DNA from: Burkholderia sp. HI2500
GTDB lineage: Bacteria; Pseudomonadota; Gammaproteobacteria; Burkholderiales; Burkholderiaceae
Assembly: GCF_002223055.1 (NCBI RefSeq)
Contig: NZ_NKFL01000005.1
Coordinates: 124,001 to 188,000 of the forward strand
DNA: 64,000 nucleotides
Reading direction: 5' to 3'
The first letter of the stretch is position 1; the number at the start of each line of letters is the position of its first letter. The position numbers were made by a program, and so were the translations under genes. Under the pieces are notes generated by a model. It ran no database searches. It saw only the letters and a list, made by a program, of their open reading frames with translations, and was not told the origin of the DNA. Shown here piece after piece: positions 1 to 64,000 of this stretch.

Positions 1-67
1 CCTGCGCGCTGCCCGCGAGCGCCACGAGCGCTGCGACAACGACGTGTTTGCCGACGAATTTGTTCAT
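1..67 (-). CDS. N-terminus of a secreted protein (cut by window edge)
   Basis: Only the first 22 codons are present, reading leftwards from an ATG at 67-65. They encode two lysines (K3, K7) followed by an uninterrupted Val/Ala/Leu stretch and A-G-S-A-Q, a typical Sec signal peptide. A weak purine-rich site (AAGAG) precedes the ATG. The mature protein lies outside the window, so its function cannot be read. It is divergent from the MoxR gene at 314. Confidence 0.6.
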   Translation of the reverse strand, partial: MNKFVGKHVVVAALVALAGSAQ

Positions 68-313
68 AGCTCTTGTAACCTAGCTTGAGGGGAAACTGGC
101 GCCGAAGCGGCAACGGCCCGCGCCGTTATGCTTATCAGGTCGCCACGCAGGCCAAAAAAAACGGCCAGATTGTACCGCGTCGGCGGGGAACGCGTCCACA
201 AGGCACCCCGGTTCGCCCCGCCACAGCCCCGCAACGATACGCGGGCGTGGCCCAACCGGACAGCCCTTCTGACTTATACTGGGTTTTTTTCCCCGATTGA
301 GAAGAGCGCCGCC

Positions 314-1156
<843 letters not shown>

Positions 1157-1183
1157 TCCTCTCTCACCCGCGAAGGCCCGGCC

Positions 1184-2359
1184 ATGCTGCTCAATTTCTT
1201 CTACGCGCTGCGCGCAGCCAAGCTGCCCGTCTCGGTGAAGGAATACCTGACGCTGCTCGAATCGCTGAAGGCCGGCCTGATCTCGCCGTCGATCGACGCG
1301 TTCTACTTCCTCGCGCGGATGACGCTCGTCAAGGACGAGCAGTACTTCGACAAGTTCGACCAGGCGTTCGGCGCGTATTTCCACGGCGTGTCCGCGCTGC
1401 CGTCCGAAGCATTCGACATTCCGCTCGACTGGCTCGAGAAGCGCCTCGAGCGCGAGCTGTCGCCGGAGGAGAAGGCGCAGATCGAGGCGATGGGCGGGCT
1501 CGACAAGCTGATGGAGCGCCTGAAGGCACTGCTCGACGAGCAGAAGGAGCGCCACGAAGGCGGCAACAAGTGGATCGGCACCGGCGGCACGTCGCCGTTC
1601 GGGCACGGCGGCTACAACCCGGAAGGCGTGCGCATCGGCGGCCCGTCGAACGGCAACCGCACCGCGGTGAAGGTGTGGGAAGCACGCGCGTATCGCGACT
1701 ACGACGATTCCGTCGAGATCGGCACGCGCAACATCAAGGTCGCGCTGCGGCGGCTGCGCCGCTTCGCGCGCGAAGGCGCCGCCGAGGAGCTCGACCTGCC
1801 CGGCACGATCCGCAGCACCGCCGCGAACGCGGGCTGGCTCGACCTGCGGATGGTGCCCGAGCGCCACAACAACGTGAAGGTGCTGATGCTGCTCGACGTC
1901 GGCGGCTCGATGGATGATCACATCAAGCGCACCGAAGAGCTGTTCTCCGCCGCGAAGGCCGAATTCAAGCACCTGGAATTCTTCTACTTCCACAACTGCG
2001 TGTACGACCACCTGTGGAAGAACAACCGCCGCCGCCACTCGGAACGCACCGCGACGTGGGACGTGCTGCACAAGTTCACGCCCGACTACAAGCTGATCTT
2101 CGTCGGCGATGCAACGATGAGCCCGTACGAAGTGCTGCAGCCCGGCGGCTCGGTCGAGTACAACAACCCGGAAGCCGGCGCCGTATGGCTGCGCCGCCTC
2201 GCCGACCAGTTCCCCCATCATGCATGGCTGAACCCCGAGCCCGAACGGCTATGGGAATACCGGCAGTCGGTCGCGGTGATCCGCGACCTGCTCGGCCATC
2301 GCATGTATCCGCTCACGCTCGCGGGCCTCGAAACCGCGATGCGCGCACTCAGCAAGTAA
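1184..2359 (+). CDS. VWA-domain protein, CoxE-like partner of MoxR
   Basis: A 391-residue cytosolic protein with no signal peptide. The N-terminal half is helical and charged; the C-terminal half is a von Willebrand A fold. The MIDAS loop reads LLDVGGSMDD around D238, so the canonical DxSxS is DxGxS, with Gly at the first Ser position, as often seen in CoxE-like proteins. It follows the MoxR ATPase by 27 bp and is probably translated from the same message. Such pairs act together as metal-dependent adaptor plus ATPase. The substrate complex is unknown. Confidence 0.88.
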   Translation: MLLNFFYALRAAKLPVSVKEYLTLLESLKAGLISPSIDAFYFLARMTLVKDEQYFDKFDQAFGAYFHGVSALPSEAFDIPLDWLEKRLERELSPEEKAQIEAMGGLDKLMERLKALLDEQKERHEGGNKWIGTGGTSPFGHGGYNPEGVRIGGPSNGNRTAVKVWEARAYRDYDDSVEIGTRNIKVALRRLRRFAREGAAEELDLPGTIRSTAANAGWLDLRMVPERHNNVKVLMLLDVGGSMDDHIKRTEELFSAAKAEFKHLEFFYFHNCVYDHLWKNNRRRHSERTATWDVLHKFTPDYKLIFVGDATMSPYEVLQPGGSVEYNNPEAGAVWLRRLADQFPHHAWLNPEPERLWEYRQSVAVIRDLLGHRMYPLTLAGLETAMRALSK

Positions 2360-2412
2360 CGCCCCCACCCAGACACGAAGGCCGCGTCCGAGCGGCCTCC
2401 CCCGGAGATAGC

Positions 2413-3624
2413 ATGAACCCCTCGCCCACCGCGAGCGCCAGCCGCGCCGGCGGCCGCCGCTTTTTCGCCGATACGTCCGTCTCGGCCCTCGTCGCCGGCT
2501 TCGTCGCGATGATGACGGGCTATACGAGCTCGCTCGTGCTGATGTTTCAGGCCGGCCGCGCCGCCCACCTCACCGATGCGCAGATCTCGTCGTGGATCTG
2601 GGCGCTGTCGATCGGCATGGCGTTGACGACGATCGGCCTGTCGCTGCGCTTTCGTGCGCCCGTCGTCGTCGCGTGGTCGACGCCCGGCGCCGCGCTGCTG
2701 ATCGCGTCGCTGCCCGGCGTGCCCTACCCCGAGGCGATCGGCGCATTCGTCGTCTGCGCGGTGCTGCTGACGGCCGTCGGCGTGAGCGGGCTGTTCGACA
2801 CGCTGATGCGCAAGATTCCGGCCGGCATCGCAGCCGCGCTGCTCGCGGGCATCCTGTTCGAGATCGGCATCGAGATCTTCCGTGCCGCGCAGTTCCAGAC
2901 GGCGCTCGTGCTCGCGATGTTCTTCACCTACCTGATCATCAAGCGGCTCGCGCCGCGCTACGCGATCGTCACGACGCTGATCGTCGGCACGGCAGTCGCC
3001 GGTGGTCTCGGCCTGCTCGACTTCAGCAGCTTTCACATCGCGTTCGCGAAGCCCGTGTTCACGATGCCCGCGTTCTCGATCGCGTCGATCGTCAGCATCG
3101 GCATCCCGCTGTTCGTCGTCGCGATGGCGTCGCAGAACGTGCCGGGCATCGCGGTGCTGCGCGCGGACGGTTATCAGGCTCCGTCGTCGCCGCTGATCGC
3201 GACGACCGGCCTCGCGTCGCTGCTGCTCGCGCCGTTCGGCTCGCACGGCGTCAACCTCGCGGCGATCACGGCCGCGATCTGCACCGGCCCGGAAGCGCAC
3301 GAGGATCACGCGAAACGCTACACGGCCGCCGTGTGGTGCGGCACGTTCTACCTGGTCGCGGGAATCTTCGGCGCGACGATCGCCGCGCTGTTCGCGGCGC
3401 TGCCGAAGGCGCTCGTCGTGTCGGTCGCCGCGCTCGCGCTGTTCGGCTCGATCATGAGCGGACTCGCGAACGCGATGCAGGACGTGAAGCAGCGCGAAGC
3501 CGCGCTCGTCACGTTCATGGTCACCGCGTCGGGCCTCACGCTGCTGTCGATCGGCTCGGCATTCTGGGGGCTCGTCGCGGGCGTCGTCACGCAGGTGATC
3601 CTGAACGCGCGCCGCCCCGCGTGA
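2413..3624 (+). CDS. benE: BenE-family benzoate/proton symporter
   Basis: A 403-residue polytopic inner-membrane protein with about twelve hydrophobic segments. It begins MNPSPTASAS, after which the first membrane span opens with SVSALVAGFVAMMTGY. The WSTPGAALL segment and the SQNVPGIAVLRADGY loop are recognisable in the BenE family of aromatic-acid symporters. ATG 2413 is preceded by a GGAGATAGC ribosome-binding site; the longer open frame upstream overlaps the VWA gene and is unlikely. No benzoate catabolic genes lie nearby, so the substrate is inferred from family only. Confidence 0.85.
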   Translation: MNPSPTASASRAGGRRFFADTSVSALVAGFVAMMTGYTSSLVLMFQAGRAAHLTDAQISSWIWALSIGMALTTIGLSLRFRAPVVVAWSTPGAALLIASLPGVPYPEAIGAFVVCAVLLTAVGVSGLFDTLMRKIPAGIAAALLAGILFEIGIEIFRAAQFQTALVLAMFFTYLIIKRLAPRYAIVTTLIVGTAVAGGLGLLDFSSFHIAFAKPVFTMPAFSIASIVSIGIPLFVVAMASQNVPGIAVLRADGYQAPSSPLIATTGLASLLLAPFGSHGVNLAAITAAICTGPEAHEDHAKRYTAAVWCGTFYLVAGIFGATIAALFAALPKALVVSVAALALFGSIMSGLANAMQDVKQREAALVTFMVTASGLTLLSIGSAFWGLVAGVVTQVILNARRPA

Positions 3625-3792
3625 CGCTGCACGGCGCCCGCCGCCGCGGCCATCGGACACGCCAGAACGTGCCCGACACGAATCGGGCCTAGAATAGGGG
3701 ATCGGAGGCGGTGCCCGGCGCCGCCTCGCTTCGCCGCCGCGTTCGCGCGGCCCGTGAGAACCCGGCGCCTTGCGCCCTTCTTCCGAATCGCC

Positions 3793-4746
3793 ATGACTAC
3801 CGCACTCGACCAGCTGAAGCAGTACACGACCGTCGTCGCCGACACGGGCGATTTCCAGCAGCTTGCGCAATACCAGCCGCAGGACGCGACCACGAACCCG
3901 TCGCTGATCCTGAAGGCCGTCCAGAAGGATGCGTACAAGCCGATCCTCGAGAAAACCGTCCGCGATCATCGCAACGAAAGCACCGATTTCATCATCGACC
4001 GCCTGCTGATCGCATTCGGCACCGAGATCCTGAAGCTGATCCCGGGCCGCGTGTCGACCGAGGTCGACGCACGTTTGTCGTTCGACACGCAGCGCTCGAT
4101 CGACAAGGGCCGCGAGCTCATCAAGCTGTACGAAGCAGCCGGCATCGGCCGCGAACGCATCCTGATCAAGCTCGCGTCGACGTGGGAAGGCATCCGCGCG
4201 GCCGAGGTGCTGCAGAAGGAAGGGATCAAGTGCAACATGACCCTGCTTTTCTCGCTCGTGCAGGCCGCTGCATGCGCGGAAGCCGGTGCGCAGCTGATCT
4301 CGCCGTTCGTCGGCCGCATCTACGACTGGTACAAGAAGCAGGCCGGCGCCGAGTGGAATGAAGAGAAGGACGGCGGCGCGAACGATCCGGGCGTGCAGTC
4401 GGTGCGCCGCATCTACACGTACTACAAGACGTTCGGCTACACGACCGAAGTGATGGGCGCGAGCTTCCGCACGACCAGCCAGATCATCGAACTGGCCGGC
4501 TGCGACCTGCTGACGATCAGTCCCGATTTGCTGCAGAAGCTGCAGGACAGCAACGAGACGGTCGCGCGCAAGCTGTCGCCGGAAGCGCTGCAGGACAAGC
4601 CGTCCGAGCGTGTCGCGATCGACGAGGCCGCGTTCCGCTTCCAGCTGAACGACGACGCGATGGCGACCGAAAAGCTCGCCGAAGGCATCCGCGTATTCGC
4701 CGCCGATGCGGTGAAGCTCGAGAAGCTGATCGACTCGCTGCGCTGA
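3793..4746 (+). CDS. tal: Transaldolase (type 1, TalB-like)
   Basis: A 317-residue cytosolic transaldolase of the pentose phosphate pathway. It transfers a dihydroxyacetone unit between sedoheptulose 7-phosphate and glyceraldehyde 3-phosphate. The family signature [12 protein letters not shown] (31-42) and the [12 protein letters not shown] segment carrying the Schiff-base lysine (K126) are intact. Length equals the E. coli TalB class. ATG 3793 gives the normal N-terminus [10 protein letters not shown]. The gene is apparently single and ends at a strong hairpin terminator 80 bp downstream. Confidence 0.97.
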
Positions 4747-4826
4747 GCCACTGAGCCACTGAGCCGCGACAAGCGTCAGCGGCTGTCAGCAACACTGGCA
4801 ACAGCCGTCAGCACGCACGCCGCACA

Positions 4827-4865
4827 CGGCCGCGAACGTCATGTTCGCGGCCGTTTTTATTTTTC
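4827..4865 (+). terminator. Rho-independent terminator of tal
   Basis: A perfect 11-bp stem (CGGCCGCGAAC at 4827-4837 pairing with 4843-4853) with a 5-nt loop, followed by TTTTTATTTTT. It sits 80 bp past the transaldolase stop codon. Confidence 0.92.
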
Positions 4866-5006
4866 ATTCCATCGTCAAGCACGCGCACTACAATCCACGT
4901 CACGGGTGCGTCGGCCGCCTCCCGAGGCCCCCTTTCCCAGTCAGTCTTGTACGACGCCGAACCCGCGCAGAAGTGTAGGCCGGCCCCCTCAATACAGGAG
5001 ACAACG

Positions 5007-5462
5007 ATGCAAGTCCAACCGTACCTTACGTTCTACGGTCGCGCCGACGAAGCCCTTCAGTTCTACGAAAAGGCACTCGGGGCGAAGACGATGTTCAAGA
5101 TGCACTTCAAGGACGCGCCGCCGAATCCCGACTATCCGATGACGCCGGAGATGGCCGACAAGGTGATGCACGCGAGCTTCACGATCGGCGAGTCGATGAT
5201 CATGTGCTCGGACGGCGACTGCAGCCAGCCCGGCGGCGGCGTGCACGCCGGCTATTCGCTGTCGCTGAACCCGGCGACGGTCGAGGAAGGCCAGAAGCTG
5301 TTCAATGCGCTCGCCGACGGCGGCGAAGTGACGATGCCGTTCGGCAAGACGTTCTGGGCGCTCGGCTTCGGGATGGCGAAGGATCGTTTCGGCGTGCACT
5401 GGATGGTCAACGTCGAGGATCTGTCGCAGCGCGAGAACCTCGCAGAGCGCGCGCAGGGATAA
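5007..5462 (+). CDS. VOC superfamily protein, PhnB-like (3-demethylubiquinone methyltransferase-like fold)
   Basis: A 151-residue protein of the PhnB-like branch of the vicinal-oxygen-chelate superfamily. The start MQVQPYLTFYGRADEALQFYEKALGA and the end FWALGFGMAKDRFGVHWMVN are typical of this group. A strong AGGAG at 4997-5001 precedes ATG 5007. These proteins are small cytosolic dimers with glyoxalase folds; activity cannot be predicted. The original terminator just downstream has been split by an insertion sequence. Confidence 0.88.
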   Translation: MQVQPYLTFYGRADEALQFYEKALGAKTMFKMHFKDAPPNPDYPMTPEMADKVMHASFTIGESMIMCSDGDCSQPGGGVHAGYSLSLNPATVEEGQKLFNALADGGEVTMPFGKTFWALGFGMAKDRFGVHWMVNVEDLSQRENLAERAQG

Positions 5463-5489
5463 CGCGAAAAGCAAAGCCCGCCACCTTTG

Positions 5490-5513
5490 TGAACTGACCC
5501 CGTAAAGTTGGAC
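5490..5513 (+). repeat. Left terminal inverted repeat of the IS
   Basis: A 24-bp end starting TGAACTGACCCC; it matches the inverted right end in 20 of 24 positions, the mismatches being at positions 8, 9, 13 and 14. Confidence 0.9.
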
Positions 5514-5525
5514 GGGTTATGACGG

Positions 5526-6362
5526 CTAGGGCTGAGAGGGCTGAGTTCTGTATTGCACGGGACTCAGCCCTTTTAGTTTCAGTTTGATGCGGTCGTGATT
5601 GTAGTAGTGGATGTAGCTTGCCAAGCCGGTTTGCAGTTCGTCCAGGTTGCGGAACCGATTCAGATGGAAGAACTCGGATTTCAGCGTGCCGAAGAAGCTC
5701 TCCATGGCGGCGTTGTCCAGGCAATTCCCTTTACGCGACATGCTTTGCGTGAGCGCTCGTTGCTGCAGTAGGCGGCGATACGCAGGCATCTGGTACTGCC
5801 AGCCCTGATCCGAATGCAAGAGAGGCCGCTCGTGTGACTTCAAGCGCGCCAATGCCTTGCGAAGCATTGCGCTGACCATCTCGAACGCCGGGCGCCTCGC
5901 GGTTTCATAAGCAATGATCTCGCCGTTGTACAGATCGAGCACTGGTGACAGGTACAGCTTCTGGCCGCCCACGTTGAATTCCGTGACATCCGTTACCCAC
6001 TTCTCGTTCGGACGCTTTGCGTAGAACCGACGCTGTAAAACATGAGGTGCAACACGTCCGACGCTACCTTTGTAGGAGCGGTATTTCTTCGGGCGCACAC
6101 AAGACTTCAGCCGCAACTCACCCATCAGACGCGCCACAGTCTTGTGGTTAATCACCTGTCCCAGATTACGTAGAGCGAGCGTGATGCGTCGATAGCCGTA
6201 GCGGCCCTTGTGCCGTTCGAACAGCGAGCAGATTCTTGCCCTTGTATCGGCATACTTGTCGGCTGCTCCGAGCAATTTCTGATGATAGTAGAACGTGCTG
6301 CGCGCCAAGCCGGCAACCTTCAACAAGCCCGCAAGCGGATATTGCTGCCTTAGCTCGAGCAC
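5526..6362 (-). CDS. IS3-family transposase OrfB (DDE catalytic domain)
   Basis: A 278-residue frame opening at a GTG. It has an HTH_21-like N-terminal segment (KGRYGYRRITLALR), then an rve integrase core with WVTDVTEF (first D), LHSDQGWQYQ (second D) and NAAMESFFGTLKSE (E), a complete DDE triad. It overlaps the end of orfA in the -1 frame. The functional transposase is most likely the OrfAB fusion made by frameshifting rather than this frame alone. Confidence 0.93.
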   Translation of the reverse strand: MLELRQQYPLAGLLKVAGLARSTFYYHQKLLGAADKYADTRARICSLFERHKGRYGYRRITLALRNLGQVINHKTVARLMGELRLKSCVRPKKYRSYKGSVGRVAPHVLQRRFYAKRPNEKWVTDVTEFNVGGQKLYLSPVLDLYNGEIIAYETARRPAFEMVSAMLRKALARLKSHERPLLHSDQGWQYQMPAYRRLLQQRALTQSMSRKGNCLDNAAMESFFGTLKSEFFHLNRFRNLDELQTGLASYIHYYNHDRIKLKLKGLSPVQYRTQPSQP

Positions 6363-6886
6363 GATTTGCGCTTTTTGCGTTGCGCTGATCGCTGCTGCGC
6401 TTGAGCCAAGGCTTCGAGCTTTTTTAAGTACGCGTTCTCCATGCGCAGGAAGTTCAACTCGTCGAGTAGTTCCTGTCGGGAGCGCGTATCGTCCTCGGGT
6501 AGCGGCGGTGGCGTGAGCGGTGGCTTGGGCATCTTCCTGGGGCGCCCCCGCTGGCGCGGCGACAGTGCGTCTATACCGCCTTCATCATACTGGCGTTTCC
6601 ACTGGCCGATGGCCGTACGGTTCCTAATGTTGAAGCGTGCAGCCGTCTCACGCGCTGACAACCCTTCGCTACGCATTTGCTGCAGTACAAGCAACTTGAA
6701 CTCTGCGCTGTAGCGCTCGCACTTCTTCTTCAAGCCCGCCGGACCATGTATGCGATGGGCCGCCACCCACTTGCGGATCGTCGCCTCATCGACGCCGTGG
6801 CGCTTGGACATCTCACGGAACCCAGCGTGGCCGGACTCGTACTCCTCTGCAATGGATACCTTGAACTGCTCCGTGTACTTGCTCAT
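6350..6886 (-). CDS. IS3-family transposase OrfA (DNA-binding subunit)
   Basis: A 178-residue frame starting MSKYTEQFKVSIAEEYESG. It holds two helix-turn-helix units, FREMSKRHGVDEATIRKWV and LSARETAARFNIRNRTAIGQWKRQ, then a basic proline-rich linker and a leucine-zipper-like helix (LLDELNFLRMENAYLKKLEAL). This layout is typical of IS150-group OrfA, which binds the terminal repeats. The frame stops at 6350, 12 bp inside orfB. Confidence 0.92.
   Translation of the reverse strand: MSKYTEQFKVSIAEEYESGHAGFREMSKRHGVDEATIRKWVAAHRIHGPAGLKKKCERYSAEFKLLVLQQMRSEGLSARETAARFNIRNRTAIGQWKRQYDEGGIDALSPRQRGRPRKMPKPPLTPPPLPEDDTRSRQELLDELNFLRMENAYLKKLEALAQAQQRSAQRKKRKSCSS
6371..6376 (-). other. Probable programmed -1 frameshift site of the IS
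   Basis: On the coding strand the sequence reads CGC AAA AAG CGC in the orfA frame. Slippage by -1 on AAA-AAG leads directly into the orfB frame (Q-R-K-K then A-Q-I-V-L-E-L). This is the usual arrangement for making OrfAB in IS3-family elements. No stimulatory structure was modelled. Confidence 0.7.
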
Positions 6887-6913
6887 GAAAAACACCCCAA
6901 AGGTTGGATCGAT

Positions 6914-6937
6914 GTCCAACTTTTGGGGTGCAGTTCA
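6914..6937 (-). repeat. Right terminal inverted repeat of the IS
   Basis: A 24-bp end that reads TGAACTGCACCCC on the minus strand, pairing with the left end; it lies upstream of orfA and so also borders the transposase promoter. Confidence 0.9.
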
Positions 6938-6982
6938 TTTGCCGGTGGCGGGCTTTTTCATTGCGTGGCCGTGCAGGCGGCG

Positions 6983-8533
6983 TCAGCCTTCCACCACGTC
7001 GAGATAGTCCTCCGGCCGCGTGCGATCCTCCGCGTGCGCCATGCCCATCACGCGCACCAGCACGCTCACCACCACCGCCACCACCAGGTTCACGATCAGC
7101 GACCACACGGCTGCATAGCCGGGAATCGCGAGACCGAACAGGTGGATCGTGAAGATCGATCCGGCCAGCTTCAGCGAGATCGCCATCCACGTGCCGCACA
7201 CGATGCCGGCCGCCCAGCCGGCCAGCAGGCCGCGATGGTCGAGCACGCGCGTGTACAGGCCGAGCACGATCGCCGGCAGCGTCTGGATGATCCAGATCCC
7301 GCCGAGCAGCTGCAGCTGGATCGCGTAGGTCAGCGGCAGCCCGAGGATGAACGCGACGGCGCCGACCTTCACGATCAGCGACACGAGCTTCGCGACATGC
7401 GTTTCCTGCTCGTGCGACATGTTGCGGTTCACGAACTCGCGGTGAATGTTGCGCGTGTACAGATTCGCGGCCGCGATCGACATGATGGCCGCCGGCACCA
7501 GCGCGCCGATGCCGATCGCCGCGAACGCGACGCCGACGAACCACGACGGGAAATACTGGAGGAACAGCGCGGGCACCGCGAAGTTCGGGCCGAAGGCCTT
7601 GAAGTACGGTGCGTACTGCGGCATGTCCTTCACGCCCGATGCGAGCGCCATGTAGCCGAGCAGCGCGAGCAGGCCGAGCACGAACGAATACGCGGGCAGC
7701 ATCGCCATGTTGCGACGGATCGAGTTGCCGGACGACGACGACAGGATCGCCGTCACCGAGTGCGGATACAGGAACAGCGCGAGCGCCGAGCCGATCGCGA
7801 GCGTCGCGTACGCGCTGTAGCCGTTCAGGCTCATCGCGTCGGGCGCCTTTAGCAGCAGCTTCGCAGGCGGCACGCTCGCGAAGATGTGCCCGAAGCCGCC
7901 GAGCTTCGCCGGGATCACGATGACCGCCGCGGCGATCGTGATGTAGATCAGGATGTCCTTGACGATCGCGATCATCGCCGGCGCGCGCAAGCCCGACGTG
8001 TACGTGTACGCGGCGAGGATCGCGAACGCGATGATCAGCGGCAGGTCGCCGACGAAGCCGGTCGTGTCGAAGCCGAGCGCGCCGATCACCACCTCGATGC
8101 CGACGAGCTGCAGCGCGATGTACGGCATCGTCGCAACGATGCCCGTCACCGCGATCGCGAGCGCGAGCATCCGGCTGCCGTAGCGCGCGTTGACGAAGTC
8201 GGCGGACGTCACGTAGCCGTGCCGCTTCGCGATGCTCCACAGCTTAGGAAACACGACGAATGCGAACGGGTAGATCAGGATCGTGTACGGCAGCGCGAAG
8301 AAGCCCATCGCGCCGGCGCCGAACACGAGCGCGGGCACCGCGACGAACGTGTAGGCCGTGTAGAGGTCGCCGCCGAGCAGGAACCACGTGACGATCGTGC
8401 CGAAGCGGCGGCCGCCGAGGCCCCATTCGTCGAGATGGGCGAGATCGCCGCGCCGCCAGTTCGCGGCCAGGAAACCGATGATCGTGACACCGATGAACAG
8501 CAGCACGAAGACAAAGGTTGCGCCGAGATTCAT
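6983..8533 (-). CDS. Sodium:solute symporter (MctP-like)
   Basis: A 516-residue polytopic inner-membrane protein of the sodium:solute symporter family, with about thirteen hydrophobic helices. Recognisable segments are DEWGLGGRRFGTIVTWFLLGGDLYTAYTF near the N-terminus and ISLKLAGSIFTIHLFGL near the C-terminus. ATG 8533 overlaps the stop of the preceding DUF3311 gene (ATGA), which fixes the start. The DUF3311 plus symporter pair is the layout of monocarboxylate permeases such as MctP, so uptake of small organic acids is likely but not proven. Its downstream terminator has been cut by the IS. Confidence 0.88.
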   Translation of the reverse strand: MNLGATFVFVLLFIGVTIIGFLAANWRRGDLAHLDEWGLGGRRFGTIVTWFLLGGDLYTAYTFVAVPALVFGAGAMGFFALPYTILIYPFAFVVFPKLWSIAKRHGYVTSADFVNARYGSRMLALAIAVTGIVATMPYIALQLVGIEVVIGALGFDTTGFVGDLPLIIAFAILAAYTYTSGLRAPAMIAIVKDILIYITIAAAVIVIPAKLGGFGHIFASVPPAKLLLKAPDAMSLNGYSAYATLAIGSALALFLYPHSVTAILSSSSGNSIRRNMAMLPAYSFVLGLLALLGYMALASGVKDMPQYAPYFKAFGPNFAVPALFLQYFPSWFVGVAFAAIGIGALVPAAIMSIAAANLYTRNIHREFVNRNMSHEQETHVAKLVSLIVKVGAVAFILGLPLTYAIQLQLLGGIWIIQTLPAIVLGLYTRVLDHRGLLAGWAAGIVCGTWMAISLKLAGSIFTIHLFGLAIPGYAAVWSLIVNLVVAVVVSVLVRVMGMAHAEDRTRPEDYLDVVEG

Positions 8534-8772
8534 CGTGCACCTCCCTGCGGGCCGCTCGCCTTCCACGCGTTCTTGGTCTTGAAGTACACGAACGCGGTGA
8601 TCACCGCGCTAATGAAGACCCAAAGCAGCTGGTACCAGTAGAAAAACGGAAAACCCAACCATTGCGGTTCGATCTTGCTGTACGACGGTACCCAGACCAT
8701 CGCGATCAGCGGCAGTACCAGCAGCCAGAGCCAGCGCTTGGCGGCCCGGTTGGCGTCGGCATCGTGAGCCAT
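8530..8772 (-). CDS. DUF3311 small membrane protein, partner of the symporter
   Basis: An 80-residue protein with two predicted membrane helices (WLWLLVLPLIAMVWVPS and YQLLWVFISAVITAFVYF). The size and N-WxP/SYSKIEPQWLGFPFFYWYQ core fit the DUF3311 family. It overlaps the symporter start by 4 bp, so the two are co-translated. By analogy with YjcH-type and MctP-linked partners it probably supports symporter assembly or function. Confidence 0.85.
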   Translation of the reverse strand: MAHDADANRAAKRWLWLLVLPLIAMVWVPSYSKIEPQWLGFPFFYWYQLLWVFISAVITAFVYFKTKNAWKASGPQGGAR

Positions 8773-8939
8773 GACGTCTCCTCATCTTTCCCGGTTATCG
8801 ATCTTGTTGAGCGGGTACGGCGCCGAGAGGAGCGCAAAACGGGTAGGCTGCGGCTCCCCTGGCTTCGCGCCAGTATAGGAGCCGCTAGCACGCGGTCAAG
8901 CGGGGGCGAACCCGAGTGATCCGCCCCTTGTCGCGTGGT

Positions 8940-8962
8940 TGCACCGGCATGCCGCCGGTGCA
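8940..8962. other. Hairpin between convergent/adjacent units
   Basis: A perfect 9-bp stem, TGCACCGGC (8940-8948) with 8954-8962, and a 5-nt loop, just after the stop of the leftward gene ending at 8970. There is no T run, so it is at best a weak or Rho-assisted terminator. Confidence 0.45.
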
Positions 8963-8969
8963 TGAAGCG

Positions 8970-9887
8970 TCAGATCGCGAACGCGGTGTCGCGTGCGCCG
9001 GTCGTTTCTTTCAAAGCTTTCACCCACTTGCGCGCGGGCAGCTTCAGCGTGTCCTCGATCAGCTTCGCGCGTTCGTCGAGCTGGGCGAACGACACGTCGA
9101 GCGCGGGGCCCGAGAACGCGATCGCGATCCGGTTGCCGTCATGCACTTCCGGCAGCGCGATCACGCGGTGATCGAACGCCGCGTTCAGGTGCTTCATGTT
9201 GCGCACGAAGCTCGGATGATCGCCGAACAGGTTGATCGTCGCGATGCCCGCGTCGGCGAGGCAGCCGCGCACCGCGCGGTAGAACGCGACGCTGTCGAGC
9301 ACGGGGCCGCGCGCGGTCGCGTCGTACAGGTCGATCTGGATCGCGCCCGTCGTGCCGCGGTTGGCCGGATCGTTGACGAAATCCCACGCGTCGGCTTCGT
9401 GCACGGCGAGCCGTGCATCGTCGGGCGGCAGCGCGAACATCGTGCGCGCGGCCACGATCACGGCCGGGTTCAGCTCGACGGCCTCGACCTTCGCTTGCGG
9501 CAGGAAGCGGTGCGAGAACTTGGTCAGCGCGCCGGTGCCGAGCCCGAGCTGGACGACCCGCTCGGGCGTTTCGAGGAACAGCAGCCACGCCATCATCTGC
9601 TGCGCATATTCGAGCTCGATATGCAGCGGCTTCGAGATCCGCATCGCGCCCTGCACCCATTCGGTACCGAAGTGCAGGAAGCGCACGCCGCCCTCTTCCG
9701 AGAACGTGACGGGCGCGAAGCGCGGCTTGCGCGGGGCTTCGAGCACGGGCACGTCGTCGTGCTCGTCGATGTCCGGGCGGCGCTTCAATCGCGGCGGCTG
9801 GAGTTTTTCGGAGCCGTTGTACGCGGACGGCTTGCTGCGCTTGTACGCGCGCGCCTCGGCGGACGCGCGCTTGATCAGTCGGGTCAT
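8970..9887 (-). CDS. Spermidine synthase-like protein
   Basis: A 305-residue protein with a basic 50-residue N-terminal extension, then a polyamine-synthase/methyltransferase Rossmann fold. The nucleotide-type loop VVQLGLGTGALTKF is followed by the acidic end of strand two, VEAVELNPAV, and a QIDLYDA segment where spermidine synthases have the catalytic D-x-x-D. Many bacterial members of this family lack proven aminopropyltransferase activity, so the call is by fold. It is monocistronic on the minus strand. Confidence 0.8.
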   Translation of the reverse strand: MTRLIKRASAEARAYKRSKPSAYNGSEKLQPPRLKRRPDIDEHDDVPVLEAPRKPRFAPVTFSEEGGVRFLHFGTEWVQGAMRISKPLHIELEYAQQMMAWLLFLETPERVVQLGLGTGALTKFSHRFLPQAKVEAVELNPAVIVAARTMFALPPDDARLAVHEADAWDFVNDPANRGTTGAIQIDLYDATARGPVLDSVAFYRAVRGCLADAGIATINLFGDHPSFVRNMKHLNAAFDHRVIALPEVHDGNRIAIAFSGPALDVSFAQLDERAKLIEDTLKLPARKWVKALKETTGARDTAFAI

Positions 9888-10009
9888 GTGTGAATCTCGC
9901 TGGGTGAAGCTGGTTTTAGCGGACGAGAGGATAGCATTGGCGGAGGGCTGGAGCCGCCGGCGATACTCGGCCGATCAGCCGACTTGCAGCCACCGGCAAC
10001 GTGGACGAT

Positions 10010-10033
10010 AATGCATCGCAATTGCGATGCATT
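10010..10033. promoter_or_regulatory. Perfect 24-bp palindrome, probable toxin-antitoxin operator
   Basis: The half-site AATGCATCGCAA is followed immediately by its exact reverse complement with no spacer. It ends 10 bp before the antitoxin start codon (10044) and one base before its GAGG ribosome-binding site. The position and symmetry fit autoregulation by the antitoxin or the toxin-antitoxin complex. Confidence 0.8.
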
Positions 10034-10043
10034 GAGGCCAATG

Positions 10044-10322
10044 ATGAAAACTGCCACTTTTCCGTCGGTTCGGGTCGAACCGGAACTGCGCGACGCCGCC
10101 GAAGATGTCCTTCAGGAAGGCGAAACGCTGTCGAGTTTCGTCGAGCAATCGATCCGCGAAGGCATCGAACGCCGCCGTCTCCACAGTGAATTTATTGCAC
10201 GCGGCCTTGCGTCACGGGACGAGGCCCGCCGTACTGGCGAATATGTGTCGTCGTCCGAGGTTCTCGAGCGGCTGGGTCGACGGCTCGACTCACTCCGTGA
10301 CAGGAAGCGTCAGGCTCAATGA
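10044..10322 (+). CDS. Antitoxin, ParD/YlcI-like ribbon-helix-helix
   Basis: A 92-residue acidic/basic protein. The N-terminal FPSVRVEPELRDAAEDVLQEGETLSSFVEQSIREGI is a ribbon-helix-helix domain of the kind found in ParD-like and YlcI/YnfO proteins; the C-terminal part is a charged tail ending in a basic helix. GAGG at 10034-10037 favours the second of two tandem ATGs. The stop overlaps the toxin start (ATGA), the usual translational coupling. It should bind the palindrome just upstream and neutralise the partner toxin. Confidence 0.85.
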   Translation: MKTATFPSVRVEPELRDAAEDVLQEGETLSSFVEQSIREGIERRRLHSEFIARGLASRDEARRTGEYVSSSEVLERLGRRLDSLRDRKRQAQ

Positions 10323-10627
10323 CGTATACGGTTCGCTTTACGCTTGCGGCAACCGATGATCTGGACCGACTCTATGCGTTCGTCGTCGATCGGGACGAGG
10401 CCGATGTCGACGTGGCCGAGCGCGCGCTGGCGGCCATTGCTTCGGGCATCGCTACGCTCGAATCCTCCCCGTTCACCTGCCGTAAAGTCCATCCGTCGAT
10501 GCCGTTTCTGCGGGAGTTGATCATCCCGTTCGGTGCGTCCGGCTATGTTGCATTGTTCGAAATCGACGACAGCCATACGGTGACGATCCTTGCCGTGCGT
10601 CACCAGCGGGAAAGCGACTACCACTGA
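10319..10627 (+). CDS. RelE/ParE-family toxin
   Basis: A 102-residue protein of the RelE/ParE superfamily. The start MTYTVRFTLAATDDLDRLYAFV and the C-terminal strand VTILAVRHQRESDYH are characteristic. In ParE-like members the target is DNA gyrase and in RelE-like members ribosome-bound mRNA; the sequence alone does not separate these here. It overlaps its antitoxin by 4 bp. Confidence 0.88.
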   Translation: MTYTVRFTLAATDDLDRLYAFVVDRDEADVDVAERALAAIASGIATLESSPFTCRKVHPSMPFLRELIIPFGASGYVALFEIDDSHTVTILAVRHQRESDYH

Positions 10628-10640
10628 CGACGAGGGTCTC

Positions 10641-10895
10641 ATGAACTCGACCGACAAGAAGATCTGGTTTCCGGCGAAACGCTACGGCTGGGGCTGGGGG
10701 TTGCCGGTCGCGTGGCAGGGCTGGGTCGTGCTGATGCTGTTCATGATCGGGATCGTTGGGAGCGCGTGGCTTTTGCCGCCGCACAAGTCGCCGTTCGCGT
10801 ACGGCGGGTGCATCGTGGGGTTAACCGTGATCCTGATTACCGTGTGCTGGATCAAGGGCGAGAAACCCCGGTGGCGATGGGGCAAGGACGATTGA
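10641..10895 (+). CDS. Small membrane protein of unknown function
   Basis: An 84-residue protein with two hydrophobic helices (WVVLMLFMIGIVGSAWLL and GGCIVGLTVILITVCWI) and a tryptophan-rich, basic C-terminus (KGEKPRWRWGKDD). The N-terminus WFPAKRYGWGWGLPVAWQGW is aromatic. It begins 13 bp after the toxin gene and may be co-transcribed with it. I do not recognise a family with confidence. Confidence 0.7.
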   Translation: MNSTDKKIWFPAKRYGWGWGLPVAWQGWVVLMLFMIGIVGSAWLLPPHKSPFAYGGCIVGLTVILITVCWIKGEKPRWRWGKDD

Positions 10896-11121
10896 ACGCT
10901 AGAGTCAGTGCCCGGCTCTACTTAGTACTCGCACCGACTTCGATCACGAACTGTTTGTCACTACACCCGCCTTTACGCAAACGACAGCATCGCCCTCACC
11001 GGACTCGAAGATCGCGATACCAGCGTCTCGTGACCATCCTTACAATCACCTCCACAAGCAAAGCTGAATCTCCGATCACTCGTCCCCATCGATCTCGGTC
11101 AACACATCAGGACTTGAAAAC

Positions 11122-11156
11122 GTCCAATTTGGACAGTAACATGTCGACATTGGACA
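11122..11156. promoter_or_regulatory. Inverted and direct repeats before the ParA-like gene
   Basis: GTCCAA-T-TTGGAC (11122-11134) is a perfect inverted repeat with a single central base. TTGGACA occurs at 11129-11135 and again at 11150-11156, 21 bp (two helical turns) apart. The region is A+T-rich and lies 22-57 bp upstream of ATG 11179, a suitable place for an operator or promoter. Confidence 0.5.
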
Positions 11157-11178
11157 ATTTCACCTTGTGGAGCACGCG

Positions 11179-12201
11179 ATGGATGTCAAGTACGCATACT
11201 GGAACAATAAGGGCGGCACCGGCAAAACGAGCCTGTGCTTTCAATCGATCGTTCGCTACGCTGAAAAACATCCGAAAAAACGCATCTTGGCGGTCGACAT
11301 GTGCCCGCAGGCCAACCTATCCGAGTTGATGCTTGGCGGGCTGAATAATAAGGGCAGCGAGAAGCTACTGGAGCGACAAGGCTTGGTGCCCAGATGCAGT
11401 GTTGGTGGGTACTTTCAACTCCGGCTGCCAGCGCCGTACGCCCCGCCAATTTTCAACGCGCATGACTTCATCACGAAGCCAAACAGCTACAACCAGGGCG
11501 TACCCTCAAACGTCGATCTGGTATGCGGTGATCCAATGTTGGAGCTCCAATCGAATGCCGTAAACACGCTTGCCAACAACCAAATTCCGGGAACGAATCC
11601 GTGGATTGCCGTCGTCGATTGGTTGAAAGATTTCCTGGATCAGCTTACCGACGAATACGACGTGGTCTTTCTCGATTGCAATCCTAGCTTCTCACTCTAT
11701 ACGCAGATTGCCCTCTCTACAGCAGACCGCATTGTGCTTCCCGTGATGGCGGACGACTCTTCCCGGCGGGCAATCCAAAATGCATTTTCCCTTATCTATG
11801 GCCTGAAACTACCGTCGGAAATTTACGCTGCGTACGCCTTCGCAACAAAGCTGAAGGATGCAAAACGCCCACTTCCCAAAGTTCATCTGATCGTCAAGAA
11901 TCGACTGACGCAGTATATGGGTGCCGCATCGGCCTATGCCGCCGTATTGCATGCTATCGAAGGTGACGTGAGCCAACTTTTGAAATCGAATCCTGAAATC
12001 TTCGGCTTCAAGAAAGTGGCAGCTGGGTTCGTGGAAATTCGAGATTTTCAGACAACCGGCGTGGTAGCTTTCGCAAAGGGGCTTCCGTTCTCGAAACTCC
12101 CGGTCGGCAAACAATCCATCAACGGCCATCGTGTGCAGGTGAAAGAGGACTACCTCGTCAATGCAAAGAAGGCGATGGATGATCTAGTCGCGAAACTGTG
12201 A
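11179..12201 (+). CDS. ParA/MinD-type ATPase of an accessory two-gene system
   Basis: A 340-residue P-loop ATPase of the ParA class. It has the deviant Walker A KGGTGKTS (11-18) with the signature lysine K11, an A-prime motif ILAVDMCPQANLS around D40, and Walker B DVVFLDCNPSF around D166. GGAG at 11169-11172 selects ATG 11179. No ParB-like partner or centromere array is nearby; instead the next gene encodes an Mrr-like nuclease domain, with only 53 bp between the stop and its likely ATG. Compared with neighbours it uses more A/T-ending codons, consistent with transfer. It may act as an NTP-dependent sensor or scaffold for the nuclease; that role is inference. Confidence 0.85.
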   Translation: MDVKYAYWNNKGGTGKTSLCFQSIVRYAEKHPKKRILAVDMCPQANLSELMLGGLNNKGSEKLLERQGLVPRCSVGGYFQLRLPAPYAPPIFNAHDFITKPNSYNQGVPSNVDLVCGDPMLELQSNAVNTLANNQIPGTNPWIAVVDWLKDFLDQLTDEYDVVFLDCNPSFSLYTQIALSTADRIVLPVMADDSSRRAIQNAFSLIYGLKLPSEIYAAYAFATKLKDAKRPLPKVHLIVKNRLTQYMGAASAYAAVLHAIEGDVSQLLKSNPEIFGFKKVAAGFVEIRDFQTTGVVAFAKGLPFSKLPVGKQSINGHRVQVKEDYLVNAKKAMDDLVAKL

Positions 12202-12254
12202 TCGTAGCTTCGCGGGCACCGAACGAGATTGCAACCCAAGCAAAGGTTATTTCG

Positions 12255-13214
12255 ATGGCCGACGCATTTCACTATCCACCAGAGCTGCTTGAATTGCTCG
12301 TTGAGACTATTCCTCGCCTCAGCAGAGCAAAGAAAGGCGTCATACTCTTCCTGCGCGGCGCCGGGGTTGCCGAAGAGGATCTTGCCGAAGTGGAGCGCAC
12401 CGTAACAATAGACCCGCGCTCCATCAGCAAATTCGAGATCGTCCGTAGGGTTCTCGTAAAGGTCAATGCACGTGGTGATAGTGGCCTGCGTCCTCGGCGC
12501 GAGATTATTAAGCGCGTGGTGGAGTTCGAAAGCTTCGAAACCTGCTGGCCGGAAGACCAGATGAAAGCGAAAGGGTTTGTAGCAAGCGTTCGAGAAACAG
12601 TCAATGCAAAGGATTCGTTCACGCGCATGAAGCAAGAGCGAGAAGCTGAGCGCGAAGCCACCCGAGCTCGCCAGCTTGCAGAGCAAGCAGCAACAGCCGA
12701 GAAACGCACCAAGATACAAGAGGTGAGCACGCGACTTGCAGCACTATTCGGCATGAATGACCAGCCCCATGAACGGGGAAAATTGCTTGAAAGCGTTCTC
12801 AATGACCTTTTCAAAGCTTATGGGATTCTGGTCCGAGAGGATTTCCGCCGCAAAGACCCGGACACATCGGTTGTAATTGAGCAAATCGACGGAGTGATAG
12901 AACTCGACGGCGTGCTGCATATTGTGGAAATGAAGTGGCTCAACTCGCCAGTCGGCACCGCCGAATTTTTTCCTCATCTCAGTCGCGTGTTCCTCCGTGC
13001 GAACGCTAACGGCATCTTCATTTCAGCCGCTGGCTTCACCGATCCTGTTATTCGGGAATGCACCACCGCACTCACTCAGAAGACGATGTTGCTCTGTTCA
13101 TTGCACGAAATCGTCATGCTATTGCAGCGAGGCGACGATCTAATTCCATTTTTTAAGAAAAAATCGCATGCAGCCATTGTCAACAAGAATCCATTTCTAC
13201 AGATTCTCTCGTAA
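12255..13214 (+). CDS. Protein with Mrr-like PD-(D/E)XK nuclease domain, partner of the ParA-like ATPase
   Basis: A 319-residue protein in three parts. Residues 1-118 form a helical domain I cannot assign; 120-160 are a charged coiled coil; 165-319 look like a restriction-endonuclease fold. In the last, RGKLLESVLNDLFKAYG (E180), QIDGVIELDGVLHIVEMKW (D212, E225, K227) and ANGIFISAAGFTDP fit the Mrr-type active site and following strand. ATG 12255 has AAGG eight bases upstream; a GTG at 12198 overlapping the ParA stop (GTGA) would add 19 residues. The gene ends in A+T-rich sequence, after which core-like sequence resumes. Nucleolytic defence is likely but unproven. Confidence 0.78.
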   Translation: MADAFHYPPELLELLVETIPRLSRAKKGVILFLRGAGVAEEDLAEVERTVTIDPRSISKFEIVRRVLVKVNARGDSGLRPRREIIKRVVEFESFETCWPEDQMKAKGFVASVRETVNAKDSFTRMKQEREAEREATRARQLAEQAATAEKRTKIQEVSTRLAALFGMNDQPHERGKLLESVLNDLFKAYGILVREDFRRKDPDTSVVIEQIDGVIELDGVLHIVEMKWLNSPVGTAEFFPHLSRVFLRANANGIFISAAGFTDPVIRECTTALTQKTMLLCSLHEIVMLLQRGDDLIPFFKKKSHAAIVNKNPFLQILS

Positions 13215-13288
13215 GCCGCATGGCGAGACGTAAGCCGAAAATATAGTCCCACTCACGAAGTAATCGTATTCCTGCACAAGTGCAGACT

Positions 13289-13765
13289 CTAATCGAGCAC
13301 CTGCCGCCACTGCGCGAGCTTCTGCTCGAACGTCAGCATCGCATTCGCCGGGCTCGACGAAGGCAGCACGAGCGTGTCGTACCCCGCCGCGCCGATCACC
13401 TCTGCGAACCGCCCCGCCGTCTTGCCGTTGAAACACACGCGCTTGAGCAACGGCGCATGCTCGCGCAACGACGCGAAATCGTTCGGCTTCGCATGCCGGA
13501 TCGCCGAATCGAGGCTGCCCTCACGATGGCACGCGGCCAATACATCCCAGATTCCGATCCCGTGCGACAGCACACGCTCGAGCCGCGCGTCGTACGCGAA
13601 CTCGTGCAGCCCGTGCTCGCCGAGCACAGTGCCGAGCAACCGCCAGAACTGGTTGCGCGGATGCGCGTAATACTGCGCGGCATCGAGCGACGCCTCGCCC
13701 GGAAAACTGCCGAGGATCATCGTGTGCGTATTCGCCGCGACGACCGGCGGAAAACCCCGCAACAT
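13289..13765 (-). CDS. DNA-deoxyinosine (hypoxanthine) glycosylase, UDG superfamily
   Basis: A 158-residue member of the uracil-DNA glycosylase superfamily, nearest to the hypoxanthine-DNA glycosylase group (UDG family 6). The motif-1 segment ILGSFPGEASL and YYAHPRNQFW are clear, as is the motif-2-like LPSSSPANA near the C-terminus. It would excise deaminated adenine from DNA. Its ATG shares one base with the ubiC stop (TGATG), so translation is coupled. Confidence 0.88.
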   Translation of the reverse strand: MLRGFPPVVAANTHTMILGSFPGEASLDAAQYYAHPRNQFWRLLGTVLGEHGLHEFAYDARLERVLSHGIGIWDVLAACHREGSLDSAIRHAKPNDFASLREHAPLLKRVCFNGKTAGRFAEVIGAAGYDTLVLPSSSPANAMLTFEQKLAQWRQVLD

Positions 13766-14361
13766 CACGCGCCTCCGTCCGGCCCGCCCGAGCGCGGCCC
13801 GTCGCCGTGCGCATCGAGATGGCGCCACAGCGCCGGCAGCATGCACTCGGTGACCATCAACGGCTTGCCGTGACGCTGGAACACCGAGCGCCGCGCGGCG
13901 AACGAATGCGGCGCACGCGCCGCGCCAAGCGCGTGGCTCGCCAGCGCATACAGCGGATGGCCGGCGATCACGCGCCGGCTGACGAGCGCCGAACGCTCGA
14001 CCTGCGGATCGCTGTACAGCAGCTCCGCCAGCGGACGCGTGCGCAGCCGCCGCATCGCCTGCCACACGCCCTTGCTGGCCGCGAGCGGCGCGATGCTGTG
14101 CGCGGCGACGAACGGCGTGCCGTCGACCGACAGGATCACCTCGCGCACCCACATCGGCGCGCGCGGCGCACTGGCGAGCGCGTCCGGCTCGTCGAACCAC
14201 GGGCAGTCGACGGCCTCGCGCGTCACGCGCACGTTCACGCGGCCGAGCCGCGCGAGGTGCGCGGTCAGCGATCCGCCGCGCGTCAGCCAGTCACGCTGAT
14301 CGAGCGTGCAGCCAGGCCGAGGCGTCTCGCGCCAGCCGGCCTGACCGCCGTCGAATCGCAT
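13765..14361 (-). CDS. ubiC: Chorismate--pyruvate lyase
   Basis: A 198-residue cytosolic enzyme that cleaves chorismate to 4-hydroxybenzoate and pyruvate, the first committed step of ubiquinone synthesis. Recognisable segments are [42 protein letters not shown] and the C-terminal [16 protein letters not shown] 14361 gives the MRFDGG start seen in related proteins; a GTG at 14373 overlapping the htpG stop is an alternative. It is sandwiched between htpG and the glycosylase. Confidence 0.93.
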
Positions 14362-14369
14362 GCGTGCGT

Positions 14370-16268
14370 TCACGCGGCGCGCGACAGCAGCAGCGCGTTG
14401 GTCCGCTTCACGAAGCTTGCCGGATCGTCGAGCATGCCGCCTTCGGCGAGCAGCGCCTGATCGAACAACAGATGGCACCAGTCGCCGAAATCGGCGCTGT
14501 CGGCGTTCAGCTGCTTCACGAGCGCGTGCTCCGGGTTGATCTCGAGGATCGGCTGCATCGCCGGCGCGTTCTGGCCGGCCGCCTTCAGCATGCGCTGCAG
14601 GTAACCGCTCATGTCGTTGTCGTCCGCGACGAGGCACGACGGCGAATCGGTCAGGCGGAACGTGACGCGCACTTCCTTCACCTTGTCGCCGAGCGCTTCC
14701 TTCATCTTCTCGACGACCGGCTTGATCGCCTCGCCCGCCTGCTCCTGCGCCTTCTTCTCCTCGTCGTTCAGCTCGCCGAGGTCGAGGTCGCCGCGTGCCA
14801 CGCTCGCGAGCGGCTTGCCGTCGAATTCGTGCAGGAACGACAGCATCCATTCGTCGACGCGGTCGGTCAGCAGCAGCACCTCGACGCCCTTCTTGCGGAA
14901 CACTTCCAGATGCGGGCTGTTCTTCGCGGCCTGCCACGTATCGGCGGTCACGTAGTAGATCTTGCTCTGCTCGGGCTTCATGCGCGACACGTAGTCGGCG
15001 AGCGACACGTCCTGCGCGTCGGTGTCGCCGTGCGTCGACGCGAAGCGCAGCAGCTTCGCGATGCGCTCGCGGTTCGCGTGATCCTCGCCGAGGCCTTCCT
15101 TCAGCACCTGGCCGAACGCGCCCCAGAACGTCTTGTACTTCTCCTTGCCGGCATCCTCTTCCGCGTTCGCGAGCTCTTCGAGCATCGACAGCGCGCGCTT
15201 CGTCACGCCTTCGCGGATCGCCTTCACGTCGCGGCTTTCCTGCAGGATTTCACGCGACACGTTCAGCGGCAGGTCGGCCGAATCGACGACGCCCTTCACG
15301 AAACGCAGGTATTGCGGCAACAGCTGCTCGGCGTCGTCCATGATGAACACGCGCTTCACGTACAGCTTCAGGCCGCCGCGATAGTCGCGGTTCCACAGGT
15401 CGAACGGTGCGTGCGACGGCACGAACAGCAGTTGCGTGTATTCGCTGCGGCCCTCGACGCGGTTATGCGTCCACGTGAGCGGATCCTGGTGGTCGTGCGC
15501 GATGTGCTGGTAGAACTGCGTGTACTGCTCGTCGGTGACGTCGCTCTTCGACCGCGTCCACAGCGCGCTCGCCTGGTTGACGGTCTCGTCCTCGTCCTTC
15601 AGGACCATCTCGCCCTTTTCCTGATCCCATTCTTCCTTCTGCATCAGGATCGGCAGCGCGATGTGGTCGGAATACTTCTGGATGATCGACTTCAGGCGGT
15701 GCGACGACAGCAGGTCGTCCTCGCCTTCGCGCAGGTGCAGCGTGATCGTCGTGCCGCGCTGCGCGCGCTCGATCGCGTCGATCGTGAAATCGCCCTCGCC
15801 CGCGCTTTCCCAGCGCACGGCTTCGCTCGCCGGCAGGCCCGCGCGACGCGTTTCAACCGTGATCTTGTCGGCGACGATGAAGCCCGAGTAGAAACCGACG
15901 CCGAACTGGCCGATCAGCGCCGCATCCTTCTGCTGGTCGCCCGACAGCTTCGTGAAGAACTCCTTGGTGCCCGAACGCGCGATCGTGCCGAGGTTCGCGA
16001 TCGCTTCGTCGCGGCTCATGCCGATGCCGTTGTCGTCGATCGTGATCGTGCGCGCGGCCTTGTCGTAGCCGATGCGGATGCGCAGGTTCGGATCGTTCTC
16101 GTACAGCGCGTTGTCCGCGAGCCCTTCGAAACGAAGCTTGTCGGCCGCGTCGGACGCGTTCGACACCAGTTCGCGCAGGAAGATTTCCTTGTTGCTGTAG
16201 AGCGAATGGATCATCAGGTGGAGGAGTTGCTTGACCTCTGCCTGAAAGCTCATCGTTTCATGTGCCAT
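14370..16268 (-). CDS. htpG: Chaperone HtpG (Hsp90)
   Basis: A 632-residue bacterial Hsp90, a homodimeric ATP-dependent chaperone of the cytosol. The GHKL ATP-binding motifs are intact: [17 protein letters not shown] and GQFGVGFYS. The middle domain and the C-terminal dimerisation domain are of normal length. The minus strand reads AGAGGAAACAGCATCC before ATG 16268. On the minus strand a CCCCATTC element lies nearby, but without a convincing heat-shock -35 partner. ubiC follows 8 bp after the stop, suggesting co-transcription. Confidence 0.97.
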
Positions 16269-16426
16269 GGATGCTGTTTCCTCTTACTTGAACTTGAATG
16301 GGGTGCCGCGAGCGCCCGGCGCGCGACGCCGGCCGGCCCGTGAAAGGCGACCGCCTGGCGCTAGCGGTTTGCGCGCGTATCTGGAGGCGGCACGCCCGAT
16401 TTCAAGGGCGGGCGTGCCGCGCCGCG

Positions 16427-17887
16427 TCACGATGCGCGGCGCACGGCCGAATCGATGTAGCGCGACAGCAGCGCCGGCAGCGCGGGATCGCCGCAGTTCG
16501 CGACGTTGAAGCGCATCCACGTGGACGGCGATTGCTGCGGCGAGAACAGGCTGCCCGGCGTCAGCAAAAAGCCGGCCTCGTGCGCGACCGCCGCGAGCGC
16601 GTCCGAGTCGACACCCGTGTCGGCCCACAGGAACATTCCGGCCGCCGGCATCGTGAAAAGGCCGAGCCCCGTGCGCTCGAGCATCCGCGCGGTCTTGTCG
16701 CGCACGCCGTCGAGCCGCGCGCGCAGCCGCTCGACGTGACGCCGGTAATGCCCTTCGGTCAGGATCTTGTAAAGCACGCGCTCGTTGAGCTCGGGCGTCG
16801 TCATCCCCACCAGCATCTTCTGGTCGGTGACCGCCTTCGCGATCTCCGGCGCGCACGCGACATAGCCGACCCGCAGGTTCGCCGCAAGCGTCTTCGAATA
16901 GCTGCCGAGGTAGATCACGCGCTTCAACTGGTCGAGGCTCGCGAGGCGCGTGGCCGGATAGCTCGGCGGGCACAGGTCGCCGTACACGTCGTCCTCGACG
17001 ACGAGGAAGTCGTACGCCTCCGCGAGCTTCAGGATCCGGAACGCCTGCGCGGCCGACAGCGACGTGCCGGTCGGGTTCTGCAGCACCGAGTTGATCACGA
17101 GCATCTTCGGTCGCCACATCTGCACGAGCGTTTCGAGCGCGTCGAGATCGGGGCCGTCCGGCGTGTACGGCATCCCGACGAGCTGCGCGCCCTGCGCCGC
17201 GAAGCGCCCGAACATCTGGAACCAGGCCGGATCGCCGACGATCACCGCATCGCCGGGCTTCACGTAGATCCGCGCGATCAGGTCGATCGCCTGCGTGATC
17301 CCCGACACCAGCACGATCTGTTCGGGCTTCGCGCCGATCTCCACTTCGGCGAGGCGCGTCTGCAGTTGCTGGCGCAGCGGCAGGAAGCCCTGCGCGGTGC
17401 CGAAGCCGAGCATCTGCGCGCCGGACTGCCGCCCGAGCGCGCGCAGCGCCCCGGTGATCAGTTCGCCGTCGAGCCAGCGGCCCGGCAGATAGCCGAGACC
17501 CGGCCCCTTTTCCGGGCTGACGGTGTGCAGCATGTTGCGCAGCAGCCAGACGACGTCGATCGTGTTGTGCACCGGCGCGGCCTCGGCCACGCGTGCGACG
17601 CCGTCGGCCGGCTGCGGGCCGGCGGCCGTGCGCTCGCGCACGTAGAAGCCCGAGCCGCGCCGCGAGTCGAGGTAACCCTGGGCGACGAGGCGCTCGTACG
17701 CCTCGACGACGGTGAAGCGCGACACGCTCTTGTCGAGCGCGAGCTTGCGGATCGACGGCATCCGCATGCCGGGCCGGAACACGCGTTCGTCGATGCGCCG
17801 TCGCGCCCACTGGACAAGCTGGTCGACGAGCGTGAGCGTGGCCGTGTCGTGCGGCACGGGAATCTGGGCGAGTGGGACGGTGGACAT
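16427..17887 (-). CDS. MocR-family regulator (GntR HTH plus aminotransferase-like domain)
   Basis: A 486-residue MocR/PdxR-type protein. A winged-helix GntR domain occupies about residues 18-85 (RMPSIRKLALDKSVSRFTVVEAYERLVAQGYL) and is followed by a fold-type-I aminotransferase-like domain. The PLP-binding lysine lies in YLGSYSKTLAANLRVGYVA. Such proteins use PLP as an effector and usually regulate a divergent or adjacent gene. ATG 17887 has GGAG nine bases upstream. Repeats of TGTACCG type in its own upstream region are likely binding sites. Confidence 0.92.
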   Translation of the reverse strand: MSTVPLAQIPVPHDTATLTLVDQLVQWARRRIDERVFRPGMRMPSIRKLALDKSVSRFTVVEAYERLVAQGYLDSRRGSGFYVRERTAAGPQPADGVARVAEAAPVHNTIDVVWLLRNMLHTVSPEKGPGLGYLPGRWLDGELITGALRALGRQSGAQMLGFGTAQGFLPLRQQLQTRLAEVEIGAKPEQIVLVSGITQAIDLIARIYVKPGDAVIVGDPAWFQMFGRFAAQGAQLVGMPYTPDGPDLDALETLVQMWRPKMLVINSVLQNPTGTSLSAAQAFRILKLAEAYDFLVVEDDVYGDLCPPSYPATRLASLDQLKRVIYLGSYSKTLAANLRVGYVACAPEIAKAVTDQKMLVGMTTPELNERVLYKILTEGHYRRHVERLRARLDGVRDKTARMLERTGLGLFTMPAAGMFLWADTGVDSDALAAVAHEAGFLLTPGSLFSPQQSPSTWMRFNVANCGDPALPALLSRYIDSAVRRAS

Positions 17888-17901
17888 GGGCGGCAGCTCC
17901 A

Positions 17902-17945
17902 ACTGTACCGAAGGCTATCGCGCCGATTGTACCGTTACTGTGCCG
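17902..17945. promoter_or_regulatory. Direct repeats upstream of the MocR-type gene
   Basis: Three related 9-mers, ACTGTACCG (17902-17910), ATTGTACCG (17926-17934) and ACTGTGCCG (17937-17945), lie in the same orientation 15-58 bp before the start codon. MocR regulators typically bind direct repeats, so this is a good candidate operator. Spacings are 24 and 11 bp. Confidence 0.55.
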
Positions 17946-18117
17946 GTAGCGACGATTACAGTTGACCGGAATGGCGGCCGTGCGGCCACCGTTCCGGCCC
18001 CGCCGCACCTGGCACCGCGCCCACCGGCCCGCATCGCGTCCGGTACGCCGGCCGGTCCGGCCACCGCCCGGCGCATCGCCTGCCCACCATGACACTTTCG
18101 CTTCCCGACCGACGTTC

Positions 18118-18810
18118 ATGCCAGCCCGCTCCCTGACACTCGACCATCTCGTGATCGCCGCGCGCACGCTCGACGAAGGCGTCCGCCACGTCGCCGACGC
18201 GCTCGGTATCGAACCGGCCGGCGGCGGCCGCCACCCGCTGATGCGGACCCACAATGCGCTGTTCGGCGTATGGGGCGGGCTCTACCTCGAAGTGATCGCG
18301 ATCGATCCCGATGCGCCTGCGCCGAACGCCGGCGCCGAGCCGCCGCGCGCGCGGCTGTTCGGGCTCGACGATCCGGCCATGCACGCGCGGCTTGCGCAAG
18401 GCCCGTTTCTCGCGCACTGGGTCGCGCGGGTCGACCGTCCGCGCCAGCTCGCGCTGTGGCAGAGCCAGTACCCGGCGCGCATCCCGCCGGTCGTCGCGAT
18501 GCGGCGCGGCGACCTGAGCTGGGGCCTCACCGTGCCCGACGACGGCACGTTCCCCGCGTGGCAAGGCGCGGGCGACGGCCTCCTGCCGTCGCTGATCCAG
18601 TGGGACAGCGCGCGCCACCCGGCCGAATCGCTGCCGGGCGACGGCGTCGCGCTGAAAGCGCTCAAGGGCGCCCACCCGCGCGCCGACGCACTCCGCGAGC
18701 AGCTCGACTGGCTCGGCGCCGCCCACCTGCTCGACCTCGACGCCGCCGACGGCCCACCCGCGCTGGTCGCCGAATTCGACACGCCGCAGGGCGCACGCAC
18801 GCTGCGCTGA
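18118..18810 (+). CDS. VOC-family protein (glyoxalase-like domain)
   Basis: A 230-residue protein with one large glyoxalase-like (VOC) domain of the Glyoxalase_3 kind. The N-terminus LTLDHLVIAARTLDEGVRHVADALGI and the GGGRHPLMRTHNALFGVWGGLYLEVIAIDP strand pair are typical. It is divergent from the MocR regulator across about 230 bp, so it may be a target of it. The enzyme reaction is unknown. It is 57 bp upstream of the EamA transporter gene. Confidence 0.85.
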   Translation: MPARSLTLDHLVIAARTLDEGVRHVADALGIEPAGGGRHPLMRTHNALFGVWGGLYLEVIAIDPDAPAPNAGAEPPRARLFGLDDPAMHARLAQGPFLAHWVARVDRPRQLALWQSQYPARIPPVVAMRRGDLSWGLTVPDDGTFPAWQGAGDGLLPSLIQWDSARHPAESLPGDGVALKALKGAHPRADALREQLDWLGAAHLLDLDAADGPPALVAEFDTPQGARTLR

Positions 18811-18867
18811 ACACCCTGCCGCCTCGCTGAACTACACCCATACCGGCAACACGGAGACACCCACTTC

Positions 18868-19776
18868 ATGAATTCGCGCGAAACCCGGGGCATGCTGCTC
18901 GGCCTCATCGGCGTGATGATCTTCAGCCTGACGCTGCCGATGACGCGCATCGTCGTCGCCGAACTCCATCCGCTGCTCAACGGGCTCGGCCGCGCGCTCG
19001 CCGCCGCGGTGCCGGCCGGCCTGCTGCTGTGGTGGCGCCGCGAGCCGCTGCCGACCCGCGCGCAGCTGAAAAGCCTCGCGATCACGTCGCTTGGCGTGAT
19101 CATCGCGTACCCGGTGTTCTCCGCATGGGCGATGAAAACCGTACCGGCGTCGCACGGTGCGGTGGTCAACGGCCTGCAGCCGCTGTTCGTCGCGCTGTAC
19201 GCGGCCTGGCTGTCGCACGAGCGGCCGTCGAAGGCGTTCTGGGCCAGCGCGGTGGCCGGCAGCGCGCTCGTGATCGCGTTCGCGCTGCGCGACGGCGGCG
19301 GCACCGTGCAGGCCGGCGACGCGCTGATGCTCGTCGCGGTCGGCATCGGTGCGCTCGGTTATGCGGAAGGCGCGCGGCTCGCGCGCCAGATCGGCGGCTG
19401 GCAGGTGATCTGCTGGGCGCTCGTCGTGTCCGCGCCGTTCCTCGTGCTGCCGGTCGGCTGGCTCGCGTGGACGCAGCATGCCGCGCATCCGGGCCCGCTC
19501 GCGCTGCGCACGTGGCTCGCGTTCGGCTACGTGACCCTCTTTTCGCAATTCATCGGCTTTTTCGCGTGGTACGCGGGGCTCGCGATGGGCGGCATCGCGC
19601 GCGTCGGCCAGGTGCAACTGCTGCAGATTTTCTTCACGATCGCTTTTTCCGCGTTGCTGTTCGGCGAAACGGTGACGCCGTCGACGTGGCTGTTCGCAGC
19701 CGCGGTGATCGCCACCGTGGTGCTCGGGCGCCGCTCGGCGGTCGCCACCGCCGCGCAACCGGCTCGCGCCGGCTGA
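18868..19776 (+). CDS. EamA/DMT-family transporter
   Basis: A 302-residue inner-membrane protein with ten predicted helices in two EamA repeats. It is of the drug/metabolite transporter superfamily, mostly exporters of amino acids or other metabolites. The ends of the two repeats read VVNGLQPLFVALYAAWLSHE and QLLQIFFTIAFSALLFGETV. CGGAGA precedes ATG 18868. The 3' neighbours encode an aminotransferase and RidA, which suggests an amino-acid-related substrate by context only. Confidence 0.88.
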   Translation: MNSRETRGMLLGLIGVMIFSLTLPMTRIVVAELHPLLNGLGRALAAAVPAGLLLWWRREPLPTRAQLKSLAITSLGVIIAYPVFSAWAMKTVPASHGAVVNGLQPLFVALYAAWLSHERPSKAFWASAVAGSALVIAFALRDGGGTVQAGDALMLVAVGIGALGYAEGARLARQIGGWQVICWALVVSAPFLVLPVGWLAWTQHAAHPGPLALRTWLAFGYVTLFSQFIGFFAWYAGLAMGGIARVGQVQLLQIFFTIAFSALLFGETVTPSTWLFAAAVIATVVLGRRSAVATAAQPARAG

Positions 19777-19927
19777 ACAGCTGCGCCATAATGGACGTTT
19801 TGCCTGATCGGTTTGCCCACCCGGCCGCGAAGGCTCTATCGCGCTCGTGCCCGCCCACCCGGCGGCGTCGAAGCGATTTGCCCGAACGACCTTTCTTGAC
19901 TGACCACGATATCCGAACGAGGAGACT

Positions 19928-21109
19928 ATGAATCCGAGCGACCTGCATCCGCCGCACTGGCAGCTTTCCGAACGCGCACGCAAGCTGACGAGCTCTGCCA
20001 TCCGCGAAATCCTGAAGGTCACGGAACGCCCCGAGGTCATCTCGTTCGCCGGCGGCCTGCCCGCCCCTGCCACGTTCCCGGCCGAGCGCATGCGCGCCGC
20101 CGCCGATCGCGTGCTGCGCGACGCGCCGGCCGCCGCGCTCCAGTACAGCGCGACCGAAGGCTACCTGCCGCTGCGCGAATGGATCGCCGAGCGCTACAGC
20201 GTGCGCGTGTCGCAGGTGCTGATCACGACCGGCTCGCAGCAGGCGCTCGACCTGCTCGGCAAGGCGCTCGTCGATCCGGGCAGCCCGATCCTCGTCGAAA
20301 CCCCGACCTACCTCGGCGCGCTGCAGTCGTTCTCGCTGTACGAGCCGCGCTACGTGCAGGTGCCGACCGACGAGCAGGGCCTGCTGCCGGACGGCCTCAC
20401 GCCCGAACTCACGCAAGGCGCGCGCCTCTTGTACGCGCAGCCGAACTTCCAGAACCCGACCGGCCGCCGCCTGCCCGTCGAGCGCCGCCGCGCGCTCGCC
20501 GAGTTCGCGCAGTCGAGCCCGTTCCCGGTGCTGGAAGACGATCCGTACGGCGCGCTGAACTATCGCGGCGAGCCGCTGCCGACGATGCTGTCGATGGCGC
20601 CCGATCACATCGTGCACCTCGGCACGTTCTCGAAGGTGCTCGCACCGGGCCTGCGGATCGGCTACATCATTGCGCCCGAGGAACTCCACTTCAAGCTCGT
20701 GCAGGCCAAGCAGGCCACCGACCTGCACACGCCGACGCTCACGCAGCGCATCGCGCACGAAGTGATCAAGGACGGCTTCCTCGACGAGCACATCCCGACG
20801 ATCCGCGAGCTGTACAGCGCGCAGTGCGACGCGATGCTCGGCGCGCTCGAGCGCCACATGCCGGAAGGCGTCACGTGGAACCGCCCGGAAGGCGGGATGT
20901 TCATCTGGGTGAACCTGCCCGCGCAGATCGACAGCATGAAGCTGCTCGCCACGGCCGTCGACAACCACGTCGCGTTCGTGCCGGGCGCGCCGTTCTTCGC
21001 GGACAACGCACAGCAGAACACGCTGCGCCTGTCGTTCGTGACGGTGCCGCCCGAGAAGATCGAGGAAGGCGTCGCGCGCCTCGGCAAGCTGCTGCGCGAG
21101 CGTCTCTGA
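19928..21109 (+). CDS. PLP-dependent aminotransferase (2-aminoadipate/kynurenine type, fold I)
   Basis: A 393-residue fold-type-I aminotransferase without a DNA-binding domain. Visible motifs are the phosphate-contact loop TTGSQQALDLLGKAL, YAQPNFQNPTGR, the DDPYG turn and the internal-aldimine lysine in LGTFSKVLAPGLRIGYI. The group includes LysN/2-aminoadipate and aromatic transaminases; the natural substrate cannot be told. RidA follows 42 bp downstream, which fits a PLP enzyme that releases reactive enamines. Confidence 0.9.
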   Translation: MNPSDLHPPHWQLSERARKLTSSAIREILKVTERPEVISFAGGLPAPATFPAERMRAAADRVLRDAPAAALQYSATEGYLPLREWIAERYSVRVSQVLITTGSQQALDLLGKALVDPGSPILVETPTYLGALQSFSLYEPRYVQVPTDEQGLLPDGLTPELTQGARLLYAQPNFQNPTGRRLPVERRRALAEFAQSSPFPVLEDDPYGALNYRGEPLPTMLSMAPDHIVHLGTFSKVLAPGLRIGYIIAPEELHFKLVQAKQATDLHTPTLTQRIAHEVIKDGFLDEHIPTIRELYSAQCDAMLGALERHMPEGVTWNRPEGGMFIWVNLPAQIDSMKLLATAVDNHVAFVPGAPFFADNAQQNTLRLSFVTVPPEKIEEGVARLGKLLRERL

Positions 21110-21151
21110 TCCCCTTTTTCCTGTCACGACTCTCTACGAGGAATCGAATCC

Positions 21152-21610
21152 ATGGCTAACGTCTACGACAAGCTGAAGTCGCTCGGCATCGAGCTCCCGA
21201 CCGCCGGCGCACCGGCCGCCGCCTACGTGATGAGCGCGCAAACCGGCAACACGGTGTTCCTGTCGGGCCACATCGCGAAGAAGGACGGCAAGGTCTGGGC
21301 CGGCAAGCTCGGCGCGGATCTGCAGACGGAAGACGGCAAGGCCGCCGCCCGCTCGATCGCGATCGACCTGCTCGCGACGCTGCACGCGCACACCGGCGAC
21401 CTGAACAAGGTCACGCGCATCGTCAAGCTGATGAGCCTCGTCAACTCGACGCTCGACTTCACCGAACAGCACGTCGTGACGAACGGCGCGTCGGAACTGA
21501 TCGCGGAAGTGTTCGGCGACGCCGGCAAGCACGCGCGCTCGGCGTTCGGCGTCGCGCAGATCCCGCTCGGCGCGTGCGTCGAGATCGAGCTGATCGCCGA
21601 AGTTGCGTAA
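21152..21610 (+). CDS. RidA-family (YjgF/YER057c) enamine/imine deaminase
   Basis: A 152-residue cytosolic protein of the RidA family, longer subgroup. The segments GNTVFLSGHIAKKDGKVWAGKLG and VEIELIAEVA at the C-terminus fit. In canonical RidA an arginine near the C-terminus binds substrate; here that region reads VAQIPLGACVEIE without that Arg, so it belongs to an Arg-lacking subgroup and deaminase activity should not be assumed. It sits between an aminotransferase and a PhzF protein. Confidence 0.88.
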   Translation: MANVYDKLKSLGIELPTAGAPAAAYVMSAQTGNTVFLSGHIAKKDGKVWAGKLGADLQTEDGKAAARSIAIDLLATLHAHTGDLNKVTRIVKLMSLVNSTLDFTEQHVVTNGASELIAEVFGDAGKHARSAFGVAQIPLGACVEIELIAEVA

Positions 21611-21623
21611 CGAACGCAGCCCG

Positions 21624-22505
21624 ATGCCCGGCCGTCTCGTCCGTTTCAAGCAGGTCGACGTATTCACGTCGGTACCGTTCAAGGGCAACGCGCTCGCCGT
21701 GGTGTTCGACGCCGATTCGCTCGGCGACGACGACATGCTCGCGATCGCCCGCTGGACGAACCTGTCGGAAACGACGTTCCTCTGCACGCCGACCGATCCG
21801 GAAGCCGACTACCGCGTCCGGATCTTCACGACGGAGGGCGAACTGCCGTTCGCCGGCCACCCGACGCTGGGCACCGCGCATGCGTTCCTGGAAAGCGGCG
21901 CGCGGCCGCGCACGCCGGGCCGGCTGATCCAGCAGTGCGGGGTCGGCCGGGTCGCGCTGCGCGAGCAGGCCGACGGCTGGGCGTTCGCCGCGCCGCCGGC
22001 ACGCGTCACGCCGCTCGACCGCTCGGACTACGCGGCGCTGGCTGCCGCGTTGCGCAGCGACGCGCTCGATCTGGATGCCGAACCGTGCGCGGTCGACAAC
22101 GGCGCGCCATGGCTGGTCGTGCGGCTGAAGTCGGCCGATGCCTGCATCGGCCTGACGCCCGATCCGGCCGCGCTGGCGGCGCTCACGCACCGCTACGGCA
22201 TGGACGGCGTCGCCGTCTACGCGCCGCACGCGGAAGGCGGCCCCGCGACGTTCGAAGTCCGCTGCCTGATGACGGGCGGCAATTTCGGCTTCGGCGAGGA
22301 TCCCGTCACCGGCAGCGCGAACGCCGCGCTCGCCGGGCTGCTGACGCGGCAGGAACGCCGCCCCGGCCAGTCGTATACGGCCCGCCAGGGTACGGCGATC
22401 GGCCGCGACGGCCGCATCTTCGTCAGCTATGACGAAGACGGCACCACGTGGATCGGCGGCCAGGTCGTCACCGTCGTCGACGGCACTTTCCTGTCACCCG
22501 CCTGA
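21624..22505 (+). CDS. PhzF-family isomerase-like protein
   Basis: A 293-residue protein of the PhzF/DapF-like fold. The N-terminus FKQVDVFTSVPFKGNALAVVFDA and the WTNLSETTFLCTP motif with its conserved catalytic-type glutamate (E in NLSETTF) are clear, as is the second half GFGEDPVTGSANAALAGLL. The function of most stand-alone PhzF proteins is unknown; no phenazine genes are present. It begins 13 bp after the RidA stop, suggesting one operon with the aminotransferase. Confidence 0.9.
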   Translation: MPGRLVRFKQVDVFTSVPFKGNALAVVFDADSLGDDDMLAIARWTNLSETTFLCTPTDPEADYRVRIFTTEGELPFAGHPTLGTAHAFLESGARPRTPGRLIQQCGVGRVALREQADGWAFAAPPARVTPLDRSDYAALAAALRSDALDLDAEPCAVDNGAPWLVVRLKSADACIGLTPDPAALAALTHRYGMDGVAVYAPHAEGGPATFEVRCLMTGGNFGFGEDPVTGSANAALAGLLTRQERRPGQSYTARQGTAIGRDGRIFVSYDEDGTTWIGGQVVTVVDGTFLSPA

Positions 22506-22691
22506 CATTTCGCGATGTGCGATGGCGCCGGCCCGTCCGGCGCCCCCTACGATTCGCCCAACTATCGCAAAAACGTTCCAACCAGTAATATCGGGCCTAA
22601 TCCGTTGTTTCGGAGGTCTGTCCATGGTTGCGTGTCCCGCGAACGAACAGACGTCGGGACAACCCCAACCAATAGTCAGCCATCCAGACGG

Positions 22692-25064
22692 ATGGCGCAC
22701 GCGAGCAGGACGCCACCCGCTTCGATGAGCTCCGCCCGGTCCAACCACACGCCGCCGCCCCGGCCGCTACGCGCGCCGCGCAAATCGCGCCGGCGTGCGC
22801 TATTTGCGATCCCGCTGCTCGGGATGCTGGCGCTCGCGCTGCTGTGGGCCGTGATCATCGCGCGTCTGTCGGTGGAAAAGGACAGTGCGTACAAGGAAGC
22901 AGCGGCTTCCGCGGCGATCCTGTCTTCCGCGCTCGAGCAGCATACGGTCAAGGCGATCCACCAGGTCGACCAGATCACCCGCTTCGTCAAGTTCGAATTC
23001 GAGAAGTCGCCCGCCCGCTTCAACCTCGCCAGCGCCGTCGAGAAAGGCGTCGTGCCGAGCGACACGCTGATCCAGGTGTCGCTCGTCAACGCGAAGGGCA
23101 TCCTGTTCGCGAACACGGCCGAGCTGCATCCGCAGCCGATCAACCTGTCCGACCGCGAGCACTTCAAGGTCCACCTCGCGCACAACGACGACCGCCTGTT
23201 CATCAGCAAGCCCGTACTCGGCCGCGTGTCGAGCCACTGGACGCTGCAGATGACACGGCGCCTGAACAACCCGGACGGCAGCTTCGCGGGCATCGTCGTC
23301 GTGTCCGAAGACCCGAGCTACTTCACCAACGACTTCTACAACAACGCGGCGATCGGCAAGGAAGGCGTGATCGCGGTCGTGTCCGATACCGGCGCGGTGC
23401 TCGCGCGGCGCACGGGCTCGGTCAGCAATGCGCCCGGCGCGTTTTCCGCGTCGGGTGTTTACCCGATCGCCGAGCGCGTGACGGGCACGATCATCGATCC
23501 GATCGACGGCGTGACGCGCATCGTGTCGTACCGCCACCTCGACGGCTACCCGCTCGCGGTGATGGTCGGGCTGTCGCAAACCGAGGAATTCGCGGACTAC
23601 TACCACACGCGCAACGTCTACCTGCTGATGACGAGCTTCATCACGCTCGCGATGCTCGCGTTCTTTGGCGTCGCGACGGGCCTGATCGGCAAGCTGCTCG
23701 GCCGGGAGCGCGAAATGACGCAGCTCGCCGAGTACGACCTCCTCACCGGCCTCGCGAACCGCTATGCGACGCTGCGCGGGTTGCGCAACGACGTGTCGAT
23801 GCCGGCGAGCCTGTCGCGGCTCGGGCTGCTGTTCATCGATCTCGACAACTTCAAGACCGTCAACGACACGCTCGGCCACAACGCCGGCGACATCGTGCTG
23901 CAGATGACCGCGTCGCGCCTGTCCGATGCGGTCGGCGACGAAGGCTCGCTCGCGCGCATCGGCGGCGACGAATTCGTCGTGGTGATGAAGGGCGACGACG
24001 TCGAGCGGCGCGCGGTGCGGCTCGCGGAAGCGATCATCCGGATGTTCGGCGAACCGTTCGACGTGCGCGGCAGCTCGTTCGTGCTGCATGCGAGCATCGG
24101 CATCGCGCTGCACACGGTGGCGAACGAGAGCGAGATCGACCTGCTGAAGAAGGCCGATCTCGCGATGTACAGCGCGAAGGACGCCGGCAAGAACTGCTAC
24201 CAGTTCTATGCGCCGCACCTGTCGCACCGCGCCGACCACCTGATGCGCTGGGAACAGCAACTGCGCGTCGCGCTCGCCGAGGGGCAGCTGTTCCTCGCGT
24301 ACCAGCCGAAGATCGACCTCACGCACCGCCACATCACCGGCTTCGAAGCGCTCGCGCGCTGGGATCATCCGGAGCACGGCGTCATCTCCGCGAACGAATT
24401 CATTTCGATCGCCGAATCGACCGGCCTGATCGTGCCGATCGGCGACTTCGTGATCCGCACCGCGTGCGAGCAGATCGCGCGCTGGCGCGACGAAGGCCAC
24501 GACACGCTGACGCTCGCGGTCAACATCTCGCCGGTGCAGTTCTGGCGCGGCGACCTGATCGAGACGATCTCGCAGGCGCTACAGGACACCGGCATCGACG
24601 CGAACCGGCTCGAGATCGAGATCACCGAGACCGCGATGATGGAATATCCGGAGCTCGTGTCCGAGAAGATCGTCGCGCTGAAGAAGCTCGGCATCCGCAT
24701 CGCGCTCGACGATTTCGGCACCGGCTATTCGTCGCTGTCGTACCTGCACCGCTTCTCCGTCGACACGCTGAAGGTCGACCGCTCGTTCGTGCAGGCCATC
24801 CCGAATGATCGCAGCGTGTGCGTGATGGTGTCGTCGATCGTGCATCTCGCGCGCTCGCTCGGCCTGACCGTCGTCGTCGAAGGCACGGAAACCGAGGAGC
24901 AGATCACATGGCTCGCCGCGCTCGGCGAGATCGAGGCGCAAGGCTTCCTGTTCTCGCGACCGGTGCCGGCCGACGCGATTCCCGCGCTGATCGCACGCTT
25001 CGGCGTGCGCGGCGACGCGCCGAACGTGATCGCGCATCGCGCGACCGGCAGCACGGGCGCGTAA
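22692..25064 (+). CDS. Membrane-anchored GGDEF-EAL cyclic-di-GMP enzyme
   Basis: A protein of about 790 residues (779 if started at ATG 22725; neither start has a strong ribosome-binding site). A basic N-terminus leads into a first membrane helix, then a periplasmic dCache-like sensor domain, a second helix (LLMTSFITLAMLAFFGVATGLIG), GGDEF and EAL domains. The cyclase motif ARIGGDEFVVV is canonical, but the RxxD inhibitory site five residues upstream is absent (GDEG instead). The EAL domain keeps GFEALARW, NISPVQFW, EITETAMM, DDFGTGYSSLSYL, LKVDRSFV, VVEGTE and EAQGFLFSRP, so phosphodiesterase activity is likely. It is monocistronic. Confidence 0.92.
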   Translation: MAHASRTPPASMSSARSNHTPPPRPLRAPRKSRRRALFAIPLLGMLALALLWAVIIARLSVEKDSAYKEAAASAAILSSALEQHTVKAIHQVDQITRFVKFEFEKSPARFNLASAVEKGVVPSDTLIQVSLVNAKGILFANTAELHPQPINLSDREHFKVHLAHNDDRLFISKPVLGRVSSHWTLQMTRRLNNPDGSFAGIVVVSEDPSYFTNDFYNNAAIGKEGVIAVVSDTGAVLARRTGSVSNAPGAFSASGVYPIAERVTGTIIDPIDGVTRIVSYRHLDGYPLAVMVGLSQTEEFADYYHTRNVYLLMTSFITLAMLAFFGVATGLIGKLLGREREMTQLAEYDLLTGLANRYATLRGLRNDVSMPASLSRLGLLFIDLDNFKTVNDTLGHNAGDIVLQMTASRLSDAVGDEGSLARIGGDEFVVVMKGDDVERRAVRLAEAIIRMFGEPFDVRGSSFVLHASIGIALHTVANESEIDLLKKADLAMYSAKDAGKNCYQFYAPHLSHRADHLMRWEQQLRVALAEGQLFLAYQPKIDLTHRHITGFEALARWDHPEHGVISANEFISIAESTGLIVPIGDFVIRTACEQIARWRDEGHDTLTLAVNISPVQFWRGDLIETISQALQDTGIDANRLEIEITETAMMEYPELVSEKIVALKKLGIRIALDDFGTGYSSLSYLHRFSVDTLKVDRSFVQAIPNDRSVCVMVSSIVHLARSLGLTVVVEGTETEEQITWLAALGEIEAQGFLFSRPVPADAIPALIARFGVRGDAPNVIAHRATGSTGA

Positions 25065-25266
25065 GCGCAGCGCGGCCGTGGCCTTGGTGGCTATTGCGTG
25101 CGCCGGCATTGTTTCGTTTTCCGATCCAATTGTTTAGTTCATGAACTAGCGTTTTCGCGCATGGCAGTGTCACGGTGCGCGGCGGACAATTGGGAGGGCC
25201 AACGTGTCGGCGGGCCGCCGGCATGGCCACACGCGAGAGATCGGGCCCCGCGCTCATACCACCAAC

Positions 25267-26475
25267 ATGACTACCGTCGAAATCGAAGCGACCGCTGATA
25301 TCGAACAGGCGCAGGCGTCCCTGTGGGACCTGTTCAAGGTCGTCGCCAGCATTTCGGCGGTCTCGTGGGGCGGGCTGTCGATGATGGCGCAGCTCGAACG
25401 CCACTACGTGGAGCGGCTGAAGCGCATCGAGCCCAACGTCTTCGGCGACCTCGTCGCGCTGGCCTGGCTGGTGCCGGGCCCCGTCGGCTGCAACGTGGCG
25501 GTGCAGGTCGGCCAGATCCTGCATGGTCGCATCGGCGCATGGATCGCCGGCATCGCGAGCGTGCTGCCGTTCTCCATCCTGATGACGCTGTTCGCGATCT
25601 TCTATCGCACGCCGCTCGTGCGCTCGCTCGCCGCACCGATGCTGATCAATCACTTCGGGATGGTGCTCGCCGCGCTGATCGGAGTCACGTGGGTCAAGCA
25701 GCTGCGCTCGCTCGCGCGCACACGGCGCGAACAACTGATCGCCGCGCTGTCGACGATTCTGCTCGGTTTCGCACATAATCCGGCCGCCTTCGTCGGGATT
25801 CTCTTCGCCGCGTTCGCGGCCGGCTGGCTCACGGGGCCGCCGCAACGCGACGCGGTCGATTTCACGTTGTCGACCCGCGACCGCAACCTGCTCGTGCTGC
25901 TCGGCGTGCTCGTCACGCTGTTCGCGGTGCCGCTGCCCGGCGATTACCAGGCGACGCTGCTGTGGCCGCGTCTCGCCGGCGCCGGCATGACGCTGTTCGG
26001 CGGCGGCTTTTCCGCGCTGCCCGTGCTCAAGACGCTGTTCGTCACGCCCGCAACGGGCATCTCCGATCACGACTTCACACTGGCGTTCGCGCTGTCCCCT
26101 GTCGCGCCGGGGCCGCTGCTGAACGTCGTCCCGTTTCTCGGCTACCTGACCGACGGCTGGGTCGGCGCGCTGCTCGCGACGGCCGCGCTGTTCATTCCGT
26201 CGGGATGCCTCGTCGTGTTTGCGCAGAACCACCTGTCCCGGCTCAAGCGCCATTCGCGCTTCGAGCACGGGATGCGCCTGCTGCGTGCCGCGACCACGGG
26301 TTTTCTCGTCGTCGCCGTCGTGAGAATCCTGCACCGCGAACCCGTCGACCCCGTTTACTGGCTGACGGGCGCCTTCGCGACGCTGTGCTTCGCGCGCTTC
26401 AAGGTGCCCGTCTATGCCGTGTACGGCACGGTCGCGGTGGCTTGCGGCGTGTGGCTGCTGGCCGCCGCGCGCTGA
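25267..26475 (+). CDS. chrA: Chromate transporter (CHR family, two-domain)
   Basis: A 402-residue inner-membrane protein of the CHR chromate-efflux family. It is the long form with two homologous halves. The first begins ISAVSWGGLSMMAQLERHYVE with the motif WLVPGPVGCNVAVQVGQ; the second has AGAGMTLFGGGFSALPVL and ALSPVAPGPLLNVVPFLGYL. ATG 25267 starts MTTVEIEATADIEQ. No chrB regulator is adjacent. Resistance to chromate is inferred from the family. Confidence 0.9.
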   Translation: MTTVEIEATADIEQAQASLWDLFKVVASISAVSWGGLSMMAQLERHYVERLKRIEPNVFGDLVALAWLVPGPVGCNVAVQVGQILHGRIGAWIAGIASVLPFSILMTLFAIFYRTPLVRSLAAPMLINHFGMVLAALIGVTWVKQLRSLARTRREQLIAALSTILLGFAHNPAAFVGILFAAFAAGWLTGPPQRDAVDFTLSTRDRNLLVLLGVLVTLFAVPLPGDYQATLLWPRLAGAGMTLFGGGFSALPVLKTLFVTPATGISDHDFTLAFALSPVAPGPLLNVVPFLGYLTDGWVGALLATAALFIPSGCLVVFAQNHLSRLKRHSRFEHGMRLLRAATTGFLVVAVVRILHREPVDPVYWLTGAFATLCFARFKVPVYAVYGTVAVACGVWLLAAAR

Positions 26476-26532
26476 CGGGCGACGGCCACCGCCCCGCCGG
26501 GTTCTACCGGCCTTCGCCCGTCCAGGCCCTCC

Positions 26533-26979
26533 TCAACCTGCCTGCATCGCGACCCGGCGTGCCATCCAGCGGGCGCGCAGCGCGTCGTAAGCGAGGTTGA
26601 AGCAGAACGTGTAAGGCAGGAAGAACAGCACGATGCCGAGGTCGAGCAGCAGCGCCTCGACGAGGCTCACGTTCAGCCACCACGCGGCGACCGGCACCAC
26701 CATCGCGACGAGGCCGAGCTCGAACGTGACCGCATGCGCGATCCGCATGCCGAGCGTGCGGGTCAGCCCCGCGCGACGCTCGAAGCGGTCGAACAGCGTA
26801 TTGAACGCCATGTTCCACGCCATCGCGATCAGCGACACCATCACCGTCAGCACGCCGACGTGCGACACCGGCATGTCGAGCAGCCACGCGCCGATCGGCG
26901 CGCACAGCGCGATCGCGACCAGTTCGAACGTCAGCGCATGCAGCAGCCGTTCCGTCACCGTTTTGTTGACCTGTTTCAT
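26533..26979 (-). CDS. PACE-family efflux protein (two BTP domains)
   Basis: A 148-residue membrane protein with four helices in two tandem bacterial-transmembrane-pair units, the size and layout of AceI chlorhexidine/diamine exporters. The repeated motif RLLHALTFELVAIALCAPIGAWLLD and RIAHAVTFELGLVAMVVPVAAWWLN carries the conserved FE pair in each half. GGAGGGAATC precedes the start. It is transcribed divergently from a LysR regulator, as aceI is from aceR, so substrate-induced expression is likely. Confidence 0.9.
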   Translation of the reverse strand: MKQVNKTVTERLLHALTFELVAIALCAPIGAWLLDMPVSHVGVLTVMVSLIAMAWNMAFNTLFDRFERRAGLTRTLGMRIAHAVTFELGLVAMVVPVAAWWLNVSLVEALLLDLGIVLFFLPYTFCFNLAYDALRARWMARRVAMQAG

Positions 26980-27022
26980 GATTCCCTCCGATTCGTCTAC
27001 TTCGTACATGGCCGCCATTCTG

Positions 27023-27070
27023 ATCGGCATAACCGTATGAATCCAGTTTGATATCATCGGTTTTACCGAT
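27023..27070. promoter_or_regulatory. Inverted repeats between PACE gene and its LysR regulator
   Basis: ATCGGT-TTT-ACCGAT (27056-27070) is a perfect inverted repeat, 23 bp before the regulator start. A degenerate copy ATCGG-CATAA-CCGTA lies at 27023-27037, 33 bp away. The two-site layout is typical of LysR regulators that bind recruitment and activation sites. Confidence 0.65.
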
Positions 27071-27093
27071 ATATCACCCACCAGGAGCGCCGC

Positions 27094-27978
27094 ATGCGCC
27101 ACGCCCCCGAAGCCCTGCTCGCCTTCGCCGAAGCCGCGTTGCTCGGCTCGTTCACGGCCGCCGCGCGCAAGCTCGGCAAGCGCCAGTCGACCGTGTCGGA
27201 GGCGATCGCGAACCTCGAGATCGATCTCGGCGTGCAGTTGTTCGACCGCTCGACGCGCGCACCGACGCTGACCGATGCCGGGCGTGCGCTGCTGCCGCAG
27301 GTGCAGCGCGCGCTCGAGGCCGGCGCGGCGATCGACCGGACGGCCGCGCGGCTCGCGCGTGGCGAGGAAGCGCGGCTGACGCTCGTCGTGTCCGATACGT
27401 ACCAGTCGAAGCGCTACGAGGAAACGTTGATGGCGCTCGAACGGCGCTTTCCGGCGCTCGAGCTCGAATGCCAGATCGCCGAGCACGAAGACGTGCTCGA
27501 CCTGATCCAGCAGGGGCGCGCGCAGTTGGGGCTGATGGCCGCGCGCGCGGCCTACCCGGCCGATATCGGCGCGGCGACGATTGCGGAGGAATCGGAAATC
27601 GGGCTGTTCGTCGGCCGCACGCACGCGCTCGCCGAATACGGCGACACCGACGTGCCGCACGCCGCGCTGCGCGACGTGCGCGAACTGCGCCTCAATACCT
27701 ATGTGAAAACGGAAGGCCGCGGCGCCGACGACCGGATCGTCGTCGGCACGCAGCACTGGCTGGCGCCAAGCTACCTGATGCTGCTGGAGATGGCCGTGCT
27801 GGGGTTCGGCTGGGCCGAACTGCCGCGCTGGATGGTCGACCACTTCGCGCGCGATCGGCTGTGCGAACTGCGTGCGCGCGGCTGGCCGCGCCGTGTGCGG
27901 GTCGATGCGGTCTGGTCGCGCAACCGGCCGCTCGGACCGGTCGGCTCATGGCTGCTCGATGCGATGCTGGCCGCGTAG
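27094..27978 (+). CDS. LysR-family regulator, AceR-like
   Basis: A 294-residue LysR transcription factor. The winged HTH lies at about residues 5-62 (AALLGSFTAAARKLGKRQSTVSEAIANLEIDLGVQLFDRS), followed by a substrate-binding effector domain of normal length. CCAGGAGCGCCGC precedes ATG 27094. It is divergent from the PACE efflux gene with two inverted repeats between them, so it most likely activates that gene and represses itself. Confidence 0.92.
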   Translation: MRHAPEALLAFAEAALLGSFTAAARKLGKRQSTVSEAIANLEIDLGVQLFDRSTRAPTLTDAGRALLPQVQRALEAGAAIDRTAARLARGEEARLTLVVSDTYQSKRYEETLMALERRFPALELECQIAEHEDVLDLIQQGRAQLGLMAARAAYPADIGAATIAEESEIGLFVGRTHALAEYGDTDVPHAALRDVRELRLNTYVKTEGRGADDRIVVGTQHWLAPSYLMLLEMAVLGFGWAELPRWMVDHFARDRLCELRARGWPRRVRVDAVWSRNRPLGPVGSWLLDAMLAA

Positions 27979-28031
27979 CGGCGCTTGCCGGCGCACCCGC
28001 GGCTGCGCGCGGGCCGGCCGGCTGCGGTCAA

Positions 28032-28490
28032 TCAGAAACCGCGCGACAACACCGCCGCGCCGATCGTGACGACGCCGAGCACGAGGTTCACGAGCACGAG
28101 CAGGCGCACCGTATTCACCGCGCGCGCGCCGTCCGGCCACTTCTGCGCCTGCACCGCACGGCGGATGCGCGGGAACAGCGCGAACCGGATATGCCCGAAG
28201 ATCAGCATCATCACGACGCCGAGCCCAGCCATCGCGTGCAGCGACCACGTCGCGTGCGCGCCGCCGAATTGCACGAGCAGGAAGCCGCCGGTCAGCAGAA
28301 TCACGATCACGGAACCCGAGACCCAGTTGAAGAAGCGGCCGAACACGCCCTCGATCAGCGGCAACCGCAGCTGCGGCGACAGGTCGGACAGCGCCGGACG
28401 CAGGCAGAAGTTGGCGAAGACCATCCCGCCCACCCACACGGCGACGGCCAGCAGATGAAGAAACAGCGCGACGGAGACAGCATGGGACAT
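28032..28490 (-). CDS. CopD-like membrane protein
   Basis: A 152-residue protein with four predicted helices. The N-terminus VALFLHLLAVAVWVGGMVFANFCLRPAL carries the conserved His-x7-8-Gly-Gly pattern of the CopD domain, and HAMAGLGVVMMLIFGHIRF in the third helix holds further histidines. CopD-domain proteins are linked to copper uptake or heme enzymes; no copper genes flank it, so its role is open. It is transcribed alone. Confidence 0.78.
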   Translation of the reverse strand: MSHAVSVALFLHLLAVAVWVGGMVFANFCLRPALSDLSPQLRLPLIEGVFGRFFNWVSGSVIVILLTGGFLLVQFGGAHATWSLHAMAGLGVVMMLIFGHIRFALFPRIRRAVQAQKWPDGARAVNTVRLLVLVNLVLGVVTIGAAVLSRGF

Positions 28491-28652
28491 GACGGCGATC
28501 CTGTGAGGAGTGGGGTGCGGCGAACGGCCGCGTCGTACGCGGCATCGAGCGACGTTCGACCGGATTGTCGCCGAGCGGTTCAGACCCCAGGCGCGATTTC
28601 ACATTATTTTGCAAGTTCCGCGTGACAGCGCCACGCTTGCTTACCCGAATCC

Positions 28653-28701
28653 CCGTCCAAAAGAAAAGGCCGCACGTCCGCCGAAGCGGAGGAGCGGCCT
28701 T
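28653..28701 (-). terminator. Terminator of parC
   Basis: AAGGCCGC (28694-28701, read on the minus strand) pairs with GCGGCCTT (28666-28673); the interior strengthens the stem with TCCGC/GCGGA pairs. It is followed on the minus strand by TTTTCTTTTGG. It lies 39 bp past the parC stop codon. Confidence 0.85.
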
Positions 28702-28739
28702 CGATCGCGGCTGAACCGGGCGATCGAACGTGCGTAGCG

Positions 28740-31061
28740 TCAGCCGAGCAGCGGACGCAGTTCGCTGACGACCTTGAGCTTCGTGTCCGGCGTGCGGCCC
28801 TTGCGGGCGCGCTTGCCGACGTGCGGCGCCAGCCCCGCATACGACAGCGTTTCGTCCATCGTCTTGCCGCCGCGGCCGGTGCCGATCAGCACGACGCCGG
28901 CCGGATCGATCGCAAGCGCCTGCACGAGCGTTTCCTTGTCGTCGAGCGCCATCAGGATCACGCCGCGACCGCCGCCGGACAGCGTCTTCATCTCGTCCAT
29001 CCCGAACACGAGCAGGCGGCCGCCGCTCGACAGGCACGCGACCTGCGTCGCGTTCGGCAGCACCGGCATCGGCGCGAGCGGCGCCGCGCCCGCATCGATC
29101 GTCATGAACGCCTTGCCGGCCTTCACGCGGCTCACCATGTCGCCGACCTTCGCGAGGAAGCCGAAGCCGTTGCTCGACGCGAGCAGCAGTTGCTGGTCGG
29201 CCGGCGCCGCGTAGTAGTGCATCAGGTGCGAGCCCGACTCGAGCTCGATCAGCGACGTGACGGGCACGCCGTCGCCGCGCCCGCCCGGCAGCACCGACAC
29301 GTCCACCGAGTACACGCGGCCGCTGCTGCCCCACGCGATCAGGCGATCCGGCGTGCGGCACTGGAACGCCGCGTACAGATGATCGCCGGCCTTGAACGAG
29401 AAGCTGGCCGGGTCGAGCCCGTGGCCCTTCAGCGCACGCACCCAGCCCTTCTGCGACACGACCACCGTGACCGGCTCGTCGACCACCTTCGCCTCGAAGG
29501 TCGCGCGCTTTTCCTGCTGGATCAGCGTGCGGCGATCGTCGCCGTACTGCTTCGCGTCGGCCTCGATCTCCTTGATCATCAGCCGCTTCATCGCGCTTTC
29601 GTTCGCGAGCAGTTCCTCGAGCTTCGCCTTTTCGTCGCGCAGCGCTTCGAGTTCCTTCTCGATCTTGATCTTCTCGAGCCGCGCGAGCTGGCGCAGCCGG
29701 ATTTCGAGAATATCTTCCGCCTGCCGTTCGCTGAGCCCGAACGCGCTCATCAGCGCGGCCTTCGGCTCGTCCGACTCGCGGATGATGCGGATCACCTCGT
29801 CGATGTTCAGGAAGACGATCATCCGCCCTTCGAGGATGTGGATGCGGTCGTCGACCTTCGCGAGACGATGGCGGCACCGGCGCGTCATCGTCAGCTGGCG
29901 GAACTTCACCCATTCGTCGAGGATCGTCAGCAGACCCTTCTGGCCCGGCCGGCCGTCGGCGCCGATCATCACGAGGTTCAGCGTCGCGTTCGACTCGAGG
30001 CTCGTGTACGCGAGGAGCGTGTTCACGAATTCCGTCTGGTCGATCGTGCGCGACTTCGGCTCGAACACGAGCCGCACCGCCGCTTCCTTGCCCGACTCGT
30101 CGCGCACCGCGTCGAGCAGGTCGAGCATCGCCTTCTTCGTGTTGAGCTGCTCGGGCGTCAGCGTCTTCTTGCCGAGCTTGAGCTTCGGGTTCGTCAGCTC
30201 CTCGATTTCCTCGAGCACCTTCTGGCCCGACGTGCTCGGCGGCAGCTCGGTCACGACGAGCTGCCACTGGCCGCGCGCGAGATCCTCGATCTTCCAGCGC
30301 GCGCGCACCTTCAGGCTGCCGCGGCCGGTTTCATAGGCCGCCGCGATTTCGGTGTCGCTCGAGATGATCTGCCCGCCGCCCGGGAAATCCGGGCCGGGAA
30401 TCAGGTTCATCAGCTCCGCGTGCGAGAGCTTCGGATTGCGGATCAGCGCGACCGCTGCGCCCGCGACTTCACGCAGGTTGTGCGACGGGATTTCGGTCGC
30501 GAGACCGACCGCGATGCCCGACGCGCCGTTCAGCAGCACGAACGGCATGCGGCTCGGCAGCGTCTTCGGCTCCTCGAACGAGCCGTCGTAGTTCGGCATG
30601 AAGTCGACCGTGCCCTGGTCGATCTCGTCGAGCAGCAGCTTCGCGATCGGCGTGAGGCGGGCTTCGGTGTATCGCATCGCCGCCGCGCCGTCGCCGTCGC
30701 GCGAGCCGAAGTTGCCCTGCCCGTCGATCAGCGGGTAGCGCAGCGAGAAATCCTGCGCGAGACGCACCAGTGCGTCGTATGCCGACTGGTCGCCGTGCGG
30801 GTGGTATTTACCGAGCACGTCGCCGACCACGCGCGCCGACTTCACCGGCTTCGCGTCCGGGCCGAGGCCCATTTCGTTCATCGCGTAGAGAATCCGGCGC
30901 TGCACCGGCTTCTGGCCGTCGCACACGTCGGGCAGCGCGCGGCTCTTCACGACGCTGACCGCGTAGCTGAGATACGCCTGCTCCGCGTAGTTGCCGAGCG
31001 TCAGCGCGTCGGCATCCGGTGCATCGGAGCTGGCGAAGAGATCGGAAGTGTTGTCGTCCAT
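28740..31061 (-). CDS. parC: DNA topoisomerase IV subunit A
   Basis: A 773-residue ParC, the DNA-cutting subunit of topoisomerase IV that decatenates daughter chromosomes. The catalytic tyrosine is Y131 (MRYTEARLT). The winged-helix and tower regions and a C-terminal beta-pinwheel ([30 protein letters not shown]) are visible. In the quinolone-determining region [13 protein letters not shown], Gln92 stands where E. coli ParC has Ser80, and Asp96 where it has Glu84. parE lies 69 bp upstream in the same direction, so the two form an operon. A hairpin terminator follows. Confidence 0.96.
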
Positions 31062-31130
31062 CTGAATTCCGTATTCGTAAGTGGCGTAAGGCCGGGCCGG
31101 GCGTCGTGCCCGGCCGCACAGGTGTTCGGC

Positions 31131-33113
31131 TTAGATGTCCGCTTCGACGTCGTTGCCCTTTTCCTCGAGCCAGCCGCGTCGCGCGGCTGCCTCGCCCTTG
31201 CCCATCAGCATCGTCATGCGTGCGACGGTCGCCTCGTAGTCGAGCTCGCCGAGCTTCACCGGCATCAGGCGGCGCGTGTCGGGGTTCATCGTCGTATCCC
31301 ACAGCTGCTCGGCGCTCATTTCACCGAGACCCTTGAAGCGGCTGATGCTCCATTGCGTCTCGCGCACACCGTCCTTGCGCAGCTTGTCGAGGATCGCCTC
31401 GAGTTCGCCTTCGTCGAGTGCATAAAGCTTCTGCGCAGCCTTCTTGCCGCGCGCGGGCGCGTCGACGCGGAACAGCGGCGGGCGCGCAACGCATACATGG
31501 CCGCGCTCGATCAGTTGCGGGAAATGCTTGAAGAACAGCGTGAGCAGCAGCACCTGGATGTGCGAACCGTCGACGTCCGCGTCCGACAGGATGCAGATCT
31601 TGCCGTAGCGCAGGTTCGACAGGTCGACGCTTTCATCCGGGCTGTGCGGATCGACGCCGATCGCGACCGAGATGTCGTGCACCTCGTTGTTCGCGAACAG
31701 GCGGTCGCGCTCGGTTTCCCACGTGTTCAGCACCTTGCCGCGCAGCGGCAGGATCGCCTGGTATTCCTTGTCGCGGCCCATCTTCGCGGAGCCGCCTGCC
31801 GAGTCACCCTCGACCAGGAACAGCTCGTTGCGCGCGATATCTTCCGTCTCGCAGTCGGTCAGCTTGCCGGGCAGCACCGCGACGCCCGAGCTCTTGCGCT
31901 TCTCGACCTTCTGGCCGGCGCGCGTGCGCGCCTGCGCCTGCTTGATCACGAGTTCGGCGAGTTTCTTGCCGTGCTCGACGTGCTGGTTCAGCCACAGCTC
32001 CAGCGCCGGACGCGAGAACGACGACACGAGCTTCACCGCGTCGCGGCTGTTCAGGCGTTCCTTGATCTGCCCCTGGAACTGCGGATCGAGCACCTTCGCG
32101 GACAGCACGAACGACACGCGCGCGAACACGTCTTCCGCGAGCAGCTTCACGCCCTTCGGCTGCAGGTTGTGCAGTTCGACGAAGCTTTTCACTGCCTGGT
32201 AGAGACCGTCGCGCAGGCCGGATTCGTGCGTGCCGCCGGCCGGCGTCGGGATCAGGTTCACGTACGACTCGCGCACGAGCGAGCCTTCCTCGCTCCATGC
32301 GACGACCCACGACGCGCCCTCGCCTTCGGCGAAGGTGTCGTCGCCCGAACGCGAATCGGCAAAGCGCTCGCCTTCGAACAGCGGGATCAGCAGCTCGCTG
32401 CCGTTCATTTCGTCGAGCAGGTAGCCGCGCAGGCCGTCTTCATACTTCCACGTCTGGCGCTCGCCCGACTTCTCGTTGACGAGCACGACCTCGACGCCCG
32501 GCAGCAGCACGGCCTTCGAGCGCAGCAGGCGCTGCAGTTCGCCAAGCGGCAGGTTCGGCGAATCGAAATACTTCGGATTCGGCCACACCTGCACCCGCGT
32601 GCCGGATTTCTTCTCACCGCGGCCCGCGCCCTGCGTCGCGAGCGGTTTCACCACGTCGCCTTCGGCGAAGCCGAGTTCCGCGATCTTGCCGTCGCGCCAG
32701 ACCGTCACGTCGAGGCGTGTCGCCAGCGCGTTCGTCACCGACACGCCGACGCCGTGCAGGCCGCCCGAAAACGTGTAGGCGCCGCCCGCGGCCTTGTCGA
32801 ACTTGCCGCCCGCGTGCAGGCGCGTGAATACGATCTCGACGACCGGCACGCCCTCTTCAGGGTGCATGCCGAACGGGATGCCGCGGCCGTCGTCCTCGAC
32901 CGAGACCGACTGGTCGGCGTGCAGCGTGACCGTGATCTGCTTGCCGTAGCCGCCAAGCGCCTCGTCGGACGCGTTGTCGATGACTTCCTGGATGATGTGC
33001 AGCGGATTCTCGGTACGGGTGTACATGCCGGGCCGCTGCTTGACCGGCTCGAGACCCTTGAGCACCTTGATCGATGCTTCGCTATAGGCCGCGCTGGGTT
33101 TCTTCGTTGACAT
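31131..33113 (-). CDS. parE: DNA topoisomerase IV subunit B
   Basis: A 660-residue ParE, the ATPase subunit. The GHKL motifs (EVIDNASDEAL, VEDDGRGIPFG, GGLHGVGVSVTNAL) and the TOPRIM motifs (LVEGDSAGGSAK and LSDADVDGSH) are intact. MSTKKPSAAYSEASIKVLKGLE is a normal N-terminus. Its length, about 660 rather than about 800, and its partner gene parC separate it from GyrB. DnaA-box-like sequences lie 31-65 bp upstream. Confidence 0.96.
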   Translation of the reverse strand: MSTKKPSAAYSEASIKVLKGLEPVKQRPGMYTRTENPLHIIQEVIDNASDEALGGYGKQITVTLHADQSVSVEDDGRGIPFGMHPEEGVPVVEIVFTRLHAGGKFDKAAGGAYTFSGGLHGVGVSVTNALATRLDVTVWRDGKIAELGFAEGDVVKPLATQGAGRGEKKSGTRVQVWPNPKYFDSPNLPLGELQRLLRSKAVLLPGVEVVLVNEKSGERQTWKYEDGLRGYLLDEMNGSELLIPLFEGERFADSRSGDDTFAEGEGASWVVAWSEEGSLVRESYVNLIPTPAGGTHESGLRDGLYQAVKSFVELHNLQPKGVKLLAEDVFARVSFVLSAKVLDPQFQGQIKERLNSRDAVKLVSSFSRPALELWLNQHVEHGKKLAELVIKQAQARTRAGQKVEKRKSSGVAVLPGKLTDCETEDIARNELFLVEGDSAGGSAKMGRDKEYQAILPLRGKVLNTWETERDRLFANNEVHDISVAIGVDPHSPDESVDLSNLRYGKICILSDADVDGSHIQVLLLTLFFKHFPQLIERGHVCVARPPLFRVDAPARGKKAAQKLYALDEGELEAILDKLRKDGVRETQWSISRFKGLGEMSAEQLWDTTMNPDTRRLMPVKLGELDYEATVARMTMLMGKGEAAARRGWLEEKGNDVEADI

Positions 33114-33143
33114 AGGCGCTGAATTTCGTCATTCATCGGGACG

Positions 33144-33178
33144 TTGTCCACACCTCGTGTGGATAACGTCGTGGACAA
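33144..33178. promoter_or_regulatory. Cluster of DnaA-box-like sites upstream of parE
   Basis: TTGTCCACA (33144-33152, plus strand) faces a perfect consensus TTATCCACA (33166-33158, minus strand) with 5 bp between them, and a third TTGTCCACG reads on the minus strand at 33178-33170. The three lie within 35 bp in the parE leader or promoter. DnaA control of parE is a reasonable inference. Confidence 0.6.
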
Positions 33179-33354
33179 AACGTTGAGTTCCGTAAAAAAG
33201 CGAATCGAAACAACGGTGTGCTTGGACTGCTCCGAAAGCGGGCGCGCGGCGTGCGCTGCGCTGCCCGGGACGCGCGGTATTTTACTGGTTCCGCGTGGCA
33301 CGCCAATCGCGGAATCGCGCGCGGCGGCCGCCGGCCGCGCGACGCGTCTGCGTT

Positions 33355-35304
33355 TTACGCGGGCTTGCGCTTCGCCTCGAGCGTTTCCCACCGCTCGAGC
33401 GCTTCGAGCAATTCGTCGTCGATCGCCGCGAACCGCTCGGTCAGGCGCGTGCCTTCCTGCGGATCCTTCGCGAAAATCGAGCCGTCTTCGAGCCGCGCAT
33501 TGATCGTCTTCTGCTCCTCTTCCAGCGCCGCGATCTTCTCCGGCAGCGAATCGAGCTCGCGCTGCTCGTTGAACGACAGCTTCACCGTGCGTTGCGTGTT
33601 GCGGCCCGCGGCGCTTTTCGCCGCCTCTTCCTTGACGGGCGCGGCTTCCTTGACCGCACGCTTCGCGGCTTCCTGCTGCGCGAGCTGATCGGCACGCGCG
33701 CTCTGGATCTGCCAGTCGCTGAAGCCGCCCACGTATTCGCGCCATTTGCCGTCGCCCTCGGCCGCGATCACCGACGTCACGACGTTGTCGAGGAACGCGC
33801 GATCGTGGCTGACGAGCAGCACCGTACCGTCGTAGTCGGCCAGCAGCTCCTCGAGCAGTTCGAGCGTCTGGATGTCGAGGTCGTTGGTCGGTTCGTCGAG
33901 CACCAGCACGTTGGCCGGACGCGCGAACAGGCGCGCGAGCAGCAGCCGGTTGCGCTCGCCGCCCGACAGCGACTTCACCGGCGAACGCGCGCGTTCCGGC
34001 GCGAACAGGAAATCGCCGAGATAGCTCATCACGTGCTTGCGCACGCCGCCGATCTCGACCCATTCGCTGCCGGGGCTGATGGTATCCGCGAGGCTCTTCT
34101 CCTGGTCGAGCTGTGCACGCATCTGGTCGAAATAGGCGACCTGCAGGTTGGTGCCGATGCGCACCGTGCCCTCGTCGGGCTTCAGTTCGCCGAGAATCAG
34201 CTTGAGCAGCGTCGTCTTGCCGGCGCCGTTCGGGCCGATGAAGCCGATCTTGTCGCCGCGCATCACCGTCGTCGAGAAACGATCGACGACCGCGCGGCCG
34301 CCGTAGCGCTTCGTCACGTCGGTCAGCTCCGCGACGATCTTGCCGGACTTCTCGCCCTGCGCGACATCCAGCTTCACGTTGCCCAGCGTGTTGCGGCGCT
34401 CCGCGCGCTCGTTGCGCATCTGCACGAGCCGCGCGATGCGGCCGACGCTGCGGGTGCGGCGCGCTTCGACGCCCTTGCGGATCCACACTTCCTCCTGCGC
34501 GAGCAACTTGTCGAACTTCTCGTTTTCCACGCGCTCGATTTCGAGCTGCTGTGCCTTGCGCGTCTGGTACGCGGAGAAATTGCCCGGGTACGACAGCAGG
34601 CGGCCGCGATCGAGATCGACGATGCGCGTCGCGACGCGGTCGAGGAACGCGCGATCGTGCGTGATGAACAGCAGGCCGGCGCGCTGCGCGACCAGCAGTT
34701 CTTCCAGCCAGCGGATGCCGTCGAAGTCGAGGTGGTTGGTCGGTTCGTCGAGCAGCAGCACGTCGGGCTGCAGCACCAGCGCGCGCGCCAGCGCGACACG
34801 CTTCTGCATCCCGCCCGACAACGCATCGACGGGAGCATCGACGTCCGCCAGGCCGATCTGCGCGAGCGTCATCGACACGCGCGTGCGCCAGCTCCACGCG
34901 TCGTGCGCATCGAGCGACGACTGCAGCACGTTCATCCGCGCGAGCAGCGCATCGTGCTCGGCGCCTTCGGGTATATCGGCGAGGCGGTGCGCGATCGAAT
35001 CATATTCTTCGAGCAGTTCGCGCGTGTGCGCGAGCCCCGATGCGACTGCCTCGAACACCGTCGCGCCCGGCTCGAATTCGGGCTCCTGCGGCACGTAGAC
35101 GGTCACGAGTTCCTGCTGGCGCGTGACCAGCCCGTCGTCGGGCTTCGCGAGCCCGGCGACGATCTTCAGCAGCGACGACTTGCCCGCGCCGTTGCGGCCG
35201 ATCAGGCCGACGCGCTCGCCGGCTTCCAGCGAGAAATCCGCGTGATCGAGCAACGCGACGTGACCGAACGCGAGCTGCGCACCGGAAATGGAATAGAGCG
35301 ACAT
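33355..35304 (-). CDS. uup: ABC-F ATPase, Uup-like
   Basis: A 649-residue soluble protein with two ABC cassettes and no membrane segments. Cassette 1 has GRNGAGKSS, LSGGMQKR and LLLDEPTNHLD; cassette 2 has GPNGAGKTT, LSGGERNR and LVLDEPTNDLD. An arginine-rich linker (RKGVEARRTRSVGRIARL) joins them, and a C-terminal coiled coil (SLPEKIAALEEEQKTI) marks the Uup branch. ABC-F proteins bind ribosomes or, for Uup, affect DNA-related processes. ATG 35304 starts MSLYSISGAQLAFG; longer upstream reading is not coding. Confidence 0.92.
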   Translation of the reverse strand: MSLYSISGAQLAFGHVALLDHADFSLEAGERVGLIGRNGAGKSSLLKIVAGLAKPDDGLVTRQQELVTVYVPQEPEFEPGATVFEAVASGLAHTRELLEEYDSIAHRLADIPEGAEHDALLARMNVLQSSLDAHDAWSWRTRVSMTLAQIGLADVDAPVDALSGGMQKRVALARALVLQPDVLLLDEPTNHLDFDGIRWLEELLVAQRAGLLFITHDRAFLDRVATRIVDLDRGRLLSYPGNFSAYQTRKAQQLEIERVENEKFDKLLAQEEVWIRKGVEARRTRSVGRIARLVQMRNERAERRNTLGNVKLDVAQGEKSGKIVAELTDVTKRYGGRAVVDRFSTTVMRGDKIGFIGPNGAGKTTLLKLILGELKPDEGTVRIGTNLQVAYFDQMRAQLDQEKSLADTISPGSEWVEIGGVRKHVMSYLGDFLFAPERARSPVKSLSGGERNRLLLARLFARPANVLVLDEPTNDLDIQTLELLEELLADYDGTVLLVSHDRAFLDNVVTSVIAAEGDGKWREYVGGFSDWQIQSARADQLAQQEAAKRAVKEAAPVKEEAAKSAAGRNTQRTVKLSFNEQRELDSLPEKIAALEEEQKTINARLEDGSIFAKDPQEGTRLTERFAAIDDELLEALERWETLEAKRKPA

Positions 35305-35624
35305 GGGGAGACGGCGAAGAGAGAAATCGGAAGCGCCCATTGTACCGGTCGCGAGCGGCGTTGCCGGTATGGCCGGACGGATAAGGCCGGCAAACGGGTT
35401 GGGAGGCGGGTTGGAACGTGCGTTTGGCGGCAGGCAGGCGGGGCGTCGATCGAAGCGCATCGACGCAATGCGCTTCGCTGGCACGCGCCGGGCGCGCCCG
35501 GCTTCCGTTCGCGGAACGCCGGGCGTGCGTTCCGGGCAAAACGCCTGCGTCGGCCGGATGCTGCGGCCGTCCGATGGATCATTCCGCGTCGGACGCCCTG
35601 GGCGCCCGTACGCGGCACGTGCAA
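35305..35624. other. 320-bp intergenic stretch without a gene
   Basis: G+C-rich sequence with no credible reading frame. It holds short inverted repeats such as GCGCATCGACGCAATGCGC and paired CCGGGC/GCCCGG segments. It contains the promoter side of the uup gene and the downstream end of the DUF4399 gene; I see no clear terminator. Confidence 0.5.
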
Positions 35625-36029
35625 TTACTTCACGTTGACCGTGATCGTCGAGCTCAATTCGGGGCCGTACGAGCGGTGCATGCCGTCGCCCAACTGCAGC
35701 GTCAGCGTGTGCTGGCCGGGCGGCAGCTTGATGTCGGTCTCGGTCTGCGCCTTGCCGAAGTGCAGCGAACGTTCGCTCGCGGGGATCACGTCGCCCTTCG
35801 GAATCGGCCGGCCGTCGATCAGCAGGTGATGATGGCCAGTGTTCGGCGTGTTGTCGCCGGCCGGTCGAAGCTCCATTCCTTCGAGCCCGAACTTCACGTG
35901 CACCGGGTTCGACACCGTCGCGCCCTCGCTCGGCGCTTCGAAATACACGCGCGCCTCGGCCCGCGCCATCGTCGACACGGCCATCGCCGCCACGCATACC
36001 GCACCTGCGATCCACTTTCTGTTCAGCAT
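35625..36029 (-). CDS. DUF4399 periplasmic protein
   Basis: A 134-residue secreted protein. The signal peptide MLNRKWIAGAVCVAAMAVSTMARA ends at an ARA-EA site. The mature part (YFEAPSEGATVSNPVHVKFGLEGMELRPAGDNTPNTGHHHLLIDG) is typical of DUF4399, with the His-rich TGHHHLLID motif. AAGGAG lies six bases before ATG 36029, which rules out the longer frame. The function is unknown; the histidines suggest metal binding. Confidence 0.88.
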   Translation of the reverse strand: MLNRKWIAGAVCVAAMAVSTMARAEARVYFEAPSEGATVSNPVHVKFGLEGMELRPAGDNTPNTGHHHLLIDGRPIPKGDVIPASERSLHFGKAQTETDIKLPPGQHTLTLQLGDGMHRSYGPELSSTITVNVK

Positions 36030-36228
36030 CGCATTCTCCTTATGATTGGACAGCCTCGGAAGCATACACCGCACGCACGGCAGGCGTGTTTCGGTTGCGT
36101 TGTTCGCGATGCGTACGTTTAAAACGACGTTGCGGAGCCGTTCGACGAAATTCCGGTACCATTGCGCCTTTCGTCCGCCGGCCACGCCGCGGACGGCATC
36201 ACCGAATTTCCATTTTCCCGAGCGCTAC

Positions 36229-36411
36229 ATGAGCGAAGTAACCGAATACCAGAGCTGGGTCTGCCTGATTTGCGGGTGGGTCTACAACGAAGCGGAAGGG
36301 CTGCCCGACGAAGGCATCGCGCCCGGCACCCGCTTCGCCGACATTCCCGCCGACTGGCGCTGCCCGCTGTGCGATGTGGGCAAGGAAGATTTCGTCGTCG
36401 TCGATTTCTGA
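36229..36411 (+). CDS. Rubredoxin
   Basis: A 60-residue rubredoxin, an electron carrier with one iron held by four cysteines. The two knuckles are CLICGW (residues 12-17) and CPLCDV, with the usual YNEAEGLPDEGIAPGTRFADIPADWRCP between them. The second knuckle has Asp where many rubredoxins have Gly. Its redox partner is not in this window. Confidence 0.95.
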   Translation: MSEVTEYQSWVCLICGWVYNEAEGLPDEGIAPGTRFADIPADWRCPLCDVGKEDFVVVDF

Positions 36412-36565
36412 TTCGCTGACGCGCTGATTTCCGATCGCGGGTGATGACGCGATCACGCGCGTCGGCATGCATTCCGCCCCGCCGACGCGCCGCGCGTTTG
36501 CTATACTCTGCGCGCTGTCCACACCGCCGTCCGGTTCGCGTTTTTTGCGTTCCCTGGACATGGCT

Positions 36566-36640
36566 CTCCCCGTAGTTCAATGGATAGAACAAGCGCCTCC
36601 TAAGCGCTAGATACAGGTTCGATTCCTGTCGGGGGGACCA
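36566..36640 (+). tRNA. tRNA-Arg (anticodon CCU)
   Basis: A 75-nt cloverleaf with encoded CCA (36638-36640). The acceptor 5' strand CTCCCCG pairs with CGGGGGG with one G-T wobble. The anticodon stem AGCGC/GCGCT encloses CTCCTAA, giving anticodon CCT; the T arm is ACAGG-TTCGATT-CCTGT. A TATACT hexamer at 36502-36507 may serve as its -10 box. Confidence 0.95.
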
Positions 36641-36811
36641 GCCATCCTCATGGCCTCATCCACTTTCCCACGATCGCATACCGCAACGGCGGCGACGAAA
36701 GGCGCCTGACGTCGAAGCGGATCGGGAAGCATCGGCAGCCAACCTGCACGCCGGATCTCGCGCTTGTTGAAAGTGAGCCGCCGATTCCATTCGACGCAAA
36801 TCACCAATCGA

Positions 36812-36840
36812 TTGACTCTCCACATCAGCCCTAGTACACT
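36812..36840 (+). promoter_or_regulatory. Promoter of the initiator tRNA gene
   Basis: TTGACT (36812-36817) and TACACT (36835-36840) are separated by 17 bp, close to the sigma-70 consensus. The tRNA 5' end at 36847 is 7 bp downstream of the -10 box, so the transcript would begin at or very near the mature 5' end. Confidence 0.75.
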
Positions 36841-36846
36841 TCGCGC

Positions 36847-36923
<77 letters not shown>

Positions 36924-36928
36924 ATACC

Positions 36929-36966
36929 GAAGCCCGCTCTGCGAAAGCAAGCGGGCTTCTTGCTTT
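36929..36966 (+). terminator. Terminator after the initiator tRNA
   Basis: A perfect 10-bp stem, GAAGCCCGCT (36929-36938) with 36950-36959, an 11-nt loop and TTGCTTT after it. Confidence 0.85.
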
Positions 36967-37137
36967 CCGCATGTGCTGCTGCGTGTGCTCAAGGCCTGCC
37001 AGCATCACATTCGGATCGAGGATCATTCAGCCTTCGAAGTCCCCTGCGACACACGATCGCATCCCGCCCGATCGCCACGGCCCTGCGCCCAATATTGCGT
37101 AGAATTCCGAACCTTCTTCAGCACCCGGACTCCCGCA

Positions 37138-37470
37138 ATGATTCGAACGATCGCGGCACTCGCCGCGCTTTCAGCGATGACCGGCACGGCAAACGCCGCC
37201 GACACCCTTACCGCACCCGCGAAGCCGCGCTATGTCAGCCCCGGCATCGCCAACATCACGAACGCTGCAGCCCCGCACGCGGAAAACCTCTCCCCCGACG
37301 CACGCTGCCGCGAACTGGCCGCCGGGATCGACGCCGTCACGCACGCCCCCGACCGCGGCCAGAAGGTCGTGCGCGGAATGGCCCCGGACGGCAAACCCCG
37401 CAACGAGCTGCGCGCTTACGACAAGCGCGCCGATCTCGAAACCGAGCATCACCGGCTCGGCTGCCGATAA
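37138..37470 (+). CDS. Secreted hypothetical protein
   Basis: A 110-residue protein with a clear signal peptide (MIRTIAALAALSAMTGTANA, cleaved before AD). The mature part is charged with two cysteines (C in DARCREL and the near-terminal C in GCR) that could form a disulfide. No known domain is evident. It is flanked by the tRNA terminator and the convergent SDR gene. Confidence 0.7.
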   Translation: MIRTIAALAALSAMTGTANAADTLTAPAKPRYVSPGIANITNAAAPHAENLSPDARCRELAAGIDAVTHAPDRGQKVVRGMAPDGKPRNELRAYDKRADLETEHHRLGCR

Positions 37471-37524
37471 CGAACGCAACGCCGCCCGGTCGAACAATCA
37501 CGCCGGGCGTCGGCATTCACGCAC

Positions 37525-38265
37525 TCACGCGTTCGCACCACCATCGATCGTCAACCCGGTCCCGTTGATCGACCGCCCTTCCGGCCCGACCACGAACGCG
37601 ACGAGCGCCGCCACGTCGTCGGCCTTGCCGTACTGCGGGATCGCCATCCGCGAACGCTGCGCACCGGCATGTTCGCCGTCGGCCGGGTTCATGTCGGTAT
37701 CCGTCGACCCCGGATGCACGATATTGACCGTGATGCCGCGCGAACCGAGATCGCGCGCAAGCCCCTGCGTCCAGCCGATCAGCGCGGCCTTGCTCGCCGC
37801 ATAGAGGCTCATCCCCGCATCGGGCACGCGCGTGGCGAGGCAACTCCCCGTCGACACGATGCGCCCGCCCTCCCCGAGATGCCGCGCCGCCGCCTGCGAC
37901 GCGACGATCACCGCGCGCACGTTCACGTTCAGCGTCGCGTCGATATCGTCGAGCGTGAGGTCGTCCAGCGCGCCGGCCCGGAAAATCCCCGCGTTGTTGA
38001 CGAGAATGTCGAGACCGCCGAACGCCTCCGCCGCACGATCGACCGCGTCGCGCACGGCCACCGGATCGGCGCTGTCGGCCTGGATCGCAACGGCACGGCG
38101 GCCCAGCGCCTCGATGCCGGCGACGACGGCCTGCGCCCGCTCCGCCGATTTCTCATAGGTGATCGCGACGTCCGCGCCCTCGGCCGCCAGCCGTTTCGCG
38201 ATCGCCGCACCGATGCCGCGGCTGCCGCCCGTGATGAGTGCACGCTTGCCCTGAAGTCGGTTCAT
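37525..38265 (-). CDS. Short-chain dehydrogenase/reductase
   Basis: A 246-residue classical SDR. The NAD(P)-binding TGGSRGIG lies at residues 12-19, NNAG is present, the catalytic Ser is in IVSTGS, and the catalytic pair is YAASK. It ends GLTIDGGANA as usual. A basic residue after the glycine-rich loop (R17) mildly favours NADP. AGGAAAGGAACCGAC precedes ATG 38265. It is divergent from a TetR regulator, which probably controls it. Confidence 0.92.
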   Translation of the reverse strand: MNRLQGKRALITGGSRGIGAAIAKRLAAEGADVAITYEKSAERAQAVVAGIEALGRRAVAIQADSADPVAVRDAVDRAAEAFGGLDILVNNAGIFRAGALDDLTLDDIDATLNVNVRAVIVASQAAARHLGEGGRIVSTGSCLATRVPDAGMSLYAASKAALIGWTQGLARDLGSRGITVNIVHPGSTDTDMNPADGEHAGAQRSRMAIPQYGKADDVAALVAFVVGPEGRSINGTGLTIDGGANA

Positions 38266-38295
38266 GTCGGTTCCTTTCCTCATTTATGTAACGAC

Positions 38296-38357
38296 CGACA
38301 CAGAATGTGGCAAGTTGCGCGACACAGTCAATTGATTTAATTTATCGATCGATACAG
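38296..38357. promoter_or_regulatory. Repeated CGAYACAG motif and palindrome between SDR and TetR genes
   Basis: CGACACAG at 38296-38303 and 38320-38327, and CGATACAG at 38350-38357, lie in one orientation. The last overlaps a perfect 12-bp palindrome TATCGATCGATA (38343-38354). This A+T-rich divergent region probably contains both promoters and the TetR operator. Confidence 0.55.
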
Positions 38358-38380
38358 AAATCGATGAAGGAACGGACGCA

Positions 38381-38995
38381 ATGGCTGAACGGGGCCGACC
38401 GAGAAGCTTCGACAAGGAAGCGGCGCTGGATCGCGCGATGGAGGTGTTCTGGCGCCTCGGCTACGAAGGCGCGTCGATGGCCGACCTGACGGCCGCGATG
38501 GGCATCGCGTCGCCGAGCCTGTATGCGGCATTCGGCAGCAAGGAAGCGTTGTTCCGGCTGGCGCTCGAGCATTACAGCGCAACGGAGGGGCGGGAAATCT
38601 GGGGCGGCGTCGAACAGGCCGGCAGCGCGCACGACGCCGTACGGAACTACCTGATGGATACCGCACGCGTGTTCACGCGGCGGTCGAAGCCGGCCGGCTG
38701 CCTGATCGTGCTGTCGGCACTGCATCCGGCCGAGCGCTCCGATACGGTTCGGCAAACGCTGATCGCGATGCGCGAGCGCACGGTCGAGCACCTGCGCGAA
38801 CGTCTCATGCAAGGGGTCGCGACCGGCGAGATCGCCGCACAAGCGAACCTCGATGCGATCGCGCGGTACTACGTCACGGTCCAGCAGGGGATGTCGATCC
38901 AGGCGCGCGACGGTGCGAGCCGTCGCGATCTGGAGGCCGTCGCGCAAGCCGCGCTGGCCGCATGGCCAGCGCTCGTCGGTACGGGCGGCGCGTAG
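38381..38995 (+). CDS. TetR-family regulator
   Basis: A 204-residue TetR/AcrR repressor. The HTH spans about residues 10-52 (KEAALDRAMEVFWRLGYEGASMADLTAAMGIASPSLYAAFGSKEALF), followed by a helical ligand-binding domain with a TetR_C_16/YxaF-like character. It is divergent from the SDR gene and likely represses it. The ligand is unknown. Ecotin lies convergent, 29 bp downstream. Confidence 0.92.
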   Translation: MAERGRPRSFDKEAALDRAMEVFWRLGYEGASMADLTAAMGIASPSLYAAFGSKEALFRLALEHYSATEGREIWGGVEQAGSAHDAVRNYLMDTARVFTRRSKPAGCLIVLSALHPAERSDTVRQTLIAMRERTVEHLRERLMQGVATGEIAAQANLDAIARYYVTVQQGMSIQARDGASRRDLEAVAQAALAAWPALVGTGGA

Positions 38996-39024
38996 CGGCA
39001 GGAGGCCGCGGCCGCGCCGTAACG

Positions 39025-39525
39025 TTACTGCTTTGCTGCGTGTTGCACGTCCTTCGACGCATGCCACACGCGATAGCGCACCTCGAAGCCGTCCGGCACA
39101 TAGACGACGAGCGGCAGGCGGCTGTTGTAGCGCAGCAGTTGGCCGTCACCGCGCACCTGCACGAACCGTTGCTGCGGCGCCTGGCCCGGGCATGCCATCA
39201 GCGTCGAGGCCGGCCCCTTCACGTCGGTGAGCTGGTAGTACGTATAGCCCCAGCCCTTCACGTCCTCGGCGGTCAGCTCGCCGCCGAACCACTGCTGGTT
39301 GCAGTCGGTCTGCAGCGTCTTGCCGATCATCAGCTCGACACGCGCATCGCCTTCGTTCTCGAGCGCGGGCAGCGCGATCACGACGCGCTGCTGGCCGGCC
39401 GCTGCCTGCGGAAACATCTTGATCGACTCGGCCGTCACGGCGGGCGCCGAAGCGGGCCCCGCCACGCAGGCGGCGGCTGTCGTCACGCAGAAGGCGGCCA
39501 GTGCGGCCCGGATCGCGAATTTCAT
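39025..39525 (-). CDS. eco: Ecotin, periplasmic serine protease inhibitor
   Basis: A 166-residue secreted protein. A signal peptide with a small Ala-rich tail precedes a complete ecotin domain: VELMIGKTLQTDCNQQWFGGEL, GWGYTYYQL, STLMACP and LRYNSRLPLVVYVPDGFEVRYRVW. The reactive-site P1 residue is the Met of STLMAC, as in E. coli ecotin, and the two cysteines that brace the loop are present. It should protect the envelope from trypsin-, chymotrypsin- and elastase-like proteases of hosts. AGGAG precedes ATG 39525. Confidence 0.95.
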   Translation of the reverse strand: MKFAIRAALAAFCVTTAAACVAGPASAPAVTAESIKMFPQAAAGQQRVVIALPALENEGDARVELMIGKTLQTDCNQQWFGGELTAEDVKGWGYTYYQLTDVKGPASTLMACPGQAPQQRFVQVRGDGQLLRYNSRLPLVVYVPDGFEVRYRVWHASKDVQHAAKQ

Positions 39526-39669
39526 CGATGTACTCCTGAAAAACAAAATGAGCCCCGGATGCTAACACTTCCGTCACACGACCTTACGCCGCTGTAATTT
39601 GACGACACAATTGCAAACAGCTGGCAATCCCCTTGCGCGGTACTTATACGGGAACCAACGGAGAACATC

Positions 39670-39978
39670 ATGCTGAAGCTCATTGCTGCCGCCGGCGTCG
39701 CCACCCTGCTGGCCGGCTGCGTCGTCGCCCCGGACGCCGGATACGGCTACGGGCAGCCTTACTATTCCGATCCCGGCTACGCGTACGCCCCTTCGCCCGT
39801 GTACGGCACGGTCAATATCTGGGGCGGTGGCGGCGGACGCGACTGGGATCGCGGCCGGCGCGACTACCATCGCTGGGACGGCGATCGCGGCAACCGCGGC
39901 AACGGCTGGGGGCGCGGCGGCGGACACCGCGGCGACTGGAACGATGGCGGCGGAGGCGGCGGCGGCCATCGCCACTGA
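39670..39978 (+). CDS. Gly/Tyr-rich lipoprotein
   Basis: A 102-residue protein with a lipobox LLAGC (cysteine 17). The mature chain is low in complexity: a Tyr/Pro/Ser segment (YGYGQPYYSDPGYAYAPSP), then Gly/Arg/Asp/Trp-rich repeats ending in GGGGGGGHRH. This points to a surface or periplasmic structural lipoprotein. I know no function for it. A strong terminator follows. Confidence 0.8.
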   Translation: MLKLIAAAGVATLLAGCVVAPDAGYGYGQPYYSDPGYAYAPSPVYGTVNIWGGGGGRDWDRGRRDYHRWDGDRGNRGNGWGRGGGHRGDWNDGGGGGGGHRH

Positions 39979-40066
39979 CGCGCATTTGCAACCGTTTGTA
40001 TCCGCGTGCCGCGCGCCACGATGGCCGACGCGTCACGCGGACGAACGGACGGCCGCGCAAAAGACG

Positions 40067-40095
40067 AAGGCCCTCGCATGAAGCGAGGGCCTTTT
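40067..40095 (+). terminator. Rho-independent terminator
   Basis: A perfect 11-bp stem AAGGCCCTCGC (40067-40077) with 40083-40093, a 5-nt loop, and TTTTT at the end of the stem. It lies between convergent small envelope-protein genes and may serve both. Confidence 0.9.
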
Positions 40096-40161
40096 TGTCG
40101 TTCGGTGCGGTGAAGCGAACGGCGCCACCGCCGCCTGCTCACGCTTCGCGCGTCAGCCTGC

Positions 40162-40524
40162 TCACCAGCCGGCCGGCTGCGCGTAGCCACCCGAGACGGG
40201 CGCGCCGCACACATACGCGCGCTGGTAGCGGTCGTAGCAATAGTTCGGGCCGTCGTCCTGGTACTGCGCCTGCTGGTAGGTCGGATACGCAGGCTGCTGA
40301 TACGCGGGCGCCTGGTAGTACGTCGGCGGCTGATAAGCCGGTGCCTGGTACGCGGGCGCCTGATACGCGACGGGCGGATTCATCGCGGACGTCACGATCG
40401 CGCCGAGCACCGCGCCGCCGATCAACGCGCCGATGACGGCGCCACCGTCGCGGCCATGCGCGGACGCCGGGCCTGCCACGGCAAGCGAACCGGCGAGGAC
40501 ACACACTGCGGCAATTTTTTTCAT
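40162..40524 (-). CDS. Secreted protein with glycine-zipper and Ala-Pro-Tyr-Gln repeats
   Basis: A 120-residue protein. A signal peptide (MKKIAAVCVLAGSLAVAGPASA) is followed by a glycine-zipper-like membrane segment (GGAVIGALIGGAVLGAIVTSAM), then tandem units of YQAPA/YQPPT/YYQAPAYQQPAY, and a C-terminal cysteine pair (NYCYDRY, YVCGAP). This resembles small outer-membrane-associated proteins of the glycine-zipper type. GGGAGTCCATC precedes ATG 40524. Confidence 0.82.
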   Translation of the reverse strand: MKKIAAVCVLAGSLAVAGPASAHGRDGGAVIGALIGGAVLGAIVTSAMNPPVAYQAPAYQAPAYQPPTYYQAPAYQQPAYPTYQQAQYQDDGPNYCYDRYQRAYVCGAPVSGGYAQPAGW

Positions 40525-40680
40525 GATGGACTCCCACGCGAAGTGGTACTGGATGCGATGCATTGTGGCGGCTTGCGGCAGTAATAGATGCAGCAAGTGG
40601 TAACGCGCGATTACCGGTATCACGCCCATCGAAAGGCGCCGTCGCCGTGCTACGATTTTCGGCATACAGGAGACGCCGTC

Positions 40681-41061
40681 ATGCAGCCGGAAACCGCCCG
40701 CCGTTTCGATACCGAATTCGCCCCGCGCATCGCACAGGCAATCGCCGCCTTCTTCGCCGAACACGTGCTGACCGACGTCGTCCCGTATGGCGGCCACGGG
40801 CACCCGACGCGCGTGCAGATCCGCAGCGCGCCGCACGAGCACGTCAGCGGCTTCGACCATCCGCTGAATCTCGAACTGACCTGGGACACCGACGAAATCG
40901 AGCGGCTGATGGAGCCGGACGGCCCGCAACGCTTCGAGCACTACCTCGCCGCGCTGCCGAAAAAGCTGGGGGCATGGCAGAGCGCGCGCGACATCGATCT
41001 CCTGTCGCGCACGCAGGCCGACCCGCTCGTGCGGCTCGGCGGCCTCGACTTCGAAGGCTGA
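40681..41061 (+). CDS. Conserved hypothetical protein (DUF5594-like)
   Basis: A 126-residue soluble protein, with no signal peptide or membrane segment. The sequence MQPETARRFDTEFAPRIAQAIAAFFAEHV and ELTWDTDEIERLMEPDG resembles a small family restricted to Burkholderia-like bacteria. ACAGGAGACGCCGTC before ATG 40681 excludes the longer open frame. The function is unknown. Confidence 0.72.
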   Translation: MQPETARRFDTEFAPRIAQAIAAFFAEHVLTDVVPYGGHGHPTRVQIRSAPHEHVSGFDHPLNLELTWDTDEIERLMEPDGPQRFEHYLAALPKKLGAWQSARDIDLLSRTQADPLVRLGGLDFEG

Positions 41062-41220
41062 GCGCCGGCGTCGCGCGATGCGGCCCGGTGATACACTCGA
41101 CCGGCCCCGCTCCGGTGCCGTTGCGCCGGCCGGGCCGCTCATCACCGCCTCCACCCTTGCGCATGGTTGCGCACGCAACCGGCAACCGGGCGCGCGGACA
41201 ACCACGCCTCTGCTCCCGCC

Positions 41221-42588
41221 ATGAACGCCGATACCGGCCTGCCGCTTCCGCAACGCTACTGGGCGATCGTCTGCGTCGCACTGGGCATCACGCTCGCCGT
41301 GCTCGACGGCGCCATCGCCAACGTCGCGCTGCCGACGATCGCGCGCGACCTGCACGCATCCGACGCCGCCTCGATCTGGATCGTCAACGCGTACCAGCTC
41401 GCGGTCACGATCACGCTGCTGCCGCTCGCGTCGCTCGGCGAGCGCATCGGCTATCGCCGCATCTACATCGCGGGGCTCGCGCTGTTCACCGCTGCGTCGC
41501 TCGGCTGCGCGCTCGCCGGCTCGTTGCCGATGCTGGCCGTGATGCGCGTGATCCAGGGCTTCGGCGCGGCCGGCATCATGAGCGTCAACGCGGCGCTCGT
41601 GCGGATGATCTACCCGTCGTCGATGCTCGGGCGCGGGCTGTCGATCAATGCGATGGTGGTGGCGCTGTCGTCGGCGATCGGGCCGACGGTCGCGTCCGCG
41701 ATCCTGTCGTTCGCGTCGTGGCCGTGGCTGTTCGCGGTCAACGTGCCGATCGGCATCGCCGCGGTAGTCGGCAGCGTGCGTGCGCTGCCGGCCAACCCGC
41801 TGCACGACGCACCGTACGATTTCGCGAGCGCGGTGATGAACGCGTGCGTGTTCGGGCTGCTGATCACGGCCGTGGACGGGCTCGGCCATGGCGAAAGCCA
41901 TGCGTATGTCGCGGCCGAGCTGGCCGTCGCGTTCGTCGTCGGCTACTTCTTCGTGAAGCGCCAGCTGTCGCAGCCGGCGCCGCTGCTGCCGGTCGACCTG
42001 ATGCGCATCCCGATGTTCGCGCTGTCGGTCTATACGTCGACGGCGTCGTTCACGTCGCAGATGCTCGCGTTCGTCGCGCTGCCGTTCTGGCTGCAGAATT
42101 CGCTCGGCTTCTCGCAGGTCGAGACGGGCCTGTACATGACGCCCTGGCCGCTCGTGATCGTGTTTGCCGCGCCGCTCGCGGGCGTGCTGTCGGATCGCTA
42201 TTCGGCCGGCATCCTCGGCGGGATCGGGCTCGCGCTGTTCGCGGCCGGGCTCTTGTCGCTCGCGACGATCGGCGCGCACCCGGGCACCGTCGACATCGTG
42301 TGGCGGATGGCGCTGTGCGGTGCGGGCTTCGGGTTGTTCCAGTCGCCGAACAACCGCGCGATGCTGTCGTCGGCGCCGCGCGAGCGCAGCGGTGGCGCGG
42401 GCGGCATGCTGAGCACCGCGCGGCTGACCGGGCAGACGCTCGGCGCCGCGCTCGTCGCGTTGATTTTCGGGCTCGTGCCCGATCGCGGGCCGACGATCGC
42501 GCTCTATGTCGCCGCGGCATTCGCGGCGGTGGCCGCGGTCGTCAGCATGCTGCGCATCACGTCGCCGCGGCCGGACACGGCGACCTGA
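41221..42588 (+). CDS. MFS transporter (DHA2-like drug exporter)
   Basis: A 455-residue polytopic protein of the major facilitator superfamily with about fourteen hydrophobic segments. Motifs include LDGAIANVALPTIARDL in the first helix and GERIGYRRIYIAG between helices 2 and 3 (motif A), and the proline/glycine-rich fifth helix (SSAIGPTVASAIL) of drug:proton antiporters. The substrate is unknown. ATG 41221 follows a non-coding stretch; the N-terminus MNADTGLPLPQRYWAI is as expected. Confidence 0.9.
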   Translation: MNADTGLPLPQRYWAIVCVALGITLAVLDGAIANVALPTIARDLHASDAASIWIVNAYQLAVTITLLPLASLGERIGYRRIYIAGLALFTAASLGCALAGSLPMLAVMRVIQGFGAAGIMSVNAALVRMIYPSSMLGRGLSINAMVVALSSAIGPTVASAILSFASWPWLFAVNVPIGIAAVVGSVRALPANPLHDAPYDFASAVMNACVFGLLITAVDGLGHGESHAYVAAELAVAFVVGYFFVKRQLSQPAPLLPVDLMRIPMFALSVYTSTASFTSQMLAFVALPFWLQNSLGFSQVETGLYMTPWPLVIVFAAPLAGVLSDRYSAGILGGIGLALFAAGLLSLATIGAHPGTVDIVWRMALCGAGFGLFQSPNNRAMLSSAPRERSGGAGGMLSTARLTGQTLGAALVALIFGLVPDRGPTIALYVAAAFAAVAAVVSMLRITSPRPDTAT

Positions 42589-42618
42589 CACATCGCTCGC
42601 CGTCCTCGGTCCTGCCCG

Positions 42619-43212
42619 TCATTCCGCGCCGAGCGCGTCCGTCACGAAGCGCACGCGCGCCTGCACGCTGTCGCGCGGCAGTTCGATCAGCCGGTAGCCA
42701 TATGACGTGTAGCACTCGACCATCGCGTCGTAGGTGCGCACGGCTTCCGCGAAATCCTGCCGGCGTTCAGTGTCCTGCGCATAGATGTCCGGCCACGGCG
42801 GCGCGATGAACACGCGCCGGTGGTAGCGGAAACGGCGGGCCGCGGCTTCCGCATGCGCGGGCACCGCGAGCCCTGTCAGCCGTAGATAGCCGACCACGTC
42901 CGGCACGCCGCGATCGAAGAACACGGGCCCGCGCGCGTGGCGCGCAAGATCGTACGAGCGCATCTCCCAGCTCAGCATCAACTCGGCGAACGCCGCCGGG
43001 TCACGCCACGGCAACGCCTGGCCGTCGATCGCCATCTGGTCGCGGATCACGCCGCGACCGGCTTCCTGCGAGCGCGCGAAACCGGCGCGTTCGAGCGCGT
43101 CGAGCAATGTGCTCTTGCCCGAGCCCGGGCCACCGGTGACGATAAAGAAGCGGCGTGCGGCTTCCTCGCCCGCATCGTCGGCGGCGCCGGGCGCCTGCAC
43201 GACCTCACGCAT
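42619..43212 (-). CDS. P-loop (AAA_28-like) nucleotide-binding protein
   Basis: A 197-residue protein with Walker A VTGGPGSGKSTLLDAL and kinase-like downstream motifs (GRGVIRDQM, FFDRGVPDVVGYL). It resembles small ATP/GTP-binding proteins of the AAA_28 family. ATG 43212 overlaps the end of otsA by 8 bp, so it is translationally coupled to trehalose-6-phosphate synthase. No biochemical role is established for this type. Confidence 0.85.
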   Translation of the reverse strand: MREVVQAPGAADDAGEEAARRFFIVTGGPGSGKSTLLDALERAGFARSQEAGRGVIRDQMAIDGQALPWRDPAAFAELMLSWEMRSYDLARHARGPVFFDRGVPDVVGYLRLTGLAVPAHAEAAARRFRYHRRVFIAPPWPDIYAQDTERRQDFAEAVRTYDAMVECYTSYGYRLIELPRDSVQARVRFVTDALGAE

Positions 43213-44626
43213 GCGCAACCCGCCGGCCCACGCGCCGCGTGACCGACGCGGCCGCCGCGACGCTGCGCAAGTCGGCGACGAACGTATCGCGCCAGACCGA
43301 CAGGTCGTTCGCGCGCAGCCGCGCGAGGTTCTCCTCGTGGCGCGCCTGCCGCTCCGCGAGCGGCATCGACAGCGCGCGCTCGAGCGCCTCGGCCATCTGC
43401 GACAGGTCGTACGGATTGACGAGGAGCGCGCCGGTCAGCTCGGCCGCCGCGCCCGCGAACTCCGACAGCACGAGCACGCCCGGATCGGCCGGATCCTGCG
43501 ACGCGACGTACTCCTTCGCGACGAGATTCATCCCGTCGCGCAGCGGCGTCACGTAGCCCACCTGCGACATCCGGAAGAACGCCATCAGCAGGTTGCGCTC
43601 GTACTTGCGGTTCAGGTACTGGATCGGCGTCCAGTCGAGCTGCGAGAAGCGGCCGTTGATGCGGCCGGCCTCGCCCTCGAGCGTTTCGCGGATGTCCTGA
43701 TAGGTCTTCACGTCGGAACGCGTCGGCGGCGCGATCTGCAGCAGCGACACACGCCCTTGCCAGCCCGGCGCGTTCGCGAGCATCCGCTCGAACGACTGGA
43801 AGCGCTCGACGAGCCCCTTCGAATAATCGAGGCGGTCGACGCTCATCACCAGCTTGCGGCCGTCGAGCGCCTCGCGCAGCATCTTCACCGGCTTGCGCGT
43901 GCCGTACTGGACGGCCGCCTGCGCGATCGCGTCGGGATGCACGCCGATCGGATAGGCGGCGACCTTCACGACGCGGCCATGCGCGTGCAGCATCCCGTCG
44001 TCGCTCGCCGCGCCGATCCCGCGCCGCTCGATGTAGTCGGTAAACGCCTGCTTGTCGGCCTCGGTCTGGAAACCCGCGACGTCGTACGCGCACATGAACT
44101 TCACGAGTTCCTCGTGCGGCGGCACGAGACGCAGCATGTCGGGCGACGGAAACGGAATGTGCAGGAAGAAGCCGATCGGGTTCTTCACGCCGAGCTCGCG
44201 CAGGTAATGCGCGAACGGCAACAGGTGATAGTCGTGCACCCAGATCAGGTCGTCGGGGCGCAGCAAGGCGGCGAGCTGCTTCGCGAGCATCGCGTTCACG
44301 CGCAGGTAGCCCGCGTACTCCTGGCGGTCGAAGCGCGCGAGATCACCGCGGTAATGGAACACCGGCCACAGCGTCGCATTCGAGAAGCCGCGGTAGTACT
44401 GGTCGTAGTCGCGCCGGGTCAGCCCGACCGTCGCATAGGTGACGTTGCCGTCCCGCTGGATCGCGGGCTCGGTGTCGGGTGCGCCGACGATCTCGCCGTT
44501 CCAGCCGAACCAGACGCCGCCCGTTTCCTTCAGCGCGTCCATCACGCCGACCGCAAGGCCACCCGCGCTCGGGCGCGTGTCCTCGCCGGCGGCGACACGG
44601 TTCGATACCACGATCAATCTGCTCAT
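43205..44626 (-). CDS. otsA: Trehalose-6-phosphate synthase
   Basis: A 473-residue GT20 enzyme that makes trehalose 6-phosphate from UDP-glucose and glucose 6-phosphate. Landmarks are MSRLIVVSNRVA at the N-terminus, the GGLAVGV loop, WVHDYHLL, FFLHIPFPS, SVDRLDYSKGL and the LRDGMNLVAKEYVA motif with LSEFAGAA. GGAGGGGAAGTCGC fixes ATG 44626. The phosphatase otsB is not in this window on either side. Osmotic or stress control is likely from family but no signal is seen. Confidence 0.95.
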   Translation of the reverse strand: MSRLIVVSNRVAAGEDTRPSAGGLAVGVMDALKETGGVWFGWNGEIVGAPDTEPAIQRDGNVTYATVGLTRRDYDQYYRGFSNATLWPVFHYRGDLARFDRQEYAGYLRVNAMLAKQLAALLRPDDLIWVHDYHLLPFAHYLRELGVKNPIGFFLHIPFPSPDMLRLVPPHEELVKFMCAYDVAGFQTEADKQAFTDYIERRGIGAASDDGMLHAHGRVVKVAAYPIGVHPDAIAQAAVQYGTRKPVKMLREALDGRKLVMSVDRLDYSKGLVERFQSFERMLANAPGWQGRVSLLQIAPPTRSDVKTYQDIRETLEGEAGRINGRFSQLDWTPIQYLNRKYERNLLMAFFRMSQVGYVTPLRDGMNLVAKEYVASQDPADPGVLVLSEFAGAAAELTGALLVNPYDLSQMAEALERALSMPLAERQARHEENLARLRANDLSVWRDTFVADLRSVAAAASVTRRVGRRVAHA

Positions 44627-44764
44627 GCGACTTCCCCTCCTCGATTCGATTAGCTGGCGCGCGACGCACGCCAAAGCGGGCGCGGCGGCCCGAAGGCGGC
44701 CGCGCGGCGATTCAGTTCCGAGAATTGCGATGAAATACGGCGGTGGAATGCGGCTACGACGGAA

Positions 44765-44989
44765 TCACGCGTCCTGCTCCTGACCGAGGTCACGTTGATA
44801 GTCGAGCCCTTCCGGGCGGGCGCCGCCCTGGTTGTGATCGCCGTCCGACGGCGTGTCGTCGGGCGCGCCCGGCGGCGGCGCCGATGGCGCGTCGGTCCGC
44901 GGACGCGGGCGGTCTTCCGGACGGACGGCCGCCGCGTCTGGCGGCCGAGGTGATAGCCGTTTCGAACGGCGCATAGCTGGGTGTCTCAT
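44765..44989 (-). CDS. Small hydrophilic hypothetical protein
   Basis: A possible 74-residue protein, rich in Arg, Pro, Asp and Gly, ending GLDYQRDLGQEQDA. The acidic, Pro-rich composition resembles small stress-related Burkholderia proteins, but no family is clear and the start is uncertain (45022 and 45070 are alternatives). A perfect inverted repeat lies 70 bp upstream. It may be non-coding. Confidence 0.45.
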   Translation of the reverse strand: MRHPAMRRSKRLSPRPPDAAAVRPEDRPRPRTDAPSAPPPGAPDDTPSDGDHNQGGARPEGLDYQRDLGQEQDA

Positions 44990-45059
44990 ATGCGGCGCGG
45001 CCCAAGGCCGTCGTAGAAACATTCCATAGCACAACAGTCTAGGTCGCCTGATCGCATCC

Positions 45060-45078
45060 GAAGGTAACAATTACCTTC
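45060..45078. promoter_or_regulatory. Perfect inverted repeat in a divergent intergenic region
   Basis: GAAGGTAA-CAA-TTACCTTC, 8-bp arms with a 3-bp centre, in an otherwise A+T-rich stretch between the small leftward gene and the lipoprotein pair. It looks like an operator for a dimeric regulator. Confidence 0.5.
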
Positions 45079-45262
45079 AAGTTGTAACGTTTCGACCCCT
45101 CCGCAAGCATCTATCCGACAATAACGCCGCTCGCGCGCACGCGGCCTGCCGCACGGCGATTTGTCAAAGCTTTGCAGTTTTCCTATGACAATTGCGAAAC
45201 AATGACGCGGCATGACGGTGTGCATGCCACGCCGCTCACCCAGACAGGACTTGCACTCAGGG

Positions 45263-45814
45263 ATGAACATTCGTTTCGAATCGCCGCGCCGGGCCACGCC
45301 GGCGCGCGTCGTGCTGGCCGTGATCGCCACGGCCGCACTGCTGTCCGGCTGCAACTCGCTGTACAGCGAAGGCGCGACTGCCGGCGCCGGTATCGCGGGC
45401 GCCGCGATCGCCTCCAAGGTCACCAACAACGCCGCCGTCGCGACGGGCATCGGCCTCGGCGCCGTCGCCGGGGCGCGGGCGGGCGTCCAGTACTCGCAGC
45501 GGGTCGCACACCGCTACACCCAGGAACAGATCGCGAAGGCGGCGGGCCCGCTCGACGTGGGCGGCGTGGCGCCGTGGTCGACGCACCACTCGTTCCCGAT
45601 CGAGGACGACGAGCAGGGTCGCGTGACGGTCAGCCGGATGATCAGCATCGGCCCGCTCGACTGCAAGGAAATCGTGTTCGCGGTCGATACGCCCGCGAAA
45701 CCCGACAAAGCCGCGCAATCGGCCTTCTACGTCGCCACGATCTGCCGCGACGGCCCCGTCTGGAAATGGGCATCGGCCGAACCGGCGACCGAACGCTGGG
45801 GTGCGCTGCAATGA
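45263..45814 (+). CDS. Lipoprotein, first of a paralogous pair
   Basis: A 183-residue lipoprotein with lipobox LLSGC. A glycine-zipper-like region follows (GATAGAGIAGAAIASKV, ATGIGLGAVAGARAGV). The C-terminal half contains a repeated core ending WKWASAEPATERWGALQ that recurs in the next gene. Its stop overlaps the next start (ATGA). The function is unknown; glycine-zipper lipoproteins often sit at the outer membrane. Confidence 0.85.
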   Translation: MNIRFESPRRATPARVVLAVIATAALLSGCNSLYSEGATAGAGIAGAAIASKVTNNAAVATGIGLGAVAGARAGVQYSQRVAHRYTQEQIAKAAGPLDVGGVAPWSTHHSFPIEDDEQGRVTVSRMISIGPLDCKEIVFAVDTPAKPDKAAQSAFYVATICRDGPVWKWASAEPATERWGALQ

Positions 45815-46305
45815 GCGTCGCGCTCCGTATCGCGGCCATCGGCGCGCTGTGCGCGGCAACGGCCACGCTGTCGGGCTGCGGGTCGGTCGGCGCGGCGAGC
45901 GGCGCCCTCGCCGGCGCGGCGACGGGCCTCGTCACCGCGAACCCGGCGGTCGGCGTCGGCGTCGGGATTGCCGTGCAGGCCGCGACCGACGAAGCCGTCA
46001 ACCGCACGATGAAGCAGCTCCATCAGAACCAGCAGGACGCGATCGCGAAGACGGCCGGCAGCCTGGCCGTCGGCGAAGTGAAGCCGTGGAAGGTGAAGAA
46101 CACGCTGCCGCTCGAAAACGGCGAAGGCGAAGTGCGCGTCACCCGCGCGTACGCGTCGGCGCTCGCGATCTGCAAGGAATTCGCGTTCTCGGTGAAGGAT
46201 GGCAACAAGGCCGACTGGTATTTCGCGAATGCGTGCCAGCAAGGCACGCACTGGAAGTGGGCGTCCGCGGAACCGGCGGTCGACCGGTGGGGGAATCTGC
46301 AGTAA
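45811..46305 (+). CDS. Lipoprotein, second of a paralogous pair
   Basis: A 164-residue lipoprotein with lipobox TLSGC and a glycine/alanine-rich span (GALAGAATGLVTANPAVGVGVGIAV). The C-terminal half aligns by eye with the preceding protein (KPWKVKNTLPLENGEGEVRVTR...WKWASAEPAVDRWGNLQ). The 4-bp overlap and shared ending argue for a tandem duplication and a joint function. Confidence 0.85.
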   Translation: MSVALRIAAIGALCAATATLSGCGSVGAASGALAGAATGLVTANPAVGVGVGIAVQAATDEAVNRTMKQLHQNQQDAIAKTAGSLAVGEVKPWKVKNTLPLENGEGEVRVTRAYASALAICKEFAFSVKDGNKADWYFANACQQGTHWKWASAEPAVDRWGNLQ

Positions 46306-46372
46306 GTGTGCGATACGCCGCGCGTGACGCGCGGCGCACACGCATGCCGGGCCGCACGGCCCGGCACGTCGA

Positions 46373-47710
46373 TCAGGACTCGACGTCCTCGAGACTGAAA
46401 ATCTCGGTCTGGTCGTTGTACGAGAAGATCTCGCCGTAACGGCCCCAGTCGATCACCGCGTCGAGCGTCTCCTCGGCGGCGCCGTCCGACAGGAAATCCT
46501 CCAGCTCCTGCTCGAAGCGCACGCGCGGCGCACGATGGCCCGGGCGCTCGTTCAGCACCTTCTTGATCCGCGCGGCGAGCGGCACGTGCTTCAGCAGGTG
46601 ATCCGCGAACATCAGCTTGCGCTCCTGCGTGCCGAATTCCGCGAACACGCGCCCCGGCGGCGTCAGGAACACGTCCCCTTCCCGCACGTCCGCGAAGCCG
46701 AGGTACTGCAGCACTTCGGCGATCGGGAACAGGTCGTCGACTTCCAGATGCAGCGTGCGCGCGATTTCCGGCATGTCCGCGCGGCCGTGGTACGGCGCCA
46801 TCGCGAGCGTCTCGATCAGGCCGGCCATCAGGTTGGTCGACACCTGCGGCAGCCAGCTGCCGAGCTCGAGCCCCTTCTTCGTCGCCTCGCCGGTCTGGCG
46901 GGCCGTCATCTTCGCGTAGATGTCGTCGACGAGCTTGCGGAACGCCGGGTCGAGCCGGTTGCGCGGATGCTTGAACGGCACCTTGATCTCGGCGATCACG
47001 CGGCCCGGGTTCGACGACAGCACGAGGATCCGGTCGCACATGAACACCGCTTCCTCGATGTTGTGCGTGACGATCAGCACCGACTTGATCGGCATCCGGC
47101 CCTGCGTCCACAGATCGAGCAGGTCGGTACGCAGCGTCTCAGCCGTCAGCACGTCGAGCGCGGAGAACGGCTCGTCCATCAGCAGGATCGTCGGGTCGAC
47201 GACGAGCGCGCGCGCAAAGCCCACGCGCTGGCGCATGCCGCCCGACAGCTCGCGCGGGTACGCGTTCTCGAAGCCGTCGAGACCGATCAGGTCGATCGCG
47301 GCCAGCGCACGCTCACGCCGCTCGCGTGCGCCGACGCCAAGCGCCTCGAGGCCGGCTTCCACGTTCTGCAGCACGGTGAGCCACGGGAACAGCGCGAAGG
47401 TCTGGAACACCATCGCGACGCCTTCGGCCGGGCCGCGCAGCGGCTGGCCGAGATAGGTCACTTCACCGCCGGTCGGCTCGATCAGCCCGGCGATGATGCG
47501 CAACAGCGTCGACTTGCCCGAGCCGGAACGGCCGAGCAGCCCGACGATCTCGCCTTCGCGCAGCGACAGGTTCGCATCGTCGAGCACGAGCAATTCGCCC
47601 TGCGTCTTGTTGAAGCCGCGACAGACGTGATCGACGCGCAGGATTTCCTCACCGAGGCGCGGCGGCTGGTTCGTCTGGACGGGGGCGTTTACAGCATTCG
47701 GATTGTGCAT
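46373..47710 (-). CDS. ABC transporter ATPase, nitrate/sulfonate type with C-terminal AAA-associated domain
   Basis: A 445-residue ATPase. The ABC domain (about 20-270) has Walker A GRSGSGKST, the signature LSGGMRQR and Walker B LLMDEPFSALD. About 170 further residues form an AAA-associated C-terminal domain with many acidic residues, which is absent from ordinary TauB/SsuB proteins. It is 22 bp downstream of the fused permease gene in the same direction, so the two form an importer. No substrate-binding protein is linked. Confidence 0.9.
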   Translation of the reverse strand: MHNPNAVNAPVQTNQPPRLGEEILRVDHVCRGFNKTQGELLVLDDANLSLREGEIVGLLGRSGSGKSTLLRIIAGLIEPTGGEVTYLGQPLRGPAEGVAMVFQTFALFPWLTVLQNVEAGLEALGVGARERRERALAAIDLIGLDGFENAYPRELSGGMRQRVGFARALVVDPTILLMDEPFSALDVLTAETLRTDLLDLWTQGRMPIKSVLIVTHNIEEAVFMCDRILVLSSNPGRVIAEIKVPFKHPRNRLDPAFRKLVDDIYAKMTARQTGEATKKGLELGSWLPQVSTNLMAGLIETLAMAPYHGRADMPEIARTLHLEVDDLFPIAEVLQYLGFADVREGDVFLTPPGRVFAEFGTQERKLMFADHLLKHVPLAARIKKVLNERPGHRAPRVRFEQELEDFLSDGAAEETLDAVIDWGRYGEIFSYNDQTEIFSLEDVES

Positions 47711-47732
47711 CGCGTTTCGCTCTCAATCGGTC

Positions 47733-49490
47733 TCAGTCGAGCCGCAGCTTCGCTTCGGCGAAGGCATACAGCGGACGCCACAGCAGGCGGTTGAACAGGG
47801 TAACGAACAGGGACATCACGGCGATGCCCAGGATGATCTTCGGAAAATCGCCGGCGGCGGTGGTCTGCGCGATATAGGCACCGAGGCCGTGCGCCTCGAT
47901 CTTGGTATTGCCCCACTGCACGGCTTCCGACACGATGCTCGCGTTCCACGCGCCGCCCGATGCGGTGATCGCGCCGGTCACGTAATACGGGAAGATGCCG
48001 GGCAGGATCGCCTGCCGCCACCACTGCCAGCCACGGATGCGGAAGTTCGTCGCGGCTTCGCGATAGTCGTTCGGGTAGGACGTCGCGCCGGCAATCACGT
48101 TGAACAGGATATACCACTGCGTGCCGAGCACGATCAGCGGCGACAGCCAGATATCGGCGTTCAGGTGAAAGCGCGCGATCACGATCACGAACACCGGGAA
48201 CAGCAGGTTGGCCGGAAACGCGGCGAGGAACTGCGCGAGCGGCTGCAGCTTCTCGGCCAGCTTCGGGCGCAGCCCGACCCACACGCCGATCGGCACCCAG
48301 ATCACTGACGCGATGGAGATCAGCACGACCACGCGCAGCAGCGTGATGAGCCCCAGCACCAGCACGTGACCGACCTCGGCCATCGTCACGCCGGTCGACA
48401 CGAAGCTGATGACACGCCACACGATATACGCCGTGCCGAGCAGCACGAGGGTCGCCCACGCGATGTCGACCGTGCGTGACGCCTTCTTCTCGACTTTCGG
48501 CAGCGAGAAGCGCATCGCCCCCGACAGCGGCAGGCGCAGCGGAATCCGCGCGGCCTTCGCGAAGAACCAGCCGGCCGGCACGAGCAACTGATGAATCAGG
48601 CGCGTGCGGCGCACGAGGTCGAGCAGCCACGATTGCGGCGCATCGCCCGACGCGGTGTTCTCCATCCGGAACTTGTCGGCCCACGCGATGAGCGGGCGGA
48701 ACAGCAGTTGGTCGTACGCGACGATCACGACCGTCATCGTGAGGATCACCCAGCCGATCGCACCGAGGTTCTTGTCCGAGATCGCCTGCGCGAGATACGC
48801 GCCGACGCCCGGCAACGTAATAGTCTGGTTGCCGACGGTGATGGCCTCCGACGCGACGACGAAGAACCAGCCGCCCGACATCGACATCATCATGTTCCAG
48901 ATCAGGCCCGGCATCGAGAACGGCACTTCGAGCTTCCAGAAGCGTTGCCACGACGTCAGGTGGAAACCCCGCGACACTTCGTCCAGGTCGCGCGGCACCG
49001 TACGCAGCGACTGGTAGAAGCTGAACGTCATGTTCCACGCCTGGCTCGTGAAGATCGCGAAGATCGCCGCGAGCTCGGCGCCGAGCACGCGGCTCGGGAA
49101 CAGCGCGAGGAAGAACGTGACGGTAAACGAGATGAAGCCGAGCACCGGCACCGACTGCAGGATGTCGAGGATCGGGATCAGCACCATGCCGGCACGCCGG
49201 CTTTTCGCGGCGAGCGTACCGTAGATCAGCGTGAACGCAAGCGACGCGACCATCGCGGCAAGCATCCGCAGCGTGGTGCGCAACGCGTATTCGGGCAGGT
49301 TCGACGGGTCGAGCGAGATCTTCTGCGTCTGCAGGGTACCGATCGGCGCCATCGTTTCGTGGAAACCGACGACCGCCATCGCGATCAGGCAGATGATCAG
49401 CGGAAACGCGATGAAATCCCACCGGTTCGGCAGGACGCGCCACGCGGACGCGTTGGCGGTCCGGTTCGGATTGAAGAATCCGACGTCCAT
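47733..49490 (-). CDS. ABC permease with two fused transmembrane domains
   Basis: A 585-residue protein made of two BPD_transp_1 (SsuC/TauC-like) domains. Each half has about six helices and an EAA-type loop: RGFHLTSWQRFWKLEVPFSMPGLIWN in the first and TNFRIRGWQWWRQAILPGIFPYYV in the second. Such fusion means one polypeptide replaces a permease dimer. The ATPase gene follows at once. The substrate is not identifiable; nitrate, sulfonate or a divalent anion are family-based guesses. ATG 49490 (MDVGFFNPNR) is preceded by GGGGAGGGCGCC. Confidence 0.9.
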   Translation of the reverse strand: MDVGFFNPNRTANASAWRVLPNRWDFIAFPLIICLIAMAVVGFHETMAPIGTLQTQKISLDPSNLPEYALRTTLRMLAAMVASLAFTLIYGTLAAKSRRAGMVLIPILDILQSVPVLGFISFTVTFFLALFPSRVLGAELAAIFAIFTSQAWNMTFSFYQSLRTVPRDLDEVSRGFHLTSWQRFWKLEVPFSMPGLIWNMMMSMSGGWFFVVASEAITVGNQTITLPGVGAYLAQAISDKNLGAIGWVILTMTVVIVAYDQLLFRPLIAWADKFRMENTASGDAPQSWLLDLVRRTRLIHQLLVPAGWFFAKAARIPLRLPLSGAMRFSLPKVEKKASRTVDIAWATLVLLGTAYIVWRVISFVSTGVTMAEVGHVLVLGLITLLRVVVLISIASVIWVPIGVWVGLRPKLAEKLQPLAQFLAAFPANLLFPVFVIVIARFHLNADIWLSPLIVLGTQWYILFNVIAGATSYPNDYREAATNFRIRGWQWWRQAILPGIFPYYVTGAITASGGAWNASIVSEAVQWGNTKIEAHGLGAYIAQTTAAGDFPKIILGIAVMSLFVTLFNRLLWRPLYAFAEAKLRLD

Positions 49491-49999
49491 CAGGCGCCCT
49501 CCCCGGTAAGGCCGAACGAAGCCGGCAGTCGATGTTGATTCATGGCAAAGCGCACGGGTGCGGTAATTCGATTGACTGACGATCGCGCGCGAGCGCGGTG
49601 CGCCGTGCGTGCACGCGCTGCCGCGCCCCGGACGAGTCGGCCGCGACGGCACGACACTACACCAACCTGTATTTCAGGTACAACCGTCCGGGAACGGCGC
49701 AGGCGGCGCACGGATCGTGCCTGGCGCGCGGGCGGATGGCGGGTGCGCGGGTCGAGCAGCCCCGGCCGCAGTCTTTCGGCCGGCATGCAGGCCCGAATTA
49801 TGCCGTGATCCGGCCCGCCCGGGAACCCGCCAGCCGCACGTGCGCGCAAACCATGTCGGGCGTCACCAGCCGGATACGACTATGCGGGTATGATCAGGGC
49901 TGGCCCTCGGGGTCTGTTGCGGATGGTCCGACGGCAACGCATGCGCGTGCCCGATGTCAACAGGCGCTGGGGATCGATCGACGAGCGGGAGGAAAGGGA
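49491..49999. other. 509-bp intergenic region without a gene
   Basis: No credible frame was found here; several short open frames are compositional shadows. The stretch holds the promoter of the fused ABC permease (leftward) and of the small protein at 50000 (rightward). ACCTG-TATTT-CAGGT at 49665-49679 is a perfect inverted repeat and a possible operator. Confidence 0.5.
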
Positions 50000-50266
50000 A
50001 TGGCAGGAAACTTGGTGATCGTCTGCCGCGATCAGGATGCCGACGCGTTCTACGAACTGATGCAGGAGTACGGGTCGTTCCAGACGCGGCTGTCGTCGAC
50101 GGCGTGGTACCTGAACATGAACGTCGTGCCGGAATCGCTGCAGGAGGAAATCCTGGAGCGCCTCGGCCGGTACACGACCGTCTACATCTTCGAGGCCACC
50201 ACCGTGACCTACAACACCATCGACAGCAACGCGGCCGAGACGCTCGGCACGCTGTTCGGCGAATGA
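50000..50266 (+). CDS. Small SinR/Cas2-like hypothetical protein
   Basis: An 88-residue soluble protein. The pattern LVIVCRDQDADAFYELMQEYGSFQTRLSSTAWYLNMNVVPESLQEEILERLGRYTTVYIFEA fits a beta-alpha-beta-beta-alpha-beta ferredoxin-like fold with the order seen in SinR and Cas2-like proteins. GGGAGGAAAGGG is a strong ribosome-binding site. No cas genes or repeat array are nearby, so a CRISPR role is not suggested. The function is unknown. Confidence 0.7.
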   Translation: MAGNLVIVCRDQDADAFYELMQEYGSFQTRLSSTAWYLNMNVVPESLQEEILERLGRYTTVYIFEATTVTYNTIDSNAAETLGTLFGE

Positions 50267-50308
50267 TGGCACGCGGCGCCAGCCCGTCCGGGCCGGCGCC
50301 GCAGCCGC

Positions 50309-51625
50309 TCATGCGGCCTGTGCGTGGGGTTCGTCCTTCGGCACGACCTCGAACGGGAACGTCATCGCGACACGCAGGCCGCCTTCGGGGCGGTTGCCGA
50401 TGTCGCACGTCCCGCCCAGCCTGAGCACGAGCCGCTCGACGATCGCGAGCCCGAGCCCGCTGTGACCGTTGCCGCCGCGCGCCGGGTCGAGCCGCACGAA
50501 CGGCCGCGTGGCCGCCGCGAGGTCGCGCGGCGCGATCCCGCCGCCGCTGTCGCTCACCGACAACACGTAGCCGGTCGGCGTGCGCGCCGTCTCGACGAGC
50601 ACGGGCGGCGCACCATACGCATGCGCATTGTCCAGCAGGTTCGACAGGATCCGGTCGAGCGTCGCCGTCGGCAGCCGGAAGCCCGGATCGGCGTCGAGCC
50701 GGGTCTGGACCGCCGGCGCGTTCGGCGCGACCGCGCGATAGCTGCGCGCGATCCGCTCGCACGCCTGATCGACCGGCACCGGCTCGCTGCGATCGGACCC
50801 GCCGTGCGCGAACACCAGGAATTGATCGACGATGTGCGACATCGAATCGACGTCGCGCACGACGCCATCACGCAACCGGGCGTCGTCCATCATTTCCGCC
50901 CGCAGCCGCATCCGCGCAAGCGGCGTGCGCAGGTCGTGCGCCACGCCCGCGAGCATCACCGCGCGGTCGCTCTCGGCCTGCGACACCTGTTCCACCATCT
51001 GGTTGAAGCCATGCGTGAGCTGGCGCAGCTCGCGCGGACCGCGCTCACGCAGCGGCGGCACCGGCTGGCCGCGGCCGAAGCGCGCGACCGCGCGTGCCAG
51101 CGAACGCAGCGGCTGCTGCAGCTGCCAGGCCGCGAACAGCGCGGCGATCACGCCGGCCGAGAAGATCGTGCCGAGCCACAACAGCATCCGGTCGAGCGAG
51201 CGCGGCGGCCGCAGCGGCTGAACCGGCACCACGATCCAGTTGCGGTCGGTCGGCTCCTTCACCCACAGCACCGGCGGATGTCCGGGCGTGCCGATCTCGA
51301 CCTGCGTGCCGGGCGGCATGCGGTCGCTCACGTCGTCGCGGAACCGCTTCAGCGGCGGCGGCAGCCCCGCATCACCGCCCTTCGGCACGTCGGCGCTGTC
51401 CGGCGACACGAGCCGCACGCGCGACGGCAGCGGCTGGTCGGGCGTGCGCGCGACGTGCTGGCGCACCGCGTCGACCAGGAACGCGGCCTCCTCGACCGCG
51501 TAACGCGTCTGCATCTGGCTGCGCTCGAGCCGCATCGCGAAGAACCACGCGAAGTGCGACAGGAGCAGGACACCGACGACGAGCAGCGCCAGCCGCCCGA
51601 ACAGTGAATCAATGGGTTTGCGCAT
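50309..51625 (-). CDS. Sensor histidine kinase (EnvZ-like)
   Basis: A 438-residue membrane kinase with two helices (about 11-31 and 147-168) bounding a periplasmic sensor loop, a HAMP domain, a HisKA domain with H230 (LAGVAHDLRTPLARMR) and a HATPase with NLLDNAHAYG, DSGGGI and GHSGLGLAIVERL. It overlaps the response-regulator gene by 17 bp and is co-translated with it. The pair is divergent from a Spy/CpxP-like gene, which suggests envelope-stress sensing. Confidence 0.94.
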   Translation of the reverse strand: MRKPIDSLFGRLALLVVGVLLLSHFAWFFAMRLERSQMQTRYAVEEAAFLVDAVRQHVARTPDQPLPSRVRLVSPDSADVPKGGDAGLPPPLKRFRDDVSDRMPPGTQVEIGTPGHPPVLWVKEPTDRNWIVVPVQPLRPPRSLDRMLLWLGTIFSAGVIAALFAAWQLQQPLRSLARAVARFGRGQPVPPLRERGPRELRQLTHGFNQMVEQVSQAESDRAVMLAGVAHDLRTPLARMRLRAEMMDDARLRDGVVRDVDSMSHIVDQFLVFAHGGSDRSEPVPVDQACERIARSYRAVAPNAPAVQTRLDADPGFRLPTATLDRILSNLLDNAHAYGAPPVLVETARTPTGYVLSVSDSGGGIAPRDLAAATRPFVRLDPARGGNGHSGLGLAIVERLVLRLGGTCDIGNRPEGGLRVAMTFPFEVVPKDEPHAQAA

Positions 51626-52334
51626 GGGCCTCGCCGTCGGGCACGAACACGTAGCCGCGCCCGCGCACCGTCTGGATGAAGCGCGGCGTCGACGGATCCG
51701 TTTCGAGGATGCGGCGCAGGCGCCACACCTGGACGTCGATGCCGCGGTCGGTGCCGTCGTACTCGGGCCCGTGCAGCAGCTCGAGCAGCCGCTCGCGCGT
51801 GAGCGTGCGCAACGCATGGTTCACGAAGATCTTCAGCAGCGCGAATTCACTGCTCGACAGCGTGGCCGGCTTGCCGTCGACCGACAGCGTGCGCGCCTGG
51901 AAGTCGAGCACGAAGCGGCCGAACGCGAACGGCTCGCGCTGTTCGGGCGCCGCCGCCGACGGCGTCGCGCGGCGGCGGCGCAGCACGGCCTGCACGCGCG
52001 CGAGCAGCTCGCGCGGGTTGAACGGCTTGCCGAGGTAGTCGTCCGCGCCGAGCTCGAGCCCGACGATGCGGTCGACGTCGTCCGCACGCGCGGTCAGCAT
52101 GATCACGGGGATGTCGTCGCCGGCCGCGCGCAGCTGGCGCAGCGCGGTCAGGCCGTCGACGCCCGGCATCATCAGGTCCAGCACGATCAGGTCGGGCCGC
52201 TCGCGCTCGAGGCGCTTCTCGAGCGTCGCCGCGTCGTGCAGCACGGACACTTCCATCCCCTGGCGCACGAGGTAGTCGCGCAGCAGGTCTCGGAGTTCTT
52301 GGTCGTCGTCGACGATGAGGATCTGGGTAGTCAT
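51609..52334 (-). CDS. OmpR-family response regulator
   Basis: A 241-residue regulator. The receiver domain has the acidic pair VDDD (9-11) and phosphoacceptor D53 in LIVLDLMMPG; the winged-helix DNA-binding domain ends DVQVWRLRRILETDPSTPRFIQTVRGRGYVF. MTTQILIVDDDQELRDLLRDYL is a normal start at 52334. Direct repeats of GGGTTACYGC type lie 56 bp upstream and are likely its own sites. Confidence 0.94.
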   Translation of the reverse strand: MTTQILIVDDDQELRDLLRDYLVRQGMEVSVLHDAATLEKRLERERPDLIVLDLMMPGVDGLTALRQLRAAGDDIPVIMLTARADDVDRIVGLELGADDYLGKPFNPRELLARVQAVLRRRRATPSAAAPEQREPFAFGRFVLDFQARTLSVDGKPATLSSSEFALLKIFVNHALRTLTRERLLELLHGPEYDGTDRGIDVQVWRLRRILETDPSTPRFIQTVRGRGYVFVPDGEAHAQTH

Positions 52335-52389
52335 GGCTCGAAGTTTACCGCGCGAGGGCGGAGTCGAAGAACGAAACAAAGGGACGAAA

Positions 52390-52437
52390 GGGTTACTGCG
52401 GGTTACCGCGCAAGGGAACTGTAATGCGCGGTAACCC
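52390..52437. promoter_or_regulatory. Probable response-regulator boxes in the divergent promoter
   Basis: GGGTTACTGC (52390-52399) and GGGTTACCGC (52400-52409) are adjacent 10-bp direct repeats; the exact inverted form GCGGTAACCC lies at 52428-52437. Tandem 10-bp repeats are the usual target of OmpR-family dimers. They lie between the two-component operon and the Spy-like gene. Confidence 0.75.
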
Positions 52438-52558
52438 GGCCACCGCCCCACGTAACACCGGCCGCAGCCTGCATCGCTAACCTGCGTCTTACCGGATGCG
52501 GCGCCCGGTTTTCCCGGACCCGCATCGCCGGACCCTTTGGATACAAGGAGTTTCTGAA

Positions 52559-53110
52559 ATGTATAAGAAGACTTCCCGCGTGGCCATCGCGGCCGCCACC
52601 GTGCTCGCTCTCGCATTCGGCACCGCGCATGCCGCGCAGCCCAACGACATGCCGCCTCCGGGCGGCCCCGGCATGCACCAGATGCACGGCGGGCACGAAG
52701 GCGGCCCGTTCGGCGCGATCATGAAACTGCACGACCAGCTGAAGCTCAACGCGTCGCAGGAACAGCAATGGCAGGCGGCCGTCAACACGATGAAGCAGAA
52801 CCGTGACGCGATGCGCAAGAGCCACGAGCAGATGCGCGACCAGTTCAAGGCGCAGCAGAACCAGCCGATCCTCGACCTGAGCGCGATGCACTCGGCACGC
52901 CAGCAGGCCGAGGCGCAGAACGCGCAACTGCGCGAGCAGACGTCCGCCGCATGGCTCACGTTCTACAACGGGCTGAACGACCAGCAGAAGACGATGGTCA
53001 GCACGGCGCTCAAGCAGCAGTTCGCGAAGATGGAACAGCGCCACGAGAAGATGAAGGAGCGCTGGGAGCAGCATCGCGCGGCCAAGGCCGCGTCGGCGCC
53101 GGCGCAGTAA
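52559..53110 (+). CDS. Spy/CpxP-like periplasmic protein
   Basis: A 183-residue secreted, helical, Met/Gln/His-rich protein. The signal peptide (ends GTAHA-AQ) is followed by a Met/His/Gly-rich segment (PPPGGPGMHQMHGGHEGGPF) and helices with LTXXQ-like pattern (LKLNASQEQQWQAAVNTMK). This is the layout of Spy/CpxP periplasmic chaperones. The Met/His-rich segment could bind copper or another metal. It is divergent from the two-component system with regulator boxes between, so it is the likely main target. A strong terminator follows. Confidence 0.88.
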   Translation: MYKKTSRVAIAAATVLALAFGTAHAAQPNDMPPPGGPGMHQMHGGHEGGPFGAIMKLHDQLKLNASQEQQWQAAVNTMKQNRDAMRKSHEQMRDQFKAQQNQPILDLSAMHSARQQAEAQNAQLREQTSAAWLTFYNGLNDQQKTMVSTALKQQFAKMEQRHEKMKERWEQHRAAKAASAPAQ

Positions 53111-53140
53111 GCCGGCGGGCCGCTCCGCGCAGCGGCATCG

Positions 53141-53177
53141 AAGGGGACGCGGGCACCGGCCCGCGTCCCCTTTTTTT
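53141..53177. terminator. Strong bidirectional terminator
   Basis: A 14-bp perfect stem (AAGGGGACGCGGGC at 53141-53154 with 53159-53172), a 4-nt loop and a run of seven T at 53171-53177, two of which close the stem. It lies between the convergent Spy-like and pirin genes. Confidence 0.93.
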
Positions 53178-53182
53178 GCGTT

Positions 53183-53878
53183 TCAGGCGACGTCGAACAG
53201 CAGCACCTCGGCCGTCTGGCCGCGCGCGAACGCTACCGCGTCCACGGCACCGATCCGCGCGCCGTCGCCCGCGGACAGCGCGTAGCCGTTCACCTCGACG
53301 TCGCCGCGCACCACGTGCACGTACGCGCGGCGCCCGGCCGGCACGTCGAACGCCGCCGCCTCGTCGCCGTCGATCAGCCCCGCGAAGATGCGGGCGTCCG
53401 CACCGATCGGCAGCGCACCGTCGCCACCGTCCGGCGCCGCGACGAGCCGCAGCCGGCCGCGTTTCTCGTCATCGGCAAAGCGCGTCTGCACGTAGCCGGG
53501 CCGGCCGCCTGCCCCGGCCGGCGCGAGCCAGATCCGCAGCAGGCGCAGCGGCTCGTCACGCGACGCGTTGGTTTCGCTCAGCATGACACCGCTGCCGGCG
53601 CTCATGCGCTGCACGCCGCCCGCACGGACGATCGCCCCGTTGCCGAGGCTGTCGCGATGCGCGAGCGCGCCGTCGAGCACGTAGGTGACGATTTCCGCGT
53701 CGCGGTACGGCCGCATCCCGTAGCCGCGGGTCGGCGCGATGCACTCCTCGTTCAGTTCGCGCAACGCGCCGAACGCCGGCGGCCCGCTCCGGCCGGACGC
53801 CCCAGGAAAGCTGTGAAGGAATTCGTGCCAGCCATGGCTGCGCTGGTCGCGATCGGCGGCGCGGCGGATCTGGAACAT
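53183..53878 (-). CDS. YhaK-like pirin family protein, metal ligands not conserved
   Basis: A 231-residue bicupin of the pirin superfamily. Conserved landmarks are GWHEFLHSF, DAEIVTYVLDGALAHRDSLGN and GVMLSETNASRDEPLRLLRIWL. The three metal-binding histidines of classical pirins (HPH and the H of HAE) are replaced by Arg, Tyr and Leu here (MRPYRD and MLSE), leaving only the Glu. E. coli YhaK, of the same length, also lacks them. Quercetinase-type activity should therefore not be assumed. ATG 53878 starts MFQIRRAADRDQRSHGW. Confidence 0.88.
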   Translation of the reverse strand: MFQIRRAADRDQRSHGWHEFLHSFPGASGRSGPPAFGALRELNEECIAPTRGYGMRPYRDAEIVTYVLDGALAHRDSLGNGAIVRAGGVQRMSAGSGVMLSETNASRDEPLRLLRIWLAPAGAGGRPGYVQTRFADDEKRGRLRLVAAPDGGDGALPIGADARIFAGLIDGDEAAAFDVPAGRRAYVHVVRGDVEVNGYALSAGDGARIGAVDAVAFARGQTAEVLLFDVA

Positions 53879-54247
53879 GGAACGGACACTCCGTGGGATG
53901 CAGGGTTCTGCCATGCCATCACTGTATGAGTGTGCCAATCGCGCCACAATCCGCCGCCTGCGCACCGCATCGTTGCACCTGCGGATGCAATCGATGCAAT
54001 GTCCATTGCGAATGCGGCGATTATCGCAACAGCCGGATCAATGCGTCGAAGAATCGATCGGTCGGCCCGGATTGCCGGTTTCCGGGTATCGCGTTCGGGT
54101 AAAATACCGGCCTTTTGGCGTTCGCCGTTCCGGCGGCCGCCATTGCCAGAGCGCCGATCGGCGATTTTTGGCCGTCTAGAATACGCCGCGGCGCCCGGTC
54201 CAACCGGCCGCGAGTGCTCCCGGAAAGTCAGCAACAGAAGGATGGAA
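53879..54247. other. 369-bp promoter region without a gene
   Basis: No coding frame is convincing. The sequence has a direct repeat GATGCAAT (53984-53991 and 53993-54000) and nearby TTGCA/TGCAA inverted elements, and -10-like TAAAAT and TAGAAT (54177-54182) hexamers before the transporter operon. Control of the amino acid importer from here is likely. Confidence 0.45.
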
Positions 54248-55030
54248 ATGAAGAAGGCCGCCCTGTGCGCCGCCCTCGCCCTCATGGCGGGCAGCGCCTT
54301 CGCGAAGGAGTGGAAGACCGTGCGGATCGGCGTCGACGCCAGCTACCCGCCGTTCGAGTCGACCGCGCCGAGCGGCGAGATCGTCGGTTTCGACGTCGAT
54401 CTCACCAAGGAAATCTGCAAGCGAATCAACGTGAAATGCGTGTGGGTGGCGCAGGATCTCGACGGGATCATCCCGGCGCTGAAGGCGAAGAAGTACGACG
54501 TCATCGTGTCGTCGCTGACCGTCACGGACAAGCGCCGCGAACAGATCGACTTCTCCGACAAGGTCTATGACGCGCCGGCGCGGATGATCGCGAAGACCGG
54601 CTCGCCGCTGCTGCCGACGGTTGCATCGCTGAAGGGCAAGCGCGTGGGCGTCGAGCAGGGCTCGACGCAGGAAACCTACGCGAAGGCGTACTGGGAGCCG
54701 CAGGGCGTGACGATCATTCCTTACCAGAACCAGGACCAGGTCTATGCCGACCTCGGCTCGGGCCGTCTCGACGCGACGCTGCAGGACGAGCTGCAGGCCG
54801 ACTACGGCTTCCTGCGCACGCCGCGCGGCAAGGGCTTCGCGTTTGCCGGGCCGGAAGTGAAGGATCCGAAGACGATCGGCGACGGCACCGCGATCGGCCT
54901 GCGCAAGGAAGATACGGACCTGAAGCTCAAGATCAACCAGGCGCTGGCCGACATGCACAAGGACGGCACGTACGACCGGCTGTCGCACAAGTATTTCGCG
55001 TTCAGCGTCTATTCGGCTTCGGCCCGCTGA
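54248..55030 (+). CDS. Polar amino acid ABC transporter, periplasmic binding protein (LAO/His type)
   Basis: A 260-residue SBP_bac_3 protein. The signal peptide (MKKAALCAALALMAGSAFA) precedes a mature chain with VRIGVDASYPPFESTAPSGEIVGFDVDLTKEICKRI, the typical ligand-site strand, and LTVTDKRREQIDFSDKVYD. This subgroup binds lysine, arginine, ornithine or histidine. AAGG six bases upstream favours ATG 54248 over 54242. It is the first gene of a four-gene importer. Confidence 0.93.
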   Translation: MKKAALCAALALMAGSAFAKEWKTVRIGVDASYPPFESTAPSGEIVGFDVDLTKEICKRINVKCVWVAQDLDGIIPALKAKKYDVIVSSLTVTDKRREQIDFSDKVYDAPARMIAKTGSPLLPTVASLKGKRVGVEQGSTQETYAKAYWEPQGVTIIPYQNQDQVYADLGSGRLDATLQDELQADYGFLRTPRGKGFAFAGPEVKDPKTIGDGTAIGLRKEDTDLKLKINQALADMHKDGTYDRLSHKYFAFSVYSASAR

Positions 55031-55054
55031 GCAACGAAAAGAAGAGACGACGGA

Positions 55055-55072
55055 TGCGGGGGCGGCCCCGCA
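55055..55072 (+). other. Intercistronic hairpin after the binding-protein gene
   Basis: TGCGGGG-GCGG-CCCCGCA, a perfect 7-bp G/C stem 24 bp after the stop codon. Such hairpins after binding-protein genes often stabilise the upstream message and reduce read-through, which raises binding protein over permease. Confidence 0.6.
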
Positions 55073-55261
55073 CCCGGGCAGTACAGGCAGTCAACCACGC
55101 GCCGCCCGCCCCCTGCCCGCCGCTCGCGCGACGGGCGGGCCCGGCACCGATGCCGGGGCGGACGGTCATGATACGCACGGGGCGTTCCGCGCAGCTTGGG
55201 CGGAACGCGTCTTTGGCGGCGCACCGCGTGCGCCCTAAGGGACCACACCAGGGACCACTCA

Positions 55262-55951
55262 ATGTTTCTACAAGGTTACGGCCCGCTGATCCTCGCTGGC
55301 ACCTGGCAAACCGTCAAACTGGCGGTGCTTTCGCTTGCGCTGTCGTTCCTGCTGGGCCTGCTCGGCGCGGGCGCGAAGCTGTCGCGCAACCGCTTCACGA
55401 ACGGCGTCGGCACCGTCTACACGACGCTGATCCGCGGCGTGCCCGACCTCGTGCTGATGCTGCTGCTGTTCTACAGCCTGCAGATCTGGCTGAACATGGC
55501 GACCGACGCGCTCGGCTGGGACCAGATCGACATCGACCCGTTCCTCGCCGGCGTGCTCGTGCTCGGCTTCATCTACGGCGCGTATTTCACCGAGACGTTC
55601 CGCGGCGCGTTCCTGTCGGTGCCGCGCGGCCAGCTCGAGGCCGGCAGCGCGTACGGGATGACGAACTGGCAGGTGTTCACGCGGATCATGTTCCCGCAGA
55701 TGATGCGCTTCGCGCTGCCCGGCATCGGCAACAACTGGCAGGTGCTCGTGAAGTCGACCGCGCTCGTGTCGATCATCGGCCTCGCCGACGTCGTGAAGGC
55801 GTCGCAGGACGCCGGCAAGGGCACGCTGCGGTTCTTCTTCTTCACGCTGATCGCGGGTGCCGTCTACCTCGCGATCACGACGATCTCGAACTTCGTGCTG
55901 ATGTGGCTCGAAAAGCGCTACTCGACCGGCGTCCGCAAGGCTGACCTATGA
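55262..55951 (+). CDS. Amino acid ABC permease, HisQ-like
   Basis: A 229-residue inner-membrane permease with five or so helices. It starts [25 protein letters not shown] and has the EAA loop [29 protein letters not shown]. It is coupled to the next permease gene by a 4-bp overlap. Together they form the heterodimeric channel for the LAO/His-type binding protein. Confidence 0.93.
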
Positions 55952-56661
55952 TCGAACTCATCCAAGAATACTGGCGCAACTATCTCTACACCGACGGCTA
56001 TCGCATCACCGGTGTCGCGATCACGTTGTGGCTGCTGGTCGTGTCGATCGGCCTCGGCTTCTGCCTGTCGATACCGCTCGCGGTCGCGCGCGTGTCGAAG
56101 AAGAAGTGGCTGTCGGGCGCCGTGTGGCTCTACACGTACGTGTTCCGCGGCACGCCGCTCTACGTGCAGCTGCTGCTCTGCTACACGGGCCTTTACAGCC
56201 TGCAGGCCGTGCGCGGCACGCCGATGCTCGACGCGTTCTTCCGCGACGGGATGCACTGCACGCTGCTCGCGTTCACGCTGAACACCTGCGCGTACACCAC
56301 CGAGATCTTCGCGGGCGCGATCAAGGCGACGTCGTACGGCGAGATCGAAGCCGCGCGCGCGTACGGCATGTCGACGTTCACGATGTACCGCCGCGTGATC
56401 CTGCCGTCGGCGCTGCGCCGCGCGCTGCCGCTGTACAGCAACGAGGTGATCCTGATGCTGCACGCGACCACCGTTGCATTTACCGCGACCGTGCCGGACA
56501 TCCTGAAGATCGCCCGCGACGTCAACTCGGCGACCTACATGTCGTTCCATGCGTTCGGCATCGCCGCCCTGCTCTATCTCGTGATCTCGTTCACGCTCGT
56601 CTGGCTGTTCCGCCAGGCCGAGCGCCGCTGGCTCGCGTATCTGCGCCCGCAAGGCAAGTAA
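55948..56661 (+). CDS. Amino acid ABC permease, HisM-like
   Basis: A 237-residue permease with the family's [19 protein letters not shown] and the EAA loop [29 protein letters not shown]. It starts within the HisQ-like gene (ATGA) and is 17 bp before the ATPase gene. Confidence 0.93.
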
Positions 56662-56678
56662 GTTTTCGCAGGACTATG

Positions 56679-57458
56679 ATGAATTCCCAGACTCAAAAGC
56701 TTTTCGTCGACGATCTGCACAAGCGGTACGGCGACAACGAGGTGCTCAAGGGCGTCTCGCTGAAGGCGAACTCGGGCGACGTGATCAGCGTGATCGGCTC
56801 GTCCGGTTCCGGCAAGAGCACGATGCTCCGCTGCATCAACTTCCTCGAGCAGCCGAACGCGGGCCGCATCTTCGTCGACGGCGAGGAAGTGCGCACCGCG
56901 CTCGACAAGACCGGCGCGCTGCGCGCCGCCGATACGAAGCAGCTGCAGCGCGTACGCACCAAGCTGTCGATGGTGTTCCAGCACTTCAACCTCTGGTCGC
57001 ACATGAACGTGATCGAGAACGTGATGGAAGCGCCGGTGAACGTGCTCGGCATCCCGAAGAAGGAAGCTGAGGAGCGCGCACGCGAGTATCTCGAGAAAGT
57101 CGGCCTCGCGCCGCGCGTCGAGAAGCAGTATCCGTCGCACCTGTCGGGCGGCCAGCAGCAGCGCGTGGCGATTGCGCGCGCGCTGGCGATGCATCCGGAC
57201 GTGATGCTGTTCGACGAGCCGACTTCCGCGCTCGACCCGGAACTCGTCGGTGAAGTGCTGAAGGTGATGCAGAAGCTGGCCGAGGAAGGCCGCACGATGA
57301 TCGTCGTCACGCACGAGATGGGCTTTGCGCGCAACGTGTCGAACCACGTGATGTTCCTGCACCAGGGCCGCGTCGAGGAAGAAGGCGTGCCGTCCGAGGT
57401 GTTCGCGAACCCGAAGAGCGAACGCCTGCGCGGGTTCCTGTCGGGCAGCCTCAAGTAA
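56679..57458 (+). CDS. Amino acid ABC transporter ATPase, HisP-like
   Basis: A 259-residue ATPase (260 if the preceding ATG at 56676 is used; AGGA at 56670-56673 favours 56679). Walker A is GSSGSGKST, the signature LSGGQQQR and Walker [11 protein letters not shown], followed by the H-loop [11 protein letters not shown]. It has the Q-loop extension [17 protein letters not shown] and is the last gene of the importer. A hairpin terminator follows. Confidence 0.95.
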
Positions 57459-57481
57459 CATCGCACGCGTCGCGACGCGTG

Positions 57482-57520
57482 AACGGGCGCCCCGCGGTTC
57501 GCCGCGCGGCGCCCGTTTTG
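57482..57520 (+). terminator. Terminator of the amino acid importer operon
   Basis: AACGGGCGCC (57482-57491) pairs with GGCGCCCGTT (57508-57517), a perfect 10-bp stem with a G/C-rich 16-nt loop, then TT. Confidence 0.82.
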
Positions 57521-57533
57521 CATTGACGCGGCG

Positions 57534-58031
57534 TTAGGCGGCGTCGACCGGCGCGGCGTCGGCGAACGCGCGCAGTTCGTCGCCTGCGAGCCGGTAGCGC
57601 ACCCATTCGCTCTGCGGCGCCGCGCCGACGCTCTCGTAGAAGCGGATCGCCGGCTCGTTCCAGTCGAGCACGCTCCACTCGAAACGCCCGCAGCCCGACT
57701 CGACCGCGATCCGCGCGAGCGCCTTCAGGAGCCGCAGCCCGGCGCCCGCGCCGCGAAAGCGCGGCGACACGTACAGATCCTCGAGATACAGCCCCTGCCG
57801 GGCCAGCCACGTCGAATACGAGAAGAAATACACGGCGAAGCCGGCCGGCTCGCCGTCGACCTCGCACATCAGCGCGCGCGCCGGCGATCCCTCGCCGAAC
57901 AGGCTGCGCTCGAGCGACGCGGGCGTCGCGATCACTTCGTGTTCCGCCTTCTCGTAGATGGCCAGCTCGGTGATGAAACGCAGGATCTGCGGCACGTCGG
58001 CGACGGTGGCGGAACGGATGTCGATTTGCAC
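57534..58031 (-). CDS. GNAT-family N-acetyltransferase
   Basis: A 165-residue GNAT enzyme. The acetyl-CoA motif A reads YLEDLYVSPRFRGAGAGLRLLKALARIA; the C-terminal FEWSVLDWNEPAIRFYESVGA is typical of spermidine/spermine or thialysine acetyltransferases. A GGAGGAGGG site eight bases upstream selects GTG 58031 as start. The substrate is unassigned. Confidence 0.88.
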   Translation of the reverse strand: MQIDIRSATVADVPQILRFITELAIYEKAEHEVIATPASLERSLFGEGSPARALMCEVDGEPAGFAVYFFSYSTWLARQGLYLEDLYVSPRFRGAGAGLRLLKALARIAVESGCGRFEWSVLDWNEPAIRFYESVGAAPQSEWVRYRLAGDELRAFADAAPVDAA

Positions 58032-58156
58032 GGGTTGAGCCCTCCTCCGGCCCTGGCTTGTAACGGGAAACGATGCCGCGCTGGCACCCATCAGAGCGTC
58101 ATGCTACGTTCATGCTGCTCCTGCAGGAAGTGCAGTTTCTTCATCCGGACCTGAAC

Positions 58157-59083
58157 ATGATGCATCCCGATCTGCGCCGCCTCGACCTGAACCTGCTGCT
58201 CGTGTTCGATGCGCTGTATCGCCACCGGTCCGTCGCCGCGGCCGCGCACGAGCTCGCGTTGAGCCCGTCCGCGTTGAGCCACGCGCTCGCGCGGCTGCGC
58301 GACGCGATCGGCGACGCGCTGTTCGTGCGCCTCGGCAACGAGATGCAGCCGACCGTGCGCGCCGACGACATCGCCGCCTGGGCCGGCGACGCGCTCGACA
58401 CGATGTCGAAGGGGCTCGCCCGCGCACGCCGCTTCGATCCTGCGCAAAGCGACCGCACGTTCGTGTTCGCGGCGACCGACTACACGGCATTCGCCGTGCT
58501 GCCGGCGTTCCTCGCCCGCATCCAGCATGTCGCGCCGCAATTGCGGATCCGCGTCGTGCACTCCGACCGAAAGATCTCCGTCGACGAACTCGCGGCCGGC
58601 CGTATCGATTTCGCGCTCGGCTACCACGAGGAATCGGCGGCCGACGCGCCGGGCATCGAGGATTTCGACTGGTTCTCCGACGACTACGTCGTGATTGCAA
58701 GCGCCACGCATCCGGAGATTCGCCGGCGCCTGACGCTCGACCAGTACCTGGCCGCACGCCACGTGGTCGTCACGCCGTGGAACGAGTCGCGTGGCGTCGT
58801 CGACCATGTGCTCGACCGGCTCGGCCTCGCGCGGCAGGTCGCCGTGCAGTTGCCGACGGTGCTGGCCGCGCCGTTCGTGATCGCGGAATCCGCACTGCTG
58901 ATGACGGTGCCGAACCGCGCCGCGCAGGCGTTGCGGCACGCGGCGCCGATCCGCCTCTTTCCGGCGCCGTTCGAGATTCCGCGCTACACCGTGAAGGTCT
59001 ACTCGCACGCGAAGCATGCGCGCACCGATGCGCATCGCTGGATTCGCGCGCAGTTGCTCGACGCAAGGCCCGCCGCTGCCTGA
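58157..59083 (+). CDS. LysR-family regulator
   Basis: A 308-residue LysR protein of the NodD/SyrM-like branch (DLRRLDLNLLLVFDALYRHRSVAAAAHELALSPSALSHALARLR). The effector domain has normal length. The start is uncertain: 58157 and 58160 give the family N-terminus MHPDLRRLDLNLL, while 58112 would add 15 residues; none has a good ribosome-binding site. It is divergent from the GNAT gene. Confidence 0.88.
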   Translation: MMHPDLRRLDLNLLLVFDALYRHRSVAAAAHELALSPSALSHALARLRDAIGDALFVRLGNEMQPTVRADDIAAWAGDALDTMSKGLARARRFDPAQSDRTFVFAATDYTAFAVLPAFLARIQHVAPQLRIRVVHSDRKISVDELAAGRIDFALGYHEESAADAPGIEDFDWFSDDYVVIASATHPEIRRRLTLDQYLAARHVVVTPWNESRGVVDHVLDRLGLARQVAVQLPTVLAAPFVIAESALLMTVPNRAAQALRHAAPIRLFPAPFEIPRYTVKVYSHAKHARTDAHRWIRAQLLDARPAAA

Positions 59084-59648
59084 CCGACACAGGTTGGTAC
59101 CTCGCGCCGGGCGTTGACGGACAAGCGTTTCACGCACCCGCCGGCCCTCTCCGGCAGCCATCCATTCATTACGAAATACTTACCAATTTCTCGCGTCCGA
59201 CGCTTACGCCCGCGCCCTCGCAGCGTCAATAGTGGCAATCCTTGACCCCTGTTTGCAAAACTCGTGTCTCCCTTGCGGGACAAGGGTTTTCCGTTAATTG
59301 CAAACCCTTGGCGCCCCTGTTGCCCACCGTGTTGCATGGCAATTTGGCGACACGTGTTAGTCAAACAACGATTTCCATCGCCACAAAATTGTATTTTTGC
59401 TAAATTAGTAACCAAAGTAGCAAAACGAAGTTCGTGAAATGTAGTTTAGCTTCACGACACTACAAGGAGACCCCGCAGGCCGACCCGGCTGCGCGGGACC
59501 GCTCAACGGTTTTCCGTCCGCTTGCCCGCGTGCCGCGCTTACCGGCCCTGCACGAGGTCTCCCTGGTTATCCCGCTTTTGCCCGGCGCTCGCGCTCCGGG
59601 CATCTCGTGCAGTCTGGGTTGACTTTTTGACAGGGTATGGAGGAGATG
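59084..59648 (+). promoter_or_regulatory. Long upstream region and structured leader of the porin gene
   Basis: There is no gene in these 565 bp; a 62-codon open frame at 59434 is probably part of the leader. The part before 59430 is A+T-rich with weak promoter-like hexamers. CCCTT (59270-59274) can pair with AAGGG (59282-59286), while AAGGGTTT (59282-59289) can instead pair with AAACCCTT (59302-59309). Close to the start codon, CTGCACGAG (59548-59556) pairs with CTCGTGCAG (59604-59612) around an inner GCCCGG/CCGGGC hairpin (59580-59601). Confidence 0.6.
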
Positions 59649-60725
59649 ATGAAGAAAGCTTTGGTCGCGGCCGCGCTGATGGCTGCTGGGGTGGTGACGG
59701 CGCACGCGCAGAGCAGCGTCACGCTGTATGGCCGCCTGGATGCCGGCATCGAGTACATGAACGGCCTGCAAAACGGCCACCAAGTGCGCGCGGAAAGCGG
59801 CGACTGGGGCACGAGCCTCTGGGGCTTGAAGGGCACCGAGGACATCGGCGGCGGCAACAAGATCCTGTTCCACCTCGAAGGCGCGTTCAACACGATGACG
59901 GGCGGCTTCAGCGGCTCGATCTGGGATCGTTATGCGACGGTCGGCATCTCCAACGACCGCTACGGTACGCTGCTGTTGGGTCGCGAGCTCGCGATCGCCA
60001 ACGGCGTGTGGGACTTCGACCCGTTCGGCCAGTCGGCCTGGTCGACGGCCTCGCTGGTGCGCGGCCGCAACTGGAACAAGACCAGCAACAACGTGTCGTA
60101 CCAGTCGCCGTCGCTCTACGGCCTCGACTTCTACGGCCAGTTCTCTTTCTCGAACTCGACCAGCTTCAACGGCAACACCGATTCGACCAAGGATGGTCGC
60201 GCTGCCGGTGCCCAGATCACCTATACGAACTCGCTGTTCCAGTTGCGCGGCATCTACGACGAAACGCGCGACAGCAACGGCCGCTTCTCGGACGTGTTCA
60301 AATACTCGCGCGAATACTTCGCGGGCGTGAACGTATTCCTCGGCCAGTTCAAGGTGCAAGCGGCTTACCAGGCATCGCACGCAGACGGCAGCGGCGGCCC
60401 GGCCGTCAACAACGGCGTGACGGGTACCCAGCAAGTCTGGGGCGGCGTGACGTGGCAAGCGACGCCGGCAGCGGCGCTGATCGCGGCCGTGTACCACGTG
60501 AACGCGAACCACGGTGGCGGCAACGCGAACATCTACACGGTCGGCGGTTCGTACAACATCTCGAAGCGCACACTGTTCGACCTGCAGGTCGCAACGGTAC
60601 GCAACAGCAAGACCGCGAACTTCGGCCTGAACGCCAACGGCGCGGGTACCGACGTCTCTACCGGCAATCCGAAATTCGGCGGCAGCCAGACCGGCGTCTA
60701 CGCCGGTATCCAGCACCTGTTCTGA
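59649..60725 (+). CDS. Outer-membrane porin (Gram-negative type, OmpC-like)
   Basis: A 358-residue porin. The signal peptide (MKKALVAAALMAAGVVTAHA) is followed by QSSVTLYGRLDAGIEYMN, the first strand of the beta-proteobacterial porin_4 family. The chain alternates strand-like segments and ends in GVYAGIQHLF with the terminal phenylalanine needed for assembly. GGAGG five bases upstream picks ATG 59649. Compared with neighbours it has many highly preferred codons, which fits a major abundant porin. A strong terminator follows. Confidence 0.95.
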   Translation: MKKALVAAALMAAGVVTAHAQSSVTLYGRLDAGIEYMNGLQNGHQVRAESGDWGTSLWGLKGTEDIGGGNKILFHLEGAFNTMTGGFSGSIWDRYATVGISNDRYGTLLLGRELAIANGVWDFDPFGQSAWSTASLVRGRNWNKTSNNVSYQSPSLYGLDFYGQFSFSNSTSFNGNTDSTKDGRAAGAQITYTNSLFQLRGIYDETRDSNGRFSDVFKYSREYFAGVNVFLGQFKVQAAYQASHADGSGGPAVNNGVTGTQQVWGGVTWQATPAAALIAAVYHVNANHGGGNANIYTVGGSYNISKRTLFDLQVATVRNSKTANFGLNANGAGTDVSTGNPKFGGSQTGVYAGIQHLF

Positions 60726-60789
60726 TCAGGCGCCGTTCTCAAAGAATCGATTCAACGACGTTTTCCACGCTGCTGCGAGAGGCGCGTAT

Positions 60790-60826
60790 CGGTGCGGTAC
60801 CCAACCGGGTATCGCACCGTTTTTTA
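60790..60826 (+). terminator. Terminator of the porin gene
   Basis: A 13-bp stem with one G-T wobble (60790-60802 with 60807-60819), a 4-nt loop and seven T (60820-60826). Confidence 0.92.
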
Positions 60827-60865
60827 TTGGTGAGCCGACTTAGGGCCCGTCGACGAAGGCGAGGC

Positions 60866-62994
<2,129 letters not shown>

Positions 62995-63104
62995 GGCGGG
63001 ATCGGCGCAGCCCGGCGGCGCGCCCTGAACGGCTGACGAAATCGTCCCGGTGCAGGCCGCGCAGGCCCGCGCATCCGGCGACACAGAACGGTACGGATTC
63101 ACGC

Positions 63105-64000
63105 TTGAAACACGAACGCATCGATTATCGCACGGGCATCCTGTCGTCCCCCGCGGAGGTGCCGGCCGAAGAATGGAACGCGCTGCTCGCCCGCGACGCG
63201 CAGCCGACGCCCTTCCTGCGCCACGAATTCCTCGACGCGCTGCACGTCGCGCGCTGCGCGGTCGACGATACCGGCTGGTCGCCGCACTTCGTCACGCTGA
63301 CCGACGAGCGCACCGGCCGCCTCGCGGCCGCCGCGCCGGTGTACGCGAAACAGCATTCATACGGCGAATACGTGTTCGACTGGGCGTGGGCCGACGCGTA
63401 CCAGCGCAACGACCTGCCCTACTACCCGAAGCTGCTGTGCGCGGTGCCGTTCACGCCGGTGCAGGGCACGCGCCTGCTCGCGGCCGACGACGACGCGCGC
63501 CGCCGGCTCGCGGCCACGCTGCTCGCGTTCGCCGAGCAGAGCGACGTGTCGTCGCTGCACGTGCTGTTCCCGACCGGCGACGAAGCGGCGCTCCTCGAAT
63601 CGATGGGGATGATGCTGCGCGAAGGCGTGCAGTTCCACTGGATCAACGACGGCTACCGCCACTTCGACGATTTCCTCGGCACGCTCGAGCAGAAGAAGCG
63701 CAAGAACATCCGTGCCGAGCGGCGCAAGGTGCACGACGCGGGCGTGACGTTCCGGCGGCTCACCGGCGACCAGATCACCGACGCCGACTGGCGTTTCTTC
63801 TCGCGCTGCTACCGGCAGACCTATCGCGAACACTATTCCAGCCCGTACCTGAATCTCGACTTCTTCCGCACGATCGGCGCGACGATGCCCGAGAACCTGC
63901 TGCTCGTGATCGCGGAAACCGGCGGGCAGCCGATCGCGAGTGCGCTCGCCGTCTACCGGCGCGGCGAAAACGGCGGCGGCACGCTGTATGGCCGCTATTG
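63105..64000 (+). CDS. FemAB-like (DUF482) N-acetyltransferase-fold protein, 3' end outside window
   Basis: An open frame to the end of the window, 298 codons. It encodes TPFLRHEFLDALH, HSYGEYVFDWAWADAYQR, YYPKLLCAVPFTPVQG and KKRKNIRAERRKV, diagnostic of the FemAB_like (DUF482/GNAT) family linked to peptidoglycan or amino-acyl transfer. The likely start is TTG 63105 (LKHERIDYR); no ATG precedes the conserved region in frame. It is divergent from nadE. Confidence 0.85.
   Translation, partial: MKHERIDYRTGILSSPAEVPAEEWNALLARDAQPTPFLRHEFLDALHVARCAVDDTGWSPHFVTLTDERTGRLAAAAPVYAKQHSYGEYVFDWAWADAYQRNDLPYYPKLLCAVPFTPVQGTRLLAADDDARRRLAATLLAFAEQSDVSSLHVLFPTGDEAALLESMGMMLREGVQFHWINDGYRHFDDFLGTLEQKKRKNIRAERRKVHDAGVTFRRLTGDQITDADWRFFSRCYRQTYREHYSSPYLNLDFFRTIGATMPENLLLVIAETGGQPIASALAVYRRGENGGGTLYGRY

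Follow-up and report, generated by a model that had tools for sequence, protein, structure and literature searches.

ParA-type ATPases have a well-known role in placing DNA and cellular machinery within the cell. Among the described systems closest to the locus reported here is GiPD474, a single ParA-like ATPase encoded in the immunity region of the Gifsy-1 prophage of Salmonella 4/74, which is reported to lower the plating of phages FO1, T4 and Alf5 and to leave six of nine tested phages unaffected (PMC12724215). The same paper gives a gene of 1086 bp with GGVGKT at residues 29-34, and a 70% identity limit for GiPD474 homologues (PMC12724215). Dyads of a ParA/Soj ATPase and a MAE_18760 HEPN protein were postulated in 2013 to be toxin-antitoxin systems (PMC3710099). 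ParI of Pseudomonas putida is an orphan ParA encoded on a genomic island; it is cited as making plasmid pCAR1 unstable (PMC8544851) and provides a precedent for orphan ParAs (PMC8544851, PMC9044938).

The window analysed here is a stretch of 64,000 nucleotides from Burkholderia sp. HI2500 (contig NZ_NKFL01000005.1, positions 124,001 to 188,000). It harbors a ParA-like ATPase gene followed by a gene for an Mrr-like nuclease, with these features:

10892..13303, no strand: inserted low-GC segment with both genes (flanks compared with relative G246; GC content)
11114..11142, + strand: sigma-70-like promoter TTGAAA-17-TAACAT (promoter search; similar layout in relatives)
11121..11135, no strand: palindromic site 1, CGTCCAATTTGGACA, also given as GTCCAATTTGGAC (sequence, relatives)
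11142..11156, no strand: palindromic site 2, TGTCGACATTGGACA, also given as GTCGACATTGGAC (21 bp from site 1)
11179..12201, + strand: ParA-like ATPase, 340 aa, of the WNNKGGTGKT ... DCNPSFxxYT subfamily (AAA_31, phrog_164; open reading frame, profiles, alignment)
12202..12254, + strand: intergenic gap of 53 bp (scanned for promoter-like and terminator-like matches)
12255..13214, + strand: Mrr-like PD-(D/E)XK nuclease, 319 aa (open reading frame, relatives, modelled fold)

The reading frame of the ATPase is intact, and the protein matches AAA_31 at 67.7 bits and phrog_164 at E 1e-35. The deviant Walker A motif with its signature lysine, the Walker A' and the Walker B motif recognised in the initial annotation were all confirmed (KGGTGKT with K11 and K16; D40; D166), and the four residues are invariant in a 41-row family alignment. 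Homologous protein clusters number 3579 at E ≤ 1e-3; the closest among the matches listed is from Burkholderia lata (P0123, 99%), and similarity extends to partition ATPases. The comparison with GiPD474 was made through an E. coli homologue of 361 aa (L160, WP_000606712.1), not the GiPD474 sequence itself; this homologue agrees exactly with GiPD474 in gene size and motif position and is adjoined by a repressor-type gene. The window ParA is 30% identical to it over 331 residues (E 2e-48). Both are AAA_31 ParA-like proteins with WNNKGGxGK, CPQxNxSE and DCNPSFxxYT, whereas GGVGKT in GiPD474 is GGTGKT in the window, and the 30% identity to the E. coli homologue falls below the 70% limit. GiPD474 is, moreover, a lone gene beside a phage repressor, with no nuclease, whereas the window ParA has a partner gene and occupies a variable site of the chromosome; some other ParAs of the family do fit the description of a single gene beside a repressor in a prophage immunity region. 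Judged by sequence, the window ParA is thus distantly homologous to a relative of GiPD474, so an ATPase of this kind has a precedent in defence. As for the earlier remark that no named defence system with just this pair is known, the PADLOC (2023) models gave no family at E ≤ 1 for either protein, and searches of open PMC papers, judged from listings apart from the papers cited here, turned up no description of the pair.

The nuclease reading frame is also intact, with 1726 homologous protein clusters at E ≤ 1e-3; for both genes, the similarity of the sequences to their homologues is beyond chance. The protein comprises a helical N-terminal part (about residues 9-89), a long helix (99-164) and a nuclease domain (about 171-309). 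D212, E225, K227 and the GIFISAAGF strand are as first annotated, but the first acidic residue is E179 rather than E180; E179, D212, E225 and K227 are kept in 62 of 62 aligned relatives. The PD-(D/E)XK fold proposed at the outset agrees with the modelled fold, in which the catalytic D and ExK are present; the matches listed in the fold search bear on residues 148-319 only. A sequence search of solved structures with the window nuclease gave no significant match. The catalytic residues and modelled fold fit the Mrr_cat (PF04471) endonucleases, but the window protein reaches only 13.5 bits, below the curated 21-bit cut-off; PF04471 is matched by 39 of the 62 aligned relatives (E ≤ 1e-3), and the relative L009 scores 33.6 bits. 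Since 110 of the 120 relatives among the matches listed have a size of 319 aa, the ATG at 12255 is the likely start, and the 53-bp gap given in the initial annotation stands. The alternative offered there, a GTGA overlap with the ParA gene, belongs to a GTG-started form of 338 aa; it was set aside given the 319-aa size of most relatives, and the upstream GTG is probably unused.

Immediately downstream of genes 46-49% identical to the nuclease gene, six loci (L068-L071, L073, L009) have another gene, which is annotated as, or resembles, an ABC-3C component. At L009 this second gene has a weak Mrr_cat-like domain and a CTD6 domain, suggesting that ABC-3C-like operons may carry two nucleases. The likeness to ABC-3C operons lies in the 47%-identical nuclease gene directly before the ABC-3C genes, whereas no ABC ATPase or middle component was recognised beside the window pair. 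A family ParA (P0218) and an ABC-3C-type nuclease (P0254) both have a longest contig of 37051 bp and may share it.

The two genes appear to have arrived together. In relative G246, the matches to the two flanks, up to 10891 and from 13304, are only 38 bp apart, and the GC content is 0.519 for ParA and 0.519 for the nuclease compared with 0.661 for the window; the pair therefore looks like a single insert. In two other relatives, G304 and G258, different DNA of about 1.1 kb takes this position. The apparent insert measures 2.4 kb, is low in GC and occupies a site that varies between genomes. The 53-bp gap (12202..12254) was searched for promoter-like and terminator-like matches, and none was found. 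With regard to ParABS, no ParB-like gene was seen adjoining the ATPase, as the initial annotation had it. The neighbors are a small gene on one side, a DNA-glycosylase-like gene next to htpG on the other (glycosylase and htpG by eye) and, just left of the insert, a ParDE-like pair: at 9984-10627, a gene for a YlcI/YnfO-type protein overlaps a ParE-like toxin gene, and the two likely constitute a toxin-antitoxin pair (ParDE-like). This stretch is absent from G246 and G304.

The initial annotation also held that no parS array accompanies the ATPase. This needs correction: two palindromes 21 bp apart, within 11122-11156, lie in the ParA promoter and recur in the subfamily. Site 1 sits in the 17-bp spacer of the TTGAAA-TAACAT match, one of two promoter-like matches found in the searched stretch versus 1.2 expected by chance. 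The double site occurs once in the 8.26-Mb genome, and a reversed-pattern control gave none. Across the wider ParA family, 78 distinct upstream regions, partly related and hence not independent, include 22 with at least one site (5.85 expected) and 11 with at least two (0.3 expected, mononucleotide shuffles), one of the 11 (L103) counting through a 9-bp tandem run. In the GGTGKT subfamily, a site is present in 18 of 45 distinct upstream regions (L091 and L103 left out as 9-bp runs). Neighboring sites there are spaced by exactly 21 bp in 12 of 14 cases, the other two being the 9-bp run of L108. For 11 of these 18, a site is positioned in the spacer of a promoter-like match; the search behind this count was lenient, favored such placement and had no shuffle control. 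The palindromes are also found ahead of related ParAs on prophages and plasmids; a search of the 200 bp upstream of 12 nuclease genes without ParA gave no site. ParA is the only gene seen to be common to these loci and the repeat varies with the ParA branch, so the simplest inference from the sequences is that the ATPase binds its own upstream palindromes. Two palindromes 21 bp apart could form a centromere-like array, but because they are located inside the promoter, an operator is equally or more likely.

Other repeats occur at the same place in relatives. A different palindromic repeat, of the GGTTAAC/GGTAAAC type, precedes the ParA gene in L061, L065 and many of L081-L101 (Salmonella/Pantoea type), and in these enterobacterial relatives a lag of 19 stands out. 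L091, L103 and L108 have 9-bp repeat runs (GTCCACGAT-like) upstream of ParA where relatives have palindromes.

The pair is not confined to Burkholderia sp. HI2500. In Paraburkholderia acidicola (L005), a ParA gene (94%) is followed, as in the window, by a nuclease gene (82%), with a gap of 50 bp, and apparent purine-catabolism genes (by eye) flank the two. Four further pairs (nuclease/ParA: P0008/P0124, P0027/P0137, P0037/P0140 and P0074/P0172) are inferred from equal contig sizes, 2463, 2413, 2426 and 49390 bp, matched by eye between the nuclease and ParA lists (120 closest listed for each); a rough hand estimate puts the chance expectation at about 0.35 coincidences in the range of 2050 to 2500 bp. 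One more match in size, at 1517 bp, was dropped because such a contig is too short for both genes. For the B. lata ParA (P0123, contig 161811), there was no nuclease contig of equal size among the matches listed. The six paired ParAs all fall in one 11-row clade of a 99-row tree (support 91) and, with denser sampling, in an 18-row clade of 59 (support 97); this restriction is partly by construction, the inferred pairs having been sought only among the 120 closest relatives, and both are quick trees with long branches flagged. The clade also contains L062, L063 and L075, which have no nuclease, and rows whose neighbors are unknown. Across the six pairs, ParA identity correlates with nuclease identity (r=0.74, matched or exceeded in 16 of 720 permutations). 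The nuclease tree places the proteins of the window, P. acidicola and P0008 in one group (support 0.667); P0027 clusters with them only at the level of a 21-row clade, and P0037 and P0074 are far from the window protein.

Each gene is also found alone. Among close nuclease loci (at least 60% identity: window, L001-L005, L008), ParA is present in two of seven; the nuclease stands without it in L001 (DUF2321 neighbor), L002 (XRE/M78 neighbor), L003 (type I R-M-like, by eye), L004 and L008. Of 103 loci retrieved for a family ParA, some overlapping and the window's own left out, one contains the nuclease, that of P. acidicola. Genome searches, which scored only the best few candidates per genome, detected ParA in six and the nuclease in five (one a fragment with stops) of 299 genomes of the family at E < 1e-30, ParA in five (E ≤ 1e-30) and the nuclease in one (E ≤ 1e-20) of 321 genomes of the class, and the nuclease in four of 399 genomes of the order; both genes were found only in the pair's own genome in the family and class samples. 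The DNA of the pair was found in one of 65 genomes of the genus, again its own. An obligate two-gene system was rejected on the basis of the family, class and genus samples, the 2/7 nuclease loci and the 1/103 ParA loci. Co-occurrence of the two genes is evident in P. acidicola, at near-equal spacing, but is not general; from these sequence comparisons, the cassette is concluded to be real and to recur, with the association of its two genes facultative.

The ATPase family is carried mostly by mobile elements that lack the nuclease. A scan of viral contigs found ParA relatives encoded by 133 of 146 candidate stretches (79 loci kept) versus 1 of 40 for the nuclease, using search patterns that differed. 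Most of the 79 loci look unpaired and four have a HEPN-type gene (by eye, from a list of reading frames without annotation); the window's nuclease was sought in all 79 and found in none. A repressor-like gene precedes the annotated family ParAs of phage phi297, Klebsiella phage ST11-VIM1phi8.2, an IncY plasmid and a small plasmid record from Salmonella; those on Xanthomonas and Cryobacterium plasmids have relaxase genes nearby. L061 (CP148862.1), a Salmonella 'plasmid' record of 5.9 kb, mostly resembles a prophage immunity region, with CII, repressor-like, ParA and antitermination genes. On a Cryobacterium plasmid (L066), a different PDDEXK-domain gene divergently adjoins ParA. On plasmid pXfc32, the family ParA is located away from a second ParA, of 208 aa, that has a small gene downstream; the family member is therefore probably not the partition gene of that plasmid.

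Five related ParAs are directly followed by a gene of about 200 aa (L122:1473-2084, L123:7026-7637, L124:4941-5570, L126:7026-7628 and L023:2526-3128). The three of these genes that were scanned pass the Pfam cut-off for HEPN_RiboL-PSP (PF18735), and are assigned as HEPN-type on the basis of that match. The arrangement resembles the postulated ParA-HEPN dyads and the window pair in having a nuclease-type gene directly after a ParA-like ATPase. However, the HEPN partner is a presumed RNase, in contrast to the modelled PD-(D/E)XK protein of the window, and the ParAs with the downstream genes of about 200 aa form one clade, apart from that of the window ParA.

The reading preferred here, at a probability of roughly 0.45, is that the two genes form a mobile cassette for defence against phages, in which a prophage-derived, probably self-regulated ATPase has gained a co-transcribed Mrr-like nuclease. 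The sequences speak for it through gene order, intact motifs, a conserved putative operator, joint insertion, recurrence and the remote homology of the ATPase to a relative of GiPD474, whose defence activity has been assayed, and the model through the predicted PD-(D/E)XK fold. The ATPase would derive from a family of prophage and plasmid genes that mostly have no nuclease beside them, and many of which have a promoter with palindromic operator sites 21 bp apart; one branch of this family would have gained the downstream nuclease gene. When ATP-bound, it would bind DNA and hold its own operon low via the operator; phage entry would change its state, licensing or recruiting the nuclease, which would then cut phage DNA, or all DNA. 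We infer co-transcription, self-regulation, nuclease gating and a defence role for the window copy; DNA patrolling, raised together with ATPase gating in the initial annotation, may likewise be part of the mechanism. Several observations count against a cassette. GiPD474 acts by itself, showing that a nuclease is dispensable, and most of the phages tested escape it. ParA is absent from five of the seven close nuclease loci and the nuclease from 102 of the 103 other ParA loci. The genome samples gave no co-occurrence beyond the pair's own genome, L062, L063 and L075 lack the nuclease despite falling in the paired ParA clade, and the inferred pairs P0037 and P0074 are remote from the window protein in the nuclease tree. 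The absences at the nuclease and ParA loci, and the 47%-identical kin that precede ABC-3C genes, would be expected of two independent defence genes that happen to lie side by side, a single-gene ATPase of the GiPD474 kind and a self-sufficient type IV-like nuclease acting alone or in other defence loci. That account is possible, though somewhat unlikely, in light of the same order and spacing in two species, the shared insert, the clade-restricted pairing and the co-varying identities.

It is improbable that the pair is a toxin-antitoxin-like module with a toxic nuclease held back by the ATPase. ParA/Soj dyads with MAE_18760 HEPN proteins are postulated to work in this way (PMC3710099), and related ParAs here adjoin HEPN-type genes; however, the five of seven close loci without ParA indicate a nuclease that is not obligatorily restrained by it, and the nuclease is missing from most ParA loci examined. 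Interference with plasmids, by an orphan ParA that would disturb the partition of incoming plasmids with the nuclease helping, has its precedent in ParI, which is likened to the window ParA by description: both are orphan ParAs on inserted or island DNA, but ParI acts on plasmid partition. Given that one family ParA rides a plasmid that keeps a separate ParA, such interference seems quite improbable. A remnant or ordinary partition ATPase of a plasmid or prophage would account for the ParA motifs and the similarity to partition ATPases, and the 21-bp palindromic array could act as a centromere. Yet no ParB was seen adjacent and the gene is here part of a chromosomal insert, making this highly improbable; plain plasmid partition was rejected as the main reading on account of the separate 208-aa ParA of pXfc32. 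Beyond the defence cassette preferred here, a broader and rather doubtful proposal is that the ParA subfamily acts as an immune switch of modular design, recognising its own array of palindromes 21 bp apart and monitoring the state of DNA, with the partner depending on the branch: none (GiPD474 kin), a HEPN RNase or an Mrr-like DNase. If true, DNA-patrolling ParA-type dimers would be an undescribed gating principle in phage defence, and a defence ParA family recruiting different nucleases per branch would tie a classic switch of cell biology to immunity. The conserved operator and the contrast of paired and unpaired genes make the question directly testable with small constructs.

The insertion site holds different cargo in other genomes of the genus. 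Of 103 reading frames called in 20 regions, 40 picked by eye include two YhcG-type nucleases (PADLOC candidate PDC-S02), two PDC-M05A and two PDC-M05B genes, some toxin-antitoxin-like genes and three PhoD phosphatases; many others are unrelated or unmatched. Such mixed cargo indicates a cargo hot spot rather than a pure defence island. As to a neighborhood rich in defence genes, the check named in the initial annotation, the variable site carries toxin-antitoxin-like and candidate defence genes in some other genomes, among much other cargo. At L171, L175, L177, L185 and L189, the place of the ParA-nuclease pair is taken by genes for YhcG nucleases, PDC-M05 candidates and two RelE/HigA-like genes forming a pair. 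A different P-loop ATPase-like reading frame (MSHIHFIGGEKGGVGKS) recurs in the hot spot (L171:4196-4891, L172:4456-5151 and L187:1592-2437, by eye).
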